Part shown: positions 1-64,000 of the stretch, piece after piece
Layout of the letters: the number at the start of each line of letters is the position of its first letter
How positions within the stretch are numbered: the stretch's first letter is position 1
Assembly: GCF_000526715.1 (NCBI RefSeq)
Contig: NZ_JAGP01000001.1
Span: 1,984,001-2,048,000 of the forward strand
DNA from: Hydrogenovibrio kuenenii DSM 12350
Lineage (GTDB): Bacteria; Pseudomonadota; Gammaproteobacteria; Thiomicrospirales; Thiomicrospiraceae
DNA: 64,000 bases
Reading direction: 5' to 3'
Notes under the pieces: generated by a model
What the model was told of the DNA's origin: nothing
What the model saw: only the letters and a program-made list of their open reading frames with translations
Databases searched by the model: none
Position numbers and translations under genes: made by a program

Positions 1-455
1 TGAATTAGATCAGTCAAATCAAACGACCCCATAATCCAATCTGGCATATCCGGGCTCACTTCTCGCGCCCCAAAAATGGAACGGAAAATTTGCTGCAGAA
101 TCAAACTCAATCCCCATGTCGCTAACAGCGTATCCAAAGGACGTTTATACAAGAATCTAATAAAACTCCATTCAACTAAGTACCCGACAATAAATGCAAC
201 CGCAAATGCCGCTAAAATAGCGAGTGGAAAGTACTCATTTAAAAAGCCGTAACTCGTGGCTATATGAGATAACAAATAGGTGGTATAAGCGCCAAGCGTC
301 ATGAACTCACCATGCGCCATATTGATAACACCCATCTGACCAAAAATAATGGCCAATCCTAAAGCCATTAAGAGAAGCACACTGAACATGCTAATACCGG
401 CGAAGCCCTGCATAGCTAAAATACTCAGCAACTCCGAAGATGTATACCCATCCAT
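1..455 (-). CDS. urtB: Urea-type (branched-chain amino acid family) ABC transporter permease, N-terminal part
   Basis: This is the first ~151 residues of a LivH/UrtB-type inner-membrane permease; the gene runs off the left edge of the window. The reading frame is open from the ATG at 455 to position 1. A strong GAGGAG ribosome binding site lies about 8 bases upstream of the ATG. The segment reading MGVINMAHGEFMTLGAYTTY is the typical early signature of this family: a first hydrophobic helix followed by the NMAHGE loop. The gene follows urtA in the same direction, 121 bases downstream. The urea assignment rests on that neighbour; the permease alone could equally be LivH. Its role would be to form half of the translocation pore for the UrtA ligand. 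Confidence 0.85.
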   Translation of the reverse strand, partial: MDGYTSSELLSILAMQGFAGISMFSVLLLMALGLAIIFGQMGVINMAHGEFMTLGAYTTYLLSHIATSYGFLNEYFPLAILAAFAVAFIVGYLVEWSFIRFLYKRPLDTLLATWGLSLILQQIFRSIFGAREVSPDMPDWIMGSFDLTDLI

Positions 456-485
456 ACACCGACTCCTCTGATGTAACCTGATAAT

Positions 486-508
486 CCTGCAACCAGGACG
501 GTTGCAGG
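486..508 (-). promoter_or_regulatory. Hairpin between urtA and urtB
   Basis: A perfect 9-bp stem, CCTGCAACC / GGTTGCAGG, encloses a 5-base loop. No T-run follows on the minus strand, so it does not look like a simple terminator. Stem-loops between a binding-protein gene and its permease genes often block 3' decay and keep the binding protein more abundant. That role is inferred here. Confidence 0.5.
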
Positions 509-576
509 TACATTGAATTTAAACTGAATGAGAAGGGAGTCTGGCGACCCCCATCTATTAGAGAACCGTTACCGGC

Positions 577-1815
577 TTATTGATACCCTTTAGGGAATGG
601 ATTTGGCTTGATAAGGTCTGATTCCCAAACCACTTTAGCCTGACCATTTGGCTGCCACTCACCAATACGCGTTTTGAAGTACATATGGTGGTTAGAATCC
701 ACTTTTAGGTAACCGTTTGGAGAATCCTTCCAAACATGACCAATCTGTGCTGGAATAACTTTCTCGATATCAAAGCTACCTGCTTTTTCAACCGCAGCCT
801 TCCACAACCAAGGACCAAGATATGCTGATTCAGTTACGTCACCGATAACCGCATCTTTACCATAAGCTGCTTTAAATGCTTTAACAAACTTCTTGTTGCC
901 AGGAACGTCTAAAGACTGGAAGTATTTCATTGAAGAGTAGAAACCTTTCAAGTTTTCTCCGCCAATTCCTTTCGCTTCGTCTTCTGTTACAGAAAGTGTC
1001 AACAGTTTTTGCTTCTTAGAGTTCAAACCTGCTGCAATCATTTGCTTAAAGAATGCAACGTTACTTCCACCTACAACAGCAGAGAACACTAGATCAGGTC
1101 TTTTTAGTTTGATTTTATTAATCAAAGAACCGAACTGAGTACTACCTAGAGGATAATATTCTTCACCAACAACTTTTCCATGTAAATGTTGCTCAATATG
1201 CTTACGAGCAATTTTCATAGACGTTCTAGGCCAAATATAGTCAGAACCAACTAAGTAGAACTTTTTAGCATGCAATGTTTTGCTTGCCCAATCCAAACCA
1301 GCTAGGATTTGCTGAGTTGCTTCTTGACCTGTATAGAAAATATCATGAGACTCTTCCAACCCTTCATAGAAAGTTGGGTAGTAAAGCAAGCCCTTGTCTT
1401 TTTCAAGCACAGGCAGTACTGCTTTACGAGATGCAGACGTCCAACAACCGAAAATAGCAGGAACTTTATCACTCTCTAAAAGTTTCTTCGCTTTTTCAGC
1501 AAATGTTGGCCAATCCGACGCACCATCTTCGGTAATTACTTTAATTTGGCGTCCAAGAATACCACCAGATTCGTTGATTTGTTTAATCGCTAATTTTTCA
1601 GCCTGAACAGAACCAATCTCACTGATCGCCATTGTTCCTGTTAAAGAATGCAAAATCCCAACAGTAACTGTTTTATCATCTACCGCAAGGCCTGTTGTCA
1701 TTACTTTAGATGTTGGGTAATCACCGGCATGAGCGGCTGTCATTACACCTGTCAAAGCAATCCCACCGATTGCGGCAGTCATCGCTTTTAATAAGGTACG
1801 TCTTGTCTTTATCAT
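577..1815 (-). CDS. urtA: Urea ABC transporter substrate-binding protein
   Basis: A periplasmic type I binding protein of about 412 residues that would capture urea (or a short amide) and deliver it to the UrtBC permease. Residues 1-31 form a signal peptide with a twin-arginine-like TRRTLLK motif and an AHA cleavage site, which suggests Tat export. The mature protein matches the UrtA/FmdD branch: GILHSLTGTMAISE near the N-terminus, INESGGILGRQI, then FGCWTSASRKAVLPV and LLYYPTFYEGLEES. The length is typical of UrtA. Two ATGs are adjacent; the second (1815) has the better spacing to AGGAG. The partial permease follows downstream. A candidate sigma-54 promoter upstream fits nitrogen control. 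Short-amide binding by an FmdD-like protein is the main alternative. Confidence 0.9.
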   Translation of the reverse strand: MIKTRRTLLKAMTAAIGGIALTGVMTAAHAGDYPTSKVMTTGLAVDDKTVTVGILHSLTGTMAISEIGSVQAEKLAIKQINESGGILGRQIKVITEDGASDWPTFAEKAKKLLESDKVPAIFGCWTSASRKAVLPVLEKDKGLLYYPTFYEGLEESHDIFYTGQEATQQILAGLDWASKTLHAKKFYLVGSDYIWPRTSMKIARKHIEQHLHGKVVGEEYYPLGSTQFGSLINKIKLKRPDLVFSAVVGGSNVAFFKQMIAAGLNSKKQKLLTLSVTEDEAKGIGGENLKGFYSSMKYFQSLDVPGNKKFVKAFKAAYGKDAVIGDVTESAYLGPWLWKAAVEKAGSFDIEKVIPAQIGHVWKDSPNGYLKVDSNHHMYFKTRIGEWQPNGQAKVVWESDLIKPNPFPKGYQ

Positions 1816-1833
1816 CATTAACTCCTAGTTTTA

Positions 1834-1852
1834 CTTGACTAAAACAGTCAAG
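1834..1852 (-). promoter_or_regulatory. 5' UTR hairpin just upstream of urtA
   Basis: A 7-bp perfect stem, CTTGACT / AGTCAAG, with a 5-base loop ends a few bases before the AGGAG site of urtA. It could modulate translation initiation or mRNA stability. Only the repeat itself is seen; the function is inferred. Confidence 0.35.
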
Positions 1853-1914
1853 AACTCGCTACACTCAGAAAATAAGAAACATATGCATAAACACATTTCT
1901 TTAAATCACTAAAA

Positions 1915-1929
1915 GCAACTAAAAGACCA
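1915..1929 (-). promoter_or_regulatory. Candidate sigma-54 (RpoN) promoter for urtA
   Basis: On the minus strand the sequence reads TGGTCTTTTAGTTGC followed by T. The TGG and TTGC elements are separated by exactly 8 bases, which is the -24/-12 spacing of sigma-54 promoters. The central CACG of the consensus is not conserved. The site lies about 100 bases upstream of the urtA start. Nitrogen-scavenging urea uptake under NtrC/RpoN control is common, so the context supports it. Confidence 0.45.
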
Positions 1930-2130
1930 AATTTTTAACTAAAATAAAACATAGCTACCATAAAAACCTTAAACCATTGTTTTTTATAAAAATTAATAAA
2001 TCAAAAATTAATAAAAAAACAAACCATACTTAAAAAAACAAACCGAAAATGAAAAAATAATGAATATATTCACAATATATTAACTATATTGGTGCACGCA
2101 CATCCAAAATAAAACAATTAACAATTTAAA
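1930..2130. other. AT-rich intergenic spacer upstream of urtA
   Basis: No gene is visible here. The stretch is very AT-rich with many A/T runs, and it contains a perfect 12-bp palindrome (TGAATATATTCA, 2061-2072) that could bind a regulator of urtA. No further signal was recognised. Confidence 0.4.
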
Positions 2131-2158
2131 AACAAAAAAAGGAGGCAAAGCCTCCTTT
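2131..2158 (-). terminator. Rho-independent terminator of the metallo-beta-lactamase-fold gene
   Basis: Read on the minus strand, a 9-bp stem AAAGGAGGC / GCCTCCTTT with a 3-base loop is followed by a run of Ts. It starts 29 bases past the stop codon at 2187. Confidence 0.9.
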
Positions 2159-2186
2159 AAAGATAAGTAAAATAATTAATAACTAC

Positions 2187-3287
2187 TTAAAAATCACCGC
2201 CAGTGATTTCTTTATAAATACGTCTTGCATTGTTTTTCGCCGCCTGATCAAACACAGGTCTGTCCTTATACATAGATTGATCAATTGCCTCGGCATCTTT
2301 CTGTTTACCACCGGCATCCACAACCTTCTGCACCTGCTTCTGAACATATCGGAAATAATCATAAGTCTGACGCTTGATCGTTGCCATATCTGCTGGCGTA
2401 CCATGCCCAGGCACCACTGTCACATCGTGCGGAATTTGGCTCATCATATTCTCAAACGATCTAGTCCACTCAAAACTATTTGTGTAGTTGAACATAACAG
2501 GCATGCGCTCGTTAAAGCCTAAATCTCCGGTAAACAAAAGCTTACGACTTGGAATATAAACACTGGTTGACGCAGGTGTATGCCCTGGCCCAAAGTCCAT
2601 CAAAATAAACTTTTCGCCACCACCAACATCCACCGCCAACTTATTTTCAAACGTTGTGAATTTATCAGCAACATTTCTTGCCGACTGCGTCAATTCTTCA
2701 CCTACGCGACGCCCCCATTCGGCTTTAATGTGAGGGAAAGCGTCATCAAACTGCTTATTCGCTAAAGCACTGGAATACAAATGGCGCACACCAACATCCC
2801 ACCAATAGCTTGCACCCAAATAAGCATGCCCTTGATTATTTTCAACCGCTAACCACTTCACCGGCTTGTCGGTAATCGCTTTAATTTGTTGGTGCACACT
2901 ATAAGCAATGGCTGGGTTAGCGCCAGCGTTAAAGACAAAGACACCATCTTTAAAAATGACAAAGGAAATATTATTATTTAAGCCGAAGTTGGACGGGTTA
3001 TGCCAAATCTGACTCCCGACAATGGTATAAACCCCTTTTTTAACTTTTATCGCCTTAGGCAAAGGCAACACCTTCCCAATATAACCCGCTTTTGCTTCTG
3101 CCGCTTTCACATCACGAAGGTAAGCGTTGGCCGCTTGATATTGATCTTTTGACTGTACACGCTTGAGATCCTGCGCCCAGGCTTTGAAACCATCCGTATA
3201 CGGATCGCTATTTTCCGCATAACTTTGACCCGAAATGCCTAACAGCATTAAAAAACATAGTGGTAAGTATAAACCTCGTCGTCCCAT
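2187..3287 (-). CDS. Exported metallo-beta-lactamase-fold protein with a degenerate metal motif
   Basis: A 366-residue exported protein. The start at 3287 is chosen because AAGGAG lies 7 bases upstream; it gives MGRRGLYLPLCFLMLLGISG plus QSYA as a clean signal peptide. The fold is shown by GPGHTPASTSVYIP, LLFTGDLGF and VVPGHGTP, which supply the later His, Asp and His ligands. Where the family's HxHxDH motif should be, around residues 160-170, the protein reads ENNQGHAYLGASYWW, so the usual first-site ligands appear lost. It is monocistronic with its own terminator. It may be a changed hydrolase, or a binding or assembly protein. Substrate unknown. Confidence 0.8.
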   Translation of the reverse strand: MGRRGLYLPLCFLMLLGISGQSYAENSDPYTDGFKAWAQDLKRVQSKDQYQAANAYLRDVKAAEAKAGYIGKVLPLPKAIKVKKGVYTIVGSQIWHNPSNFGLNNNISFVIFKDGVFVFNAGANPAIAYSVHQQIKAITDKPVKWLAVENNQGHAYLGASYWWDVGVRHLYSSALANKQFDDAFPHIKAEWGRRVGEELTQSARNVADKFTTFENKLAVDVGGGEKFILMDFGPGHTPASTSVYIPSRKLLFTGDLGFNERMPVMFNYTNSFEWTRSFENMMSQIPHDVTVVPGHGTPADMATIKRQTYDYFRYVQKQVQKVVDAGGKQKDAEAIDQSMYKDRPVFDQAAKNNARRIYKEITGGDF

Positions 3288-3372
3288 ACCATTTCTCCTT
3301 AGTTGCACCTTTATAGTCATTATCTATTTAGGCTAATACATTCGGCTTCTTTACGTATTCGCAAGCCTGTTT

Positions 3373-4473
3373 TTATGTTCTATCTAATAAATCAGAATGC
3401 TTTAATGCATAAACATCAAAAATAGTGATCGCCAGTGCGGCAATAACCGGACCGAAAAATAAACCAATAATTCCAAAATGAATCAGTCCAGCAAAAGTCG
3501 ATAAAATCGTCATCATCGTATGACTTGCCACTTCCATTCCCTCGCCTTTAGCATTTAGCGAAGCAGAAATTCGGTTAATCAAGACCGGGCGCAAAATATT
3601 ATCGATTAAGAACCCATTAATAAGCGCTCCCACAAATACAACCACGCCTACCTCAGCATATTGCCCTTGGAAAGTTAAAAATATGGCTACAGGAATCCAA
3701 ATCAATGCCGAACCCACTACTGGAATAAAAGAGGTCACAGCAATTGCCATCCCCAAAAACAGCCCAGGCAAGCCTAAAAGCCAAGCCACAGCAGCGAAGG
3801 TAATACCTTGTGCAACAGCCACCCCCAACACAGATAGCAATAAAATCGTTGATAGATTAGAAAAACGCGACATAATCATTTTGTCGTAATGATTTTCTAG
3901 CGGTGAGAGTACTTTTATATGTTGTGCGATCTTATGACCATCTCGATAAAAGAAAAACATCGCAAAAATGGCCAATAAAATAAAAGTTAAAAACGAAGTG
4001 GTATTTCCAAACACACCCTTCACTAAAAAAATAATCGTTTCTTGCGCAAACTTAATAATCTTGCCGGCATTGTCTTGCAACTGCTGCATTAGCTGCGCCT
4101 GAGTAGCGTCAGGAATAGGAATAATATGGATGAGATTTCGGTTCATATCGACAAAAGTCTGCGGTGTTTGCATCGCAAGCCATCGTTGCGCCTCACCGTA
4201 AACTTGCCCCACTTGCAAACCGACTTCCAAAATCAAATAAGTTACAGGTGCAATAACAGTTAAAAACACCACAACACTCATTAAGGCAGAAGCCGTGTTT
4301 TCCGAATTGACCTTGCATAACACTTTCTGATAGATTGCATAGGTGGCAGTTGCTAAAATCATTGCGAAGAACAGCGCTTCCAAAAACGGAGAGAACAGCC
4401 ATAACAATCCAACAATGGCAACGAGCAAAAGTATCAATAAAAAGCTTTCAGCCAAACTTTGTTGCGTGCGCAT
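3373..4473 (-). CDS. AI-2E family (PerM/YdiK) membrane transporter
   Basis: A 366-residue polytopic inner-membrane protein of the AI-2E (TqsA/PerM/YdiK) family. It has paired helices at about residues 10-45 and 60-85, a long charged region at about 85-150, then helices around 150-175 and 205-330. The segment LPGLFLGMAIAVTSFIPVVGSALIWIP matches the conserved PxxG-rich core of the family. Members have been linked to autoinducer-2 export, Na+/H+ antiport and general permease roles, so the substrate cannot be named. The gene is divergent from ppnN, with only 46 bases between them. Confidence 0.85.
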   Translation of the reverse strand: MRTQQSLAESFLLILLLVAIVGLLWLFSPFLEALFFAMILATATYAIYQKVLCKVNSENTASALMSVVVFLTVIAPVTYLILEVGLQVGQVYGEAQRWLAMQTPQTFVDMNRNLIHIIPIPDATQAQLMQQLQDNAGKIIKFAQETIIFLVKGVFGNTTSFLTFILLAIFAMFFFYRDGHKIAQHIKVLSPLENHYDKMIMSRFSNLSTILLLSVLGVAVAQGITFAAVAWLLGLPGLFLGMAIAVTSFIPVVGSALIWIPVAIFLTFQGQYAEVGVVVFVGALINGFLIDNILRPVLINRISASLNAKGEGMEVASHTMMTILSTFAGLIHFGIIGLFFGPVIAALAITIFDVYALKHSDLLDRT

Positions 4474-4519
4474 GTTTTACTACCCTAACTCTAGCTTACA
4501 TATGAGTCATTAATCTATC

Positions 4520-5905
4520 ATGAATACACCAGTCAAAAAAGTTTTAATTCGCCCCGTTGAAAACATGCAAATCCTCTCTTATCAAGAGGCGAAGCAACTT
4601 TGTGATGAAAACGACCACGGACTTAACGAGCTACTTAGGCGTTGTACATTAGCTGTACTCAACACTGGTGCAAAAGAAGATAACGGCCTTGCGCTTTTAG
4701 AAGCACACCCGGATTTTCAGATTAATGTAAACGTCAAAGGGCGCGGCATTCAATTAGAAATCGAAAACGCTCCGGCCAACGCTTTTGTAGACAGCGAAAT
4801 GATTATCGGTTTACAGGAGCACCTCTCAGCCGTCATTCGCGATCTACTCTACGCCAAAAATGAAATCATCGACAATCCAGAGTTTGACCTAGACAGTTCT
4901 TTTGGCATTACCAACGCCATTTTCCATCTTGCGCGTAACGCCAATTTAATGTGTATCGACAGAGACCCAAATATCGTTGTCTGCTGGGGTGGGCACTCTA
5001 TTAGCCTTGAAGAATATAAATACACCAAACATGTTGGCTATGAGCTTGGACTAAGACGTTTCGACATCTGTACAGGCTGTGGCCCAGGCGCCATGAAAGG
5101 CCCTATGAAAGGAGCTGTGCTCGGCCACGGCAAGCAGCGCCACAGAGGGGCACGTTTCATTGGTTTGACAGAACCAGGCATTATTGCTGCCGAAGCGCCA
5201 AATGCCATCGTCACCGAGCTGGCTATCATGCCCGATATTGAAAAACGTTTAGAAGCCTTTATGCGCTTAGGACATGGCATCATCATCTTCCCGGGGGGCG
5301 CAGGCACTATGGAAGAAATTCTCTACCTGCTCAGCGTATTACTGCACCCTCAAAACCTGGAAGTCCCCATTCCGGTCGTGTTAACGGCTTCCGAAACTCA
5401 CAAAGGTTACTTTGAAGCAGTACTGGAATTTATCGAAAATGCACTTGGCGAAGAAGCCAGACAAAAACTTACTTTTGTTTATAACAACCCCTCCCATGTT
5501 GCACACTTGATAAAAAAAGGCATTCAAGACGTTCGCAATTACCGTAGAGAAACCAGTGACGCTTATTTCTTCAACTGGAACCTTTATATTCCTCTTGAGC
5601 TACAAAAACCGTTTAAACCAACGCATGAAACCATTTCTCAATTAAAACTCCACAAAAACCAACCGCCTCATCAGTTGGCTTCCGAATTACGACAAGTTTT
5701 TTCAGCTATTGTCGCAGGTAATGTTAAGTCAGAAGGAATTCGCGAAATTGAAGAAAAGGGTCCTTTCCAAATTAACGGAGATCCTGAAATCATGACGCGC
5801 ATTGATGCATTACTGAAAACGTTTGTTAAACAACGACGCATGAAATTGGGAACGGAAAACTATGTGCCCTGCTATAATATCATCACCAAAGAAAAGGGAG
5901 ATTAA
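4520..5905 (+). CDS. ppnN: Pyrimidine/purine nucleotide 5'-monophosphate nucleosidase (PpnN/YgdH)
   Basis: A 461-residue cytosolic LOG-family enzyme expected to cleave nucleoside monophosphates to a free base and ribose 5-phosphate. The catalytic Rossmann domain (about residues 140-350) carries VCWGGHSIS, CTGCGPGAMKGPMKGA and PGGAGTMEEILYLLSVLLHP; the PGGxGTxEE motif defines the family. The long N- and C-terminal extensions and overall length match E. coli PpnN (454 residues), which is regulated by (p)ppGpp. The first ATG lacks a clear ribosome binding site. A terminator-like stem overlaps the stop codon. Confidence 0.92.
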   Translation: MNTPVKKVLIRPVENMQILSYQEAKQLCDENDHGLNELLRRCTLAVLNTGAKEDNGLALLEAHPDFQINVNVKGRGIQLEIENAPANAFVDSEMIIGLQEHLSAVIRDLLYAKNEIIDNPEFDLDSSFGITNAIFHLARNANLMCIDRDPNIVVCWGGHSISLEEYKYTKHVGYELGLRRFDICTGCGPGAMKGPMKGAVLGHGKQRHRGARFIGLTEPGIIAAEAPNAIVTELAIMPDIEKRLEAFMRLGHGIIIFPGGAGTMEEILYLLSVLLHPQNLEVPIPVVLTASETHKGYFEAVLEFIENALGEEARQKLTFVYNNPSHVAHLIKKGIQDVRNYRRETSDAYFFNWNLYIPLELQKPFKPTHETISQLKLHKNQPPHQLASELRQVFSAIVAGNVKSEGIREIEEKGPFQINGDPEIMTRIDALLKTFVKQRRMKLGTENYVPCYNIITKEKGD

Positions 5906-5920
5906 CCTCTCCTTTTTCTT
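5892..5920 (+). terminator. Probable terminator after ppnN
   Basis: AAAGGGAG and CTCTCCTTT form a stem with one bulge across the stop codon, followed by TTTTTCTTCT on the plus strand. Confidence 0.5.
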
Positions 5921-5959
5921 CTGTTTTCTACCTATCAAAATAACAAAAAGAAACTCCCT

Positions 5960-7192
5960 ATGACCTTTGAAGAACTTGAACTGGATCCTGTTTTATTAGC
6001 CGCAATTGAAGAACAGCATTTTAATAAACCGACACCCGTTCAAGCAGAAGTGATTCCCGAGTTTATCTTAAGAAGAGACGTACTGGCTGGGGCAGCTACG
6101 GGTACAGGTAAAACCGCTGCCTTTGTTTTGCCTATACTACAAGTTTTATTGGATGAACCTCGTCCAACAAGCCAACCAAGAGCTTTGATTCTCGCACCGA
6201 CCCGTGAGCTTGCTTTCCAAATTCACAAGGTTGTCAAACAGCTGGGAGATCATTGTAACTTTCGTTCCAATATCGTCACAGGTGGCTTTGCATCTGACAA
6301 ACAGCTTGAAAACCTAAATGGTCCGCTGGATATTTTGGTTGCCACACCTGGCAGACTGCTCAACATCATGTCAAAAGAATTTATCGACCTGTCTTACATC
6401 GACATGGTCGTTATTGACGAAGCTGACCGCATGCTGGACATGGGACAAGGCCCAGATGTTTTAGCACTATTAGAAGCCATCCCAACCGATTTCCAAGCCG
6501 CTTGTTTCTCAGCGACGCTGGGCGGTTCGGGTGTCGCACGTTTTGCCGAAGACATACTCGACGACCCAGCCATTATTCAGATTGATGCACCAAACCAACA
6601 ATCTCAACAAATACAACAAGTGATTTACTTTGCTGATAGCCGAGAGCACAAACGCGCTTTATTAATGAGCCTACTTGAAGATGACAGCTGTAAAAGTGCA
6701 CTAGTGTTTTGTAATCGAAAAGAACGCGCGATAGAGCTAGAAGCCTGGCTACTAGAGCAAAAAGTTTCTGTTGATTTACTACACGGGGACATGATTCAGG
6801 CTAAACGCATGGAAATCACCCGAAAATTCACCCAAGGTAAAACCAAAGTCTTGGTTGCAACCGATGTCGCTGCTCGTGGTTTAGACATGCTAAATATCAC
6901 ACACGTCATTAACTACGACCTACCGCACCGCGGCGACACCTATATTCACCGCATCGGACGCACCGGCCGAGGACAAAATGTAGGCATCGCCATTAGCTTG
7001 GTTGAAATACATGACCTAAAACCTCTTGAGCGCATTCAGTACCACATGCAAGCTAAAATTCCAGTGAGCAAGATTGCAGGCTTAGAGCCACAACACAATA
7101 CTGGCAAAGCCAAAAAAGCCGCTAAAAAACCACACAAAAAGAAAATCGCTAAGAAGCTGGCAAAAGCCAAAAAGACCAGTAAGAAAAAGTAA
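5960..7192 (+). CDS. srmB: DEAD-box RNA helicase, SrmB-like
   Basis: A 410-residue ATP-dependent RNA helicase, probably acting in ribosome assembly or RNA turnover. All motifs are present in order: Q motif FNKPTPVQAEVIP, Walker A ATGTGKTAAF, PTRELAFQ, TPGRLL, DEADRMLDMG, SATL, then in the second RecA domain HGDM, VATDVAARGLD and HRIGRTGRG. The opening FEELELDPVLLAAIEEQ and LDMGQG resemble E. coli SrmB more than RhlE or DeaD. The C-terminal ~35 residues are a very Lys-rich tail typical of RNA-binding extensions. RhlE-type function is the alternative. Confidence 0.88.
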   Translation: MTFEELELDPVLLAAIEEQHFNKPTPVQAEVIPEFILRRDVLAGAATGTGKTAAFVLPILQVLLDEPRPTSQPRALILAPTRELAFQIHKVVKQLGDHCNFRSNIVTGGFASDKQLENLNGPLDILVATPGRLLNIMSKEFIDLSYIDMVVIDEADRMLDMGQGPDVLALLEAIPTDFQAACFSATLGGSGVARFAEDILDDPAIIQIDAPNQQSQQIQQVIYFADSREHKRALLMSLLEDDSCKSALVFCNRKERAIELEAWLLEQKVSVDLLHGDMIQAKRMEITRKFTQGKTKVLVATDVAARGLDMLNITHVINYDLPHRGDTYIHRIGRTGRGQNVGIAISLVEIHDLKPLERIQYHMQAKIPVSKIAGLEPQHNTGKAKKAAKKPHKKKIAKKLAKAKKTSKKK

Positions 7193-7210
7193 TATTAGTG
7201 CTACCCCAGC

Positions 7211-8080
7211 CTACGACCCCATTTTTTTGGCAATCTCTTTTGCCAAAATTGGAATTACATCTTTATAGTACATTAGTTTTTTCAGAGACTTATTGTTATA
7301 AAACTCATCAAATAAAACCCAATCAAATTTTGAAATTTCGGGTTTCGAAAAATCATCGTACCTGTTATTAAACGTGGATGGCACAATATATGATGATGTA
7401 TCAGTTCTTTCTCTATCCTCCAAAAAAGTTAAATAAAGCTCTTTTTCAATATAATCATAGAAATGCTTTTTTCTATGTTTATTTAGCTCTATGAGCTTAT
7501 AACTATGTAACAACAATCTTTTTGAATTTGGTGAAAATTTCGATGCAACAATATCTTTATCTGACTTAATAGTTTCAACATATTTTTTCAAAGTTTTATC
7601 TGAAACATTACCATATAGATCATGCCAAAACCCATTTTCTAGGTTTTGAAAAAGTTCATCTCTTTTAACAAACTTCATATATACAAAGGAATTCAAGGCA
7701 GGATCTAAACGGTGATACTCATTAACCAGAAAACCATCCTTTCTATAAAAAGATATAGGAGGTATTCCGTACTTTACCTTAAAGGTACAGTGCATAATAT
7801 CAGCGTATTTTTTAAGCGCTCTTTCAATCGTATTTCGTTTTTGCTGCTGATTCTGAATGGAATCAGAAAAATCCATGTAAAAGATAATTACTTTCCCAAA
7901 TGGCAAATATCGCCAGCCTTTATATCTTTTCTCATAAACTAAATTTTTCTTAAAAATTTGCTGTAAATGCTTCTCAATTTTTTGCTCCGAGTATTGAACT
8001 TCAGCCTTTGCCGAAGTCATCGACACCAATAAAATCAAAGCGGGTAAGAAAAAGACGGATAAAAACTTAATCAAACTCAA
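7211..8080 (-). CDS. Exported protein of unknown function, AT-rich gene
   Basis: A 289-residue protein not recognised as a known family. Residues 1-26 (MSLIKFLSVFFLPALILLVS, then MTSAKA) form a Sec signal peptide, so it is likely periplasmic. The mature part is rich in Lys, Tyr, Phe and Asn, with the core segment FGKVIIFYMDFSD at about residues 67-79 and a charged C-terminus. The gene is visibly more AT-rich than its neighbours, which suggests recent acquisition or weak constraint. Its 3' end overlaps ACCCCAGCCT, a partial copy of the dispersed 20-bp element, and a full inverted copy lies just upstream of its start (8113-8132). Confidence 0.65.
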   Translation of the reverse strand: MSLIKFLSVFFLPALILLVSMTSAKAEVQYSEQKIEKHLQQIFKKNLVYEKRYKGWRYLPFGKVIIFYMDFSDSIQNQQQKRNTIERALKKYADIMHCTFKVKYGIPPISFYRKDGFLVNEYHRLDPALNSFVYMKFVKRDELFQNLENGFWHDLYGNVSDKTLKKYVETIKSDKDIVASKFSPNSKRLLLHSYKLIELNKHRKKHFYDYIEKELYLTFLEDRERTDTSSYIVPSTFNNRYDDFSKPEISKFDWVLFDEFYNNKSLKKLMYYKDVIPILAKEIAKKMGS

Positions 8081-8112
8081 GATTCCTTGTACCCAACTCA
8101 GAAAGCATCATT

Positions 8113-8132
8113 AAAATCTGCCAGACTGGGGT
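8113..8132 (-). repeat. Dispersed 20-bp element, copy 1 (intergenic)
   Basis: AAAATCTGCCAGACTGGGGT is the reverse complement of the consensus ACCCCAGCCTGGYAGATTTT with one mismatch. It lies between the AT-rich orphan gene and the EI24-domain gene. Confidence 0.7.
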
Positions 8133-8153
8133 CATCATTGATAAAACTCTAAA

Positions 8154-8939
8154 TCAGGATGCGACGTTCTTCTGTTCTTGTGCCGTAAGCCATTGCTCAT
8201 CCTGCAATTTTTCGAAGTAGTAATGACTCAGTAAAATCACAGCCAGAACAGGCGCAAAGAAACTCATGACAGGAAAGATGCTAACTGAGTAGAGAATTCC
8301 CATCGGAATTGAAGAAGGCCAATCAGTGATGGACTTAACTTTTTCGAAAGCTTCTTTTGGCAAAATCACTTGCCCCACATCCATTACGATGGCATAACGG
8401 AAAAAGATAAAACCGATCAGCCAGAACCAGACAACATTAATCAATGGAATGAATAATAATGGAAAGGTCACCAACAATAACAATATCATCAGCAAACCGA
8501 ATTTAACCAGTGCCCAAACCATACCCAGTATTGAACCATGACCTTCGTAGTGCAAATGACTATAGTGACTTTTATGCACAGCTTTAACCAGTGAATCGGT
8601 CATAAACCCGGTAATAATCATGGCAAACAACAACACCAAATAGCTACCGAGAACAATCCCCAACAACCCAGCTATAACAGCAACGGCAACCCCAATGAAC
8701 CAGAGGACTAAGCCACCAATAACCGGAATCGCGCCAATGGTTTGCTCTGCATGCACATGCCAGGTTTCAAAATCCTGAACCATTGGACTTTGGGTGACAA
8801 AATCACTGGTAAGAAAAATACCGAACAAGCCGTACCCCAACAAGGACACCAAAACCAAACCTATAAAAAACGGCATGAACAATCGAATCAAAATGGCAGG
8901 ATTTTTTAAATCCAATAGGGTTTTTATAATTAAAGACAT
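8154..8939 (-). CDS. EI24-domain (CysZ-like) inner-membrane protein
   Basis: A 261-residue membrane protein of the EI24/CysZ family, some members of which carry sulfate. Hydrophobic segments lie at about residues 15-45, 70-110, 140-185 and 210-240, in the four-helix arrangement with hairpin helices seen in CysZ. Motifs such as LLVTFPLLFIPLINVVWFWL, VKFGLLMILLLL and the central loop after SLVKAVHKS fit. The length is close to E. coli CysZ (253 residues). No cysteine biosynthesis gene is adjacent, so sulfate transport is only possible, not shown. Confidence 0.75.
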   Translation of the reverse strand: MSLIIKTLLDLKNPAILIRLFMPFFIGLVLVSLLGYGLFGIFLTSDFVTQSPMVQDFETWHVHAEQTIGAIPVIGGLVLWFIGVAVAVIAGLLGIVLGSYLVLLFAMIITGFMTDSLVKAVHKSHYSHLHYEGHGSILGMVWALVKFGLLMILLLLVTFPLLFIPLINVVWFWLIGFIFFRYAIVMDVGQVILPKEAFEKVKSITDWPSSIPMGILYSVSIFPVMSFFAPVLAVILLSHYYFEKLQDEQWLTAQEQKNVAS

Positions 8940-9010
8940 GATTTAGCGACCGTTAGAGAGGTTAAAAGATTGAAGTACACGAATCCACCTCAATGAATTC
9001 GTGTTAGAAC

Positions 9011-10381
9011 TTATTTAATCCAAATGGTTTTAATATTAGTAAACTCGCGAATACCGTGTTCAGAAAGCTCACGCCCGTAACCGGAGTTTTTCACACCACC
9101 GAATGGCAACCTCGGGTCTGAGAAGGTAATACTATTGATATAAGTTGCACCAGACTCCATGCCTCTTGCCATTGTTTCAGCAGTAGCCATATCATTCGAC
9201 CAAATAGAGCCACCCAAACCAAAGTCCGTTGCGTTCGCCAACCCCAAAGCATGAGCTGGCTCAGTTGCTTTCAACACAATCGCTACCGGACCAAAAAACT
9301 CTTCATTAAACGCAGGCATATTACTGGAGATATTGGCAAGAATCGTCGGCGCATAATAACAACCGGGACGATCAAGCTGATACCCGCCCGTAACAATTTC
9401 CGCACCCAATTCTACCGAAGCCCTCACCTGAGCATGTAACTCATCAAGCAAATCTTGGCGTGCCATTGGCGCCAGACTGGTTTCTTTGTCCATCGGATCG
9501 CCAGCAATAAACTTATCTTCTATCGCAGCTTTAAATGCTTCGATAAACTCAGCATAAATCATCGAGTCAACAATAAAGCGCTTTGAAGAAATACAGCTTT
9601 GCCCCATATTCACAAAACGCCCTTTCACTGCACCTGCAACCGCCACTTTAATGTCGGCATCATCCATTACAATAAAGGCATCTGAACCACCGAGTTCAAG
9701 CACGGTTTTTTTCAACTCTTCACCAGCAATAGCTGCAACTTTGCGCCCAGCAGGTTCACTACCTGTCAGGCTAACAGACTTAACAGCAGGATGACGAATA
9801 ACAGATTCGACTTTATCCGCACCAATCATTAAAGTTGTAAACACGCCATCTGGATAGCCCGCTTTACGGAAAACTTCCTGAATAGCCAAGGCACATTGCG
9901 GCACATTGGAAGCGTGCTTTAAGAGCGCCATATTACCAGCGGTAACCGCAGGAACAGCAAAACGAAATACTTGCCAGAAAGGATAGTTCCAAGGCATCAC
10001 CCCCAGCACAACGCCTAATGGCAAATAGGCGACATAACTTTTAGATGCACCAGATTCGATAATTTCATCGGCCAGTTGAGCAGGTGCGTGCTCAGCATAG
10101 TAATCACACAACGTGGCGCATTTTTCAACTTCAGCTTGAGCTTCAGAATAAAGCTTCCCCATCTCTAGGGTAATCAACTCGGCTAAGACATCTTGGTCGT
10201 CTCTCAACACATCTGCCAATCGCTTTAATAAAAGACAGCGTTCTTCCATGGTTGTGAGTTTTGCCCAATCCCCAAACCCGTATCCTACTTGAGTCACCAC
10301 GTCATCTAAAGTGGCCTGATCCCAAGTATCAAATTCAGCAATCAGTTCTCCCGTCGCTGGGTTAGTTGATTTCATCGCCAT
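9011..10381 (-). CDS. Aldehyde dehydrogenase, succinate-semialdehyde type (Sad/YneI-like)
   Basis: A 456-residue NAD(P)-dependent aldehyde dehydrogenase. It matches the Sad/YneI subfamily throughout: INPATGE-like start (STNPATGELIAEF), PLGVVLGVMPWNYPFWQVFR, LLKHASNVPQCA, VLELGGSDAFIV with the general-base Glu, and the catalytic Cys in NMGQSCISSKRF. The C-terminal FGGVKNSGYGRELSEHGIREF is also typical. It would oxidise succinate semialdehyde to succinate or a related aldehyde to its acid. The ATG at 10381 has AAAGGA 8 bases upstream; GTG at 10384 is possible. It stands alone, so its metabolic source of aldehyde is unclear. Confidence 0.85.
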   Translation of the reverse strand: MAMKSTNPATGELIAEFDTWDQATLDDVVTQVGYGFGDWAKLTTMEERCLLLKRLADVLRDDQDVLAELITLEMGKLYSEAQAEVEKCATLCDYYAEHAPAQLADEIIESGASKSYVAYLPLGVVLGVMPWNYPFWQVFRFAVPAVTAGNMALLKHASNVPQCALAIQEVFRKAGYPDGVFTTLMIGADKVESVIRHPAVKSVSLTGSEPAGRKVAAIAGEELKKTVLELGGSDAFIVMDDADIKVAVAGAVKGRFVNMGQSCISSKRFIVDSMIYAEFIEAFKAAIEDKFIAGDPMDKETSLAPMARQDLLDELHAQVRASVELGAEIVTGGYQLDRPGCYYAPTILANISSNMPAFNEEFFGPVAIVLKATEPAHALGLANATDFGLGGSIWSNDMATAETMARGMESGATYINSITFSDPRLPFGGVKNSGYGRELSEHGIREFTNIKTIWIK

Positions 10382-10437
10382 CACTCATATCCTTTTGTCA
10401 CTGGCTTCATAAATTAAACCTTACTCCTGTCTAGCCT

Positions 10438-11637
10438 TTAATGTGCAATTGCTTCTTGCGCCCAAGCAGATGAAGTTAAATAAATATTACCAATCTCAGA
10501 AATACCTAAATTTTCATACCTTAAATCAGCATATTTTTCGCTAGTACATTCTAAGTTATGCAAAACTTCCAAGGCTTTACCCATTAGACCTCTTTTATCC
10601 ACCAATGCAGTTTTGATGGTGCCTGATAATGGCATTTCATCAACAACATATTGAATTGGGGTGCGGAAAAACGCACCAAGAGAAGAAAGTAATCCCACCA
10701 AGAAGTAACTATCTTTTTCCGAGTTGTGTCCAGATTTCTCTGCTAAAAGCTCACAGAAGCGTGCGCGAATCAATGAAGTCACCAACAACTCTTGTGGCGC
10801 ATCGCCCATATCCGCCAACAACAACATATTGACCCAGAACTTCAAACGTTTCAGCCCCATATACTTCAGCGCGTCTGAAATAGATTCAACACGAACGGGA
10901 ATCATCGTCATTGGGTTATTCACCGCTATAAGCAACTTGTGGCTCAAAGCAACATCCTGACTCAGAATTTCAGACAACTGATGGTAATCAGTTAAAGGAT
11001 CATTGATTTTCGCCATTAACTGCAACAGGTTCAGTTTATTTCCGGTTAACTTCTCACCGTTAATAATGACAGGGTTGGTAAAAAAGTGTCCTTGAAAATA
11101 ATCAAATCCAAGTTTTTTCAAATAGTGGAACATTTCTTCTGTTTCCACTCTTTCCGCAATGACTTTTACACCTTTTTCATGCAGGTCCTGAATCATACGT
11201 TTCAGCTTAATTTCTGTATGAGCTTCATTATCAATCTTGGCAAAATCACTGATAGAAGCTAGCTTAATGCTAGAGTCATCTTCGATATAGTCATCCAACG
11301 CAATCGATGACCCGGTACCTTTCAACTCTTTAAGGCGTTGCAAAATATCAACATCATGATTCACATTATTTGGTATTTCCAACACCAGAGTTTCACCTTC
11401 CTCAAACACTGGCAAGTGTTCGGAAGCAATCAATTCTTTTGGTAGCGCCATCATGGCGGCATGCTTACCAACAATCGACTGAAACCCTATCTCGGCTTCC
11501 GTTTTTTTCAGCAACTCTTCCGTAGCTTCAATTGTTTGCTTGCTAGGATTCATTCCTTGATGAAACTGTAATTCGTAGGCAAAAACTTCCATATTTCTGT
11601 CTAAAATTGGTTGGCGTCCAATAAATACTTCAGACAT
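10438..11637 (-). CDS. EAL-HDOD signalling protein, EAL domain probably inactive
   Basis: A 399-residue cytoplasmic protein with an N-terminal EAL-like domain (about residues 1-200) and a C-terminal HDOD domain (about 200-385). The opening VFIGRQPILDRNMEVFAYEL is the hallmark of the YuxH/EAL-HDOD family. In place of the EAL signature it reads YELQFHQG, and several catalytic acids appear missing, so c-di-GMP hydrolysis is unlikely; VIAERVET and FQGHFF remain. Such proteins usually act as regulators of motility or signalling. The start at 11637 has AGGA 6 bases upstream. It is separated from pyrC by 212 bases. Confidence 0.85.
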   Translation of the reverse strand: MSEVFIGRQPILDRNMEVFAYELQFHQGMNPSKQTIEATEELLKKTEAEIGFQSIVGKHAAMMALPKELIASEHLPVFEEGETLVLEIPNNVNHDVDILQRLKELKGTGSSIALDDYIEDDSSIKLASISDFAKIDNEAHTEIKLKRMIQDLHEKGVKVIAERVETEEMFHYLKKLGFDYFQGHFFTNPVIINGEKLTGNKLNLLQLMAKINDPLTDYHQLSEILSQDVALSHKLLIAVNNPMTMIPVRVESISDALKYMGLKRLKFWVNMLLLADMGDAPQELLVTSLIRARFCELLAEKSGHNSEKDSYFLVGLLSSLGAFFRTPIQYVVDEMPLSGTIKTALVDKRGLMGKALEVLHNLECTSEKYADLRYENLGISEIGNIYLTSSAWAQEAIAH

Positions 11638-11849
11638 AGCTTTTCCTGTCATTTTTTTGTTAAGCGTTATTCCAAATCAACTCAGCTTGGAAGTGCGATT
11701 GTATCGCGATTTAAGCCAAACTTTACCGCCGCCCTCCAAGGAAAGCAAGTAAAAATACCCAACTTCCTGTCAGGAAATTCTCAATCTATGGAAGAGAATG
11801 TTTCTATAAATGGTTATCTATCAGCTACAGCATTTTATTTTTCAAGACA

Positions 11850-13181
11850 TTAACGATTGAAACGTAATCTTTGCCCAGGGGTAAAGTCTGAGAATTTACC
11901 TTGGTAATATTTCAACTTACCATTAACAATCGTACCTTCTATTGAAGATTTGAATTCATGACCTTCCCACGGTGACCAACCACATTTGTAAAGAACGTCT
12001 TCACGTTTATCAACATGTGGCTTATTCATATCAACCAGCACCAAATCTGCTGCATAACCTTCTCTGATGAAGCCACGGTTGTCGATTTGATAGCGAATCG
12101 CCACGTTGTGCGCAATTTTTTCCACAACCAGAGGCAAATCAAACACGCCTTGGTGAACTAAGTCTAGCAATGCTGTAAGAGACTGCTGAACCTGAGGCAG
12201 ACCTGCAGGTGCGTTGAAATAAGTATTCTGTTTTTCTTCCCATGTATGTGGAGCATGATCTGTGGCGATAATATCAATACGTCCTTCTCTAACGGCCTGG
12301 CGAATCGCGTCTCGGTCAGATGCTTTCTTAACCGCTGGATTACACTTAATAAGGCTGCCTTTTGCCTCATAGTCTTCATCTGTAAACCACAAATGATGAA
12401 CACAGGCTTCAGCTGTGATTTTCTTACCCTTAACTGGGCCTGGCTCAAACAACGCCATTTCATCTGCCGTTGTTAGGTGTAATACATGTAAGTCAGCACC
12501 TGTTTTTTTAGCTAGGTCTACCGCAAAAGAAGAGGACTTATAGCAGGCTTCACGACAACGAATGTCAGGATGATAAATCATAGGCACATCTTCACCGTAT
12601 TTCTCACGATAAATCTCTTCCTGTGCTTTAATCATCGGTGTATCTTCGCAGTGCGTGGTAATCAAAGTCGGGCTGTGGGTAAAAATATCGGTCAGCGCTT
12701 GCTCACGATCAACCAACATATTTCCGGTTGAAGCACCCATGAAAATTTTAACGCCGCAAGTTCCCGTTGGATCCAATGCTTTAACTTCTTCAATATTGTC
12801 GTTGGTTGCACCCAAGTAAAAAGAGTAGTTCACCCAAGCAACCTGACTGGCATGCTGATATTTTGCTTCCAAATTTTCTATGGTTGTCGTGGTAGGCCTA
12901 ACATTTGGCATATCCATAAAAGAAGTGGTTCCACCGGCCAAAGCAGCCTTGGACTCGGTAGCAATAGAACCTTTTTCCGTTACCCCAGGGTCACGAAAAT
13001 GCACTTGATCATCAATAAACCCTGGCAACAAATGAAGTCCCTTTGCATCAATAACTTGATCCGCTTTTTCATCCAGTTGTGGTGAGATTTTTTCAATAAT
13101 GCCATTTACTACCAGAACATCCGCTTCAAATATCTGACCTTCATTTACAACGGTTGCCTGTGTAATTAAAATGCGACTCAT
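11850..13181 (-). CDS. pyrC: Dihydroorotase
   Basis: A 443-residue amidohydrolase catalysing ring closure of carbamoyl aspartate to dihydroorotate in pyrimidine synthesis. The start follows AAAGGAG. Features include LPGFIDDQVHFRDPGVTEKG, GGTTSFMDMPNVRPTTT, GVKIFMGASTGNMLV with the Lys that is normally carboxylated, THCEDTP, HVLHLTT and IIATDHAPHTWEEK. The first metal motif, usually D-x-H-x-H, reads D-D-Q-V-H, with Gln for the first His; one known dihydroorotase subfamily has this form. The gene is divergent from yidD. Hydantoinase-type activity is less likely because of the context-free but typical dihydroorotase motifs. Confidence 0.9.
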   Translation of the reverse strand: MSRILITQATVVNEGQIFEADVLVVNGIIEKISPQLDEKADQVIDAKGLHLLPGFIDDQVHFRDPGVTEKGSIATESKAALAGGTTSFMDMPNVRPTTTTIENLEAKYQHASQVAWVNYSFYLGATNDNIEEVKALDPTGTCGVKIFMGASTGNMLVDREQALTDIFTHSPTLITTHCEDTPMIKAQEEIYREKYGEDVPMIYHPDIRCREACYKSSSFAVDLAKKTGADLHVLHLTTADEMALFEPGPVKGKKITAEACVHHLWFTDEDYEAKGSLIKCNPAVKKASDRDAIRQAVREGRIDIIATDHAPHTWEEKQNTYFNAPAGLPQVQQSLTALLDLVHQGVFDLPLVVEKIAHNVAIRYQIDNRGFIREGYAADLVLVDMNKPHVDKREDVLYKCGWSPWEGHEFKSSIEGTIVNGKLKYYQGKFSDFTPGQRLRFNR

Positions 13182-13360
13182 TCATCACTCCTTTTAGAAA
13201 ATTGTTAGCAGCTAAATCAACACGAGAAATACTTGTTAAATTTTCGCGCTTTATTGTTTCGGTATTTTACCGTTTTACCTAAGACTTCGCAGACTGAACT
13301 GTACACCTTTGTGCAAATATCTTATGATTGGCAAGAACAACCATTCAAGTAGCAAACACA

Positions 13361-13669
13361 ATGAATCTGCTCAAACGGCTCTTAAAGTGGGTCTTTATCC
13401 TACCTATCAAATTTTACCAATGGTTTATTAGTCCGTTACTGGGTCCTAGGTGCCGTTTTTATCCAAGTTGCTCACACTATACGGTAGAAGCCATCGAGAA
13501 ACATGGAGTACTTTGTGGTTTATGGTTAGGTGTAAAACGTGTTAGCCGGTGCCACCCAGGAAGCGATGGTGGTGTAGACCCTGTCCCTGAACATGGATGC
13601 AGTTGCCAGCACCATCAAACCATCAACGACCATTCAAAAACAGAAACCAAAGACCATTCGCAGGAATAG
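13361..13669 (+). CDS. yidD: Membrane protein insertion efficiency factor YidD
   Basis: A 102-residue small membrane-associated protein that assists YidC-dependent insertion. The family core is complete: [32 protein letters not shown], with the conserved Cys residues of RCRFYPSCS and the later RCHPG. A His-rich tail follows ([14 protein letters not shown]). The ATG at 13361 is used; an upstream TTG at 13328 would add 11 residues but gives no better N-terminus. yidD often sits with rpmH-rnpA-yidC, but here it is alone beside pyrC. Confidence 0.92.
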
Positions 13670-13920
13670 CACATTAGTTTCACATTGCTGTCACTTTAAT
13701 AAGCTATGCTTCTGCCGACAGACTCATTTTTTTGTTCGCGTCTTAAATAATACACTTAAATTCCAAGGTATCTATTTAAAGCAAGGCGAACAGGCGCTAA
13801 AATAGATAGATTAAACTCCATCCAATGACGGACATAGCAAGCGGAAAATAACGCTTAGTTTGATGCTTAAATGCTTGTCCTTAAAAGATATATAACCGGA
13901 AAAACTGACAAGGAATTTTT
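13670..13920 (+). other. Intergenic spacer upstream of ppk1
   Basis: No gene was recognised in this 251-base gap. It should hold the ppk1 promoter; the ribosome binding site AAGGAA lies just before the ATG at 13921. No clear palindrome or terminator was seen. Confidence 0.3.
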
Positions 13921-16053
13921 ATGCAAGGTGATGTTCAAGAAACACAACAAGACTATACGCCTTACATCAACAGAGAAAGAAGTCTTCTAGAGTTCAATCG
14001 TCGCGTATTGGCTCAAGCGAAAAACCCCGAAATTCCTTTATTGGAACGCTTAAAGTTCCTATGTATTTCCAGTAGCAATATGGATGAGTTTTTTGAAGTA
14101 CGCATGGCAAGTCTGTATGAAATTTCAACAGACCCTTCTGCGCGCACCAAACCAGATGGACAGCTTCCATCCCAAGTCATTACGACGCTTTCCGAAGTGA
14201 CTAAAGAAATCGTTTATGACCAATACAACACGCTAAATCACATTCTAATTCCTGAACTGGAAAAAGAGAATATTCGTTTTTTACGTCGCCGCCAATGGAA
14301 CGAGCAACAAAAAGAGTGGATCCGTCAGTTCTTCCTATCTTCTTTACAACCAGTTTTAAGCCCTATGGGGTTGGATCCATCACACCCTTTTCCAAGGCTG
14401 CTTAACAAAAGTTTGAACTTCATTGTTTCTCTGGAAGGGAAAGATGCTTTTGGCCGCTCCAATGGTTTGGCCATCGTACAAGTACCGCGCTCATTACCAC
14501 GTATCATTAAATTACCGCCTGAAGCAACTGACGGTGAAAACGACTTTGTTTTCTTATCTTCAGTTCTACACTCAAATGTATCCAACCTATTCCCAGGCAT
14601 GACCGTAACTGGATGTCACCAATTCCGCCTGACACGTAACACCAACCTCTTTATCGATGAAGAAGAAATAGACGATATTATGAGTGCATTGCAGGGTGAG
14701 CTATACAGCCGTGATTACGGTGGAGCCATTCGCTTAGAAGTATCGGATCAATGTCCAAAAAACATGTATCAGTTCTTACTTGACCAGTTCAAGATGACTG
14801 ATGACCAACTTTACCAAGTAGATGGTCCTGTAAACTTGATTCGTCTTAATTCTGTACCTGACTTAGCAAACCGTCCAGACCTATTATTCGGACCTTTTAC
14901 GCCTAGCATGGCAAAAACCAATCAAGCGAGCAAAAAAGGTGGGTTCAAACTTTTCACTCGTAAAAAAGAATCCGAATCAATGTTTGAACGCATTGCGCGC
15001 AAGGATGTACTACTCCACCATCCTTATGACTCCTTTGCGCCAGTCATTGACTTCTTATATGAAGCGGCAAAAGATCCGAGTGTTTTAGCTATCCGCATGA
15101 CGCTTTACCGTACTGGTGAAAAATCCGCCATTATTGATGCTTTGGAAAAAGCTGCGCGTGCAGGCAAGGAAGTGACTGCCGTTGTAGAACTACGTGCTCG
15201 CTTTGACGAAGATAACAACATCTTACAAGCGAACCGTTTACAGGATGCTGGGGTTAATGTGGTATATGGTGTTGTTGGCTATAAAACACATGCCAAAATG
15301 ATTTATATCGTACGCCGTGAAGACCATCAACTACGTCAATACGTTCATCTTGGAACAGGAAACTATCATCACATCACTTCTCGGTTCTATACCGACTTTG
15401 GTCTGTTGACAGCCAACCCAAAACTTACCAATGATGTGGCTAAAATTTTCCAACAACTCACCAGCCTAGGCGATACCAAAAACCTTGATAGCATATTGCA
15501 ATCTCCGTTCACGCTGCATACAGGCATGCTAGAGCGCATTGCAAGAGAAACTGAAAATGCACGTGAGGGACGTTCGGCAAGAATCATTGCCAAGATGAAT
15601 GGACTAGAAGAAAAACACATCATTGATGCGCTTTATGAAGCTTCAAATGCTGGGGTTAAAATCGACCTAATTGTACGCGGCATTTGCAGTTTACGTCCTG
15701 GTGTGCCGGGCATGTCTGAAAACATCACCGTAACAGGCGTTGTCGGGCGTTTTCTAGAACACCACCGTATCTACTATTTTGAAAACGCGAAAGGCTCTCC
15801 TGAACTCTACTGTTCAAGTGCAGACTGGATGAGACGAAACCTTTTATCTCGTGTTGAAACCTGCTTCCCAATTCTGGATAAAGACAACTTCCAACAGGTT
15901 TATACCGAAGGCTTGGCAATCTACCTAGAAGACAATGTTGGTTCTTGGGTTTTACAACCTGACGGTTGTTATCAACCCAAACCAAGACGCGAAGATGAAG
16001 TGGCATTTTCCGCACAACAATGGCTGATGGACAAATACGCCGACCAGGATTAA
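13921..16053 (+). CDS. ppk1: Polyphosphate kinase 1
   Basis: A 710-residue enzyme that reversibly builds inorganic polyphosphate from ATP. All four domains are present: an N-terminal helical region with YINRERSLLEFNRRVL and SSSNMDEFFEVR, a head domain, and two catalytic phospholipase D-like domains. The autophosphorylated His lies in VVGYKTHAKMIYI and the second catalytic His in FLEHHRIYYFEN. The length matches E. coli Ppk. The gene is followed in the same direction by ppx (155-base gap), so synthesis and degradation of polyphosphate are paired. A structured gap lies between them. Confidence 0.96.
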   Translation: MQGDVQETQQDYTPYINRERSLLEFNRRVLAQAKNPEIPLLERLKFLCISSSNMDEFFEVRMASLYEISTDPSARTKPDGQLPSQVITTLSEVTKEIVYDQYNTLNHILIPELEKENIRFLRRRQWNEQQKEWIRQFFLSSLQPVLSPMGLDPSHPFPRLLNKSLNFIVSLEGKDAFGRSNGLAIVQVPRSLPRIIKLPPEATDGENDFVFLSSVLHSNVSNLFPGMTVTGCHQFRLTRNTNLFIDEEEIDDIMSALQGELYSRDYGGAIRLEVSDQCPKNMYQFLLDQFKMTDDQLYQVDGPVNLIRLNSVPDLANRPDLLFGPFTPSMAKTNQASKKGGFKLFTRKKESESMFERIARKDVLLHHPYDSFAPVIDFLYEAAKDPSVLAIRMTLYRTGEKSAIIDALEKAARAGKEVTAVVELRARFDEDNNILQANRLQDAGVNVVYGVVGYKTHAKMIYIVRREDHQLRQYVHLGTGNYHHITSRFYTDFGLLTANPKLTNDVAKIFQQLTSLGDTKNLDSILQSPFTLHTGMLERIARETENAREGRSARIIAKMNGLEEKHIIDALYEASNAGVKIDLIVRGICSLRPGVPGMSENITVTGVVGRFLEHHRIYYFENAKGSPELYCSSADWMRRNLLSRVETCFPILDKDNFQQVYTEGLAIYLEDNVGSWVLQPDGCYQPKPRREDEVAFSAQQWLMDKYADQD

Positions 16054-16055
16054 TA

Positions 16056-16113
16056 AGTCGCCACCGCATATCTTTATGATTCGTAACGGGAAGATATTCT
16101 TCCCATTGCGACT
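16056..16113 (+). terminator. Nested stem-loop between ppk1 and ppx
   Basis: An outer AGTCGC / GCGACT pair (16056-16061 and 16108-16113) encloses a 7-bp perfect hairpin GGGAAGA / TCTTCCC (16088-16104). A moderately T-rich stretch follows. It may attenuate transcription into ppx or protect the ppk1 3' end. Confidence 0.45.
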
Positions 16114-16208
16114 CTCTATTTCTTAATCACGGTTTTCTCGCCGCTTAAGTCAAAAAGGCGTAAAATAGCGATTACTTTTTAACACCTTCTTTACTGATTA
16201 AAAAATTC

Positions 16209-17786
16209 ATGTCCGAAAAAGATGCTTTAAAAGCAAACTCTCCTCTAAATACTGCCACTGACGCAGCAACCGAAAATGATGCATCCGATGCTCAGCTTTA
16301 TGCTGCGATTGACTTAGGTTCCAACAGCTTTCACATGATTATCGCCAGAGATGTTGATGGACAAATGCAGGTTGTGGACAAGCACAAAGAAATGGTTCGC
16401 CTTCGCGGTGGGCTCGATGAGAATGGTTATTTAGATGAAGTCGCTTTTAACAATGCGATTGCCTGTTTGGAGCGCTTTGGACAATTATTGAAAGGCTTTC
16501 CTGAAGGTCATGTTCGCGCTGTCGGCACCAACACCTTGCGCAATGCCCGCAATAGCAAAGACTTCCTTAAACGTGCAAAAGAAGTGCTTGGCCACGAAAT
16601 TCAAATCATCGCAGGACAGGAAGAAGCACGTCTTATTTACCTAGGCGTAAGCCATGGTTTACCGAGTAGCGATGAGCAACGCCTTGTAATGGACATTGGC
16701 GGCGGCAGCACAGAATACATCATCGGTGTAGGGTTTGAGCAACGTCACCTAACCAGTACCGAAATGGGCTGCGTCAGTATCACACAACGTTTCTTTAAAA
16801 ATGATGAAGTATCCGAACGAGATATGCTTAATGCCATCAATACTTGTCGCCTTATTCTACGTCCGCATCATATGAACTTGACTCGTTTGGGTTGGGAAAC
16901 TGCCATAGGCGCGTCAGGAAGCATTAAGTCGATTGGTACATTGTTAAAAGAAAATGATTGGACAGACGGCGACATCACCCTAGACGGCATGCTCAAGCTA
17001 AAAGCTTTTCTGGTAGAGCATGAAACAATTTCTCAAGCCATTGAAGCCGGATTAAAAGGTTTAAAAAGCGAACGTATTCCGGTTTTGTCAGGTGGTTTAG
17101 CGATCTTAATTGCAACCTTCCTTGAGCTTGGTATCGACAGTATGCAAGTATCTGCAAATGCTCTGAGAGAAGGCCTTATCTTTGACACCCTTGGCCGTCT
17201 ATATGAAGCAGATGTACGGGAAACTACCGTTGCCAATATGCAAAACTGGCTGAAAATAGATACCACTCAAGCGCAAAAAGTTGCCAACACTGCCGTTAAC
17301 TTTTACCAACAAATACATAAACAATGGAATTTGGATGATGACAGTTATGATTATCCAAAACTATTGAAATGGGCTGCACAACTGCACGAAGCTGGAATCG
17401 CAATCAGCTATAAGCGTTACCGACATCACTCGGCTTACTTAGTGGAAAACTCTGAACTGGCTGGGTTTACGCAACAAGAAAAAATCATGTTGACTGCCAT
17501 GCTACTCAATCATCGAGGAAAGTTCTTTAAAGAGCCTTTTGAAGCACTTCCTGCTCCTCACAATGACAAACTTATTAACCTAACGGTATTATTGCGACTG
17601 GCGGTGCGAATTCACCGTGGGCGAGATATGGAAGCGGCCAACATTGAATTAAGTTTGATCGATAACAGCGAATTAAACTTGGTCTTTGAACCGGATTGGC
17701 TTGTTCAACATCCTCTGACCCAACTTGACCTTGAAATTGAAGCTGAGCGCCTAAAAGCAATGGACTTCACACTCACCTTTGAGTAA
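16209..17786 (+). CDS. ppx: Exopolyphosphatase (Ppx/GppA family)
   Basis: A 525-residue Ppx/GppA phosphatase that would release phosphate from polyphosphate or convert pppGpp to ppGpp. The N-terminal actin-like ATPase half carries AAIDLGSNSFHMIIARD, GTNTLRNARNSKDF, ISGQEEAR-like IIAGQEEARLIYLGV and the phosphate loop MDIGGGSTEYIIG. The C-terminal helical half includes AAQLHEAGIAISYKRYRHHSAYL, an HD-like region typical of full-length Ppx. It follows ppk1, which favours exopolyphosphatase over guanosine pentaphosphatase. A 9-bp hairpin overlaps its stop. Confidence 0.9.
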   Translation: MSEKDALKANSPLNTATDAATENDASDAQLYAAIDLGSNSFHMIIARDVDGQMQVVDKHKEMVRLRGGLDENGYLDEVAFNNAIACLERFGQLLKGFPEGHVRAVGTNTLRNARNSKDFLKRAKEVLGHEIQIIAGQEEARLIYLGVSHGLPSSDEQRLVMDIGGGSTEYIIGVGFEQRHLTSTEMGCVSITQRFFKNDEVSERDMLNAINTCRLILRPHHMNLTRLGWETAIGASGSIKSIGTLLKENDWTDGDITLDGMLKLKAFLVEHETISQAIEAGLKGLKSERIPVLSGGLAILIATFLELGIDSMQVSANALREGLIFDTLGRLYEADVRETTVANMQNWLKIDTTQAQKVANTAVNFYQQIHKQWNLDDDSYDYPKLLKWAAQLHEAGIAISYKRYRHHSAYLVENSELAGFTQQEKIMLTAMLLNHRGKFFKEPFEALPAPHNDKLINLTVLLRLAVRIHRGRDMEAANIELSLIDNSELNLVFEPDWLVQHPLTQLDLEIEAERLKAMDFTLTFE

Positions 17787-17798
17787 AACCTCAAAGGT
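17775..17798. terminator. Hairpin between convergent ppx and reductase genes
   Basis: A perfect 9-bp stem, ACCTTTGAG / CTCAAAGGT, with a 6-base loop lies over the ppx stop codon and just before the opposing gene's end. Only a short T-rich stretch follows, so it is a weak terminator candidate. Confidence 0.4.
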
Positions 17799-18899
17799 TT
17801 AATAAACGTCTGACTGGACTTTTCTGGCGCGTCGCCATTCTTTCCAAACCAAGTCGGGATCTTCAATATTGCCGATTTCAACCATGATTTTTTTCATGAC
17901 CTGCTCAACATCTTTTGCCATTTTATTTTTATCACCACAAAGATAAAAAATACCGCCTGCTTCTAGCAAATCCCAAAGCGTCTGACGATATTCCCACAGT
18001 AAGTCCTGCACATAAACCTTATGTGCCTGGTCTCGGGAAAAAGCGGTCTTCAAATGAAAACCTTCTGCTTCCCAGCTTTTTAATTGATCCTGACAAAGAA
18101 AACAGGTCTGCTCGCGCGTTTCTCCAAAAAACAACCAAGTGTTTGCAAAGTGCTGTGGGTGTTCATAAGCAATTTCTTCCATAAAACCGATGTAAGGTGC
18201 GATACCTGTACCCGCTCCCACCATAATCAACGGTTGTTTGTTATGCGCAAGGTCTTCCGGTAGTTTGAAAACCTTATTGGCGCAAAAATCCCCTTCAATT
18301 ACATCGCCAACTTTCAAGTCACTTAATTGGCAAGTGGCAACCCCTAGGCGGTCTCGACCTTCTTTATGATAAGCAATTTTTTTATAAACCAAATCCACCA
18401 TGCGTCCATCATAAGCTTGAGCTGCCTGTGACTTTTGCGATGAGGCTATAGAGTAATAGCGCGGAGAAAGTGGGGAGAGCATTTTGCAAAACTCTAACCC
18501 CAGAGTCTGTAACCGAGGGAATGCTTGTAATAAATCGACAATATCCCGCCCTTCAGCATAGGCCATCATGTCATTTCGGTCAGCCCATTCATCCAAACCA
18601 TACTCGCGTTGAATACGATTCAAAATCGCCGGATTAAGCTGCGTAAGCTCATAGTTGTCACGCAAAGCTTCTCGCACTGACTTTTCACCCACCCGACGAA
18701 CATCGACAATTTCATCGCCACTCAAGTTGAGAAGCCCTAATACAAAATCTACCAGGCTGGGTCTATTGCTGGACTCAACCAGTAACCAGTCACCAGCGTC
18801 ATATTCCACAGGCTCGTCGTAAGTAAGACGCATGAAATACACATCCTTTTCATCATCCTGATCGGTCATGTTTCGATTTTCGACAACAGTAAATTGCAT
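17799..18899 (-). CDS. CysJ-like FAD/NADPH oxidoreductase lacking a flavodoxin domain
   Basis: A 366-residue flavoprotein made of the FAD-binding, connecting and NADPH-binding modules of diflavin reductases. Seen: SPRYYSIASS (FAD), MVDLVYKKI and GVATCQLSDLKVGD (connecting and FAD parts), MVGAGTGIAPYIGFMEE (NADPH site), WLFFGETREQTCFLCQDQL and YLCGDKNKMAKDVEQVM. The C-terminal aromatic is Tyr in SDVY. CysJ and P450 reductase carry an N-terminal flavodoxin domain; here there is none, so electrons must go to a separate partner. The start at 18899 has AGGA 8 bases upstream. No sulfite reductase gene lies nearby, and the partner is unknown. Confidence 0.8.
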   Translation of the reverse strand: MQFTVVENRNMTDQDDEKDVYFMRLTYDEPVEYDAGDWLLVESSNRPSLVDFVLGLLNLSGDEIVDVRRVGEKSVREALRDNYELTQLNPAILNRIQREYGLDEWADRNDMMAYAEGRDIVDLLQAFPRLQTLGLEFCKMLSPLSPRYYSIASSQKSQAAQAYDGRMVDLVYKKIAYHKEGRDRLGVATCQLSDLKVGDVIEGDFCANKVFKLPEDLAHNKQPLIMVGAGTGIAPYIGFMEEIAYEHPQHFANTWLFFGETREQTCFLCQDQLKSWEAEGFHLKTAFSRDQAHKVYVQDLLWEYRQTLWDLLEAGGIFYLCGDKNKMAKDVEQVMKKIMVEIGNIEDPDLVWKEWRRARKVQSDVY

Positions 18900-19019
18900 A
18901 AAGTACATCCTATTCAATGCTTGTTGCTGTTTTCTGTGTTACAACGACAGCTCGGCAAAAGCACCTAGCGTCTTTGCAGTTTTGCTATAAACTATAAACT
19001 TTTTCGAAATGTGAAATCT

Positions 19020-19826
19020 ATGATTTGGTTACAAAAAATTAAACGCGCTTATATCAAAAACGGTTTGCAACACTATAAAATTCCTGCCACGCTTTGGCGT
19101 GCAATCGAAACGGAAATGCCTTTATTAGCGCGCTATAACCGCCAGCAAAAGACAGCACTGCGCATGCTTGCTTCCCGCATTCTTAAAAAGAAACGTATCA
19201 CAGCCGTCAGAAACTTTCCACTAACCGAACATATGAGAGCGATTATTGCGACTCAAGTAGCGATTATGATTTTTGGGCTGGTAGATGCGGAAAATGACCT
19301 TTCCTTCGACTGGATTGATAACTGGCATGAAATTATTGTTTACCCTAATGCTTACCGAACACATAGAAACCCGGTCATTCCCATTCAAGGCGGATTACTA
19401 GGCGTTGAAATACATACGGATTTAATTGAAGAAGGTGAAACTTTTTACCAAGGGCCTGTCATTATCAACTGGGATGATGATGCTCCACACCCTTTAAGAA
19501 CAAAAGCGAATCAAGTGCTATTGCATGAGCTTGCACATAAAATGGATATGCTTAACGGAGACATTAACGGCTTCCCACCGTTGCACTTAAATATGAACGC
19601 GAAAGATTGGTACGAGGCTTTTGAAACAGCTTATCGACATTTGGATCAACAGCTTGCCAAGGGACACAAGCCGGTAATCAACCCTTACGCTGCCACTAAC
19701 CCAGCAGAATTTTTTGCTGTGTGTACGGAATATTTTTTTGAAGCGCCGGAACATTTACATAAAGTCTTTCCGGCCGTGTATCGTCAGATGAGTTTATTTT
19801 TTAATCAGGACTTTTTAAAGATTTAG
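19020..19826 (+). CDS. Zinc-dependent peptidase, M90 (MtfA) family
   Basis: A 268-residue cytosolic protein of the MtfA/DgsA anti-repressor family. The zinc site HELAHKMDMLNG gives the HExxH motif plus the downstream Asp-Met-Leu-Asn-Gly block of M90 peptidases. The segment NEFFAVCTEYFFE (here AEFFAVCTEYFFEAPEHLHK) supplies the usual distal Glu. In E. coli MtfA binds the Mlc repressor; a sugar-uptake role is unlikely to transfer directly to an autotroph. The ATG at 19020 is preferred to the GTG at 19011, but neither has a clear ribosome binding site. Confidence 0.88.
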   Translation: MIWLQKIKRAYIKNGLQHYKIPATLWRAIETEMPLLARYNRQQKTALRMLASRILKKKRITAVRNFPLTEHMRAIIATQVAIMIFGLVDAENDLSFDWIDNWHEIIVYPNAYRTHRNPVIPIQGGLLGVEIHTDLIEEGETFYQGPVIINWDDDAPHPLRTKANQVLLHELAHKMDMLNGDINGFPPLHLNMNAKDWYEAFETAYRHLDQQLAKGHKPVINPYAATNPAEFFAVCTEYFFEAPEHLHKVFPAVYRQMSLFFNQDFLKI

Positions 19827-19831
19827 TCTGC

Positions 19832-20332
19832 TTAACCACGAAGATGTTCCATTAACAGCGTCATCCAAGGCGCTGTTACCAAAATCGCAACCGCAGAAAT
19901 CATACCCGCAACCAAACCAATACCCACTTGAGACAAGGTGTTATTAGATTTTAATTCAATGTCATCAATTTGACGCTCTACTGAAGAAAACACCGCTACT
20001 TGGTTCTTTAGAAGATTATTAAGCGTGCGAATTTGTTTGAACATCAATTGCTGTTCTTTATCCATTTTAAATCGGAGTTTTTCACTTTCCGATTCCATGG
20101 TGCGCATTTGCTTTGCCAGCTGACCGATTGATGCATCCATCTGAGCCACTAAGTTTTTCAACGCCGCTTTATCTTCATTCAACCATTCATAATCAGGCGT
20201 TACCATATCTGACATATCAATATCGCTAGACATACCATTTCCGTTTGTCGTACCTTTATTACGGCGTAACGCCTGCTCAAGTAAAACACTTTTGGAACCT
20301 AGCGGTTCAACTCTTCTCAAGTCAATGGCCAT
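19832..20332 (-). CDS. Coiled-coil membrane-anchored protein of unknown function
   Basis: A 166-residue protein not recognised by family. The start at 20332 has AAGGGA 8 bases upstream. After a polar N-terminus (residues 1-45) there is a long heptad-like helix, about residues 50-125, rich in Lys, Glu, Gln and Met (LVAQMDASIGQLAKQMRTME). A single hydrophobic helix at about 137-160 (VGIGLVAGMISAVAILVTAP) anchors it near the C-terminus. It could act as a tail-anchored scaffold. It is convergent with the MtfA-like gene. Confidence 0.65.
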   Translation of the reverse strand: MAIDLRRVEPLGSKSVLLEQALRRNKGTTNGNGMSSDIDMSDMVTPDYEWLNEDKAALKNLVAQMDASIGQLAKQMRTMESESEKLRFKMDKEQQLMFKQIRTLNNLLKNQVAVFSSVERQIDDIELKSNNTLSQVGIGLVAGMISAVAILVTAPWMTLLMEHLRG

Positions 20333-20511
20333 CGTTTTTTCCCTTGTCAAATGACTGCCTTCTGCGCATTTACACAAACCAAATCGGCTCAATTGGAAAT
20401 GTCACTTTTCTGACAGTTTGTTTTTATACAATCTATTTGCAGAATGATATGCATCATCTATGCCAATTCTGTTTTCTAAGTGTTTTTGTTTCCAAAATTA
20501 TTTTCTATAAG

Positions 20512-20600
20512 GTTCGTTAAAAGAAATTGCTTGATAAATTTGGCAGCCGGAGTAACATTGTTTCTTATCTTTTCAATGGCAGAAATTTGCCTTAACGAAC
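20512..20600 (+). promoter_or_regulatory. Long-range inverted repeat in the pyrE leader
   Basis: GTTCGTTAA (20512-20520) and TTAACGAAC (20592-20600) are perfect reverse complements about 70 bases apart, with a smaller CATTG / CAATG hairpin inside. The second arm ends 24 bases before the pyrE ATG. It could form a leader structure controlling pyrE. No leader peptide or clear terminator was found. Confidence 0.35.
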
Positions 20601-20624
20601 AATATAAAACCTTTCTAAAAATTC

Positions 20625-21266
20625 ATGAAAAAAACCGACTTTATTGATTTTATTATGGCTACCGGGGTATTGAAGCTTGGCGAATTCACCCTAAAATCAG
20701 GCCGTAAAAGCCCTTACTTTTTTAATGCTGGCCTATTTAATACTGGCAACCAACTTGCACAACTCTCTCAGGCTTATGCTGCAACTATTGCTGAAAAAGG
20801 CGCCAATTTCGATGTACTCTTTGGCCCTGCATACAAAGGGATTCCGCTAGCGGCTACCACAAGTGTTGCATTGGCGGAAAAACACAGTATCGACAAACCT
20901 TACGCATTCAATAGAAAAGAAGCTAAAGACCATGGTGAAGGTGGCAATATTGTTGGTCATGCGTTAGAAGGCAATATTTTGATTATTGACGATGTAATTA
21001 CTGCTGGTACAGCAATTCGTGAGTCAATGGACTTAATTCAAGAGCAAGGCGCCAAACCTGCGGGCGTGATTGTTGCTTTGGATCGAATGGAAAAAGGGCA
21101 AGGAGAACTTTCCGCTATTCAAGAAGTGGAAAGGGATTATGGTATTCCTGTTTACAGTATTATCAATATGAACGACATTATCGACTACTTGGCAACTCAA
21201 CCGGATATGAGCCATTATCTGGATGCCATGAAAGACTACCGTTCACAATATGGAATCACGCAATGA
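20625..21266 (+). CDS. pyrE: Orotate phosphoribosyltransferase
   Basis: A 213-residue enzyme that joins orotate to PRPP in pyrimidine synthesis. The PRPP-binding motif is [17 protein letters not shown], and the early [19 protein letters not shown] and [11 protein letters not shown] segments are diagnostic of PyrE. The mobile catalytic loop carries [15 protein letters not shown]. The length equals E. coli PyrE. Its stop overlaps the sixA start by four bases (ATGA), so the two genes are translationally coupled. It belongs to the conserved argB/pyrE end of the rpmB-radC-coaBC-dut-algC neighbourhood. Confidence 0.97.
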
Positions 21267-21832
21267 GCGAGCACCGATTGCGCGAACTACTTTTAGTTCG
21301 CCATGCTAAGTCAGACTGGAAAGAAGACTTAGATGATAAAGAACGACCCATATCGGAAAAAGGCAAAAAAGCTGCCAGCCGACTGGGGCATTGGCTGCAA
21401 GAAAACAACTTAATGCCCAGCTATGCTCTCGTATCCCCTGCTCAACGCGCACAACAAACATTCAAACGTCTTAAAGTCGATAAAGATATCTGCCCCCAAA
21501 TCACTCTTGACCAACTGTATTTAGCGACGCTTGATGAACTTATTGAGGTGCTTGCAGAGATTCCAAAGCATTACGAACGCGTGATGATTATTGGTCACAA
21601 CCCAGGTTTAGAAGAATTAGCACAATTTCTAGAATACGAAAGTCATTGTGAAGACTGTGAAACCAGACTTTTCCCAACAGGCTCCCTAGCCCATTTCATC
21701 TTGCCAAACAGTTGGAAAAACCTAAATGCTGGCGCAGGAAAACTGGTGCAGTTTATCCGACCAAAAGACGTTAAACCCTCTCACCACAAACATCATCACA
21801 AACCACAAGAAGAAAAAGAAAACCTAGTGTGA
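21263..21832 (+). CDS. sixA: SixA-type histidine phosphatase
   Basis: A 189-residue phosphatase of the SixA branch of the histidine phosphatase superfamily. The catalytic RHxK motif lies at the start ([11 protein letters not shown]), with [11 protein letters not shown] and the second His in [12 protein letters not shown]. SixA proteins remove phosphate from phospho-His proteins such as HPt domains or NPr. A His-rich tail (HHKHHHKP) follows the domain and might bind metal. It is translationally coupled to pyrE and overlaps the opposing TSUP gene by nine bases. Confidence 0.85.
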
Positions 21833-22603
21833 CGCGTGGACAACCGCTTTAATAATCAATGCTAGGCCAACAAGAACAGTCATAACTTCAAAACTGCGTT
21901 TAACAAGCTTATTGCCTTTTACTATCGCCAAATGAGCGCCTAGATAACCACCGAACAACGACCCAACTATAAGCGCAGGCAACCAACCCCACTCAATTTG
22001 TCCTTGCAAGCCAAGCGTTAACGCACCAGCGCCATTCCAAAACAAACCGACCAAAATCAAGGTATACGCGACAGCTAGCTTATAATCCAAGCCAAACCAT
22101 CGTATCAGCCAAAGCGTCACAAACAATCCCGTTCCTGAAGTTAACGAGCCGTTTAACGCACCTATCAAAAACAGCACCAAACCACCAATACCCCAGCCTG
22201 GCAGATTTTGATTGCGCAAACTTAGAGTTTGACCCAACTCAGGTTGGCGCCAAGAATAAACGCCCAATCCCAAGGTTAAAATACCCAAAGCTAGCTGTGC
22301 ATAATGATCTTCAATATGCAGAATAACATTCGCGCCTAACCATACCCCGGGCAAACCGAACCCCAACACAACCAGCACGAACACCCAGTTTAAATGTGCC
22401 GATTTCATGTGTCGTGCAGTCGCACCAACACCTAAAAACACACTGGCAACCTTATGCGTTGCAAGCGCGATAGAGAAAGGAAGCCCCAGAAACAACAACG
22501 CGGGCAACTGCAGTAATCCTGCACCACCCCCAGCTAACGCCGAGAACAGATTCGCAATGAACGAGATAACAAAGAGGGCAAATTGGCTGACTAAACTTTC
22601 CAA
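21824..22603 (-). CDS. TSUP (TauE/SafE) family membrane permease
   Basis: A roughly 259-residue permease of the sulfite/organosulfonate exporter family with eight predicted helices. The family features ANLFSALAGGGAGLLQLPALL and GALNGSLTSGTGLFVTLWLI mark the two repeat halves. No ATG fits the N-terminus: a TTG at 22603 with GGA five bases upstream is used here; a TTG at 22684 would add 27 residues. In the loop between the two halves the peptide NLPGWG is encoded by a copy of the dispersed 20-bp element (22190-22209). The substrate could be a sulfur oxyanion, which suits the inferred lifestyle, but this is not shown. Confidence 0.82.
   Translation of the reverse strand: MESLVSQFALFVISFIANLFSALAGGGAGLLQLPALLFLGLPFSIALATHKVASVFLGVGATARHMKSAHLNWVFVLVVLGFGLPGVWLGANVILHIEDHYAQLALGILTLGLGVYSWRQPELGQTLSLRNQNLPGWGIGGLVLFLIGALNGSLTSGTGLFVTLWLIRWFGLDYKLAVAYTLILVGLFWNGAGALTLGLQGQIEWGWLPALIVGSLFGGYLGAHLAIVKGNKLVKRSFEVMTVLVGLALIIKAVVHASH
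22190..22209 (+). repeat. Dispersed 20-bp element, copy 2 (inside TSUP gene)
   Basis: ACCCCAGCCTGGCAGATTTT, exact consensus. It is in frame within the permease gene and encodes NLPGWG on the minus strand, in a loop between transmembrane halves. Confidence 0.75.
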
Positions 22604-22753
22604 AGAAATTCCAATAAAGAAATGGAAAAAGAAAAAATAATAATTCGCGAACAAGCTGAAATAATTTGCGCTAAGTCTAGGCAAGGAAGCACGAAGTTTA
22701 TTGAAATAAACGAGTCCTTGCTTAACGACGAATTAGCGCAAATTAGACAGCGT

Positions 22754-23701
<948 letters not shown>

Positions 23702-23818
23702 CTATTTTAAGTAACCCCAAGATAATTAACAATCGACAATTCACAATGCTTCATAGATTCCTTGGCTAGAAACCGATACAATCACGCAAAATAAAATGTC
23801 TCTCTTATTGGAAACCTT

Positions 23819-24400
23819 ATGATGCCCCTTAACTTAACCAAGCGCTTTTTTCATTGGACACTAATCGCCTTAGCAACAACCGTATTATTTGGTTGTAGTA
23901 GCACGCCAACCGAATCTTCAGGTGGCAAGACTATTGTTCTTCATAACAAAACCAACCTACAAGCTACAAATATACTCGTTACAGAACTACGAGACGAAGG
24001 TTATGAAGTTAAACAGGTTAATCCGACTCAGTTTATCGTGTTTTACGACAATCATACTTTTATTATGGAACCTAAGATGATCCAGGGAGGCTTGAGTCGC
24101 ATTGTCGTCAGCCGTGTTGTGGGCATAAAACCTAAATTCCGTCATTCTCACGAATTGGTCGCCATGACGACTGTCTTAAATAAAAAACTGAATTTCGCTA
24201 AATTTTCTTTGATTGACCAAAACAAAGCTGGGCAAGTTCAAACATCAATTACTTTCATCAACGAAACCGTTAATACCGAAGAAATTAAGCAATTCATGCT
24301 TTGGTTAGATGACAGCCTTGCCAAAGTGAGAGAAATGATCGCACCAGAAGTGCTACACATGATAGAAACACCTAATATTGAGAACGCGCCTCAGTCTTAA
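23819..24400 (+). CDS. Lipoprotein of unknown function
   Basis: A 193-residue putative lipoprotein. A signal peptide ends in a lipobox, LFGC at about residues 23-26, so Cys26 is likely acylated. The mature part (TIVLHNKTNLQATNILVTELRDEGYEVKQ..., read in pieces) has an alpha/beta pattern and an ending with FINETVNTEEIKQFMLWLDD, a layout reminiscent of YbjN-type proteins, but this is a weak resemblance. GGA lies 6 bases before the first ATG. It stands alone between argB and yajQ. Confidence 0.7.
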   Translation: MMPLNLTKRFFHWTLIALATTVLFGCSSTPTESSGGKTIVLHNKTNLQATNILVTELRDEGYEVKQVNPTQFIVFYDNHTFIMEPKMIQGGLSRIVVSRVVGIKPKFRHSHELVAMTTVLNKKLNFAKFSLIDQNKAGQVQTSITFINETVNTEEIKQFMLWLDDSLAKVREMIAPEVLHMIETPNIENAPQS

Positions 24401-24453
24401 AACGCAGCAGCTTGCGCTGGGCTTACCAAGCGCAAGTTGACTATCAGAACAGC

Positions 24454-24939
24454 CTAGTCTCTGAAATTATTAAACTGCAATGGCAGTTCAAGGTCTTCTT
24501 CAGTTTTTAACAACTGCATCACTGCTTGAAGATCATCGCGTTTTTTACCCGTAACGCGAATACTGTCTCCTTGGTTAGCAGCCTGTACCTTGATTTTAGA
24601 ATCTTTAATTTTCTTAATAATCTTTTTCGCCAAAGCAGCATCGATCCCTTCTTGCATTTCAATCACCTGCTTAGCAGATTTTAATTGAATATCAGGATCT
24701 TTAACTTCCATACATTTAACATCGATACCTCGGCGATTCGCCTTCTCGACCAAGATGTTATACATCTGGCTCAACTGAAACTCTGATTCGGTTTTCATTG
24801 TCACCGTAGAACCATTTAAATCAAATTCTGAATCGGTTCCTTTAAAGTCGTAACGAGTTGTCACTTCCTTATTTGCCTGGTCAATGGCGTTAGTCAATTC
24901 ATGTTTATCCAGTTCGGACACTATATCAAACGAAGGCAT
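24454..24939 (-). CDS. yajQ: YajQ-family nucleotide/c-di-GMP-binding protein
   Basis: A 161-residue cytosolic protein of the YajQ family (two ferredoxin-like domains). The opening MPSFDIVSELDKHELTNAID and RYDFKGTDSEFDL are diagnostic, as are the ending ISVTGKKRDDLQ-like IRVTGKKRDDLQAVM and LPLQFNNFRD. In Xanthomonas a YajQ homologue binds c-di-GMP and a transcription factor. The many c-di-GMP proteins in this window make such a role plausible but unproven. Confidence 0.95.
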   Translation of the reverse strand: MPSFDIVSELDKHELTNAIDQANKEVTTRYDFKGTDSEFDLNGSTVTMKTESEFQLSQMYNILVEKANRRGIDVKCMEVKDPDIQLKSAKQVIEMQEGIDAALAKKIIKKIKDSKIKVQAANQGDSIRVTGKKRDDLQAVMQLLKTEEDLELPLQFNNFRD

Positions 24940-25071
24940 GTTTCTCTCCTAGACCTATTTGTTACTATTTCTGCAATGCAAATTTCACTTGCGCCTATTC
25001 TATCATTGCTTAAAAGGTTTTTCTGATTCAGAATACTTAGACTTTTTTCTAAACTAGATCAAGCCTTCTTC

Positions 25072-26289
25072 ATGTCGAAACAACAGAGCTTTAACCCGTT
25101 AAATTTATCCATCAGCCAAGTCGCCCAGGAGGTTGAGCCTTTTCATGTTATGAAACTACTTGGCGAAGCTAAAGCATTAGAAGCACAAGGCAAACAAATG
25201 ATTCACCTTGAAATCGGAGAACCTGATTTCCCATCATTAACGTGTGTACATGATGCAGTTACCGAAGCAATCAACCATGGAAAAACCCACTATACCCCTA
25301 CTCTGGGCTTGCCCATCTTACGAGAAAAACTCAGCCAGTTTTACCATGATTTTTATCATGCCGACGTACCCTCTGAACGGATTTTATTAACACCTGGTGC
25401 TTCAGGCGCACTTCATCTTTTGCTTACCGCCATTATTAATCCCAGCGATAAAGTGATGCTATGTGATCCAACCTATCCATGTAATCGAGAGTTCGTAAAC
25501 CTACTGCATGGAAAAGTTGTATCTGTACCTGTAGATGAGTCCAGCCAATTTCAACTAACCCTTGAGTTAATTCAGAAACATTGGCACCCGGATATCAAAG
25601 CGGTGATGGTTGCAACGCCTTCTAACCCAACCGGAACCTTAATTGAACAAACCGAACTAAAATCCATTGCCGATTTCCTGGAAGAAAAAGAAGTCTATTT
25701 AATTGTTGATGAAATCTATCAAGGACTGGTGTACGAAAGACCTGCTGAGAGCATTCTTTCCATTCGTGACTTGCAGGCTAATGTCATTGTAATTAATTCT
25801 TTTTCTAAATTCTTTGGTATGACAGGTTGGCGTCTAGGTTGGATTGTCGCACCCAATTTCTTAATTCCCACTTTAGACAAGCTGGCACAAAACCTATATT
25901 TAGCGGCATCCACACCCGCACAATATGGTGCCTTACGTGTTTTAGAGAATGATGCTTTAGCGGAACTAGAAAACCGACGACAAACGTTCGAAACGAGACG
26001 CACCCAATTATACGAAGCCATGATCGCTGCTGGTTTCAATATCCCTTGTAAACCTCAAGGTGCATTTTATCTTTATTGGGACGTTTCAGACCTTACTGAT
26101 GATGCCGAAGCTTTTTGCAAGGCTTTAATGGAACATACAGGCGTTGTACTCACACCAGGAAGAGACTTTGGAGATTTTCGTTCCAATCATCATATTCGCA
26201 TCGCTTATACAGTAGACAATGCGTACTTAAAAGAGGCTGTTACTAAAATAAGATTTTTTGTAGATAGTGTCTTGAAAAATCACGGCTAA
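25072..26289 (+). CDS. PLP-dependent class I/II aminotransferase
   Basis: A 405-residue fold-type I aminotransferase. The PLP lysine lies in NSFSKFFGMTGWRLGWIV, and the Asp binding the pyridine ring in LIVDEIYQGLVYE. MIHLEIGEPDFPSL, HYTPTLGLPILREKL and MVATPSNPTGTLIE are typical of the aspartate/alanine/aromatic group. The substrate cannot be assigned from sequence alone. It is a single gene, convergent with the HDOD gene. A small imperfect stem (AAGTAT / ATACTT) lies in the 39-base gap. Confidence 0.85.
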   Translation: MSKQQSFNPLNLSISQVAQEVEPFHVMKLLGEAKALEAQGKQMIHLEIGEPDFPSLTCVHDAVTEAINHGKTHYTPTLGLPILREKLSQFYHDFYHADVPSERILLTPGASGALHLLLTAIINPSDKVMLCDPTYPCNREFVNLLHGKVVSVPVDESSQFQLTLELIQKHWHPDIKAVMVATPSNPTGTLIEQTELKSIADFLEEKEVYLIVDEIYQGLVYERPAESILSIRDLQANVIVINSFSKFFGMTGWRLGWIVAPNFLIPTLDKLAQNLYLAASTPAQYGALRVLENDALAELENRRQTFETRRTQLYEAMIAAGFNIPCKPQGAFYLYWDVSDLTDDAEAFCKALMEHTGVVLTPGRDFGDFRSNHHIRIAYTVDNAYLKEAVTKIRFFVDSVLKNHG

Positions 26290-26328
26290 AGTATGCGTAA
26301 AAACGCCAGTATACTTCAGCCCTAATAT

Positions 26329-27147
26329 TTAAGCGTATGCTATTAATGATTTACGAATTTCATTAATTGTATCTGTAGAGAGCATCAAGTCTTCCCGAGC
26401 TTCTTCTAAATACTGGTGTGCCTCATCTGACATATAAGAACCAAAGGATACTTCACTCACAATCACATTCGCAATTTTTAGCATCGACACCATGGCGCGA
26501 AGACGATCATTTGGATGACTTAAATTTTTTGTATGATGAAGCAAGATTGCATTCAATATATCTACTGGCAACTTCCATTTTTGAGCCAACAACAATCCAA
26601 CATCCATATGCGTTGTTGAATAATGTTGCGTCTCCTCTTCAACACCGCTGACTGGGCGCGTATTAATATCAGAAAATATCTTTGTATACCCATCTGGATC
26701 TTTCATTGCCAATAATAGACTGCCGCCGTTGTGAAACAACCCCATAAGGTAGGCTTCATCTCTTGTTACATTTGCAACATCTTCTGATATCTCAGCACAA
26801 CAAAAGGCAACTTCTGCAGAATGCTCAATAATTTCTTGAATTTTAGGATTATCAAAAAGGTTTTTTAATGCAGCTGCAACAACAAGGTTTTTAAGGTTTT
26901 GATAGCCCAGTGCATCTACACTTTCCCTAATTGAGTTTACTGGTGATCGAAGTTTCATGGCTGGCGAATTAGCTATACGTAACACTTCTCCTGACAGCTT
27001 GGTATTGCTTTCGATAATTTTGGTAATCACCTGATTACTTGGAAACCGTTTAGATAATTCATCATCTAATTCAATAATCGCCTTTGGCAAATCTGGAATT
27101 TTAATTCCTTTGATTGCTTGAATCGCCTTTCTTAACCGTTGTTCCAT
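26329..27147 (-). CDS. HDOD-domain signalling protein
   Basis: A 272-residue cytoplasmic protein consisting mainly of an HDOD domain (about residues 15-215): IKIPDLPKAIIELDDELS, SGEVLRIANSPAMKL, DALGYQNLKNLVVAAALKNLF and AYLMGLFHNGGSLLLAM. HDOD proteins lack the metal residues of HD hydrolases and act in signalling and cell-cycle or stress control. The ATG at 27147 is used; GAGG lies close upstream. Two tandem copies of a 15-bp A-rich unit lie just upstream (27155-27187). Confidence 0.88.
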   Translation of the reverse strand: MEQRLRKAIQAIKGIKIPDLPKAIIELDDELSKRFPSNQVITKIIESNTKLSGEVLRIANSPAMKLRSPVNSIRESVDALGYQNLKNLVVAAALKNLFDNPKIQEIIEHSAEVAFCCAEISEDVANVTRDEAYLMGLFHNGGSLLLAMKDPDGYTKIFSDINTRPVSGVEEETQHYSTTHMDVGLLLAQKWKLPVDILNAILLHHTKNLSHPNDRLRAMVSMLKIANVIVSEVSFGSYMSDEAHQYLEEAREDLMLSTDTINEIRKSLIAYA

Positions 27148-27487
27148 AAACCTCAAAACTCAAAAATAAAAAACTCAAAAATAAAAAATCCTGTAGTGCA
27201 GTTATTTTAACCAAGTCTCCAACTATTTTTTTCGTATTTTTACTAAAAAATATTTTTCTTAACAAAATAAAACTTTCTACTTCTACAGTACAGGTCAGTA
27301 CGACATTAGCTTACATGTAAGCTAATCGAACAATAGCATAAACACTCGGTTAAATAACCTGTTGCATAACAAATCCACACTATTGCAATGGTATTCTGAA
27401 AGCAAGCAACTTTGGTCAAGTAATAACATAAACCAATCTGCATAATTGACAGTGTTCATAAAACGTAAACAAGGTTAATATTTCACC
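27148..27487. other. Intergenic region with tandem repeat and a 22-bp palindrome
   Basis: No gene is visible. It contains two tandem copies of a 15-bp A-rich unit (27155-27187) and a perfect 22-bp palindrome at 27305-27326 (half-site ATTAGCTTACA). It must hold the divergent promoters of the HDOD and AraC-family genes, and the palindrome is a good operator candidate. Confidence 0.55.
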
Positions 27488-28345
27488 ATGAAAAATACGC
27501 GATACCAACAAAGCATCAAGAATGTATGTAACTACATATACCAACACCTTGATGATACACTTTCCGTTGAACAGCTCAGCGAAGTCGCACATTTTTCAAA
27601 ATATCATTTCCACCGACTCTTCTCAAATAGTGTTGGGATTAATGTGTTTCAGTTTATACAGTTGCTTAGGTTAAAAAGAGCTTCTTATCAACTTGTATTC
27701 AACCACAACATGCGTATTACGGACATTGCCTTCTCAGCCGGATACGATTCTCACGAAAGTTTTAGTCGTGCATTTAAGAAACGTTTTGGATTATCACCAA
27801 ACGCTTTTCGAAAAGAACCTGTCTGGTCTGATTGGCATCAACACTATCAATTCAAACCTAAACGAGGGCTTATTACGATGGAAGCTAAAGTTGTCAACTT
27901 TCCTGAGATGAGTATCGCTGTTTTCGAACACAGAGGTCCGCATCAAAACTTAAATGAATCCATTAGTCAGTTCATTAACTGGCGAAAAGAAACTGGACAT
28001 TCTCCGATTACCAACAGCCGAACTTTTGGGCTGGCTTATGATGACCCTAGTGTTACCGAACCGGAAGCATTCCGTTTTGACCTATGCGGAGAGGTAAAAG
28101 AGTCAATTCCAGAAAACGCGCATGGTGTCATTAATAAAACCATACCTGGTGGTCGTTGCGTCAAAATTAGGCATCATGGCAGCCATGATGATCTGGACGA
28201 AACCGTTTACTATCTCTATAGAGATTGGTTGGCAGAAAACGATGAAACACCGAGAGATTTCCCGTGCTTTTTCGAGTACATAAATTTCTTCCCAGAAGTG
28301 GCAGAGCACGAATTAATTACAGATGTGTATCTACCGCTTGCTTAA
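27488..28345 (+). CDS. AraC-family regulator with GyrI-like effector domain
   Basis: A 285-residue transcription factor. The N-terminal double helix-turn-helix (about residues 10-110) has FSKYHFHRLFSNSVGINVFQFI and ITDIAFSAGYDSHESFSRAFKKRFGLSPNAF. The C-terminal half (about 125-285) is a GyrI-like/SOUL-type ligand domain with MSIAVFEHRGPHQNLNES and GGRCVKIRHHGSHDDLDETV. This Rob-like order senses small hydrophobic or cationic compounds in other species. A perfect 22-bp palindrome lies about 160 bases upstream of the start. A strong bidirectional terminator follows. Confidence 0.9.
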   Translation: MKNTRYQQSIKNVCNYIYQHLDDTLSVEQLSEVAHFSKYHFHRLFSNSVGINVFQFIQLLRLKRASYQLVFNHNMRITDIAFSAGYDSHESFSRAFKKRFGLSPNAFRKEPVWSDWHQHYQFKPKRGLITMEAKVVNFPEMSIAVFEHRGPHQNLNESISQFINWRKETGHSPITNSRTFGLAYDDPSVTEPEAFRFDLCGEVKESIPENAHGVINKTIPGGRCVKIRHHGSHDDLDETVYYLYRDWLAENDETPRDFPCFFEYINFFPEVAEHELITDVYLPLA

Positions 28346-28354
28346 ACCTAAGAT

Positions 28355-28388
28355 ATAAAAAAACCAAGCAAATGCTTGGTTTTTTTGT
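28355..28388. terminator. Bidirectional rho-independent terminator
   Basis: AACCAAGC / GCTTGGTT with a 4-base loop is flanked by A-run and T-run on opposite sides. It can end both the AraC gene (+) and the RuBisCO operon's last gene (-), which converge here. Confidence 0.93.
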
Positions 28389-28407
28389 TTTTTTGAAGAT
28401 TTAAAAA

Positions 28408-28941
28408 TCATTCCATAGCACTGAAGCGACAGACATTAGTACTGATGTAATCACCATAAGCGGTGCCTGATAACAGCCAGTTCTTTGCCTTATTGATTTT
28501 TACCATAGCAGAGCTATCATCTTCAATTTGAAGATAAATACCATATTTAAAACGAGGGCTGGTTTCATCTTCTACAATCAATTGTCCATCATCCACAAAA
28601 ATCACTTTCTGTGGTGTCTTTCCTCGAAGGCAAACAAACACATCCTGGCCATGTTCATTGAATAAGCCTTGTAGTTCACGGTTAAAACATTCTTTACTGA
28701 TCGGGTTAAACTGATAATAGGTTTCAATTAAAGACTCCGCATTTTTCAGCAAATAATCTTTTACTTCATCTGTTTGCGTAAAGCCATCATCACCCAGTTC
28801 ATAGATGACAAAGGCACCATCTGCTGGACCGATTGTCAAACTCTGATCCTGATGGATAACCAACCCTTCATTCTGCAAAATCGCGGTTAATTCTTCTTCT
28901 GTTAAAGCGTTAACTGCTTCTTTAAATTCTTGTGCATTCAT
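28408..28941 (-). CDS. Protein of unknown function downstream of cbbO
   Basis: A 177-residue acidic cytosolic protein, family not recognised. It begins with a helical segment (MNAQEFKEAVNALTEEELTA), then mixed alpha/beta sequence including GDDGFTQTDEVKDYLL and VFVCLRGKTPQKVIFVDDGQ, and ends in CRFSAME. No signal peptide or membrane segment is visible. It lies 44 bases after cbbO in the same direction and before a strong shared terminator, so it is probably the last gene of the cbbLSQO transcript and may serve RuBisCO or its CbbQO activase. Confidence 0.75.
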   Translation of the reverse strand: MNAQEFKEAVNALTEEELTAILQNEGLVIHQDQSLTIGPADGAFVIYELGDDGFTQTDEVKDYLLKNAESLIETYYQFNPISKECFNRELQGLFNEHGQDVFVCLRGKTPQKVIFVDDGQLIVEDETSPRFKYGIYLQIEDDSSAMVKINKAKNWLLSGTAYGDYISTNVCRFSAME

Positions 28942-28985
28942 ACTCTGTATTTCCCGAAAATGTTAAGAGTGACTGTCCAACTTCA

Positions 28986-31316
28986 CTAAGAAGTTAGGTT
29001 GGCGAATAAGGTAGGCAACTTCTCTGGAAGACGCATTACATTATCCACAATCGCAAAACGGTTCTGACCAAAAATCTGCTGTACATACTTATCCGCAAAC
29101 TGGTCGATGGTCAAGCAGTAGCTATAAATACCGCGAGAGCCTAACTCTTCAACCGCCTTTTTCGCATCTTGTTTCAAATATTGACTGTCTTGCTCATCAA
29201 TATCCGCCGGTTCCCCATCGGTAATCACCAGCATCAACTTTTGTTTTGACGCCTGTCTATCCAAATAAGCCCCTGCATGTCGCATCGCTGCGCCCATACG
29301 TGTCGACAATCCACCTGTCATACCAGCCATCTTAGCATGTACATCTGCATCGAATGGTTCATCGAACTGTTTGAAACGCGTGTACTGCACATCATGACGC
29401 CCATCGGACGAGAAGCCATGTACCGCAAACTGGTCACCGATACCGTTGATGGCGTGGGATACCAATATCGCCGCCTCTTGCGTCACTTCCAAAATGGTTT
29501 TGTCAGATCCAGGCACCAATTCATTGGTGGATTCTGATAAATCCAATAGAATCAGAACGGATACTTCACGCGTATTAATCACATTTTTCATGGTAATACG
29601 CGGATCAGGTTCCTGCCCCATACGTAAAGCGGTAATCGCTTCTACACAGGCATTCAAATCCAACTCATCTCCGTCTTCAATACGACGAATACGTTGTAAA
29701 CCTACCGATTGCAACTTATCAACTATCTGTTTGATACGATGAGCAATCTGTTTGTTTTCATCCAAAATACGGTCATACAAAGCAGGGTCGCCCTTACGCG
29801 CACGGTGCTCATATAAAGTTACCCAGTTAGGACGATGCAACTGCACGCGGTAGTCCCATTCAGGGTAATGGAATGGATCGGAAATCGGCTCAATCCCTTC
29901 CATTTCATTCCAAGAAACACCATTATCTTCATAAGGATACAGTTCCGTACCCAACACCCAAACTTCATCATGATCAACATCAACCAATTCAGAATCGATT
30001 TCATTAATCATTTCCATCAAGGAAACATGCTTACGCACGGTTTCAGTTGGTGCACCAGAACCTTCGGCTTCACCCCACTCATCGGATGCCCAAACCAAAC
30101 GGTTGTCATCACGATAAGCCAAACGAATTTTGCTGATTTCGGTCAAAGATTCCCAACGCGTCAAAGACTTGTTCAACAGGTTATAAAGGGTAATCCCCAT
30201 ATCCCAAGACCATTTTTCATTGTCTTGGTTTTCTTCGATTTCAGCATAAAAGCGTTCATGAATTTGCGCTAAAACTTCGTCTTCAAACGCATGTTTAGGA
30301 TCCATTAAAGACAAGGCCAATTGCTCCAAACGACCTGCTGTAGACTCTGGACTCAACTTACCGTCTTCCATCGCTTGTGAGCTGACTTTTTTCCAAAGCT
30401 TTTTCAACCCAGGAAAAGCCTTGATTGCCTTGTACTCAACACGCGCATCTTCCATCAACTCAATAAAGAACATTTGTTGAGGATTCAACTGCTCCATGCT
30501 GATGGGCTCATTGGTGTACATCAAATGGGCAGCAATATGTGCAGACATGGCACGATACAATTCAATACCCTTGATGTCACCCATGTCGTTCAAGGCATCT
30601 GGCAAGTGCATCGCATGATTTTCATAGAAAGGCTTAAACCCTTCAAAATCTGCTGCCGAAGGACGGATAAAGAAGTCGCGCCCCCAGAATGCTCTCAAAT
30701 AAAAATTGATTGAGCGGTGGAAATCAATGAACAACGTTCCTTTACGCTGCTGCTGGAAGACTGCTTTGGAATCTGCTGATTCCAGTGCAAAATATTCCAT
30801 CTGAGCTTCGAAGTTACGAGCATGCGCCTGCGCACCCCACATTGCCCAGCGACGCAAACCAGATACCGTCAACTTTGACAATATTTCGTCAATATTCATC
30901 AACATCGGGCGCAAACCACGTGGCGACTTGGAGCCGATTTGATAAATCAACTTCAAGTATTGACGCAGTAGATCGATATCACCGGTTCTTTCCGCAGCTA
31001 ATGGCAAAGAGTTCAACAATAACGAAACAACTTCACCCGAAGTTACCGATGACAACTTCATAACCGTTTCAAGAATATCGGTCAGAATTTCATCTTCAAC
31101 CTGCGCGATGACTAATGGAATAGATTCCATATAGCTGATAACAATCTGCTTGCCCTTGCCCAGATAAGCAATACCCTGAGCGTTCTGCAACCAAATTTTA
31201 CGGGTCGCCTCATTCATATGACGAGACCCTTCCTGTATCATCGAATCAAGCGTGTCCGACAACTCAGGAACCGCCTCGATCAAGGCTTGTTTAATTTCTT
31301 CAATCTCTGAACTCAT
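28986..31316 (-). CDS. cbbO: RuBisCO activase subunit CbbO (VWA domain)
   Basis: A 776-residue partner of the CbbQ AAA+ ring; together they remodel inhibited form I RuBisCO. The C-terminal von Willebrand A domain (about residues 590-776) has the MIDAS motif DLSEST in SVLILLDLSESTNEL, the Thr in GGLSTRMGAAM and the Asp in LVITDGEPAD. The long N-terminal helical part carries MNEATRKIWLQNAQGIAYLG and the GRDFFIRPSAADFEGFKPF block typical of CbbO/NorD-like proteins. The ATG at 31316 has AGAG 7 bases upstream. It follows cbbQ by 97 bases. Confidence 0.95.
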   Translation of the reverse strand: MSSEIEEIKQALIEAVPELSDTLDSMIQEGSRHMNEATRKIWLQNAQGIAYLGKGKQIVISYMESIPLVIAQVEDEILTDILETVMKLSSVTSGEVVSLLLNSLPLAAERTGDIDLLRQYLKLIYQIGSKSPRGLRPMLMNIDEILSKLTVSGLRRWAMWGAQAHARNFEAQMEYFALESADSKAVFQQQRKGTLFIDFHRSINFYLRAFWGRDFFIRPSAADFEGFKPFYENHAMHLPDALNDMGDIKGIELYRAMSAHIAAHLMYTNEPISMEQLNPQQMFFIELMEDARVEYKAIKAFPGLKKLWKKVSSQAMEDGKLSPESTAGRLEQLALSLMDPKHAFEDEVLAQIHERFYAEIEENQDNEKWSWDMGITLYNLLNKSLTRWESLTEISKIRLAYRDDNRLVWASDEWGEAEGSGAPTETVRKHVSLMEMINEIDSELVDVDHDEVWVLGTELYPYEDNGVSWNEMEGIEPISDPFHYPEWDYRVQLHRPNWVTLYEHRARKGDPALYDRILDENKQIAHRIKQIVDKLQSVGLQRIRRIEDGDELDLNACVEAITALRMGQEPDPRITMKNVINTREVSVLILLDLSESTNELVPGSDKTILEVTQEAAILVSHAINGIGDQFAVHGFSSDGRHDVQYTRFKQFDEPFDADVHAKMAGMTGGLSTRMGAAMRHAGAYLDRQASKQKLMLVITDGEPADIDEQDSQYLKQDAKKAVEELGSRGIYSYCLTIDQFADKYVQQIFGQNRFAIVDNVMRLPEKLPTLFANLTS

Positions 31317-31413
31317 AGCCAAACTCTCTTTAGATGTGTTGATTTTTCAGTCGCATCAGACGACTTCTGGGTCACTAAGCTCCTTCGCCATCTGTGACCC
31401 GCTACATCTGAAT

Positions 31414-32235
31414 TTACTCTTCAAAGAAGGTTTCGACTGTCGTCATCAAGGTATCTAAAATATCCAAATCGTCTGTCAGTGGTGTAATCAACGCCATGCG
31501 GCAAGCTTTGTTTGGTGAAACACCTTTACCAATCAACTGTCCTGCATACACCAATAGACGCGTAGAAATCCCTTCGTCCAAACCGTGGCCTTTCAAGTTA
31601 CGTGAACGCTGCGCAATCTGTACCAACTTCTCGGCAATAGACATGTCCACGCCAGATTCTTTAGCGATGATTTCCGCTTCAATCTGCTCTGCAGGGTAGT
31701 CAAAACTAAACCCACCAAAACGTTGCTTAGTTGACTGCTTCAAATCTTTCATCATTGATTGATAACCAGGGTTATAAGAAATAACCAACTGGAAATCAGG
31801 ATGGGCTTCAACCAACTCACCTTTTTTATCCAACGGTAAAACACGACGGTGATCCGTCAAAGGGTGAATAACAACTGTCGTATCTTGGCGAGCTTCAACA
31901 ACCTCATCCAAGTAGCAGATCGCACCGATACGTGCAGCAACAGTCAAAGGACCATCTTGCCACTTAGTACCGTTAATATCGATCAAGAAGCGTCCAACCA
32001 AATCCGAAGCTGTCATATCTTCGTTACAGGCAACGGTAATCAATGGCTTGTTCAGTTTGTGTGCCATGTATTCGACAAAACGAGACTTACCGCACCCAGT
32101 CGGTCCTTTAAGCATCATCGGCATGCGTGACGCATAAGCCGACTCAAACAGTTCAACCTCATCCGAAACCGGACGATAAAAAGGTTCGTTTTTAATAACG
32201 TATTGTTGTGGGTCAAGTGCATTGATTTCAGACAT
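31414..32235 (-). CDS. cbbQ: RuBisCO activase AAA+ ATPase CbbQ
   Basis: A 273-residue MoxR-type AAA+ ATPase. Walker A is [18 protein letters not shown] and Walker B is [11 protein letters not shown]; sensor 1 is in [12 protein letters not shown], and a Ser/Thr-Lys-Gln-Arg arginine region follows (STKQRFGGF). CbbQ hexamers with CbbO use ATP to release sugar phosphates from RuBisCO. GGAG lies 7 bases upstream of the ATG. The gene is separated from cbbS by an unusually structured 322-base gap with two terminator-like hairpins, so its expression is probably lower than that of cbbLS. Confidence 0.96.
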
Positions 32236-32312
32236 GTTGCTTCTCCATGTTAGAGTGAAAACGAATTTGTTTTAATGATTTGTGTTTACCAATCAGCAAA
32301 ACAAATTGGTTT

Positions 32313-32344
32313 AAAAAAACCAGCCAGTTTCGGGGCTGGCTGGT
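32313..32344 (-). terminator. Terminator-like hairpin just upstream of cbbQ
   Basis: On the minus strand a perfect 9-bp stem ACCAGCCAG / CTGGCTGGT with an 8-base loop is followed directly by seven Ts. It ends about 78 bases before the cbbQ start. It should terminate or attenuate transcription between cbbLS and cbbQO. Confidence 0.85.
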
Positions 32345-32345
32345 C

Positions 32346-32508
32346 GTTTAACCCTTGCAGGAGGTAAGTTCCACTCGGGTAAACCTGGTTAGTGCTTGCC
32401 TTAAAATTAAGTAAGGCAAACACCAGAATTCAATAGCAGCTTCCAATCGCTTTTGGTTCATGGAAGCTGACGTGATCTCACAGAATTAAAAGGGATAGTG
32501 AAATCACG
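32346..32508 (-). promoter_or_regulatory. Four further stem-loops between cbbS and cbbQ
   Basis: From the cbbS side: 32471-32481 with 32498-32508 (11 bp, one mismatch), 32437-32445 with 32461-32469 (CAGCTTCCA, 9 bp perfect), 32392-32403 with 32412-32423 (12 bp, one mismatch) and 32346-32354 with 32377-32384 (one bulge). None is followed by a T-run. Together they would fold the whole gap; mRNA stabilisation of cbbLS or processing sites are possible roles. Confidence 0.6.
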
Positions 32509-32515
32509 ATTTTTT

Positions 32516-32536
32516 AAAAATGGTGCTCTCGCACCA
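32516..32536 (-). terminator. Terminator-like hairpin after cbbS
   Basis: On the minus strand TGGTGC / GCACCA closes a GAGA tetraloop and is followed by five Ts. It starts 21 bases after the cbbS stop codon. Confidence 0.7.
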
Positions 32537-32557
32537 CTTAGTCATCCAAACTATGGA

Positions 32558-32911
32558 TTACATGTCACCACGCTTAACAAGCATGTTAGCGCCTTGTGAC
32601 TGTGCAAAGTTATCATAACCAATCAAACGAACGTGGTTGTTTGGGTTAGCTTTGATACATGCATCTACTTCAGCCAATACTGCATCTGCATCAGTTTCAC
32701 CGAACATCGGTAACTTCCACATATACCAGTAGTAAGAGAAAGCATTCTCTGGCTCTGAGTGTTCAATCGCTGGGTTCCAACCTTTGTCAATGATGTACTG
32801 AACTTGAGCTTTAATTTGTTCAGCATCCATTTTTGGAAGGTAAGAGAAAGTCTCAGCTTTACGTGACTTTGGATCAGAAAGTCTTGATGGATAGTCTTGT
32901 ACTTGACTCAT
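32558..32911 (-). CDS. cbbS: RuBisCO form I small subunit
   Basis: A 117-residue small subunit that caps the L8S8 holoenzyme. It shows [53 protein letters not shown] and the ending [14 protein letters not shown], all typical. The length and the linkage to cbbQ-cbbO match the non-carboxysomal form IA(q) type. It lies 23 bases after cbbL in the same transcript. Confidence 0.98.
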
Positions 32912-32934
32912 AATAGTTCTCCTAATATCTCAAA

Positions 32935-34353
32935 TTACTTGTGGCTAACATCAAGTTTGTCAACAGTATCGAATTCGAACTTGATTTCTTTCCAAGTTTC
33001 CATAGCGATCTTCAACTCTGGGCTATGCTTCGCAGCATTTGTCAGAATTTCTTTACCGTTTTTCTCGATCTCTTGACCTTCGTTACGTGCCTGTACACAA
33101 GCTTCAAGTGCTACACGGTTAGCTGCTGCACCCGCTGCGTTACCCCATGGGTGACCTAGCGTACCACCACCGAACTGAAGAACTGAGTTATCACCGAAGA
33201 TAGAAACCAATGCTGGCATGTGCCATACATGGATACCACCAGATGCAACTGGAATAACACCAGGCATTGCACCAAAGTCTTGGTCAAACATGATTCCACG
33301 TGAACGATCTTCAGCGATGAAGCTATCACGCATGATGTCGATCCAACCTAGAGTTGCTTCACGGTCACCTTCTAACTTACCAACAACCGTACCTGAGTGA
33401 AGGTGATCACCACCAGACAAACGAAGTACTTTTGACAATACGCGGAAGTGAATACCGTGCATTGGGTTACGGTCGATTACACCGTGCATTGCGCGGTGAA
33501 TGTGTAACAACAGACCGTTTTTACGGCAGTAGTTAGCTAGACCTGTGTTTGCAGTCAAACCACCAGTCAAGAAGTCATGCATAACGATCGGAGAACCGAT
33601 TTCTTTAGCAAACTCAGCACGCTCGTACATTTCTTCTGGCGTACCAGCAGTAACGTTCAAGTAGTGGCCTTTACGCTCACCAGTTTCTGCTTCTGCTTTC
33701 TCGATAGCGTCTTGACAGAATAGGAAACGATCTCTCCAACGCATAAATGGTTGTGAAGTTACGTTTTCATCATCTTTTGTGAAGTCAAGACCACCACGAA
33801 GACACTCATATACTGCACGACCGTAGTTTTTAGCAGATAGACCCAACTTAGGCTTGATAGTACAACCCAACATTGGACGACCATACTTGTCCATTTTGTC
33901 ACGTTCTACTTCGATACCATGTGGTGGTCCACCACAAGTCATAACATATGCTAGTGGGAAACGAATATCTTCAAGACGGATAGAACGAAGTGCTTTAAAT
34001 CCGAAAACGTTACCAACCAAAGAGGTCATAACACTTACGATTGAACCTTCTTCGAACAAGTCGATTGGGTAAGCGATGAATGCATAGAATGCAGAGTCGT
34101 CACCTGGAACGTCTTCGATTCTGTAAGCACGTCCTTTGTAATAATCCAAATCTGTTAAAAGGTCAGTCCATACAGTAGTCCAAGTACCTGTTGAAGATTC
34201 TGCCGCAACAGCTGCTGCGATTTCTTCACGTGGTACACCTGGTTGTGGAACAACTTTAAAACACGCTAAAAAGTCTGAGTCTTTTGGCTCATACTCTGGC
34301 ATCCAATAAGTCTCGCGGTATTCTTTTACACCGGCGTTATAAGTCTTTGCCAT
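32935..34353 (-). CDS. cbbL: RuBisCO form I large subunit
   Basis: A 472-residue catalytic subunit that carboxylates ribulose 1,5-bisphosphate in the Calvin cycle. The active-site block [20 protein letters not shown] contains the carbamylated Lys and the metal-binding Asp-Glu. [61 protein letters not shown] and [11 protein letters not shown] are all intact. The N-terminus ([17 protein letters not shown]) indicates form IA. GAGGTGAAAA precedes the ATG. cbbR is divergent, 245 bases away, and is the expected regulator. Confidence 0.99.
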
Positions 34354-34598
34354 TTTTCACCTCTTTGTTTTCAATGAAATTGGTTACGTTAGCTGAAAAA
34401 AACCTTGGTATCATTTTCGAAAGGTTTCCCGAAAATTTCCCAGCGATTTCAGTTGAAGCAAAGTTTAGCGAAAATCCACAGAAAGCCCATACAGGCGTTC
34501 TTATGCCATATATTTACATTTGTTTATGATAAAATGAAAAAACCCCAGTTTTAAGGGAAAGTTGATAACGGAATTACTTAAAAAATAGAGATATAAAA
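34354..34598. promoter_or_regulatory. cbbR-cbbL control region
   Basis: This 245-base divergent gap must hold both promoters and the CbbR sites. A 7-bp inverted repeat, ATTTTCG (34413-34419) and CGAAAAT (34430-34436), has the two-half-site layout of LysR-type operators. The region is AT-rich near cbbR. Confidence 0.55.
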
Positions 34599-35525
34599 AT
34601 GCAAAATTTACATTTGACAGCACAACAAATTCGCATTTTTGAGTCAGTTGCTCGTAATAAAAGCTACACAAAAGCGGCAGAAGAACTTTATTTGTCTCAA
34701 CCAGCAGTTTCAATTCAAGTCAAACGTATTGAAGAAAACAACGATGTTAAATTGATTGAAGTTGTTGGAAAACGCTTATATCTGACTCGAGCGGGTGAGC
34801 AGATGTATAAAAGCTGCCAAAAAATTCTCGATGAACTGAAAGACCTCAATATCAGCATCAAATCCGCTCAGCAAAAAATTGAAGGTGAACTCACCATGGC
34901 AGTGGTCACACCTGCCAAATATTTTATGCCCTATATTTTGAAAGCGTTTTTGAACCGTTTTCCAGGTGTTATTCCTCGCATTACCGTTATCAATCGCCGC
35001 CGCATCTTGGATGAACTGAAACAAAACCAATACGATTTAGCGATTATGGGGCGCGTACCGGAAGAGTACAAAATGGAAGCCTTTCCTTTCTTTAAGAGTG
35101 ATTTGGTTGTGATAGCACCGCCAAAGCATCCGCTTGCAAAGGTTAAAAACATTACCCAAGATCAGATCGCTAATGAAAACTTTATCTTGCGAGAAAAAGG
35201 GTCGGGCATTCGCATCGCAACAGAAGAACTGTTTGCACAGCATGGCGTTCAAATAGAACCTTATATGGAATTGGGAAGCACTGAGTCGATCAAACAAGCT
35301 GTGATGGCAGGATTGGGTATTTCCGTTATCCCACAGCATGCAATCCGCATTGAATCGAAACATGGGCATTTAGAAGTTTTGGATGTAGAAGGCTTTCCAC
35401 TGAATCGTGACTGGTATGTTGTGAAATTGGAACAAAAAACACCGCCACCGCCAGCTCAAGCCTTTTTAGAATTCTTAAACTCGGTAGACATCAATAAACT
35501 GTTAGCTCGCTCTGACACTCGTTAA
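34599..35525 (+). CDS. cbbR: LysR-type transcriptional regulator CbbR
   Basis: A 308-residue LysR-family regulator. The N-terminal winged helix-turn-helix reads LTAQQIRIFESVARNKSYTKAAEELYLSQPAVSIQVKRIE, and the C-terminal co-inducer domain contains GELTMAVVTPAKYFMPYIL, YDLAIMGRVPEEY and GSTESIKQAVMAGLGISVIPQHA. It is divergent from cbbL, the standard position for CbbR, which binds the shared region and senses metabolites such as RuBP or NADPH in other autotrophs. A short gap separates it from algC, with which it converges. Confidence 0.95.
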   Translation: MQNLHLTAQQIRIFESVARNKSYTKAAEELYLSQPAVSIQVKRIEENNDVKLIEVVGKRLYLTRAGEQMYKSCQKILDELKDLNISIKSAQQKIEGELTMAVVTPAKYFMPYILKAFLNRFPGVIPRITVINRRRILDELKQNQYDLAIMGRVPEEYKMEAFPFFKSDLVVIAPPKHPLAKVKNITQDQIANENFILREKGSGIRIATEELFAQHGVQIEPYMELGSTESIKQAVMAGLGISVIPQHAIRIESKHGHLEVLDVEGFPLNRDWYVVKLEQKTPPPPAQAFLEFLNSVDINKLLARSDTR

Positions 35526-35533
35526 AAACCATC

Positions 35534-36958
35534 CTAGAAAGGCAGTTTCAACTCTGGCGCTAAGACCAATAATCTCTGCTTAAAGCGTTTTTGTATCTTT
35601 TCCAATCCCTGTTGTGTGGTCGCCTCGAAACGAATCGTTAACGTCGATGTCGTATTCGATGCTCGCACCAAACCCCAGCCATCCTTATACTCAACTCTCA
35701 CACCATCAAGCGTAATGATTTCTTTGATTTCACTATCAGACTCCTTCATAAAACTCTGACACAGGTTCTCTACCAACAAGTTAGCTTCACCTTCAGGCAC
35801 ATCAATGTGAAGCTCCGGCGTGCTCTGCCATTGTGGTATTTTGGCAAATAACTCGGCTGCCGTTTGTGATTGACGGGCAAGCAACTCAACCAGTCTAGCT
35901 GCAGTGTAAATTGCATCATCAAACCCATACCAACGGTCTTGAAAAAATAAATGCCCTGACATTTCTCCGCCAAGTAGCGCACTGGTCACTTTCATCTTAG
36001 CTTTCATCAACGAATGGCCGGTTTTCCACATAACTGCCTTTCCATTAGACTTTTCAACTTCTTGCGCAACCAGAGCGGAACACTTCACATCAAAGATGAT
36101 CTCTCCACCAGCACGATTTTTCAAAATATCTCTAGCAAATAAAATCAACTGCCGATCCGGCTCTAAAACCAGCCCTTGATTATCGATTACACCACAACGA
36201 TCCCCATCACCATCAAATGCCAGCCCTAAATCTGCTTGATGTTCAAAAACAGCGGTTTTTAAATCCGTTAAATTTTCCAATTTGGCAGGGTCAGGATGAT
36301 GATTAGGAAAATGGCCATCCACCTCACAAAACAACTCGATGACCTCACAACCAATAGATCTTAAAACTTCTGGCGCATAGCGTCCTGCCACACCGTTTCC
36401 AGCATCCACCACCACTTTTAATGGTCTGTACAACTGAATTTCACTGGCAATACGCTGTCGGTAATCGGAAAAAATAGAAAGGTTTTGTGCTGAGGAGTTA
36501 CCCCAGCCTGGTAGATTTTTAACTTGCTTGAGCGTTTGATCAAAGCCCTCTGACCCAATGCGTTTGCGCAATGCCTGGATTTGCTGACCATACAAAGCTT
36601 GTCCTTGTGTAACAAGCTTAATGCCATTGTCTTCTGGTGGATTATGCGAGCCAGTGATGACTGCACAAGAGTTGACGCCCTCTAAAGTTTCCGCTGCGAA
36701 ATAAACCATGGGAGAAGTCACTTCCCCCACATCAATAATTGAAACCTTCTGGCTGGCCACACCTCGCATAAAAGCCTGTTGTAATCGCAAACTGGATAAA
36801 CGCCCATCACGTCCGACGACCAAACACGTTTCACCGTAAGCAATTAACTGTTCCGCAAAGGCAATACCAATAGATTCCGCAGCAGATTCATCAAGCGAAA
36901 TATCAACCTTTCCGCGAATGTCATAGGCTTTAAAAATCCTAGAAAATGCTTCCCGCAT
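35534..36958 (-). CDS. algC: Phosphomannomutase/phosphoglucomutase
   Basis: A 474-residue alpha-D-phosphohexomutase interconverting 1- and 6-phosphates of mannose or glucose for polysaccharide synthesis. The phosphoserine loop is AVITGSHNPPEDNGIKL, the metal site DGDGDRCGVI, the sugar-binding loop GGEMSGHLFF, and the phosphate site RASNTTSTLTIRFEA. Between the first and second domains an extra ~11 residues including NLPGWG appear compared with Pseudomonas AlgC; this part is encoded by a copy of the dispersed 20-bp element (36500-36519). It follows the LsrK-like gene by 13 bases. Confidence 0.93.
   Translation of the reverse strand: MREAFSRIFKAYDIRGKVDISLDESAAESIGIAFAEQLIAYGETCLVVGRDGRLSSLRLQQAFMRGVASQKVSIIDVGEVTSPMVYFAAETLEGVNSCAVITGSHNPPEDNGIKLVTQGQALYGQQIQALRKRIGSEGFDQTLKQVKNLPGWGNSSAQNLSIFSDYRQRIASEIQLYRPLKVVVDAGNGVAGRYAPEVLRSIGCEVIELFCEVDGHFPNHHPDPAKLENLTDLKTAVFEHQADLGLAFDGDGDRCGVIDNQGLVLEPDRQLILFARDILKNRAGGEIIFDVKCSALVAQEVEKSNGKAVMWKTGHSLMKAKMKVTSALLGGEMSGHLFFQDRWYGFDDAIYTAARLVELLARQSQTAAELFAKIPQWQSTPELHIDVPEGEANLLVENLCQSFMKESDSEIKEIITLDGVRVEYKDGWGLVRASNTTSTLTIRFEATTQQGLEKIQKRFKQRLLVLAPELKLPF
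36500..36519 (+). repeat. Dispersed 20-bp element, copy 3 (inside algC)
   Basis: ACCCCAGCCTGGTAGATTTT lies in frame in algC and encodes NLPGWG on the minus strand, the same peptide and frame as the copy in the TSUP gene. Confidence 0.75.
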
Positions 36959-36971
36959 AACAATCTCGCCC

Positions 36972-38537
36972 TTACAGGCCAGGCGCTTTCCACATCGAGT
37001 CGGTCAACCCTTGTTCGACCAAGGCCAGCTGCGCTTGATAGACGGATTGCCACTGCTCCGAAATATCGGTATAACGCTGAGTATGCTTAGGGTTAGGGGT
37101 AAAAGTCTTTTCCCACTTCACAACACTATTTGCCGCTTGCTTCATCGAACCATACAATTCAACCCCTACACCAGCAGCCATCGCAGCGCCGAGTGCAGTC
37201 GCTTCCTTAACCTCTGGAATTTGAATGGTTTTACCCGTCACATCTGCAAGAATTTGTGGCCAAAGCTTCCCTTTGCTCGCGCCACCAGCAAACACCAGTT
37301 GGTCACTACACACACCCGAAAAAGCTTCAATATTTTTTAAATTGATTGCCGAAACAATGCACGCATTTTCTTGCAATGAACGAAACATAGATGCTTTATT
37401 GCACTTTTCCGCATCCAAATTTAAATTAATAAAAGATGGGCTCGCATGTATCCAATGGCCATAATTCATCACATCAGAAAAAATAGGCAAAATACCATAA
37501 GACCCAACTGGTACTTGCTGCGCCTTTTGCTCTAGTAAAGCATAAGCATCTATGCCTTTTTGTTGCGCTTGAAGCACTTCCAACTCACAAAAAACATCTC
37601 GAAACCAGCGCATCACTAGACCACTAAAAAATGTAATGCCTTCGGCCTGAGATAACCCAGGAATAACATGAGGATTCACACGGATCGACATATCTTTCGG
37701 AGTAGACGTATCGGCCTCAATATTAACCACCTGTTGCCAAAAGGTGCCGCCCAAAACCGCTGATTGTCCCAGTTCTACAACCCCTAAACCTGCTGACCCA
37801 AGCTGAACATCTCCACCACCAGTAATAACCGGTGTGCCAGGCAACAATCCAGTTTGCGCTGCTGCTTCTGCAGACACCACCCCCACTTGTGTGCCAGTTT
37901 CATAGGTATTTGGAAAAATAGATTCAGGAATACCCAATCCACTCACTAGACCGGGAAGCCAATGACGTTCATTCAATGAAAAAATACCTGCGGTGCCTGC
38001 ATTAGAGGGTTCACTCACGATATTGCCCGACAACTCGGTCAAAACCCAATCACTAATCATATTAATATGACGAACTTCGGCAAAAATTTCTGGGTGGTGT
38101 TTTTTTAACCATAACAACCTAGGCAAGGCGCCCAGTGCAAACGTTTGTCCAGAAGCCTGATAGAATTCTGTTTCTAGCTCTGGATATTCCTCAGTCAGCA
38201 TTTTGACTTCTTCAGAAGCTCTCGCATCGACATTTGCCACAGCCCATATTGGCTGGTGAGAACCGTTATAAAGCACAATCCCTTCGCGCATTGAGGTAGA
38301 AGAAACCGCTTGAATTTGACTTGGCGACACCCCCGCTTGTTGAATGGCTTTTTGAATACAACGGCAAATCAACGCCCAGTTATTGGCACAATCAAAGGAC
38401 ATTGAATTGGGTACATTTTTTTCAGCGATATGAGTCCATTCTTCTTGTCCAACGCCAAGTTGACGACCAGCAACATCAAAAATAACCGCGCGCCCAGAAC
38501 CGGTACCCGCATCTATCGCCAGTAATACTGCATCCAT
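36972..38537 (-). CDS. FGGY-family carbohydrate kinase, LsrK (autoinducer-2 kinase)-like
   Basis: A 521-residue FGGY kinase. Compared from memory with E. coli LsrK it agrees along the whole length: AIDAGTGSGRAVIFD, SSTSMREGIVLYN, ANVDARASEEV, MISDWVLTELSG, VITGGGDVQLGSAGLGVV, AVLGGTFWQQVVN, RVNPHVIPG, FAGGASKGKLWPQILADV and the C-terminal end LWKAPGL. LsrK phosphorylates the AI-2 precursor DPD. Here no lsrACDB, lsrR, lsrF or lsrG is present; instead a class II aldolase and a cupin lie directly upstream. The substrate may therefore be another keto sugar. It sits between dut and algC. Confidence 0.85.
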   Translation of the reverse strand: MDAVLLAIDAGTGSGRAVIFDVAGRQLGVGQEEWTHIAEKNVPNSMSFDCANNWALICRCIQKAIQQAGVSPSQIQAVSSTSMREGIVLYNGSHQPIWAVANVDARASEEVKMLTEEYPELETEFYQASGQTFALGALPRLLWLKKHHPEIFAEVRHINMISDWVLTELSGNIVSEPSNAGTAGIFSLNERHWLPGLVSGLGIPESIFPNTYETGTQVGVVSAEAAAQTGLLPGTPVITGGGDVQLGSAGLGVVELGQSAVLGGTFWQQVVNIEADTSTPKDMSIRVNPHVIPGLSQAEGITFFSGLVMRWFRDVFCELEVLQAQQKGIDAYALLEQKAQQVPVGSYGILPIFSDVMNYGHWIHASPSFINLNLDAEKCNKASMFRSLQENACIVSAINLKNIEAFSGVCSDQLVFAGGASKGKLWPQILADVTGKTIQIPEVKEATALGAAMAAGVGVELYGSMKQAANSVVKWEKTFTPNPKHTQRYTDISEQWQSVYQAQLALVEQGLTDSMWKAPGL

Positions 38538-38589
38538 TCAATTCTCCTTATTGCCCCTGACTTTCATGCCCATGCTAAAAAACGATTCC

Positions 38590-39789
38590 TTACCCTTTTT
38601 TAAGCTTAGCCTGCTCTAATTCCCAATATTCCATTTCAAACAATTCCGCATCCGAAAGAGGCTGATAACCGCCAAGATCTTGTGCTCTCAAAATTGCTTC
38701 AAAAGTATGATTATTAATGTCTTGGATGATTTCGACTTCTTTTTCAGACTGTCCAAATGCTACTGAACCCACCCCTTTAATGACCGCATAATGAGGTGCT
38801 GGGTTGAGGCTAATTTCATGCGTTTGAAAACGATTAAAGTAGTCTTGATACGCAGCCACATAAGCCTGAACTTCTGTTTCAATCAACTCAATGTCTCCCG
38901 ACAATACGACTGGCTTTTGCTTGGTGCGAATAATATGATCTGGCGTCAACACACTCACCTGCTCCAAAACCGCATCCGACTGTTGTGCAAACACTTGTGA
39001 AACCGTCGATTCATTGACCAATCCGATAATATTTTCTGGTGTCTCAGGCGACTTAATTTTTGCAACACAATCGGTTAGTGCCGTTAAATAATCTTCGGAA
39101 ATTTCTTGCTCAGCTTTCGCTTCAGGTAAATGCGTTTTTGCGGATAGAAAATCTTCGGCCATGCCTGCCAATTCAATCATCATGTCATAGGCTTCTTTAC
39201 CAGAGTCTGAAAACGTGAACAAGCCATGGTTCATCAGCACCATACCTTTGACCTTTGACCAATCCAATGTTTTGGTTTGTTCATAAACGGCTTTTGCCAA
39301 AATAAAACCAGGCATGACATAAGGAACAAATATCACAGAATCACCATAAAGCTCTTTCAATAAAGCTTCGCCATTAGGTGTGTTACTAATTGTTACCAAT
39401 GCATCGGCATGGGTGTGGTCGACAAACTTAAACGGAATCACTGCATGTAAAATGGCTTCTACCGAAGGGTTTGGCGCCGATGCATCAATCATTGCTTGGC
39501 GTTGTTGCGCCACCATGTCCATATCCGACATACTGTCGAGTTCCGCCATTTTCAATAGTGCGTCTAGTTTTACCGGGGCGAAGCCTGCTGGCTCAATCGT
39601 TTCCAAATCCCAGCCAGAACCTTTGACATAAAGAATATCTTCACCATTTACTTGAGATTTAACCGAGGTATTACCTCCGCCATGCATGACAAGGTTCATG
39701 TCTTTACCCAATAAACGCGAGGTATAAACGCGCATATCTAAATCACTGCTAATCGTTGCAGCCTCAGCTTCATTCCAATAATTTTGCAT
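38590..39789 (-). CDS. Class II aldolase (RhaD/FucA-like domain only)
   Basis: A 399-residue zinc-dependent aldolase/adducin-family protein. The metal site shows HTHADAL (HxH) and the later His in MNHGLFTFSD; the phosphate-binding part includes LVMHGGGNTSVKS and VKGSGWDLETIEP. It resembles the N-terminal half of the ~700-residue rhamnulose-phosphate aldolase/alcohol dehydrogenase fusions, but the dehydrogenase domain is absent. It would split a phosphorylated ketose into DHAP and an aldehyde. It lies 52 bases upstream of the LsrK-like kinase, which could supply its substrate. Confidence 0.82.
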   Translation of the reverse strand: MQNYWNEAEAATISSDLDMRVYTSRLLGKDMNLVMHGGGNTSVKSQVNGEDILYVKGSGWDLETIEPAGFAPVKLDALLKMAELDSMSDMDMVAQQRQAMIDASAPNPSVEAILHAVIPFKFVDHTHADALVTISNTPNGEALLKELYGDSVIFVPYVMPGFILAKAVYEQTKTLDWSKVKGMVLMNHGLFTFSDSGKEAYDMMIELAGMAEDFLSAKTHLPEAKAEQEISEDYLTALTDCVAKIKSPETPENIIGLVNESTVSQVFAQQSDAVLEQVSVLTPDHIIRTKQKPVVLSGDIELIETEVQAYVAAYQDYFNRFQTHEISLNPAPHYAVIKGVGSVAFGQSEKEVEIIQDINNHTFEAILRAQDLGGYQPLSDAELFEMEYWELEQAKLKKG

Positions 39790-39827
39790 TATGCTTCCTA
39801 AAAATTTTTCACTTGTTCAACAATCAA

Positions 39828-40205
39828 TCAAACATCTTCTTTAATAAATGGCTGACCAGGTTCCCAATCAATATAAACCGAGTCTTTTTCTTCCAAATGT
39901 GGCGCTTTGATAAACACCGCTTTAAATGGCGTGTCAGTTTCATTACGGAAGTAGTGCGCTTCGTTCGGGTCGCAACGCAAATAGGTGCCCGGCTTGATAA
40001 CCACACGCTCACCATCCACATACACCGCACACTCGCCTTCTAGCCCTAAAAATGATTCTTCTTGAATCACATGTTTATGGCAAGGGTGATGCTCGCCCGG
40101 CGTAATCACCACCACGCCTAAATCAACATTAGGCCCATTCGTTAGATATTTTGGGCCATGGGTTTCAAAACGATATTCATGTTCATTTTCATGAGTCATA
40201 TACAT
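39828..40205 (-). CDS. Small cupin-domain protein
   Basis: A 125-residue single-domain cupin. The metal motifs are clear: GEHHPCHKHVIQEESFLGLEGE for motif 1 (His, His, Glu) and PGTYLRCDPNEAHYFRN for motif 2. Small cupins of this type include sugar isomerases and dioxygenases. It lies between dut and the aldolase gene, all in one direction with gaps of 17 and 38 bases, so it may be the isomerase step before the kinase and aldolase. AAAGGA is upstream of the first ATG. Confidence 0.8.
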   Translation of the reverse strand: MYMTHENEHEYRFETHGPKYLTNGPNVDLGVVVITPGEHHPCHKHVIQEESFLGLEGECAVYVDGERVVIKPGTYLRCDPNEAHYFRNETDTPFKAVFIKAPHLEEKDSVYIDWEPGQPFIKEDV

Positions 40206-40222
40206 AATATTTTTCCTTTTTC

Positions 40223-40684
40223 TTAATGCGTTCCAGTATGACCAAAGCCACCAGCACCACGTTCAGTGGCATCACCAAACTCTTCTACCTCTGTAAAAAC
40301 CGGTTGTAATACAGGCACAATCACCATTTGCGCAATACGTTCACCCACTTCAACTGTATAGGGCTTATCGCTACGGTTCCAGCAAGATACTTTAAGCTCC
40401 CCCTGGTAATCGGAGTCGATTAATCCTACCAAGTTACCCAGCACAATACCATGCTTATGCCCTAAACCAGAGCGCGGCAGTAACATCGCTGCCAGACCGG
40501 CATCATCCAAATGGATTGCCATGCCCGTCGGAATCAGAACCGTTTGTCCTGGCTCAATCGTCATAGGGGCGTCAATACAAGCACGCAAATCGAGTCCGGC
40601 AGAACCTTTGGTACCATAGTGCGGCATTTCTATTTCATTACCCAAACGTTTATCTAAGATTTTATACTCGACTTGAATGGTCAT
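40223..40684 (-). CDS. dut: dUTP diphosphatase
   Basis: A 153-residue trimeric dUTPase that converts dUTP to dUMP. The five motifs are present: [44 protein letters not shown] and the C-terminal [11 protein letters not shown]. In related bacteria dut lies between coaBC and algC. Here algC is about 3.3 kb away, with the cupin, aldolase and kinase genes in between, all in the same direction and with small gaps, so they may be cotranscribed from the dut promoter. Confidence 0.97.
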
Positions 40685-40843
40685 CTCACTTCCCTTTCGT
40701 ATAGATTTCTAATTTGCCCGTTATTTTGGCATAAAACGGCTCAAAGAGTGAATCGTCTGTACCTATAAAGTGTTTTAATTAGACCTTACGGTGTAAAACA
40801 CTAGAATGGATTTATCTAGAAACACTTAGAGAGGAACAGCGAG

Positions 40844-41056
40844 ATGCCAGGGATGTTTTCAGGTCTATTTGGATTGATATTTTTCATCTTCTTGTTAGTC
40901 GCAGGTATTTTATGGTTTTTAATGCCTTTTGCGGTTTTTGGTACCAAAAGCAAGCTGGACGAACTGATTCAGTCTCAAATACAAACCAACCAACTGTTGC
41001 ACCAAGTGCAAAATGAAATTTTAGAGTTACGCAAAGCACTTTCCGAAAAGGGTTAG
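40844..41056 (+). CDS. Small single-helix membrane protein with coiled coil
   Basis: A 70-residue protein. A strong AGAGGAA site precedes the ATG. Residues 3-31 form one hydrophobic helix (FSGLFGLIFFIFLLVAGILW); residues 36-66 are a charged amphipathic helix (LDELIQSQIQTNQLLHQVQN) likely to form a coiled coil. No family was recognised. It lies 18 bases before the MFS gene and may be cotranscribed with it. Confidence 0.7.
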   Translation: MPGMFSGLFGLIFFIFLLVAGILWFLMPFAVFGTKSKLDELIQSQIQTNQLLHQVQNEILELRKALSEKG

Positions 41057-41074
41057 TGCTTTTTCATCGACCTC

Positions 41075-42289
41075 ATGCAGCGCATACCTCAAAACATCTG
41101 GGCTCTTGGTTGGGTCAGTTTTTTTACCGACCTCGCGACGGCCATTATCAAACCGCTTATACCTATTTATGTGGTACTCGTGCTCAATCAAGGTATGGAC
41201 AAACTTGGCTATATTCTTGCCATCACAACTTTCGTTTCCTATCTGTTACGCTGGTTCGGTGGCTGGTTAAGCGATAAATTTCAAGTCACGAAACCTTTGC
41301 TCATTGCTGGGTATGGCCTTTCTATGATAATGAAGCCCCTGATGGCTTTTGCAACCACCTGGCAAAGCGTTGCTTTTTTCAGCGCATCTGAACGACTTGG
41401 CAAAGCGATTAGAAGCGCTCCTAAAGATGTGCTAATTTCTGCATCAGCTTCTACTAATCGACAAGGACGAGCCTTCGGTGTACATAAAACATTGGATATT
41501 GCAGGAGAGACATTAGGCGGTGTTGTCGCTTTTGTATTGTTGAGTTGGTTAGGCCAATCTGCTGGGCACATTCAAATGATTTTTGCTCTCACGCTCTTTC
41601 CTGGCTTGGTCGGCTTATTGATTTTGATTTTCTTTGTCGAAGATCGTTTAAAAAATCATTCAAATACTACTCAAAAACCCACAACCGATTTCACCGCAAC
41701 TTCAGAAGCAAAAACGACTTTCGACAAAGGTTTGTGGGGTTGGTTCTGGATTTATTTTTTAACCATGTTCTTTATGATCAATGAGTCGTTCATGCTGGTA
41801 AGAGGTCACGAAGTGGGCATTGCAACCTTCTGGCTACCGCTACTCATGGTTAGCTCTGGCTTAACACAAACTCTAATCAGTTATAGTGTCGGTAAACGTT
41901 TGGATGCAAAAGGCACGCGCTTATTAATGTTAATCAGCATTGGCTCTGCTTGTCTTTCCACTTTACTACTTCTTTCAAACATCCCTTATTTGACGGTTGT
42001 TGCATTTATACTGCAAGGCGTATTTATGGTAACTGGGCTCAATGCCTTGCGTACGCGCATTGGTCAAACGCGTCACGCAAAAGGTAAAGCTTACGGCATT
42101 TTCTACCTTGGAACAGCTGTTGCCATGGCTACCGGCAATCTTGTCGTTGGGCAAATATGGGAACACCTCGGCAACCACCAAGCATTACAATTTTCCTTAA
42201 TAGGGTTGCTGCTTCTATTAAGCATTTCACTACTGAAACCCAAGCTTCTGCCCGAGAATGGAATTCATTCCAAATCAACTCATGCATAA
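41075..42289 (+). CDS. Major facilitator superfamily transporter
   Basis: A 404-residue MFS permease with about 12 helices. The loop between helices 2 and 3 reads FGGWLSDKFQVTKPLL, matching the GxxxDRxGRR-type motif, and a second similar region follows a longer central loop (about residues 190-215) rich in Thr and Lys. ALNALRTRIGQTRHAKGKAYG occurs in the second half. The substrate is unknown; this branch includes uncharacterised exporters. Confidence 0.85.
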   Translation: MQRIPQNIWALGWVSFFTDLATAIIKPLIPIYVVLVLNQGMDKLGYILAITTFVSYLLRWFGGWLSDKFQVTKPLLIAGYGLSMIMKPLMAFATTWQSVAFFSASERLGKAIRSAPKDVLISASASTNRQGRAFGVHKTLDIAGETLGGVVAFVLLSWLGQSAGHIQMIFALTLFPGLVGLLILIFFVEDRLKNHSNTTQKPTTDFTATSEAKTTFDKGLWGWFWIYFLTMFFMINESFMLVRGHEVGIATFWLPLLMVSSGLTQTLISYSVGKRLDAKGTRLLMLISIGSACLSTLLLLSNIPYLTVVAFILQGVFMVTGLNALRTRIGQTRHAKGKAYGIFYLGTAVAMATGNLVVGQIWEHLGNHQALQFSLIGLLLLLSISLLKPKLLPENGIHSKSTHA

Positions 42290-42436
42290 AAAGTACATAC
42301 CTTTATTTACCTGAGAGAATAATCATCCCGCAAACTCTGCTATTGATAGAGGGTATCTATTGGTTTTTTAAAAATCATTGCCGTAGAATTTAATCCAACG
42401 ATAGAAAACAAATGTCCTCGACAAAGGAATATTGTC

Positions 42437-42928
42437 ATGAACAAAACGCTCAATTATGTAATTTCAGCCAGCTATATGTTTTCAGCCCTGTCTTTGTTTG
42501 CTATAGCGGTAATGATTATGGGGTGGTCTGTGTCCGAAGTGTTCGATCAACTCTTTAATGCTAATCTACAGAAATCCGAGTTCGTCGCGATCATGCTACA
42601 AGCAGTTGGTGCAATCGTTATCGCAATTGCAATCATTGACGTATCCAAATATATGATCGAAGAAGAGATTCTTCGAGATAAAGAATTGCGTTCACCCAGA
42701 GAAGCACGAGAAACCATGACCAAAGTCATCGTTATCATTTCTATTGCGGTTGGGATTGAAGGGTTAGTTTATATCTTCAAAGCAGGAAGTAAAGACATTA
42801 CACTGCTACCTTACCCTGCCGTATTGCTGGTCGTCTCGGTGGTCTTAATCGTTGGCCTGGGCATGTTCCAAAAACTCAGCTTATCGACAGAAAAATCAGT
42901 AAGAGAACCCAAGCCGAAAAAAGAATAA
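42437..42928 (+). CDS. Four-helix membrane protein of unknown function
   Basis: A 163-residue inner-membrane protein, family not recognised. Hydrophobic helices are at about residues 8-30, 48-68, 95-115 and 125-145. A conserved-looking charged loop follows helix 2 (DVSKYMIEEEILRDKELRSP and REARETMTK). Similar small proteins exist in other gammaproteobacteria as uncharacterised membrane proteins. It stands alone. Confidence 0.75.
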   Translation: MNKTLNYVISASYMFSALSLFAIAVMIMGWSVSEVFDQLFNANLQKSEFVAIMLQAVGAIVIAIAIIDVSKYMIEEEILRDKELRSPREARETMTKVIVIISIAVGIEGLVYIFKAGSKDITLLPYPAVLLVVSVVLIVGLGMFQKLSLSTEKSVREPKPKKE

Positions 42929-43001
42929 AACATTCACATTAGCAAGAGAAAAACTCTCTTACCTAGGTTTACCCTTCCCTTAACAGAGCTTAAAGGAAAT
43001 C

Positions 43002-43020
43002 ACCCAGCCTGGCAGATTTT
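43002..43020 (+). repeat. Dispersed 20-bp element, copy 4 (intergenic)
   Basis: ACCCAGCCTGGCAGATTTT, one C shorter than consensus. It lies between two convergent genes. Confidence 0.75.
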
Positions 43021-43032
43021 TAGTCTGGCAAA

Positions 43033-43467
43033 TCACCACTCATGCTGGCCGGCATAATAAGAAAATGCCGCCATAAAGGCTGGTTCTTGAAATTTTTTCA
43101 AGCCGGTTTCGGCAAAGGTAATCGGCAAAGGATATTTTTTCAGGTTTTCTTTTTGTTCCGTTGCCGACATCAAAGACACCGCCACATTCGGCATCAACTG
43201 TAGCGCAGCTTCTAGCTTAAAACCATTCGCTCCGCCAGCAAACTTGCCTTTTTTCAAGCGTGCGCGAATCACCACATTATCAATCTGATAATCCTGGATT
43301 AATTTAGCAAACGTTTTTTGAAAATACTTTAAATCTTCCGTCTTGTCTGGGTTCTGGCAAGTCACTCGTCGTACCCGACAATCAGGCAAATGAAAAATAT
43401 CCGCTTCTACTTTCAGTAAACTGATAATCGCATCATTCCCACTCAACTCTACACCGCAAATCACCAT
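43033..43467 (-). CDS. DUF3010-family protein
   Basis: A 144-residue cytosolic protein matching the DUF3010 family: VICGVELSGNDAIISLL at the N-terminus, DNVVIRARLKKGKFAGGANGFKLEAALQL in the middle (read in pieces) and AFMAAFSYYAG at the end. The fold resembles RNase H-like domains, but no function is known. It is a single gene. Confidence 0.85.
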   Translation of the reverse strand: MVICGVELSGNDAIISLLKVEADIFHLPDCRVRRVTCQNPDKTEDLKYFQKTFAKLIQDYQIDNVVIRARLKKGKFAGGANGFKLEAALQLMPNVAVSLMSATEQKENLKKYPLPITFAETGLKKFQEPAFMAAFSYYAGQHEW

Positions 43468-43642
43468 AACCTTCTCCCAATTCGTTTAAAGCAATAAAAG
43501 AGATTATCTCAATAACCTGAACGATTCGGGAAATTCTTTCAATGAAACCGTTGTTTTAAGATTCCTGCGCCGTTTTTTGATTGTTTTTTGACCTTGCTGA
43601 CGTAGAATGAAAGGCAAAAACTCACTCTGTGGATTAACCGAA

Positions 43643-44326
43643 ATGAATGACTCTTATCGCCTCAATATGGATCTTGCCGAACAAGCTTATACGCTTGGCG
43701 ATCAATTGGAATGGGTAAACAGCCCCTCTGATGGCGTCTCCCGTGTGCATCTTGAACGTGAAGCCAAGGAGTCCGGTCATACCACAAGCTTTGTGAAGTT
43801 TGCGCCAGGCTCCTCTTTTTCTCCCCATACTCACCCTTTGGGAGAAGAAATCTATGTAATGGAAGGGGTCTTTTCGGATGAAAACGGTGACTATCCCGCA
43901 GGCACCTACTTAAGAAATCCACCCGGCTCTAACCATAAACCGTTTACAAAAGAAGGCTGTACACTTTTCGTTAAACTGGATCAGTTTCAAGCCGGAGATA
44001 CAGAGCAAGTGGTCATCCGCCCAGAAGATCAGCAATGGCGTCCTGGCATTGGTAACTTAGAAGTCTTGCCATTACATCAGTTCAAAACCGAATCGACTGC
44101 ACTGGTTTTTTGGCCGGCCGGCGAAGTTTTCCAACCCCATACTCACTGGGGCGGAGAAGAAATCGTCGTCCTATCTGGAACCTTTATTGATGAAAGCGGG
44201 CACTACCCTGCTGGCAGCTGGATCAGAAACCCAGATCAAAGTCGTCATCATCCTTATGTTGAAGAAGATACATTAATATTGGTAAAGGTTGGTCACCTGA
44301 TTCACTTAAATGATGCCGTAGGGTAA
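43643..44326 (+). CDS. Duplicated ChrR-type cupin protein
   Basis: A 227-residue protein of two tandem cupin domains like the anti-sigma ChrR C-terminal domain. Each half has matching metal motifs: SPHTHPLGEEIYVMEGVFSD with YPAGTYLRNPPGSNHKPF, and QPHTHWGGEEIVVLSGTFID with YPAGSWIRNPDQSRHHPY. The N-terminal zinc-binding anti-sigma domain of ChrR is absent, so it is not expected to bind a sigma factor. It may be an enzyme or a sensor of oxidised compounds. The ATG at 43643 has GGA 9 bases upstream; 43607 is also possible. It precedes the AEC permease closely. Confidence 0.82.
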   Translation: MNDSYRLNMDLAEQAYTLGDQLEWVNSPSDGVSRVHLEREAKESGHTTSFVKFAPGSSFSPHTHPLGEEIYVMEGVFSDENGDYPAGTYLRNPPGSNHKPFTKEGCTLFVKLDQFQAGDTEQVVIRPEDQQWRPGIGNLEVLPLHQFKTESTALVFWPAGEVFQPHTHWGGEEIVVLSGTFIDESGHYPAGSWIRNPDQSRHHPYVEEDTLILVKVGHLIHLNDAVG

Positions 44327-44331
44327 ACGTT

Positions 44332-45273
44332 TTGAGCTCTCTTATTTCTTCTATTAGTATTTTGGTCATACTCATTGGTCTGATTAGCGCCCTGAGACAT
44401 TTTGGCGTTTTGCGTAAAGAAGATGGCAATCTATTTGCCCACATCGTCACTCACATCACGCTACCGGCAGTTATTTTTGATGCGTTGTCCCACGCCCAAC
44501 AACTTGAGTGGGATTATATTTTGGTCGTGATTTTTATCTTACTTGCTGAATCTTTAATGTTAATGATTGCCTGGTTTATCGGCAAAACACTAAAACTTGC
44601 TGACGCACAACTCGGCAGCCTCATGCTGGTATCTGCATTTGGAAGTTCGGCATTGCTTGGATATGCCATTATCCAAGAAGCTTTTCCTGGTAATGCCGAT
44701 GCACTGTCAGAAGCGGTTGTGATTTCAGAATTAGGTGTGGGAATTGGCCTGTTTACACTTGGGACAATGGTGGCCATTTATTTCGGCAAAAAAACCTCCC
44801 ATGCTTTTACGCCACTGCAAAGCTTAGTAGATTTTTCTAAGTCACCTATTTTTATTTCCATTGTGCTAGGTCTTGGCTACTGGCTTCTAGGCTTGCCAAC
44901 TCATGGCGCAATCACTGAACCACTATTCGATGTCATCCATTTAATCGCAGAAGCCAACACCTTCTTTGTTGCTTTAACCGTAGGCGTATTACTGCAATTC
45001 AGTTCTTTAGCCAGCATTCTAGGCTTAACCCTAATTGTTATTTTTCTTAAGTTGATTTTGAGCCCTTTGCTGATTTGGCTACCTACCTTAGCATTGGATT
45101 TAAAAACCTGGCAAGTTCAGGTCATTATCCTAGAAGCCGCCATGCCTTCGGCAATGCTAAGCGTAGTATTGGCTACAAAATATGGGTGTGATGGGGTTTT
45201 AGCATCGAGATTGGTTTTTATGACAACCATCGCCAGTATCGTGACAACGCTATTGATGGTAAGTTGGTTGTGA
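44332..45273 (+). CDS. AEC-family (auxin efflux carrier type) permease
   Basis: A 313-residue membrane protein with about 10 helices. It matches the AEC family: GLISALRHFGVLRKEDG, ITLPAVIFDAL, AFGSSALLGYAIIQ, ELGVGIGLFTLGTMVAI and LEAAMPSAMLSVVLATKYG. A TTG start at 44332 with AGGG eight bases upstream fits best. The substrate is unknown, often organic acids in bacteria. It follows the ChrR-like cupin gene by 5 bases, so the two form an operon. Confidence 0.85.
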   Translation: MSSLISSISILVILIGLISALRHFGVLRKEDGNLFAHIVTHITLPAVIFDALSHAQQLEWDYILVVIFILLAESLMLMIAWFIGKTLKLADAQLGSLMLVSAFGSSALLGYAIIQEAFPGNADALSEAVVISELGVGIGLFTLGTMVAIYFGKKTSHAFTPLQSLVDFSKSPIFISIVLGLGYWLLGLPTHGAITEPLFDVIHLIAEANTFFVALTVGVLLQFSSLASILGLTLIVIFLKLILSPLLIWLPTLALDLKTWQVQVIILEAAMPSAMLSVVLATKYGCDGVLASRLVFMTTIASIVTTLLMVSWL

Positions 45274-45278
45274 TACTC

Positions 45279-48200
45279 TCAAACAAGAGTACTAGCTTTA
45301 GATTCTTTTGCAAGTTTTGAAATATGCTTAATCGCTTTTTCTGAAACCACTTCAATCCAATTAGGTAAACTTTCTGCGGGGATTGGTCGAGCAATCGCAT
45401 AGCCTTGAACTTTACAGCAGCCCATTTGATAAAGCTTATTACAGTGCTCTATGGTTTCAACCCCTTCAGCAATCACATCACGACCAAATGCCTGTGTTAG
45501 CTTTAAAACACCATCAACAATTGCCAAATCATCCTTATCGACTAACATATCCCTTACAAAACTTTGATCTATCTTAATCAGTTTTGCCGGCAAATGCCTC
45601 AAGTAAGTCAATGACGAATAGCCTGTACCAAAATCATCAAGCGCAAACTCCACACCTAGCGTCTGGCAATAACGCATTAACTCGCTAACATTACCCACTT
45701 CTTCCAGAGCTGTGGTTTCAAGAACCTCAAACTGCAATGCACGCTCTGCAATACCTGGATAACGACTAAAACACGTCTCAATACGATTTTTAAAGTCCTT
45801 TTGCTGTAACGATCTTGCACCAATATTAACGCTGATCGGCATATCAAGCCCAAGATCATGCCACTCTTCCCACTGTCGCATAGCTTCCTTCATCACCCAT
45901 TCATCGATTTCTATACTCAACGAATGATCGTTAACGATTGGAAGAAATTCATCCGGATAAAGCAATCCTTTCTCAGGGTGTTGCCAGCGGATTAACGCCT
46001 CTACGCCACAGATTTCTTCTTTTTCCAAATCTGCTTTAGGCTGGTAATGTAAAACAAACTGATCCTCTCTAAGCGCAACCCGAATATCAAGTAACATAGC
46101 CGATTGCGACTTAACCACCGCATCCTGATCAACATCAAAGAAGCGGAATCGATTTTTACCTTCTTGTTTGGCTTGATACATTGCCTGATCGGCATGACGA
46201 ATTAAAAGATCTGCATCAGAAAGATCATTAGGATAAAGTGCAACACCGATACTTGCCGATACTTTGATTAAAGCACCATCAATTAAGATAGGTTCAGAGA
46301 CTGAATATAAAACCCTTTCCAAAACAGGTTCGCTAGCTTGCGCTGAATCTAAATCCACCAAAAGTGCGACAAATTCATCCCCACCTAAACGAGCAAGGGT
46401 ATCTTCAGCTCGTAGTGATTTCTGCATTTTTTCAGAAATTTTCATTAATAACTGGTCACCCACATCATGACCATAAAGGTCATTGACCTCTTTAAAACCG
46501 TCAAGGTCTACAAATAAAACCGCTAACGAACTCTCGTTCCTATCCGCATGGATAATAGCTTGCTGCAATCGATCCGCCAGTAAAACACGATTCGGTAATT
46601 GTGTCAGAACATCATAGTGGGCAATATGCTCTAACCGTTGTTGGTTTTGCTTTATCGCGGTAACATCGGTAAAAATGCCCATATAATTCTGAGGTTGTCC
46701 ATTATCATCATTGATAGCGCTAATGGTGATAACCTCAGCATATACCTCTCCGTTCTTATGACGATTCCACATCTCCCCTGTCCAATATCCTTTGCTGGAT
46801 ATGTCAGTCCACATATCTTTATAAAAGTCAGGAGGTTGTAAATTTGATTTCAACATTCTCGGGTTTTTACCCAAAACTTCTTCTCGGCTATAGCCTGTTA
46901 TCTCTGAAAAGCCTTTATTAACATCAATAATATTCCCTTGCGAATCTGTAATAGTGATACCTTCACGAGCGTAATCAAATACATTACTTATTAATTTTAG
47001 ATGATTTTGTGCCTTAACTCTCGCAGTGATGTCACGGGATAAAACCACAAAACTATAGCCCTCTTCCCGTTTTTCTTTGCATGAAACAGACAGTTCAAAA
47101 TATCTAATGCCATCGCGTGTCTGCATGTGATACTGTTTACCGATAGAACGTCCTGTTAAACGAGCTTCTTCGAAAGAAGCATCGCAAACCTCTACAACAT
47201 CTTGAGGCAGTATCTCTTGATACGTCTTTCCTAAAAATTCTGCTGGTTTTATATAAAGTTCTTCTACCTCTGCAGCCGTATGATAATTAAGAATGACACC
47301 ATCATTGCTTACCTCAAATAAAAGGTCGGGAATAGCATCCAAAGTCGCTTTAAGCTGATTTTGAGATTCAATCAGTGCCTGTTCGGACTTTTTAAGCTCA
47401 CCGATATCTCTGGCAACACCAAGGTAACCTATAACTTCTTTGCCATTTTTTGCATAAATAGGCGTTACCACTAAGCTAACAAGAATATGGTTGCCATTTT
47501 TATCGATAAAAGTCCACTCGCCTTGGTTTCCGCCCTCTTCATGTGCCTTTAAAGTAAACACCTGCATATCAGATTCAATAGGACCAAACTCTTTTTCCAG
47601 TATTGCTTTTTTTTGCTCAACTTCTTTGGTTAAGTGAAATGCTCCGGGAGTAGCTTTACCCACCATTTCATCTTCTGTGTAGCCCAAAAGCTTTTGTGCA
47701 CCTGAGTTAAACTTGGTAATAATGCCTTTGGTATCAGTCGCTACAATGGATACTTCTGTTGCAGCATTCATAATCTGGCTTAAGGTTCCGGCAACACTAT
47801 TCAGCTTATGCTGCAATTTTTTACGACGGCGAATGTCATACAGCAAATAACCAATCAACGCCATTTGTAACAAGATGCCACCTGACAATAGATAGATTTG
47901 CTTTTCTTTCTCCTGGGCGAGCTGATTTTTCTGAAAATGAACTATATTTTCCAATGCAGTTTGATATGCCCACAAACCTTTAGAATGACTTCTTTCCTCC
48001 GTAATATCGTTAACCATTGATAACAACAAGGTCTTTCCTTTGACCTGATAAGGTTCGGAATGAACTTCTACGGTTCTCACCTCGCCGTTCGCCAGTTTAT
48101 GCTGAAAAATAAAAGTATTTTTATCTTCCGCAGACGCAGATTTTCTATCTGACGCGACTTGTTTCTTTGGTAATAAGTTAATCTGCTGAATGGTCATTTG

Positions 48201-48476
48201 CTCCAGACTCTGCATAGGATAACCATAGAACTTAGCTGCAGCTGGATTGGCTTCAACAATCTTTCCAGAATCTGGATCAATCATTAGCATGACAACATTT
48301 TGTTGATTAAAGACTTTTTCAAACCCCAGAGAGGTCTCATGTGCTTGGGACAAAGAAGAAAAAACGAGCAGAAGTGCTGACAAAGTCAGGAAATAGAAAT
48401 TACTAGGTGCAAGCCCCCATAGCTTTTTACACCCTAAATTTTTGTATAAACAAAAGTTAAAACCACCTAGGGTCAT
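45279..48476 (-). CDS. Membrane PAS-GGDEF-EAL c-di-GMP enzyme
   Basis: A roughly 1065-residue membrane sensor. After an N-terminal helix there is an extracytoplasmic PAS-like domain (VVMLMIDPDSGKIVEANPAAA), a second helix (GGILLQMALIGYLLY), about three cytoplasmic PAS domains (for example ITDSQGNIIDVNKGFSEITG), then GGDEF with an intact LARLGGDEFVAL and EAL with VEALIRWQHPEKG and DDFGTGYSSLTYL. Both catalytic motifs appear complete. ATG at 48476 with AAAGGGGA upstream is preferred; the first ATG at 48587 lacks a ribosome binding site. It likely couples redox or ligand sensing to c-di-GMP turnover. Confidence 0.92.
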   Translation of the reverse strand: MTLGGFNFCLYKNLGCKKLWGLAPSNFYFLTLSALLLVFSSLSQAHETSLGFEKVFNQQNVVMLMIDPDSGKIVEANPAAAKFYGYPMQSLEQMTIQQINLLPKKQVASDRKSASAEDKNTFIFQHKLANGEVRTVEVHSEPYQVKGKTLLLSMVNDITEERSHSKGLWAYQTALENIVHFQKNQLAQEKEKQIYLLSGGILLQMALIGYLLYDIRRRKKLQHKLNSVAGTLSQIMNAATEVSIVATDTKGIITKFNSGAQKLLGYTEDEMVGKATPGAFHLTKEVEQKKAILEKEFGPIESDMQVFTLKAHEEGGNQGEWTFIDKNGNHILVSLVVTPIYAKNGKEVIGYLGVARDIGELKKSEQALIESQNQLKATLDAIPDLLFEVSNDGVILNYHTAAEVEELYIKPAEFLGKTYQEILPQDVVEVCDASFEEARLTGRSIGKQYHMQTRDGIRYFELSVSCKEKREEGYSFVVLSRDITARVKAQNHLKLISNVFDYAREGITITDSQGNIIDVNKGFSEITGYSREEVLGKNPRMLKSNLQPPDFYKDMWTDISSKGYWTGEMWNRHKNGEVYAEVITISAINDDNGQPQNYMGIFTDVTAIKQNQQRLEHIAHYDVLTQLPNRVLLADRLQQAIIHADRNESSLAVLFVDLDGFKEVNDLYGHDVGDQLLMKISEKMQKSLRAEDTLARLGGDEFVALLVDLDSAQASEPVLERVLYSVSEPILIDGALIKVSASIGVALYPNDLSDADLLIRHADQAMYQAKQEGKNRFRFFDVDQDAVVKSQSAMLLDIRVALREDQFVLHYQPKADLEKEEICGVEALIRWQHPEKGLLYPDEFLPIVNDHSLSIEIDEWVMKEAMRQWEEWHDLGLDMPISVNIGARSLQQKDFKNRIETCFSRYPGIAERALQFEVLETTALEEVGNVSELMRYCQTLGVEFALDDFGTGYSSLTYLRHLPAKLIKIDQSFVRDMLVDKDDLAIVDGVLKLTQAFGRDVIAEGVETIEHCNKLYQMGCCKVQGYAIARPIPAESLPNWIEVVSEKAIKHISKLAKESKASTLV

Positions 48477-48674
48477 AAAGTCCCCTTTCATCCCTAACAA
48501 GAGTAGCTTAGTGAGTTTCGATTCTAGCAGAAGCGATTCAAACTGCAAACTATTAAAAAATAAAGATTTTTTGGGGGTGCATTTCATTTTTTTACTTCTT
48601 AGCGATTCAGTTCTCCCGATAAAGTAATGGTTTAGCTATAATCTTAATAAAACCACCAACCAATTGAGTTCACT

Positions 48675-49763
48675 ATGCCTCGCAGATCTTTTTTAAAACA
48701 ATTCTTTATTTTGGTTGTCTCATTAACCGCTCTATTCAAGTTGCGCCCACTGAGAGCTGCCGTGCTGAACACCACCGAATACTCACCACAAAGCAGGTTA
48801 AACAACCCTAAGCTTCCAACCCTAAAGAACAACTACCTAGGCAACCCAATAGAAAAGGGAATTTTCATCAACCCTTACACTGAGAACACGCCGGCGGCCA
48901 AACACCGTTTTTCTGATCTCATTAAGTGGCGGTTTTCAGACAATCCTTACAAAGCCGAAAAAGAGCGGGAAAAATCTTTACCCGGGCTTGAGGTAATTCA
49001 CGCAAAAGACAAACCAAATACCGACCAAGACTATATTCTCTGGTTAGGCCATGCCAGCTTCTTAATTCAAATAAACGGCAAAGTGTTGGTGACGGATCCT
49101 TGCCTCACTGCTCCACCAATGTTTACGCGACATACTGAATTACCAATCCCTATCGACAACATCAAACCGGATTACTTACTCATTAGCCACGGACATTACG
49201 ACCACTTGGACAGCGACACTCTCAAGCATTTCAACCACACTAAAGCACTTATACCACTCAAAATGTCTCCGCTGATGCAAGAGCTTAACGATACGATTGA
49301 CTGCCAAGAAGCGGGTTGGTATCAACAGTATTCATTGGACGATGGTTTTGAAATCATCTTTTTGCCCGCCAACCATTGGTATCGTCGCACCCCATTCGAT
49401 AAAAACGAAATCCTTTGGGGCAGCTTCTTGATTAAAACCCCAAGCAAAACCCTTTACTTCGCTGGTGACACCGGCTATGCCGAACACTTTAAAGAAACCC
49501 ATGAACTATTCGGCAAAATCGACATCGCTTTTCTACCCATTGGTGCTTACGAACCGCGCTGGTTTATGAAGTCTAGTCACATCAATCCGCAAGAAGCTTT
49601 ACAGGCCTATCACGACTTACAAGCAGACACTCTTGTGCCCATGCACTATGGCACCTTTGATTTAACTGATGAACCTTTGAGCTTGCCGCCTAAAGTATTG
49701 AAAGAAAACACCACTACCGAAAAAGTGAAGTACCTCAAAATCGGTGAAACTTGGCTGATTTAA
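48675..49763 (+). CDS. Tat-exported metallo-beta-lactamase-fold hydrolase (NAPE-PLD/RomA-like)
   Basis: A 362-residue protein. The signal peptide carries a twin-arginine motif (PRRSFLKQ), so export in folded form is likely. The metal motif is intact: SHGHYDHLDSDTL, with LPANHWYRRTPFDKN, YFAGDTGYAEHF and VPMHYGTFDLTDEPL typical of the NAPE-PLD/UlaG-like branch. The substrate could be a phospholipid-derived or cyclic phosphodiester compound. It is followed by the inverted pair of dispersed elements. Confidence 0.88.
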   Translation: MPRRSFLKQFFILVVSLTALFKLRPLRAAVLNTTEYSPQSRLNNPKLPTLKNNYLGNPIEKGIFINPYTENTPAAKHRFSDLIKWRFSDNPYKAEKEREKSLPGLEVIHAKDKPNTDQDYILWLGHASFLIQINGKVLVTDPCLTAPPMFTRHTELPIPIDNIKPDYLLISHGHYDHLDSDTLKHFNHTKALIPLKMSPLMQELNDTIDCQEAGWYQQYSLDDGFEIIFLPANHWYRRTPFDKNEILWGSFLIKTPSKTLYFAGDTGYAEHFKETHELFGKIDIAFLPIGAYEPRWFMKSSHINPQEALQAYHDLQADTLVPMHYGTFDLTDEPLSLPPKVLKENTTTEKVKYLKIGETWLI

Positions 49764-49767
49764 TATG

Positions 49768-49810
49768 ACCCCAGCCTGGTAGATTTTATTGAAAATCTGC
49801 CAGGCTGGGT
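49768..49810. repeat. Inverted pair of the dispersed 20-bp element (hairpin)
   Basis: Copy 5 (49768-49787, plus orientation) and copy 6 (49792-49810, minus orientation) are separated by 4 bases and form a stem of about 18 bp with one G-T pair. It lies between convergent genes, where it could act as a shared terminator-like structure. Confidence 0.85.
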
Positions 49811-49828
49811 AAAGAGACAACAGATGAA

Positions 49829-50953
49829 TTAAGCCGTTCGATGACGGAATAACCAACCTGCTAAAGACATGGTCACCAAAGCGATAATCGCCATCGGCCA
49901 TGTTTGCGACCAAACGACATCGACACCAATATCTTGCAAGAAAATACCACGAACAATAACCAAGAAATAACGCATAGGATCCATATAAGTGAGCCATTGA
50001 ATTACTTCCGGCATATTTTCAATCGGTGTGGCAAAGCCAGATAAAATGACAGCCGGCACCATGAACATAAAAGCACCCAGCAACGCTTGTTGTTGCGTAG
50101 TGGATAAAGACGAAATCATCAGCCCCACACCAATGGACGAGGTTACAAAAAACACCATTGCGAGTTGTATCAACCAATAGTTTCCGCGAAAAGGGACGTC
50201 AAACCATAAAATAGCGATCAGGATAATCAAGTTACTTTCCAGTACGGCAACCAGCACGCCTGGCAAAGACTTCCCTATCAAAATTTCTATCGGTAAACAG
50301 GGCGTCACCAATAATTGATCAAAAGTTCCTTCTTCCCTTTCTCTCGCGACCGATAAAGCGGTAATCAATAAGGAAACAATCAACACAATCAAAGCAACAA
50401 TTCCGGGGACGAAAAACCAATTGTTCTCCAAGTTTTCGTTAAACCAATTTCTCGGCACCAAATTTAATGGTGGCTGCTTAAGGTTATGCTGCTTTGCCCA
50501 CTCCTGGTTAAAAGTTTGCACCACCCCCGCGACATCGTTTTGTGCCAACAAGGCGGTATTCGAGTTACGTCCGTCAACAATCACCTGTAAGTCGGTGGTA
50601 CCATTTTTAAGTAACCGACTGGAAAAATCGCTTGGAAAACTCACCACCACCAACGCTTTTTTCTCATCAATCCATTTATTCACTTCTTGTTGGGCATGCA
50701 ATCGCGCAACCACTTTAAAGCTATCAGACCCTTCCAGCCTGCCGATAATCTCTTGCGATTCAATACCTTGATCTTGATTCAAAATCGCTATGGGCGCTTG
50801 CTTCAACTCAAAGGTAGCGGCATAACCGAATACCATCAACTGAATTAAAGGAGGCCCGATGACAACAAAACGCGTACGCTTATCTCGAAACAATACCCGC
50901 AGTTCTTTAACCATTAATGCAAAAATTCGTGACCAAGAAATCCAACTCGACAT
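49829..50953 (-). CDS. ABC-2 type permease of an exporter
   Basis: A 374-residue ABC-2 permease. An N-terminal helix is followed by a large periplasmic domain (about residues 45-175), then five helices from about 178 to 370, ending near AGWLFRHRTA. VAREREEGTFDQLLVTP is the family's coupling-helix signature, and VILSGFATPIENMPEVIQWLTY also fits. It is similar in layout to YhhJ/YbhR. It is the last gene of an operon with a second permease 11 bases upstream, a double ATPase and an HlyD protein. Confidence 0.9.
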   Translation of the reverse strand: MSSWISWSRIFALMVKELRVLFRDKRTRFVVIGPPLIQLMVFGYAATFELKQAPIAILNQDQGIESQEIIGRLEGSDSFKVVARLHAQQEVNKWIDEKKALVVVSFPSDFSSRLLKNGTTDLQVIVDGRNSNTALLAQNDVAGVVQTFNQEWAKQHNLKQPPLNLVPRNWFNENLENNWFFVPGIVALIVLIVSLLITALSVAREREEGTFDQLLVTPCLPIEILIGKSLPGVLVAVLESNLIILIAILWFDVPFRGNYWLIQLAMVFFVTSSIGVGLMISSLSTTQQQALLGAFMFMVPAVILSGFATPIENMPEVIQWLTYMDPMRYFLVIVRGIFLQDIGVDVVWSQTWPMAIIALVTMSLAGWLFRHRTA

Positions 50954-50964
50954 CTCGTCTCCCG

Positions 50965-52122
50965 TTAATCCAAACGCTTATAGGATTTTTTTAACACAAT
51001 AAAGGTTAAAACTAGCCCCATCACCAATAAAGCCGCCATATTCGGCAAAATCACCCACAAAATATCACCTGCTAAAAACTGACTTTGCAGCAAAGAAACA
51101 AAATAACGCGCAGGCACGATATGCGAAATCAACTGAATAACCAAAGGCGTGCTATGCAAATCAAAAATAAAGCCAGACAACAAAAATGCAGGTAAAAAAG
51201 AGGCCAGAATAGCAATTTGTCCTGCCACGAACTGTGTACGACCAACAGTTGAAATCAAAATTCCCATTGATAAGGCGACCCATAAAAACAAAGCGGAACT
51301 CAGCAACAAAATCCACAAAGACCCTCTAAGCGGTACATGGAACAGATAAAGCGCCATCAACAAACTCAGCAACATGCCGCCCATGCCCAACACAAAGTAA
51401 GGAAAAACCTTACTGAAAAGAATCTCATAAATACTGACGGGCGTCACCAGCAAGGCTTCCATCGTGCCGCGCTCCCATTCGCGTGCGACCACCAACGCCG
51501 TTAAAAGCGCTCCAATCAATGTCATCACAATGGCAATTAAGCCCGGCACAAGAAAGTAACGGCTATTGACCTCGCTGTTAAACCAGATACGCGTTATCTG
51601 CTGTATCGGTTGACTGAGTTTTAAACCATGACTTAACGAATAATTGGATAACCAAACCTGCCAAGTAGCCTGCACATAACCGTTAATTAAGTTCGCGGTA
51701 TTCGAATTCACACCATTTACCAACAATTGTACTGGCGCAGATTCTTGAGTATAAAACCCTTGTGCGAAGTCTGATTTCAAAATTAATACCGCTTGAATCT
51801 TACCCTGCTGCATCGCATTTTCGGCTTCGGGAACATTTGGGTAAACACTGGTATCAAAATACTCCGAACGGTGAAAGTGACTAACAAAATCGGCAGATGC
51901 CTCAGAGGGTTGTTGCTGAACAACCCCCACTAGAATATGTTTCGCATCCAAAGACACGCCATAGCCAAACAATAAAAGTAATACCACTGGCATTACAAAG
52001 GCAATGCTGATACTACTTGGATCTCGCAGAATTTGGCGAAACTCCTTTATCACCAACCCTCGCACTCGCATCAAAACACGAGGCCAACCTTCCATTCGAT
52101 TTTGCATGGCTTTACGACTCAT
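50965..52122 (-). CDS. ABC-2 type permease of an exporter
   Basis: A 385-residue ABC-2 permease paralogous to the next gene. It has an N-terminal helix, a periplasmic domain (about residues 60-195) and five C-terminal helices. VVAREWERGTMEALLVTPVS is the conserved coupling segment and SGFIFDLHSTPLVIQLISHIVPARY the family block. Its start overlaps the ATPase gene's stop by four bases, indicating coupled translation. The two permeases probably form a heterodimer, as with YbhS/YbhR. Confidence 0.9.
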   Translation of the reverse strand: MSRKAMQNRMEGWPRVLMRVRGLVIKEFRQILRDPSSISIAFVMPVVLLLLFGYGVSLDAKHILVGVVQQQPSEASADFVSHFHRSEYFDTSVYPNVPEAENAMQQGKIQAVLILKSDFAQGFYTQESAPVQLLVNGVNSNTANLINGYVQATWQVWLSNYSLSHGLKLSQPIQQITRIWFNSEVNSRYFLVPGLIAIVMTLIGALLTALVVAREWERGTMEALLVTPVSIYEILFSKVFPYFVLGMGGMLLSLLMALYLFHVPLRGSLWILLLSSALFLWVALSMGILISTVGRTQFVAGQIAILASFLPAFLLSGFIFDLHSTPLVIQLISHIVPARYFVSLLQSQFLAGDILWVILPNMAALLVMGLVLTFIVLKKSYKRLD

Positions 52123-53912
52123 GCCTGTGCCTCTTCTACTTCATTGGGCAATTGATGTTTTGCGCCTTGCACCATGCGAACAAAAGCCTCTTCCATATCC
52201 GAAACACCCATTTCATCTTTAATCTCACTCGGCGTTCCCAACGATAAAATCTTACCCTCAGCCATAATCGCCATACGATCACAATACTCCGCTTCTTCCA
52301 TAAAGTGAGTAGTCACCATTACCGTCACCCCCTGGTCAGCAAGCGCATTGATTTTGTCCCAAAAATCTCGTCGTCCCAAAGGGTCGACGCCAGACGTCGG
52401 TTCATCCAAAAACAAAATATCCGGTTCATGCATGAGCGCACAAGCCATTGCCATGCGTTGCTTAAACCCTAAAGGTAAGTCATGACTTGACTGTGTCAGG
52501 TTTTCTTTCAGGTCAAAGGTTTCCACCGCCCAAGCGATACGTTGCTGTTTTTGCTTGCCTTTTAACCCATAAATTTGGCTGTAAAACGCAAGGTTTTGTG
52601 CCACGGTCATCACGCCATAGAGCGAAAACTTTTGCGACATATAGCCCAACTTAGCACGAGCTTGTGCGCGGGCATGGCGTAGGTTAAGACCAACCACTTC
52701 TAAATGCCCACTGGTGGCCGGCAACAAACCGCATAACATACGAAAAGTGGTGGTTTTACCTGCACCATTCGCCCCCAGCAATCCAAATATTTCGCCGCGT
52801 TTGACTTTAAAGGTCAAGTGATCGACTGCAACAAAATCACCAAATTTACACACCAAATCTTTAACTTCAATGGCCGGCATATCGTCTGATGGTGACTCCG
52901 TTATCTGCTTTTCGCTAGACGAATCACTGTTTTGCAAAGTCTGCTCATGAGGCGCAATATCCTCTTCTGCAAGACGGTCGACAAAGGCATCTTCAAAACG
53001 CGGAGCAACAGGTTCAACTTGGTAATCAGTAACTGCATTATTTTTCTGTAGTGCTTCGGAGAGTAGATGAGGCGATTCAAGTGTCTGTGTCGTCAGCACG
53101 CGTAATGCATCGCCAAAAATCAGTGCATCTTTTACCATGGGTAATGCATCCAGCTGCTTTTTCAACTCTCGCTTTGACACTTCTGGATGAGACACCAAAA
53201 AAGTACGCTGCCTCATAGGGTCGGAAAATTGATTTGGCGGCCCTTCTGCCAAAAGCTTACCCTGATGCAACAATTTAATATCATGGCATCGTTCAGCTTC
53301 ATCAAGATAAGCCGTACTTAGAAGAACGCTCATCCCTTCTTCTTCAACAAGTTGGTAAACAATTTGCCACAACTCTCTGCGAGAAACAGGATCAACCCCA
53401 ACGGTCGGTTCATCCAACAAGAGTAGCCTTGGTGCCTTAACCAATGTACATGCTAATCCTAGCTTCTGCTTCATACCACCGGATAGATTGCCTGCCAAAC
53501 GGTCATAAAACGCATTCATGCCCATCATACTCAGCAAAAGCTCAAATCGTTCGACACGATCTCCTCTAGGTACGCCTTGTAAATCAGCATAAAGCGAGAG
53601 GTTTTCACGTACGGTTAAATCCTGATAAAGCCCGAATTGCTGCGGCATATAACCAATCGTCGACTGAACGGCCAACGGCTGCTCGGCAACATCAGTTCCC
53701 AACACTTGAATACGGCCCTCCTCAAACTGCAACAGTCCAGCAACCAAACGCATCAAGGTGGTTTTGCCTGCGCCATCTGCGCCAATCAAGCCAGTTACTT
53801 GCCCTGGCTTGAGTTGAAAACTCACCTCTGATAAGGCATCAATGGTTTGGTTTGGCAGTGTAAAGCGCTTACTGAGCTTTTCAATAATGATGGGAGCGGT
53901 GGAATCCGTCAC
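52119..53912 (-). CDS. Double-ATPase ABC exporter protein (RbbA/YbhF-like)
   Basis: A 597-residue cytosolic protein with two fused nucleotide-binding domains. Domain 1 (about residues 1-240): [43 protein letters not shown]. Domain 2 (about 345-590): [45 protein letters not shown]. The second signature is LPLG, not LSGG, so that ATP site may be weak. A linker of about 60 polar residues joins them. E. coli YbhF has this layout; RbbA also has a fused permease. It is followed by two permeases and preceded by an HlyD protein. Confidence 0.93.
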
Positions 53913-53923
53913 AACAAAATCCG

Positions 53924-54979
53924 CTAATTAAAGTCAGCTTCAGTCGAAGTGTCCTGCGTTTTCACAGAACAAGTCGGCTCTTTTAAAGGTGTGCTGTGCG
54001 GGTTAATATGAACCGTTGCTGGCATACCAAGACGTAGCTCACCAGAGGTATCACAAGTATAAATTCTGACCTGATAAACCAACTGCGTCCTTAAGTCATC
54101 GGTTTGAACGGTTTTGGGCGTAAATTCAGCCACGGGAGACAGGTAACCGACCCAACCTTGATACACTTTTCCCGGGTAACTATCCGTCGTGATGGTTGCA
54201 GGTAATCCTAACTTAACATGACCCAACTGTTTTTCTGATACATAAGCACGTACCCATTTAGGGTTTTGTAATGCAAGCGTCATGACCGTTTGCATCGGTT
54301 GCGCAATATCTCCAGGCTCCAATACACGATCACGAATTACGCCATCAACAGGCGAGATTAAGTTAGCATCGGTGAAGTTTTTTTGCGCTAACGCTACTTG
54401 CGCTTGTGCCTGTGCAATTTGCGCTCTGACTTGTGCAATATCCTCTTTACGCGCACCCAGCTTGGCAACTATCCAAGCATTCTTAGCGGCAATCTCATTG
54501 TGACGGGCGGCATCTGCTTTGGTAGATGCGATATCAACATCATCTTGTGAGGCCATTTTTTTAGGTAAGAGTGAGTTCAACCGCTGATAACTTTTTTGCG
54601 CTTGTTCTGCTTCTGCCTTGGCGCCTAAGTAACGGTTTTTTGCTTGCGCAATTTCTTCTGGTCGGTTTCCTGCCAGCATTTTATCTAACTGGGCTTGCAG
54701 ACTATTCACCTGTTCTTGAGCCAAATCGAGTTGTGCTTTATAGCGGGTTTTATCAACACAAGCGAGCTTTTGGCCAGCCTTAACGCGGCTACCTTCTTGA
54801 ACATCAATTTTTTCAATCTGCCCAGTCACTTGGAAGGCAAGATTTACCTGACGTATATCCACATTTCCGTATAGCTTGATGCTGCCATTGGTTTCTGAGG
54901 AGCTTGTTTTCGTCACAAACCAGTAAGCACTTGCCGAAACGATTATTAATATAACAAGAAGCAAAATTCGCTTTTTCAT
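53924..54979 (-). CDS. HlyD-family membrane fusion protein
   Basis: A 351-residue periplasmic adaptor anchored by an N-terminal helix (RILLLVILIIVSASAYWFV). The first lipoyl half reads VNLAFQVTGQIEKIDVQEGSRVKAGQKLACVD, followed by a long coiled-coil hairpin (about residues 85-200, LDLAQEQVNSLQAQLDKML) and the second lipoyl half NLISPVDGVIRDRVLEPGDI. It would link the ABC exporter to an outer-membrane TolC-like channel, not encoded here. It is the first gene of the operon, resembling YbhG/YhiI. The substrate, probably a drug or toxic cation, is unknown. Confidence 0.93.
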   Translation of the reverse strand: MKKRILLLVILIIVSASAYWFVTKTSSSETNGSIKLYGNVDIRQVNLAFQVTGQIEKIDVQEGSRVKAGQKLACVDKTRYKAQLDLAQEQVNSLQAQLDKMLAGNRPEEIAQAKNRYLGAKAEAEQAQKSYQRLNSLLPKKMASQDDVDIASTKADAARHNEIAAKNAWIVAKLGARKEDIAQVRAQIAQAQAQVALAQKNFTDANLISPVDGVIRDRVLEPGDIAQPMQTVMTLALQNPKWVRAYVSEKQLGHVKLGLPATITTDSYPGKVYQGWVGYLSPVAEFTPKTVQTDDLRTQLVYQVRIYTCDTSGELRLGMPATVHINPHSTPLKEPTCSVKTQDTSTEADFN

Positions 54980-55309
54980 AGTACGACTCTTCTGTCCAAA
55001 TTCATCTGATATAAAATTAGCCTGTTCAGACCAGTAGCTCTAATGTTTAAGCCAACAATTAGATTTCTAGTCTCCAACCGAACAGTGTGCTAAGAAAAAG
55101 TTTACCTTACAATAAATACTAGTGGTTTCTTATTTCCTGCACTATGGACAATTTCCATGATTACTCACTGGTTAAAGCCTTTTTAACTACCCAATTATTA
55201 TTTATTCTTATAAGTAACCATAACAATCCGAACAATCCATAAATAAATTTTATTTCGAATAAATAAAACTTTTGGTATTGATTTTTTTTAAACAACCCTT
55301 ATTATTTAC
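54980..55309. other. Intergenic region between exporter and PEBP genes, left part
   Basis: No gene was recognised. The sequence becomes very AT-rich towards the right. It should contain the leftward exporter promoter. No other signal was recognised before the palindrome at 55310. Confidence 0.3.
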
Positions 55310-55345
55310 ATAAGATTTAGTTATATATATATAACTAAATCTTAT
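55310..55345. promoter_or_regulatory. 36-bp perfect palindrome
   Basis: Positions 55310-55327 (ATAAGATTTAGTTATATA) are an exact reverse complement of 55328-55345. The centre is alternating TA. The length is far beyond chance even in AT-rich DNA. It could be an operator, a cruciform-forming site or part of an RNA hairpin. Confidence 0.8.
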
Positions 55346-55346
55346 T

Positions 55347-55376
55347 ACTGCTTTTACATTCATTCCGTAAAGCAGT
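55347..55376 (+). promoter_or_regulatory. Stem-loop next to the 36-bp palindrome
   Basis: ACTGCTTTTAC (55347-55357) pairs with GTAAAGCAGT (55367-55376), with one bulged T and a 9-base loop. It may be the 5' part of a small RNA that ends at the terminator at 55441-55470. Confidence 0.45.
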
Positions 55377-55440
55377 TATCTTTCAAGTGAAACTCTAGAA
55401 TGCTCCTCGACGTTTCAGAAAGATTACTCTCCTCAGATTT

Positions 55441-55470
55441 AAGCCTTATTCCCCCAATAAGGCTTTTTTT
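55441..55470 (+). terminator. Orphan rho-independent terminator
   Basis: A perfect 10-bp stem AAGCCTTATT / AATAAGGCTT with a 5-base C loop is followed by seven Ts on the plus strand. No plus-strand gene lies upstream within this gap, so it ends either a small RNA or an attenuated leader of the PEBP gene. Confidence 0.88.
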
Positions 55471-55574
55471 ATGCTTTTTTTCCACTCTATCTTCTATTAA
55501 TATTTTAGAAGCGCATGATAATTAAGGATTTTCTCGACAACAACCTTAAGACAGATTCACACTTGGAGGATAGC

Positions 55575-56150
55575 ATGATGCATATAAAACAAATACTAAA
55601 AGTCTCTACCACCCCCCTTCTATTGTTTTTACTAAGCTTCTCAATAGGCGCTTTCGCATCTGAAATGACCTTGAGTAGCCCTGAAATAAAACCCTTTTCC
55701 AACCTAGATAAGCAGCAAGTATTCAATGGTTTTGGGTGCACTGGTGATAATATTTCGCCAAGCTTAAGCTGGAAAAATGCACCCAAAGGAACGCAAAGCT
55801 TTGTTTTGATGGCTTATGATCCAGACGCCCCCACTGGCAGTGGTTGGTGGCATTGGGTAGTCTTCAATATTCCTGCGGACATACACCATTTAAAATTAAA
55901 TGCAGGTGACCTAACTTCTCACTTGATGCCAAAAGGTGCTATTCAAAGTCGTACGGATTTTGGTAAACCAGGTTATGGCGGTGCTTGTCCTCCAAAAGGT
56001 GATAAAGCACACCGTTACCAATTTACACTTTTTGCACTAAAAGTGAAAAGCCTTCCTCTGGATAAAAATGCCTCTGCTGCATCTGTCGGCTTTTATGCAA
56101 GACAAAATATGCTTTCAAAAGCAACGTTAATTGCAACTTATCGCCGATAA
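55575..56150 (+). CDS. YbhB/YbcL (PEBP)-family exported protein
   Basis: A 191-residue protein of the phosphatidylethanolamine-binding family. The start at 55575 is chosen because GGAGG lies just upstream; it yields a signal peptide ending ...GAFA. Conserved motifs: LSPSLSWKNAPKGTQSFVLMAYDPDAPTGSGWWHWVVFNIP in sections, RTDFGKPGYGGACPPKGDKAHRYQFTLFAL in sections. Bacterial members bind small ligands; their role is unclear. An orphan terminator lies about 105 bases upstream. Confidence 0.9.
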   Translation: MMHIKQILKVSTTPLLLFLLSFSIGAFASEMTLSSPEIKPFSNLDKQQVFNGFGCTGDNISPSLSWKNAPKGTQSFVLMAYDPDAPTGSGWWHWVVFNIPADIHHLKLNAGDLTSHLMPKGAIQSRTDFGKPGYGGACPPKGDKAHRYQFTLFALKVKSLPLDKNASAASVGFYARQNMLSKATLIATYRR

Positions 56151-56238
56151 CAGCAATCACAAAAAAGAAAGGCATTTGATAGGAAGAAAAATGCTCGGAC
56201 AATCAAGACAGTAACCCGAGTTAGTTGGTAGCGACTCG

Positions 56239-58641
56239 TTATAGCGGCTTATTATTGGGCGAGTGTTCTTCTGAAGGAAAGTCTTTTTCCGAAAAGCGTT
56301 TTGCGCACTCGCCATAACGCACTTGATTGCGTCCATTACGCTTAGCTTCATAAAGGCAACCATCTGCCCGATCAATGGCATCATTCATTTTTTCGGCTGG
56401 TTGATATTCTGCCACACCTAAGCTCAGGGTTTGTTTTAAGCCTTCGGGCAGGGTAGCGCTTTCAACTGTTTTACGAATTTTTTCTGCTAAAAGTACGCCT
56501 TGCTCAATGCTGGTTTCAGGGCAAATAACCATAAACTCTTCCCCACCCCAACGTCCAAAAACGTCAGTTTTTCTTAAGTGCTCAGACACCAAGTTAGACA
56601 TACTAACCAACACTTTATCTCCCACAAGATGTCCATGGGTATCATTCACTTTTTTGAAAAAGTCTAAATCCATCATGATTAAGCTTAACTTGGACTCATA
56701 ACGGTCAGCTCGAACCTTTTCCACTTCCAACGACTGATCGAGATATTGTCGATTATAGATATTGGTTAGATGGTCTGTCATTGAAGAGCGGGAGAGTTTT
56801 TCATTACTTTCTTCAAGTTCAGCTTGTGTTTTGCGTAATCGATGATTGAAAAACATAATAATCGCAAAAACGATTAATATCGGAACCACATAAACCAACA
56901 GTTGCTTCCATTGATATTGAGTTTGGTAACTAACCCTTAACCAAGGTTTAATGAGTGACTCATAAGTCTCGGTTGGCATTGTATTCAAGACTTTTTGCAA
57001 AATGCTTTGCAACTCCGGCCAGTCTTTACGGACACCTATGGCAATACTGGAACTATAAGGCAGTTCGCCTGAAATTTTCAGATTGGTTAATCCCTGTGTT
57101 TTGATGTAATGCCCTATGACCGCAACATTATCAACATAACCGTAGGCTTGACCCAAACTAACCGCGTGCAACCCTTCCGCAGCATCTTTTACTAGATAAA
57201 GTTTCACTTTAGGAAATAATTGATGCATCATTTCTTCAAAAGCGTAGTCTTTGGTAACGGCCACCACTTTGCCTTGCAACAACTTCATTTGAGACAGGTA
57301 AGGCTCGTCGTTTCTCGTTGCTATAACCGTTGCAAACTTGACATAAGGCGATGTAAAACGAGCATACTTTCGACGTTCTTCTGTTGAAATGGCTGCCGAG
57401 TAAACATCTAACTGATGCTTCTTCATTTTTTCGACCGCCTGAACCCAGTCCGAGTGGGTATCCGGCTTGAATACCAAGCCTGTTTTTGCCGTTAAATAAT
57501 TAAAAAATGAAGCGGAAATTCCCTGCATATTCCCCTTCGAATCGACATACTCGATTGGTGACCAATTATTGTCTATCGCTAAACGTATAACAGGATGTTT
57601 CTTCATCCAGTCTGTTTCATGCTGAGTAAACTGTAAATCCAAATTATCTTCATGGTAAATGCCGTGCTCTAAGTCAATGTCTTTAGCAATTAGACCATGC
57701 TGTTTCAGAAGGGCATTGATAAAACGCACCCGCCCTTCATCCAAAGTACCAATAGGAACGGTGCTTTCGGAGATGATATGTTCTAAAGCATGAGCTTCGT
57801 AAAGTAAGCCCGCAAGGCTTTTATGAACGGGATGGTAAGTATCTAGGATATATTGCGCCATCTTCCTCTTATGCTTCATCGCATAATGCCATCCTTTAAT
57901 GACCGCACGCTTGAAACGAGCCACTCTGCTTGGGTGATCAAGCGCTTCTTTTTGGCTTGTAAACAGCATATCACCATAAAGGTCGATGCCGTAGTTCACT
58001 GGATTAATGACATTGATGGCTTGACCAGTATTTCTTAGATAGAAAGCTTCATTGGTCAAATAACCAGAATAGGCATCGACCTCCTTTCGAACAAGGATAT
58101 TTGGATCCGTTTTATTTATCCTACGATCATAAACAGGCTTAACACCCAGCTGCTCCATCATCGCTAAGATTGGAAAACCATCCGAATCATTTTTATAAAA
58201 CGCTAGTTTTTTACCTTGCAGTTTGTAGGGGCTGTCCAAACCGCTGGACTTTAGTGTAAAGATAGCTTGGGGAGAATGCTGAAAGATGGGCGCCACAATA
58301 ACAACAGGGGCTTTTTTAGCTAAATACAGAAACAATACAGAGTCTGCTACACCGTATTGTGCGTCACCATCAATCACTTGCTGGATATTGTTTTTTCGCA
58401 CATCACGTTGACGTATTTCAACTTGAAGACCTTCATCTCGAAAATAGCCTTCCTTTTGCGCAGCGTAATAACCGGCAAACTGAAATTGATGCAACCATTT
58501 TAACTGCAACACAACTTTTTCAAGTGGCTTGGGCGTCGGATTTGACTTTGAAACTACGGCATTCGCAGCATGGGCGACATGAAAGCCTACCAACAATGAA
58601 AAGACGAGCAGTCTTAACGTGTTTTGCCAAGCTCTTTTCAT
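56239..58641 (-). CDS. Diguanylate cyclase with two periplasmic binding-protein domains
   Basis: An 800-residue membrane sensor. After a signal peptide there is an NMT1/THI5-like domain (about residues 40-300; VVLQLKWLHQFQFAGYYAAQKEGYF in pieces), an SBP_bac_3 domain (about 345-570; VIRLAIDNNWSPIEYVDSKG), one helix (about 590-612) and GGDEF (about 635-775). The active motif is WGGEEFMV, and RKTD five residues before it is an intact inhibitory RxxD site. It probably makes c-di-GMP in response to a periplasmic ligand. Its stop overlaps the coaBC neighbourhood: its start lies 4 bases inside the coaBC end. Confidence 0.93.
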   Translation of the reverse strand: MKRAWQNTLRLLVFSLLVGFHVAHAANAVVSKSNPTPKPLEKVVLQLKWLHQFQFAGYYAAQKEGYFRDEGLQVEIRQRDVRKNNIQQVIDGDAQYGVADSVLFLYLAKKAPVVIVAPIFQHSPQAIFTLKSSGLDSPYKLQGKKLAFYKNDSDGFPILAMMEQLGVKPVYDRRINKTDPNILVRKEVDAYSGYLTNEAFYLRNTGQAINVINPVNYGIDLYGDMLFTSQKEALDHPSRVARFKRAVIKGWHYAMKHKRKMAQYILDTYHPVHKSLAGLLYEAHALEHIISESTVPIGTLDEGRVRFINALLKQHGLIAKDIDLEHGIYHEDNLDLQFTQHETDWMKKHPVIRLAIDNNWSPIEYVDSKGNMQGISASFFNYLTAKTGLVFKPDTHSDWVQAVEKMKKHQLDVYSAAISTEERRKYARFTSPYVKFATVIATRNDEPYLSQMKLLQGKVVAVTKDYAFEEMMHQLFPKVKLYLVKDAAEGLHAVSLGQAYGYVDNVAVIGHYIKTQGLTNLKISGELPYSSSIAIGVRKDWPELQSILQKVLNTMPTETYESLIKPWLRVSYQTQYQWKQLLVYVVPILIVFAIIMFFNHRLRKTQAELEESNEKLSRSSMTDHLTNIYNRQYLDQSLEVEKVRADRYESKLSLIMMDLDFFKKVNDTHGHLVGDKVLVSMSNLVSEHLRKTDVFGRWGGEEFMVICPETSIEQGVLLAEKIRKTVESATLPEGLKQTLSLGVAEYQPAEKMNDAIDRADGCLYEAKRNGRNQVRYGECAKRFSEKDFPSEEHSPNNKPL

Positions 58642-59858
58642 TCGGTCTCCGAAATACTTTCCGCAATAAATACCAACAAACTTTTTGCCAGACGCGTTTT
58701 AGGAGCTCTCAACAAGTTTTTTTGCCGGCTTTCTGTCAAAAGTAACAGTGCATTATCATCCTGCTCAAAGCCTTTGCCACCACTAACAGAATTAGCACAA
58801 ATCATATCCAGATTTTTTCGTTTAAGCTTATCTTGCGCATAGGTTTCGAGCTTTTCCGTTTCCGCGGCAAACCCAACGACATAAGGCTTGGGCGTTTGCT
58901 CTGCTACCCATTTGACAATATCAGGATTTTTCACCAGGTTCAATGTCAGGTCATCCTGACCATCAGTTTTCTTGATTTTCTGCAACTTTGGTTTCGAAAT
59001 ACGATAATCCGCTACTGCCGCAGCACTGATAAAAACATCACAAGACGCATAATTTTCCTGAACAGACTCAAACATTTGCTGTGCACTGCGCACGGAAACT
59101 TTACGAATCGTCTCTGACACTTTTAGCGCAACAGGCCCCGTAATCAACGTAACTTCTGCACCCGCTTGAGCTGCCGCCTCAGCGATTGCATAACCCATTT
59201 TTCCCGAGCTTTTATTGCCGATAAAACGAACAGGATCAATATCTTCAAAAGTCGGACCTGCGGTAATCAGCAGGTGCTTCCCTTTCCAAAATTCGGGCAA
59301 AATCTGCCAGGCTGGGTCTGGCTGTAGCGAGGCGACTAAGGATTCAGTCGCAGAGAAAATATCCGCGGGCTCAGGCAAACGCCCTTCACCGACTTCACCA
59401 CAAGCCTGTTCGCCCGATCCCGGCTTCATGATTTCAAAACCTCGGTTTGCCAGCATCTCAAGATTTTCTTGCGTTGCCGCATTCTGCCACATCAAACGAT
59501 TCATCGCTGGGGCCAACAAAATAGGTCGATCAGTCGCCAAACATAGTGTCGTGAGCAGGTCGTCGGCACGCCCCATTCTCAACTTTGCAAGCGTCTCGGC
59601 AGAAGCGGGAGCGATAACGATGACATCTGGCCAGCGTGCCAACTCAATATGTCCCATACCGGCTTCTTGATTGGCATCAAACAAACTATCTCTTACCGGG
59701 TGGCCGGACAATGCCTGAAAAGATAAGGGCTGGATAAATTCTTTGGCGCCGGAAGTCATCACCACTTGAACGTCATGACCCGCTTTTACAAACAAGCGCA
59801 CCAACTCCAAGCTTTTATAAGCGGCTATGCCTCCGGTAACACCTAACAGAATATTCAT
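58638..59858 (-). CDS. coaBC: Phosphopantothenoylcysteine decarboxylase / phosphopantothenate-cysteine ligase
   Basis: A 406-residue bifunctional enzyme for steps 2 and 3 of coenzyme A synthesis. The N-terminal CoaC flavoprotein (about 1-180) has LLGVTGGIAAYKSLELVR, LSFQALSGHPV with the catalytic His, PASAETLAKLRMGRADDLL and PAMNRLMW. The C-terminal CoaB (about 190-400) has LLITAGPTFEDIDPVRFIGN, SSGKMGYAIAEAAA and AAVADYRISKPKLQKIKK. The linker DPAWQIL is encoded by a copy of the dispersed element. It is adjacent to radC as in other gammaproteobacteria, but separated from dut by about 18 kb. Confidence 0.96.
   Translation of the reverse strand: MNILLGVTGGIAAYKSLELVRLFVKAGHDVQVVMTSGAKEFIQPLSFQALSGHPVRDSLFDANQEAGMGHIELARWPDVIVIAPASAETLAKLRMGRADDLLTTLCLATDRPILLAPAMNRLMWQNAATQENLEMLANRGFEIMKPGSGEQACGEVGEGRLPEPADIFSATESLVASLQPDPAWQILPEFWKGKHLLITAGPTFEDIDPVRFIGNKSSGKMGYAIAEAAAQAGAEVTLITGPVALKVSETIRKVSVRSAQQMFESVQENYASCDVFISAAAVADYRISKPKLQKIKKTDGQDDLTLNLVKNPDIVKWVAEQTPKPYVVGFAAETEKLETYAQDKLKRKNLDMICANSVSGGKGFEQDDNALLLLTESRQKNLLRAPKTRLAKSLLVFIAESISETE
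59299..59317 (-). repeat. Dispersed 20-bp element, copy 7 (inside coaBC linker)
   Basis: AAAATCTGCCAGGCTGGGT matches the reverse complement of the consensus, one base short. It encodes DPAWQIL in the variable linker between the CoaC and CoaB domains. Confidence 0.75.
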
Positions 59859-59866
59859 GCTATCGC

Positions 59867-60280
59867 CTACATAGAAATCGAATGGGTGAATTCATCTTGG
59901 AACAATACATCCAATTCTTTCAGCCCTTTCATCGGACGACCGTTTTGAATCGCTGCGCCATAGGTTTTGGCTGCAATAATCAATCGATCATCTTCGCTAT
60001 GATAAATATTCTGTAGGAATACAATTTTGATGCGCCCTTCTCGCTCAACATCAACGGTCACATAGAAATCATCATGTGGTCTTAGAGGCGATTTATAGTC
60101 AACTTCTGCTCTTAAAACCATTAAGTCTATTCCTTTTTGCGCTAAGTCAGGAAAATTCACCTGCTTAGACAATAGAAACTCATGACGAGCATGTTCCAAA
60201 TAATTTTGATAAACGGAGTTATTCACCACGCCCTGTAAGTCGCACTCATAGTCGCGAACGCGCATTTCGAGCTTAAACAT
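59867..60280 (-). CDS. Hotdog-fold acyl-CoA thioesterase (4HBT/YbgC-like)
   Basis: A 137-residue hotdog protein. The N-terminal EMRVRDYECDLQGVVNNSVYQNYLEHARHEFL carries the catalytic Asp (ECDLQGVVNN) and the conserved HARxE block of the 4-hydroxybenzoyl-CoA thioesterase family. YKSPLRPHDDFYVTVDVER also fits. It would hydrolyse an acyl-CoA; the substrate is unknown. It lies 8 bases upstream of coaBC in the same direction, so it may share the transcript. Confidence 0.88.
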   Translation of the reverse strand: MFKLEMRVRDYECDLQGVVNNSVYQNYLEHARHEFLLSKQVNFPDLAQKGIDLMVLRAEVDYKSPLRPHDDFYVTVDVEREGRIKIVFLQNIYHSEDDRLIIAAKTYGAAIQNGRPMKGLKELDVLFQDEFTHSISM

Positions 60281-60357
60281 TGCCAGATATACTCTTTTTA
60301 ACTTATGATTCGGCTATCTTACCAAAAAACTAATATTTTACAGGCGACATTTGACTG

Positions 60358-61044
60358 ATGGCGATTCGTGATTGGCATGAAAACGACCGACCTAGAGAGA
60401 AGCTGTTAAAGTTTGGCGCGCCATCCTTAAGCGATGCCGAATTATTGGCTATATTTCTACGTGTAGGCGTCAAAGGAAAAAGTGCCGTAGAGCTGGCTCA
60501 GGATTTATTGGATGAATTCGGGTCTTTACACGCATTGCTGAATGCCGACCAATCGCACTTCTGCCAAGCAAAAGGCTTGGGAGAAGCAAAGTACGTTCAG
60601 CTAAAAGCGGTATTGGAAATGGCACACCGTCATTTTGAATCCGGCCTCACCAAGGGGGACGCTTTTACACAACCCGAAGCTGTCGCACAATGGCTCAACT
60701 TACAAATTGGTCACACCGATAGAGAAGTATTTGGTTTAGTGTTATTAGACCAACAACACCAAGTGATTAGTTTTAAACCCTTATTTTTTGGCACCATTAA
60801 TGAAGCCAACGTCTATCCTCGAGAAGTCATCAAAACCGTACTCGAGCATCAAGCTGCCGCTGTCATTTTGGCGCATAATCATCCTTCTGGAGACGCAACC
60901 CCCAGCCTGGCAGATATTGAACTCACCGACCAGTTGCATCAAGCACTTAACTTAATAGATGTGCGCTGCTTGGATCATATTATTATTGGTGATTATGGCC
61001 GTTGGTCATCCTTAGCACAGCTTGGCAAAATGCCTACGAATTAA
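60358..61044 (+). CDS. radC: RadC-family JAB1/MPN-type protein
   Basis: A 228-residue RadC protein. An N-terminal helix-hairpin-helix region (about 1-100; [30 protein letters not shown] in pieces) is followed by a JAMM metalloprotease-like domain with [15 protein letters not shown] and the Glu in [12 protein letters not shown]. The fold is complete but its function, once thought DNA repair, is uncertain. The PSLAD codons coincide with 15 bases of the dispersed element, probably because this motif is conserved in RadC. It is divergent from the thioesterase gene and precedes rpmB as usual. Confidence 0.93.
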
Positions 61045-61203
61045 CCATTTCGTTAAGTTCCTAGTAAAAAATCAGTTATCCATCCAAAAGAAATTCATAA
61101 AACCCTTGCTATCATCGTTGATTTTATGGATAATTCCGCTTCTTGTTTTTTATGGCGAATGACTAAAGGTAACTCTTCAGCTGTCGTTATATAACTAACA
61201 TAG

Positions 61204-61219
61204 AAATATTCGAATATTT
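61204..61219 (+). promoter_or_regulatory. 16-bp palindrome upstream of rpmB
   Basis: AAATATTCGAATATTT is a perfect palindrome 53 bases before the rpmB start. It overlaps the expected promoter region and could bind a regulator, or simply reflect AT-rich promoter DNA. Confidence 0.35.
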
Positions 61220-61271
61220 TTAATGTGTGGTTCAGCTGATATTTGCTGGCCATTTTTGAGAGGAAAGAGAA

Positions 61272-61508
61272 ATGTCTAGAGTATGCCAAGTAACAGGTAA
61301 AAAGCCTGCGGTCGGTAATAATGTTTCCCACTCTCATCGTAAAACTCGTCGTCGTTTTTTGCCTAACCTACAAACTCACCGTTTTTGGGTTGAAAACGAA
61401 AGCCGTTTTGTAAAACTTCGCGTTTCTACTTCAGGAATGCGCATTATTGATAAAAACGGTATTGAGTCAGTGCTTACGGAAATCCGTGCACGTGGTGAGA
61501 AAGTTTAA
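61272..61508 (+). CDS. rpmB: 50S ribosomal protein L28
   Basis: A 78-residue ribosomal protein of the large subunit. The start [20 protein letters not shown] and [18 protein letters not shown] are diagnostic of L28, and the C-terminus [17 protein letters not shown] matches. GAGAGGAAAG precedes the ATG. It is followed 11 bases later by rpmG, the usual pair. Confidence 0.98.
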
Positions 61509-61519
61509 GGAGACTCGAT

Positions 61520-61672
61520 ATGCGCGAAAAGATTAAACTTCAATCAACAGAAAGTGCTTATTTTTATACAACTGATAAAAACAAGCGCAACATGGCTGGT
61601 AAATTTGAGATTAAAAAGTACGATCCTGTTCTTCGTAAACACGTACTTTTCAAAGAAGCAAAAATCAAATAA
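61520..61672 (+). CDS. rpmG: 50S ribosomal protein L33
   Basis: A 50-residue ribosomal protein. It reads [20 protein letters not shown], then [20 protein letters not shown] and [10 protein letters not shown], which matches L33 of gammaproteobacteria, the form without the zinc-binding cysteines. AAGGAG lies upstream of the ATG. It is cotranscribed with rpmB and followed by a strong terminator. Confidence 0.98.
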
Positions 61673-61697
61673 GTTTTACCCAAACTTTATTGATGCG

Positions 61698-61724
61698 ACC
61701 CGACCCAAAAAGTCGGGTTTTTTT
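61698..61724 (+). terminator. Rho-independent terminator of rpmB-rpmG
   Basis: ACCCGAC / GTCGGGT with a 7-base loop is followed by a run of seven Ts on the plus strand, 26 bases after the rpmG stop. Confidence 0.93.
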
Positions 61725-61791
61725 ATACCTGAAATTTAAGATTCAGCAATAGAAATAGCCGAACATTCCTAGTCCGACTTTAACAACTTCA

Positions 61792-64000
61792 TTACATCAC
61801 AACGCGGTTGCGACCGGTCTCTTTCGCCTGATAAAGCTTTTGATCAACGTCATGATACAACTTGGTGGAAGTTTTAAGCGCATCTACCTCATAAAACTCG
61901 GCTCCGATTGACACGGTCAACAAATGAAAGGGCGACCCCTCATTTTTGATATTTAAGGCTTTGACGTCCTCACAGAATTTTTCCAAATAGCGCTTAAACT
62001 CTTCTTTATCTTTGAAAGATGACAAAACTAGGAATTCTTCACCCCCCATTCTAAAGACAAAATCACTCGCACGATGGAAAGCTCCTTTGAAACAATCGGC
62101 AACTTGAATTAGAACTTCATCACCCACCTGGTGACCATAGTTGTCATTGATATTCTTGAAAAAGTCGATATCAACCATCGCCACTGCCAAAGGCTGTTTC
62201 TGGCGTTTTGCGCGATTGATTTCTTGCTCAATCATGTGATTGAAGTGGCGACGATTATAGAGCCCAGTCATATCATCAATAATCGATAAGTTTTCGACTC
62301 GTTTCTTATCGGTAATATCAGTCCTTGTAGCCCAAACATGAGTCACCTTACCAAACAGGTTTTTGATCGGCGTCAAAGTCACGGCAACCCAATAGTATTC
62401 CTTGTCCTTGGTTTGCCCCTTGATTTCACCTTGCCATATCTCACCCCGAAGGATTTGTTGAATGATTTTCTGTCTCTGTTCAATGCTCACCTCATCCGAT
62501 GCAAGCGACAGATAATTCATCCCTAATAATTCATCTTTAGAATAACCCGTCAACTTGGCATAGGAATCCGTAACCTTTACCAAAGAAAAATCAGACATAT
62601 CAATCATGGTTGCGAAGGACAATTCATGAACCTGATTGATATAACTTTGGTGCTTATTTTTCTGGTAACGATAAACCAACACCAAAGACAGCATACTAAG
62701 CAAAATGACCGCTACCGTGGTCAAAATACTTATCAGCTGTGTTTTGTCCAATCGCTTCACTATTTCTAATTTAATCCATTTGTTGTAAATCGCTTGGCGT
62801 TCCTGCTCTGTAATGTTACTCAAGCCTTTTTGTAAAATACTAAAAAGGATGGGGTTATCTTTTTGTACCCCGATTGCAATGTCAAAGCGCTGATCGGTTT
62901 GCCCAATAATGTGCACGCCTGTAAAACCGTATTTATCTGTCGTGTAATTAATGACACCCAAATTGCCGGAAAATGCCTTCGCACGCCCATCAACGACCGA
63001 TGCTATACCTTCTTTGACCGTTGAAACCGGTAGTACCGTAATTTTAGGGAAATGCTTCTTTAAATATTCTGATGACCATCCCCCCTTCACAGAGGCAATC
63101 GTTAAACCATTCAACTGGCTATAGTTACTAACATAAGACATGGATTGCTTACCCACCAATACCATCGGAAAAGAGAGGTAAGGCTTGGTGAATTTCATAT
63201 ACGTTTTTCTATCCGGTGTCGGAACCGCACAAGGGTATACATCTAACTTTCCGGCTTTGGTAAGTGCCACAACCTGATTCCAATCTTTACTTTTCGTTGG
63301 TACAAACTTCAAACCAAGCTTTTTACTTAATAAGTGGAAATAATCTGCGGTAATCCCTCGGTATCGCCCTTCTTTATCAATGAACTGGAAAGGGCCCCAG
63401 TTATTATCACTTGCCAGCCTAATAACCGGTTTTGTAGCGAGATAATCCATTTCTTCAGGCGTAAATTGAATCTTGCCACCGTTAAATATAAATTGGCTAG
63501 GCTTAAAGGCCTCAAACTCTTTCTCTGAGATTAAGCCTGCTTCTCTGGCCTCCGAGGCCATAACTTGTAACTTAGTGGGATCGATATTGCCAATATGCGC
63601 ATAACCAGATCGCACAAAGCGTTCCATCTTACTAGCTTCATCCAATAAAGCTTCCCGTGATTTCTCAATTGGGTAGTTTGCCAATATATAATCTACCGTC
63701 TGAGCTTGGTGGTCCAATGCATATTGCCAGCCTTTGATCGTAGCTTCTTTAAATTTATGCACTACATCAGGATGTGCTCTCGCAAAAGAATCCGAAGTCA
63801 CAATTAAGCCAGCATATCCTTGCACCCCAAAAGATTTAGGATCAACTACATAAAAAGGAATGCCTCTTTTGGTTAAACGATAAGGTTCATTGGTTTGAAA
63901 AGCTGCATAGAGGTCAAATTTGCCATCAACAAAGCTTTGCAAAGAGCCGTGAGAAGGGATATAACGAATTTCATCTTTGTGCGTTGAGTCATCTTTTAAC
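61792..64000 (-). CDS. Diguanylate cyclase with periplasmic binding-protein, PAS and GGDEF domains, C-terminal part
   Basis: The gene runs off the right edge; the frame is open to position 64000, so the true N-terminus is missing. Visible are the end of an NMT1/THI5-like domain (KFKEATIKGWQYALDHQ), an SBP_bac_3 domain (VIRLASDNNWGPFQFIDKEG), one helix (ISILTTVAVILLSMLSLVLV), a PAS domain (VTDSYAKLTGYSKDELLGMN) and GGDEF with an intact MGGEEFLV and RASD five residues before it as an inhibitory site. It is a close relative in layout to the 800-residue protein at 56239-58641, with an added PAS domain. Confidence 0.92.
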   Translation of the reverse strand, partial: LKDDSTHKDEIRYIPSHGSLQSFVDGKFDLYAAFQTNEPYRLTKRGIPFYVVDPKSFGVQGYAGLIVTSDSFARAHPDVVHKFKEATIKGWQYALDHQAQTVDYILANYPIEKSREALLDEASKMERFVRSGYAHIGNIDPTKLQVMASEAREAGLISEKEFEAFKPSQFIFNGGKIQFTPEEMDYLATKPVIRLASDNNWGPFQFIDKEGRYRGITADYFHLLSKKLGLKFVPTKSKDWNQVVALTKAGKLDVYPCAVPTPDRKTYMKFTKPYLSFPMVLVGKQSMSYVSNYSQLNGLTIASVKGGWSSEYLKKHFPKITVLPVSTVKEGIASVVDGRAKAFSGNLGVINYTTDKYGFTGVHIIGQTDQRFDIAIGVQKDNPILFSILQKGLSNITEQERQAIYNKWIKLEIVKRLDKTQLISILTTVAVILLSMLSLVLVYRYQKNKHQSYINQVHELSFATMIDMSDFSLVKVTDSYAKLTGYSKDELLGMNYLSLASDEVSIEQRQKIIQQILRGEIWQGEIKGQTKDKEYYWVAVTLTPIKNLFGKVTHVWATRTDITDKKRVENLSIIDDMTGLYNRRHFNHMIEQEINRAKRQKQPLAVAMVDIDFFKNINDNYGHQVGDEVLIQVADCFKGAFHRASDFVFRMGGEEFLVLSSFKDKEEFKRYLEKFCEDVKALNIKNEGSPFHLLTVSIGAEFYEVDALKTSTKLYHDVDQKLYQAKETGRNRVVM

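Follow-up and report, generated by a model that had tools for sequence, protein, structure and literature searches.

We place at about three in four the probability that a three-gene module of Hydrogenovibrio kuenenii DSM 12350 serves to break down AI-2/DPD made by the cell itself, with a class II aldolase taking the place of LsrF, a reading that is drawn from sequence comparisons. The genes lie as follows within the window, by which we mean the whole stretch of 64,000 nucleotides that was analysed:

36972..38537, minus strand: lsrK-type autoinducer-2 kinase of the FGGY family, 521 aa (NF008187, PDB 5ya0, pocket residues)
38590..39789, minus strand: metal-dependent class II aldolase, a member of the RhaD aldolase/SDR family that lacks the SDR half, 399 aa
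39828..40205, minus strand: LsrK-associated metallo-cupin, 125 aa (Cupin_2, metal-type ligands)

The pairing of a kinase with a RhaD/FucA-type aldolase and a small cupin had been described in a first-pass annotation, and the three minus-strand genes are as it described them. The gene order on that strand is dut, cupin, aldolase, kinase and then a phosphomannomutase/phosphoglucomutase gene, and the gaps of 17 nt between dut and cupin, 38 nt between cupin and aldolase and 52 nt between aldolase and kinase make it likely that the module is a tight operon read as a single transcript. A second cupin gene (window 43607-44326, plus strand), 3.4 kb off the module, encodes a double ChrR-like Cupin_7 protein of another family. 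Divergent from dut is a gene for an MFS transporter (window 41075-42289, plus strand), which adjoins dut and the module in genomes G007 and G013 as well, and an MFS gene is also found upstream of lsrK in a Deinococcus locus (L199); the MFS protein might be a transporter for the pathway, or its adjacency might be due to chance.

The kinase matches the NCBI equivalog model for AI-2 kinases (NF008187) over its full length with 849.2 bits, against a cut-off of 528, and its closest solved relative is E. coli LsrK (PDB 5ya0, E 2.8e-197), so that its earlier description as LsrK-like from end to end holds. The next-best model, xylulokinase, reaches 186 bits. The RhaD-like family of the aldolase might suggest that the kinase-aldolase pair catabolizes an external deoxy-hexose of the rhamnose or fucose type, but the kinase scores just 63 bits as a rhamnulokinase and 127 bits as a fuculokinase, no RhaA/FucI-type sugar isomerase was seen beside it, and the module co-occurs with LuxS; we regard such a role as hardly credible.

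Substrate- and ATP-site positions of E. coli LsrK were taken from two published studies (PMC8016206, PMC8028047) and mapped onto the module kinases. The window kinase has the E. coli residue at all 17, and 49 module kinases have it in all but one cell of the comparison; the ten residues predicted to form the substrate site of the E. coli enzyme (T21, S91, M92, R93, D253, V254, F276, Q278, E308 and I310; PMC8016206) are kept without change in the window kinase and in all 49. In the tree, the module kinases and the kinases of lsr operons form two separate groups (SH-aLRT 91). The two groups have in common 187 positions that are conserved to at least 90% in each; 12 others differ between them, mostly conservatively, and two of these (300 and 302) lie on either side of pocket residue I301. 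The separate grouping leaves room for a shifted substrate, and it is possible that the substrate preference of the module kinases has changed. The agreement of model, structure and pocket strongly indicates that the window kinase is a genuine LsrK, predicted to phosphorylate DPD at C5.

The means to produce DPD appear to be present in the same genome, in which a check for luxS and mtn genes found luxS (LuxS, 309 bits against a cut-off of 197) adjoining mtnN. There is a single copy of LsrK, no match to LsrF (NF006081) and, with positive controls, no protein of the ABM family (PF03992) that could represent LsrG. Similarly, LsrF exceeded its cut-off in none of the tested module genomes, the two lsr controls being positive. 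None of LsrA, LsrB, LsrC, LsrD and LsrR is encoded among the genes around the window module, and genes for LsrR, LsrB or the Lsr transporter lie beside no module of the Campylobacterota or of the same order. The observation of the first-pass annotation that the Lsr genes are missing from the module is thereby upheld; neither a second LsrK nor an LsrF was found, and the module genes co-occur in other genomes. The joint presence of LsrK and LuxS, together with the known part of LsrK in the induction of lsr (PMC8016206), might be taken to mean that LsrK forms phospho-AI-2 for signalling within the cell or for quenching, with the aldolase and cupin as accessories. We think this very unlikely, as it is opposed by the lack of LsrR, LsrB and Lsr transporter genes beside these modules and by the linkage of several of them to metK or metH (below), which points to metabolism. 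The lack of transporter and regulator genes adjoining the module suggests internal salvage or disposal and not signalling, so that salvage or detoxification, the purpose first proposed, is likely.

The aldolase contains an Aldolase_II domain (PF00596, 79.8 bits) and is the only class II aldolase of its genome. It matches only the first ~400 residues of aldolase/short-chain-dehydrogenase fusions of ~580-700 residues (PRK08324 models), and since the match breaks off near position 411 of models that are 583-705 long, the protein has no SDR half. The known rhamnulose-1-phosphate aldolase/SDR enzyme RhaDE (PRK08324) is thus homologous in its aldolase half over ~400 residues, but the module aldolase is without the SDR half and has LsrK as its partner kinase. 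The structure model (pLDDT 92) finds its best fold match in 3m4r and also matches FucA, DrdA (6btd) and RhaD. Residues E111, H125, H127 and H188 are invariant across 32 aldolase relatives, and by analogy with FucA we take them to be the catalytic Glu and the three His metal ligands. Aldolases close to LsrK mostly do not have the SDR half (it is shortened in L091 and L101), whereas those in genomes without LsrK carry it.

The strongest functional evidence for equivalence of this aldolase to LsrF is the occupation of the lsrF slot by members of its family in alphaproteobacteria, combined with their independent recruitment. On pSymB of S. meliloti, lsrACDB is followed by an SDR-less class II aldolase of 416 aa that is 38% identical to the window aldolase, and an LsrG-type ABM gene follows lsrK; the same arrangement, with the aldolase after lsrB and the ABM gene after lsrK, occurs in Thalassospira marina, Paracoccus aminophilus, strain XES5 and genome G369, from the last of which LsrF is absent. 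SDR-less aldolases lie directly after lsrB at the alphaproteobacterial loci L201:2908-4158, L202, L207, L208 and L162, in the slot that holds lsrF in the enteric and Pasteurellaceae-like control operons. The alphaproteobacterial operons thus share with the module an LsrK and an aldolase that belongs to the same family (38-41% identity) and has no SDR half, together with an LsrG-type ABM protein like that of other module genomes, and have no lsrF, but they differ from it in the presence of LsrACDB and LsrR and the absence of a cupin from the operon. In the aldolase tree, the aldolases of these operons group with aldolase/SDR fusions from alphaproteobacteria and those of the modules with fusions from other phyla, and the split between the two sides has an SH-aLRT of 100. 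These positions indicate that the family became tied to LsrK at least twice, and in each association the SDR half appears to have been lost in some or all members. The module aldolase is therefore probably a substitute for LsrF. S. meliloti has been described as luxS-negative (PMC2561040), and its lsr-operon aldolase may have been mentioned in earlier publications.

The survey of the order covered 63 genomes, with LuxS in 59 and LsrK above the cut-off in 6. In all six of the latter the aldolase gene adjoins that of the kinase, with the cupin gene nearby, which bears out the expectation that the trio is conserved. The trio is flanked by dut and the phosphomannomutase gene in G000, G007, G013 and G062 and lies next to metH in G012. 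In G003 it is split by an Eco57I-type restriction-modification gene (L069:11866-15468) between kinase and cupin; the kinase and the aldolase of G003 branch apart from their counterparts in the other order members. Such patchy occurrence of a trio that is kept together at differing sites marks it as a conserved functional module that has probably spread horizontally; and since most luxS-positive genomes of the order are without it, the module is optional. Just behind the phosphomannomutase gene of G013 lie genes for a DarT-like ADP-ribosyltransferase (Pfam DarT) and then a macro-domain-like protein (L066:12871-14628), and a ParE/antitoxin pair is located between dut and the cupin gene in L068.

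Outside the order, bacterial genomes were scanned with an alignment of the aldolases, which yielded 80 loci; ~30 of these include LsrK, mainly in Campylobacterota (Sulfurimonas, Sulfurovum, Arcobacter, Sulfurospirillum) and also in Shewanella hanedai. The commonest operon among these LsrK-bearing loci is ABM (LsrG-like)-aldolase-LsrK. In eight Sulfurimonas/Sulfurovum loci (L165, L166, L167, L168, L170, L178, L091, L120) metK lies immediately 3' of lsrK, and in several of these a radical SAM gene resembling mqnE comes next; mqnE also lies downstream of lsrK in many other Campylobacteria loci. In an evenly drawn sample of 150 Campylobacteria genomes, LsrK was present in 11 and the aldolase in exactly those 11, two of which encode kinase and aldolase on different contigs; if relatedness is ignored, the chance of identical sets of 11 genomes is 1/C(150,11) = 7e-17. 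We reject a chance neighbourhood of kinase and aldolase, since their co-occurrence holds even when they are unlinked. Among 50 aldolase-bearing genomes LuxS was found in 41 of the 43 with LsrK and in none of the 7 without it, a comparison that is confounded by phylum. The ABM protein of the Campylobacterota is related to LsrG, yet it falls below the LsrG cut-off, and among solved structures it is nearer to PA3566, for which reason we do not accept it as a proven LsrG. Within the papers covered, a literature search turned up no work on LsrK in Sulfurimonas, nor any on a class II aldolase partnered by an AI-2 kinase.

In the known Lsr route, P-DPD is isomerised and then cleaved to DHAP and an acetyl group, the latter step being the task of LsrF, a class I-fold thiolase. 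In the pathway that we propose, MtnN and LuxS, encoded elsewhere in the genome, would convert S-adenosylhomocysteine to adenine, homocysteine and DPD, and LsrK would phosphorylate DPD at C5 to P-DPD. An isomerase, which would be the LsrG-like ABM protein in most relatives and perhaps the cupin in the window's own genome, would then shift the carbonyl to give 3-hydroxy-2,4-pentanedione-5-phosphate (P-HPD; as hydrate, P-TPO). Written with the phosphate first, P-HPD has the structure CH2OP-CO-CHOH-CO-CH3, which makes it a 4-keto analogue of 5-deoxypentulose 1-phosphates, and its DHAP half can therefore be expected to chelate the aldolase metal as in RhaD, FucA and DrdA. The class II aldolase would break the bond that joins the acetyl group of P-HPD to its DHAP part; with hydration at the far carbonyl, the same base-assisted cleavage would give acetate, and no aldehyde, beside DHAP. 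On chemical grounds DHAP and acetate are probably the products, and DHAP would re-enter central (Calvin-cycle) metabolism. We know of no class II aldolase that cuts a beta-diketone. Retro-aldol cleavage of P-DPD itself was rejected, as it would need an acyl anion. The first-pass annotation had proposed DPD or a deoxy-sugar as the target, to be acted upon by cupin isomerase, kinase and aldolase in that order, with an aldehyde as product. Its DPD idea was probably right in substance, and its step order and its aldehyde probably wrong: LsrK takes DPD itself as substrate, and the known route, in the order kinase, isomerase and cleavage, predicts a product at the acetyl level beside DHAP.

Compared with the Lsr systems of E. 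coli and Salmonella (lsrACDBFG, lsrRK), the module thus shares the pocket residues of LsrK and the proposed intermediates P-DPD and P-HPD/P-TPO, and LsrG has a parallel in the LsrG-like ABM protein of module relatives. Unlike those systems, the module has no adjoining transporter or LsrR and no LsrF, but a class II aldolase and a cupin instead, and its relatives are linked to metK or metH.

The cupin protein has a Cupin_2 domain with metal-type ligands (H43, H45, E49/E50, H84) that are invariant even in the homologues adjacent to lsrK in Deinococcus and Lacticaseibacillus, and among its best Foldseek matches are sugar-phosphate isomerases of the cupin type and Mn cupins resembling TM1459. Plasmid-borne homologues are encoded next to lsrK, on its downstream side, in Deinococcus psychrotolerans (at 49% identity), in Lacticaseibacillus paracasei (35%), where the operon is of the lsr type, and in Salmonella (49%, with the adjacency taken from match coordinates alone); given such neighbourhoods, the cupin probably acts in the AI-2 pathway. 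A gene for a 'mannose-6-phosphate isomerase' has been reported to adjoin lsrK in the LsrR regulon of Salmonella and in the B. cereus group (PMC3420918); it resembles the window cupin as an isomerase-annotated neighbour of lsrK, NP_460428 being likened by annotation only, but it sits in or beside full lsr systems. We propose DPD, P-DPD or the isomer of P-DPD as its substrate; the cupin may be a P-DPD isomerase, an enzyme that opens the ring of DPD or tautomerises it, or an oxygenase that acts on the reductone form. Its assignment as the P-DPD isomerase of the window's own, ABM-less genome is tentative and somewhat less probable than the other possibilities taken together. Cupin and ABM genes occur together in three loci (L098, L119, L129), which tells against the cupin as a plain replacement for LsrG.

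Other pathways that salvage five-carbon by-products of SAM to DHAP, the Drd route and DHAP shunt (DrdK, DrdI, DrdA; MtnK, MtnA, Ald2), likewise combine a kinase, an isomerase and a class II aldolase, but the module has a kinase of the FGGY/LsrK type in place of an MtnK-like one, no MtnP, and an aldolase of the RhaD-SDR family. A variant of such a shunt might use the cupin as isomerase, the FGGY kinase to form 5-deoxyribulose-1-phosphate and the aldolase to release DHAP and acetaldehyde, the sugar being 5-deoxyribose (or methylthioribose) derived from MqnE or other radical SAM enzymes. The fold match to DrdA, the mqnE genes downstream of lsrK in many Campylobacteria, the presence of MtnN, which could make 5-deoxyribose, and the position of the module aldolase as the genome's only one of class II are all compatible with this idea. 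Known DHAP shunts use an enzyme of the MtnK or MtnP type and the isomerase MtnA (PMC6079011, PMC10986504), but MtnP is absent from the genome, as its sole PF01048 protein is MtnN; moreover, the kinase retains every LsrK pocket residue, and the same aldolase family and LsrG-type ABM proteins are found inside lsr operons. Salvage of 5-deoxyribose is therefore unlikely, and the pocket identity, the co-occurrence with LuxS and the alphaproteobacterial lsr operons that make a deoxy-sugar target much less likely leave self-made DPD/AI-2 as the most likely substrate.

Many bacteria possess luxS yet no known AI-2 receptor, and the fate of their DPD is a long-standing question (PMC2561040). We lean slightly towards the broader view that class II aldolases from the RhaD-SDR family, which lost their SDR half and were recruited on two or more occasions, hydrolytically cleave the isomer of P-DPD to DHAP and acetate, with AI-2 being a metabolite and not a signal, in an internal salvage of SAM carbon by LuxS-positive chemolithoautotrophs. 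If this is true, the class II aldolase encoded in the S. meliloti lsr operon would gain a function, and it would become clear why such operons have no lsrF. Bacteria of vent and sediment type would recycle DPD internally, often beside metK or metH, by means of a non-homologous substitute for LsrF, and carbon that is usually taken for a 'message' would simply be salvaged.
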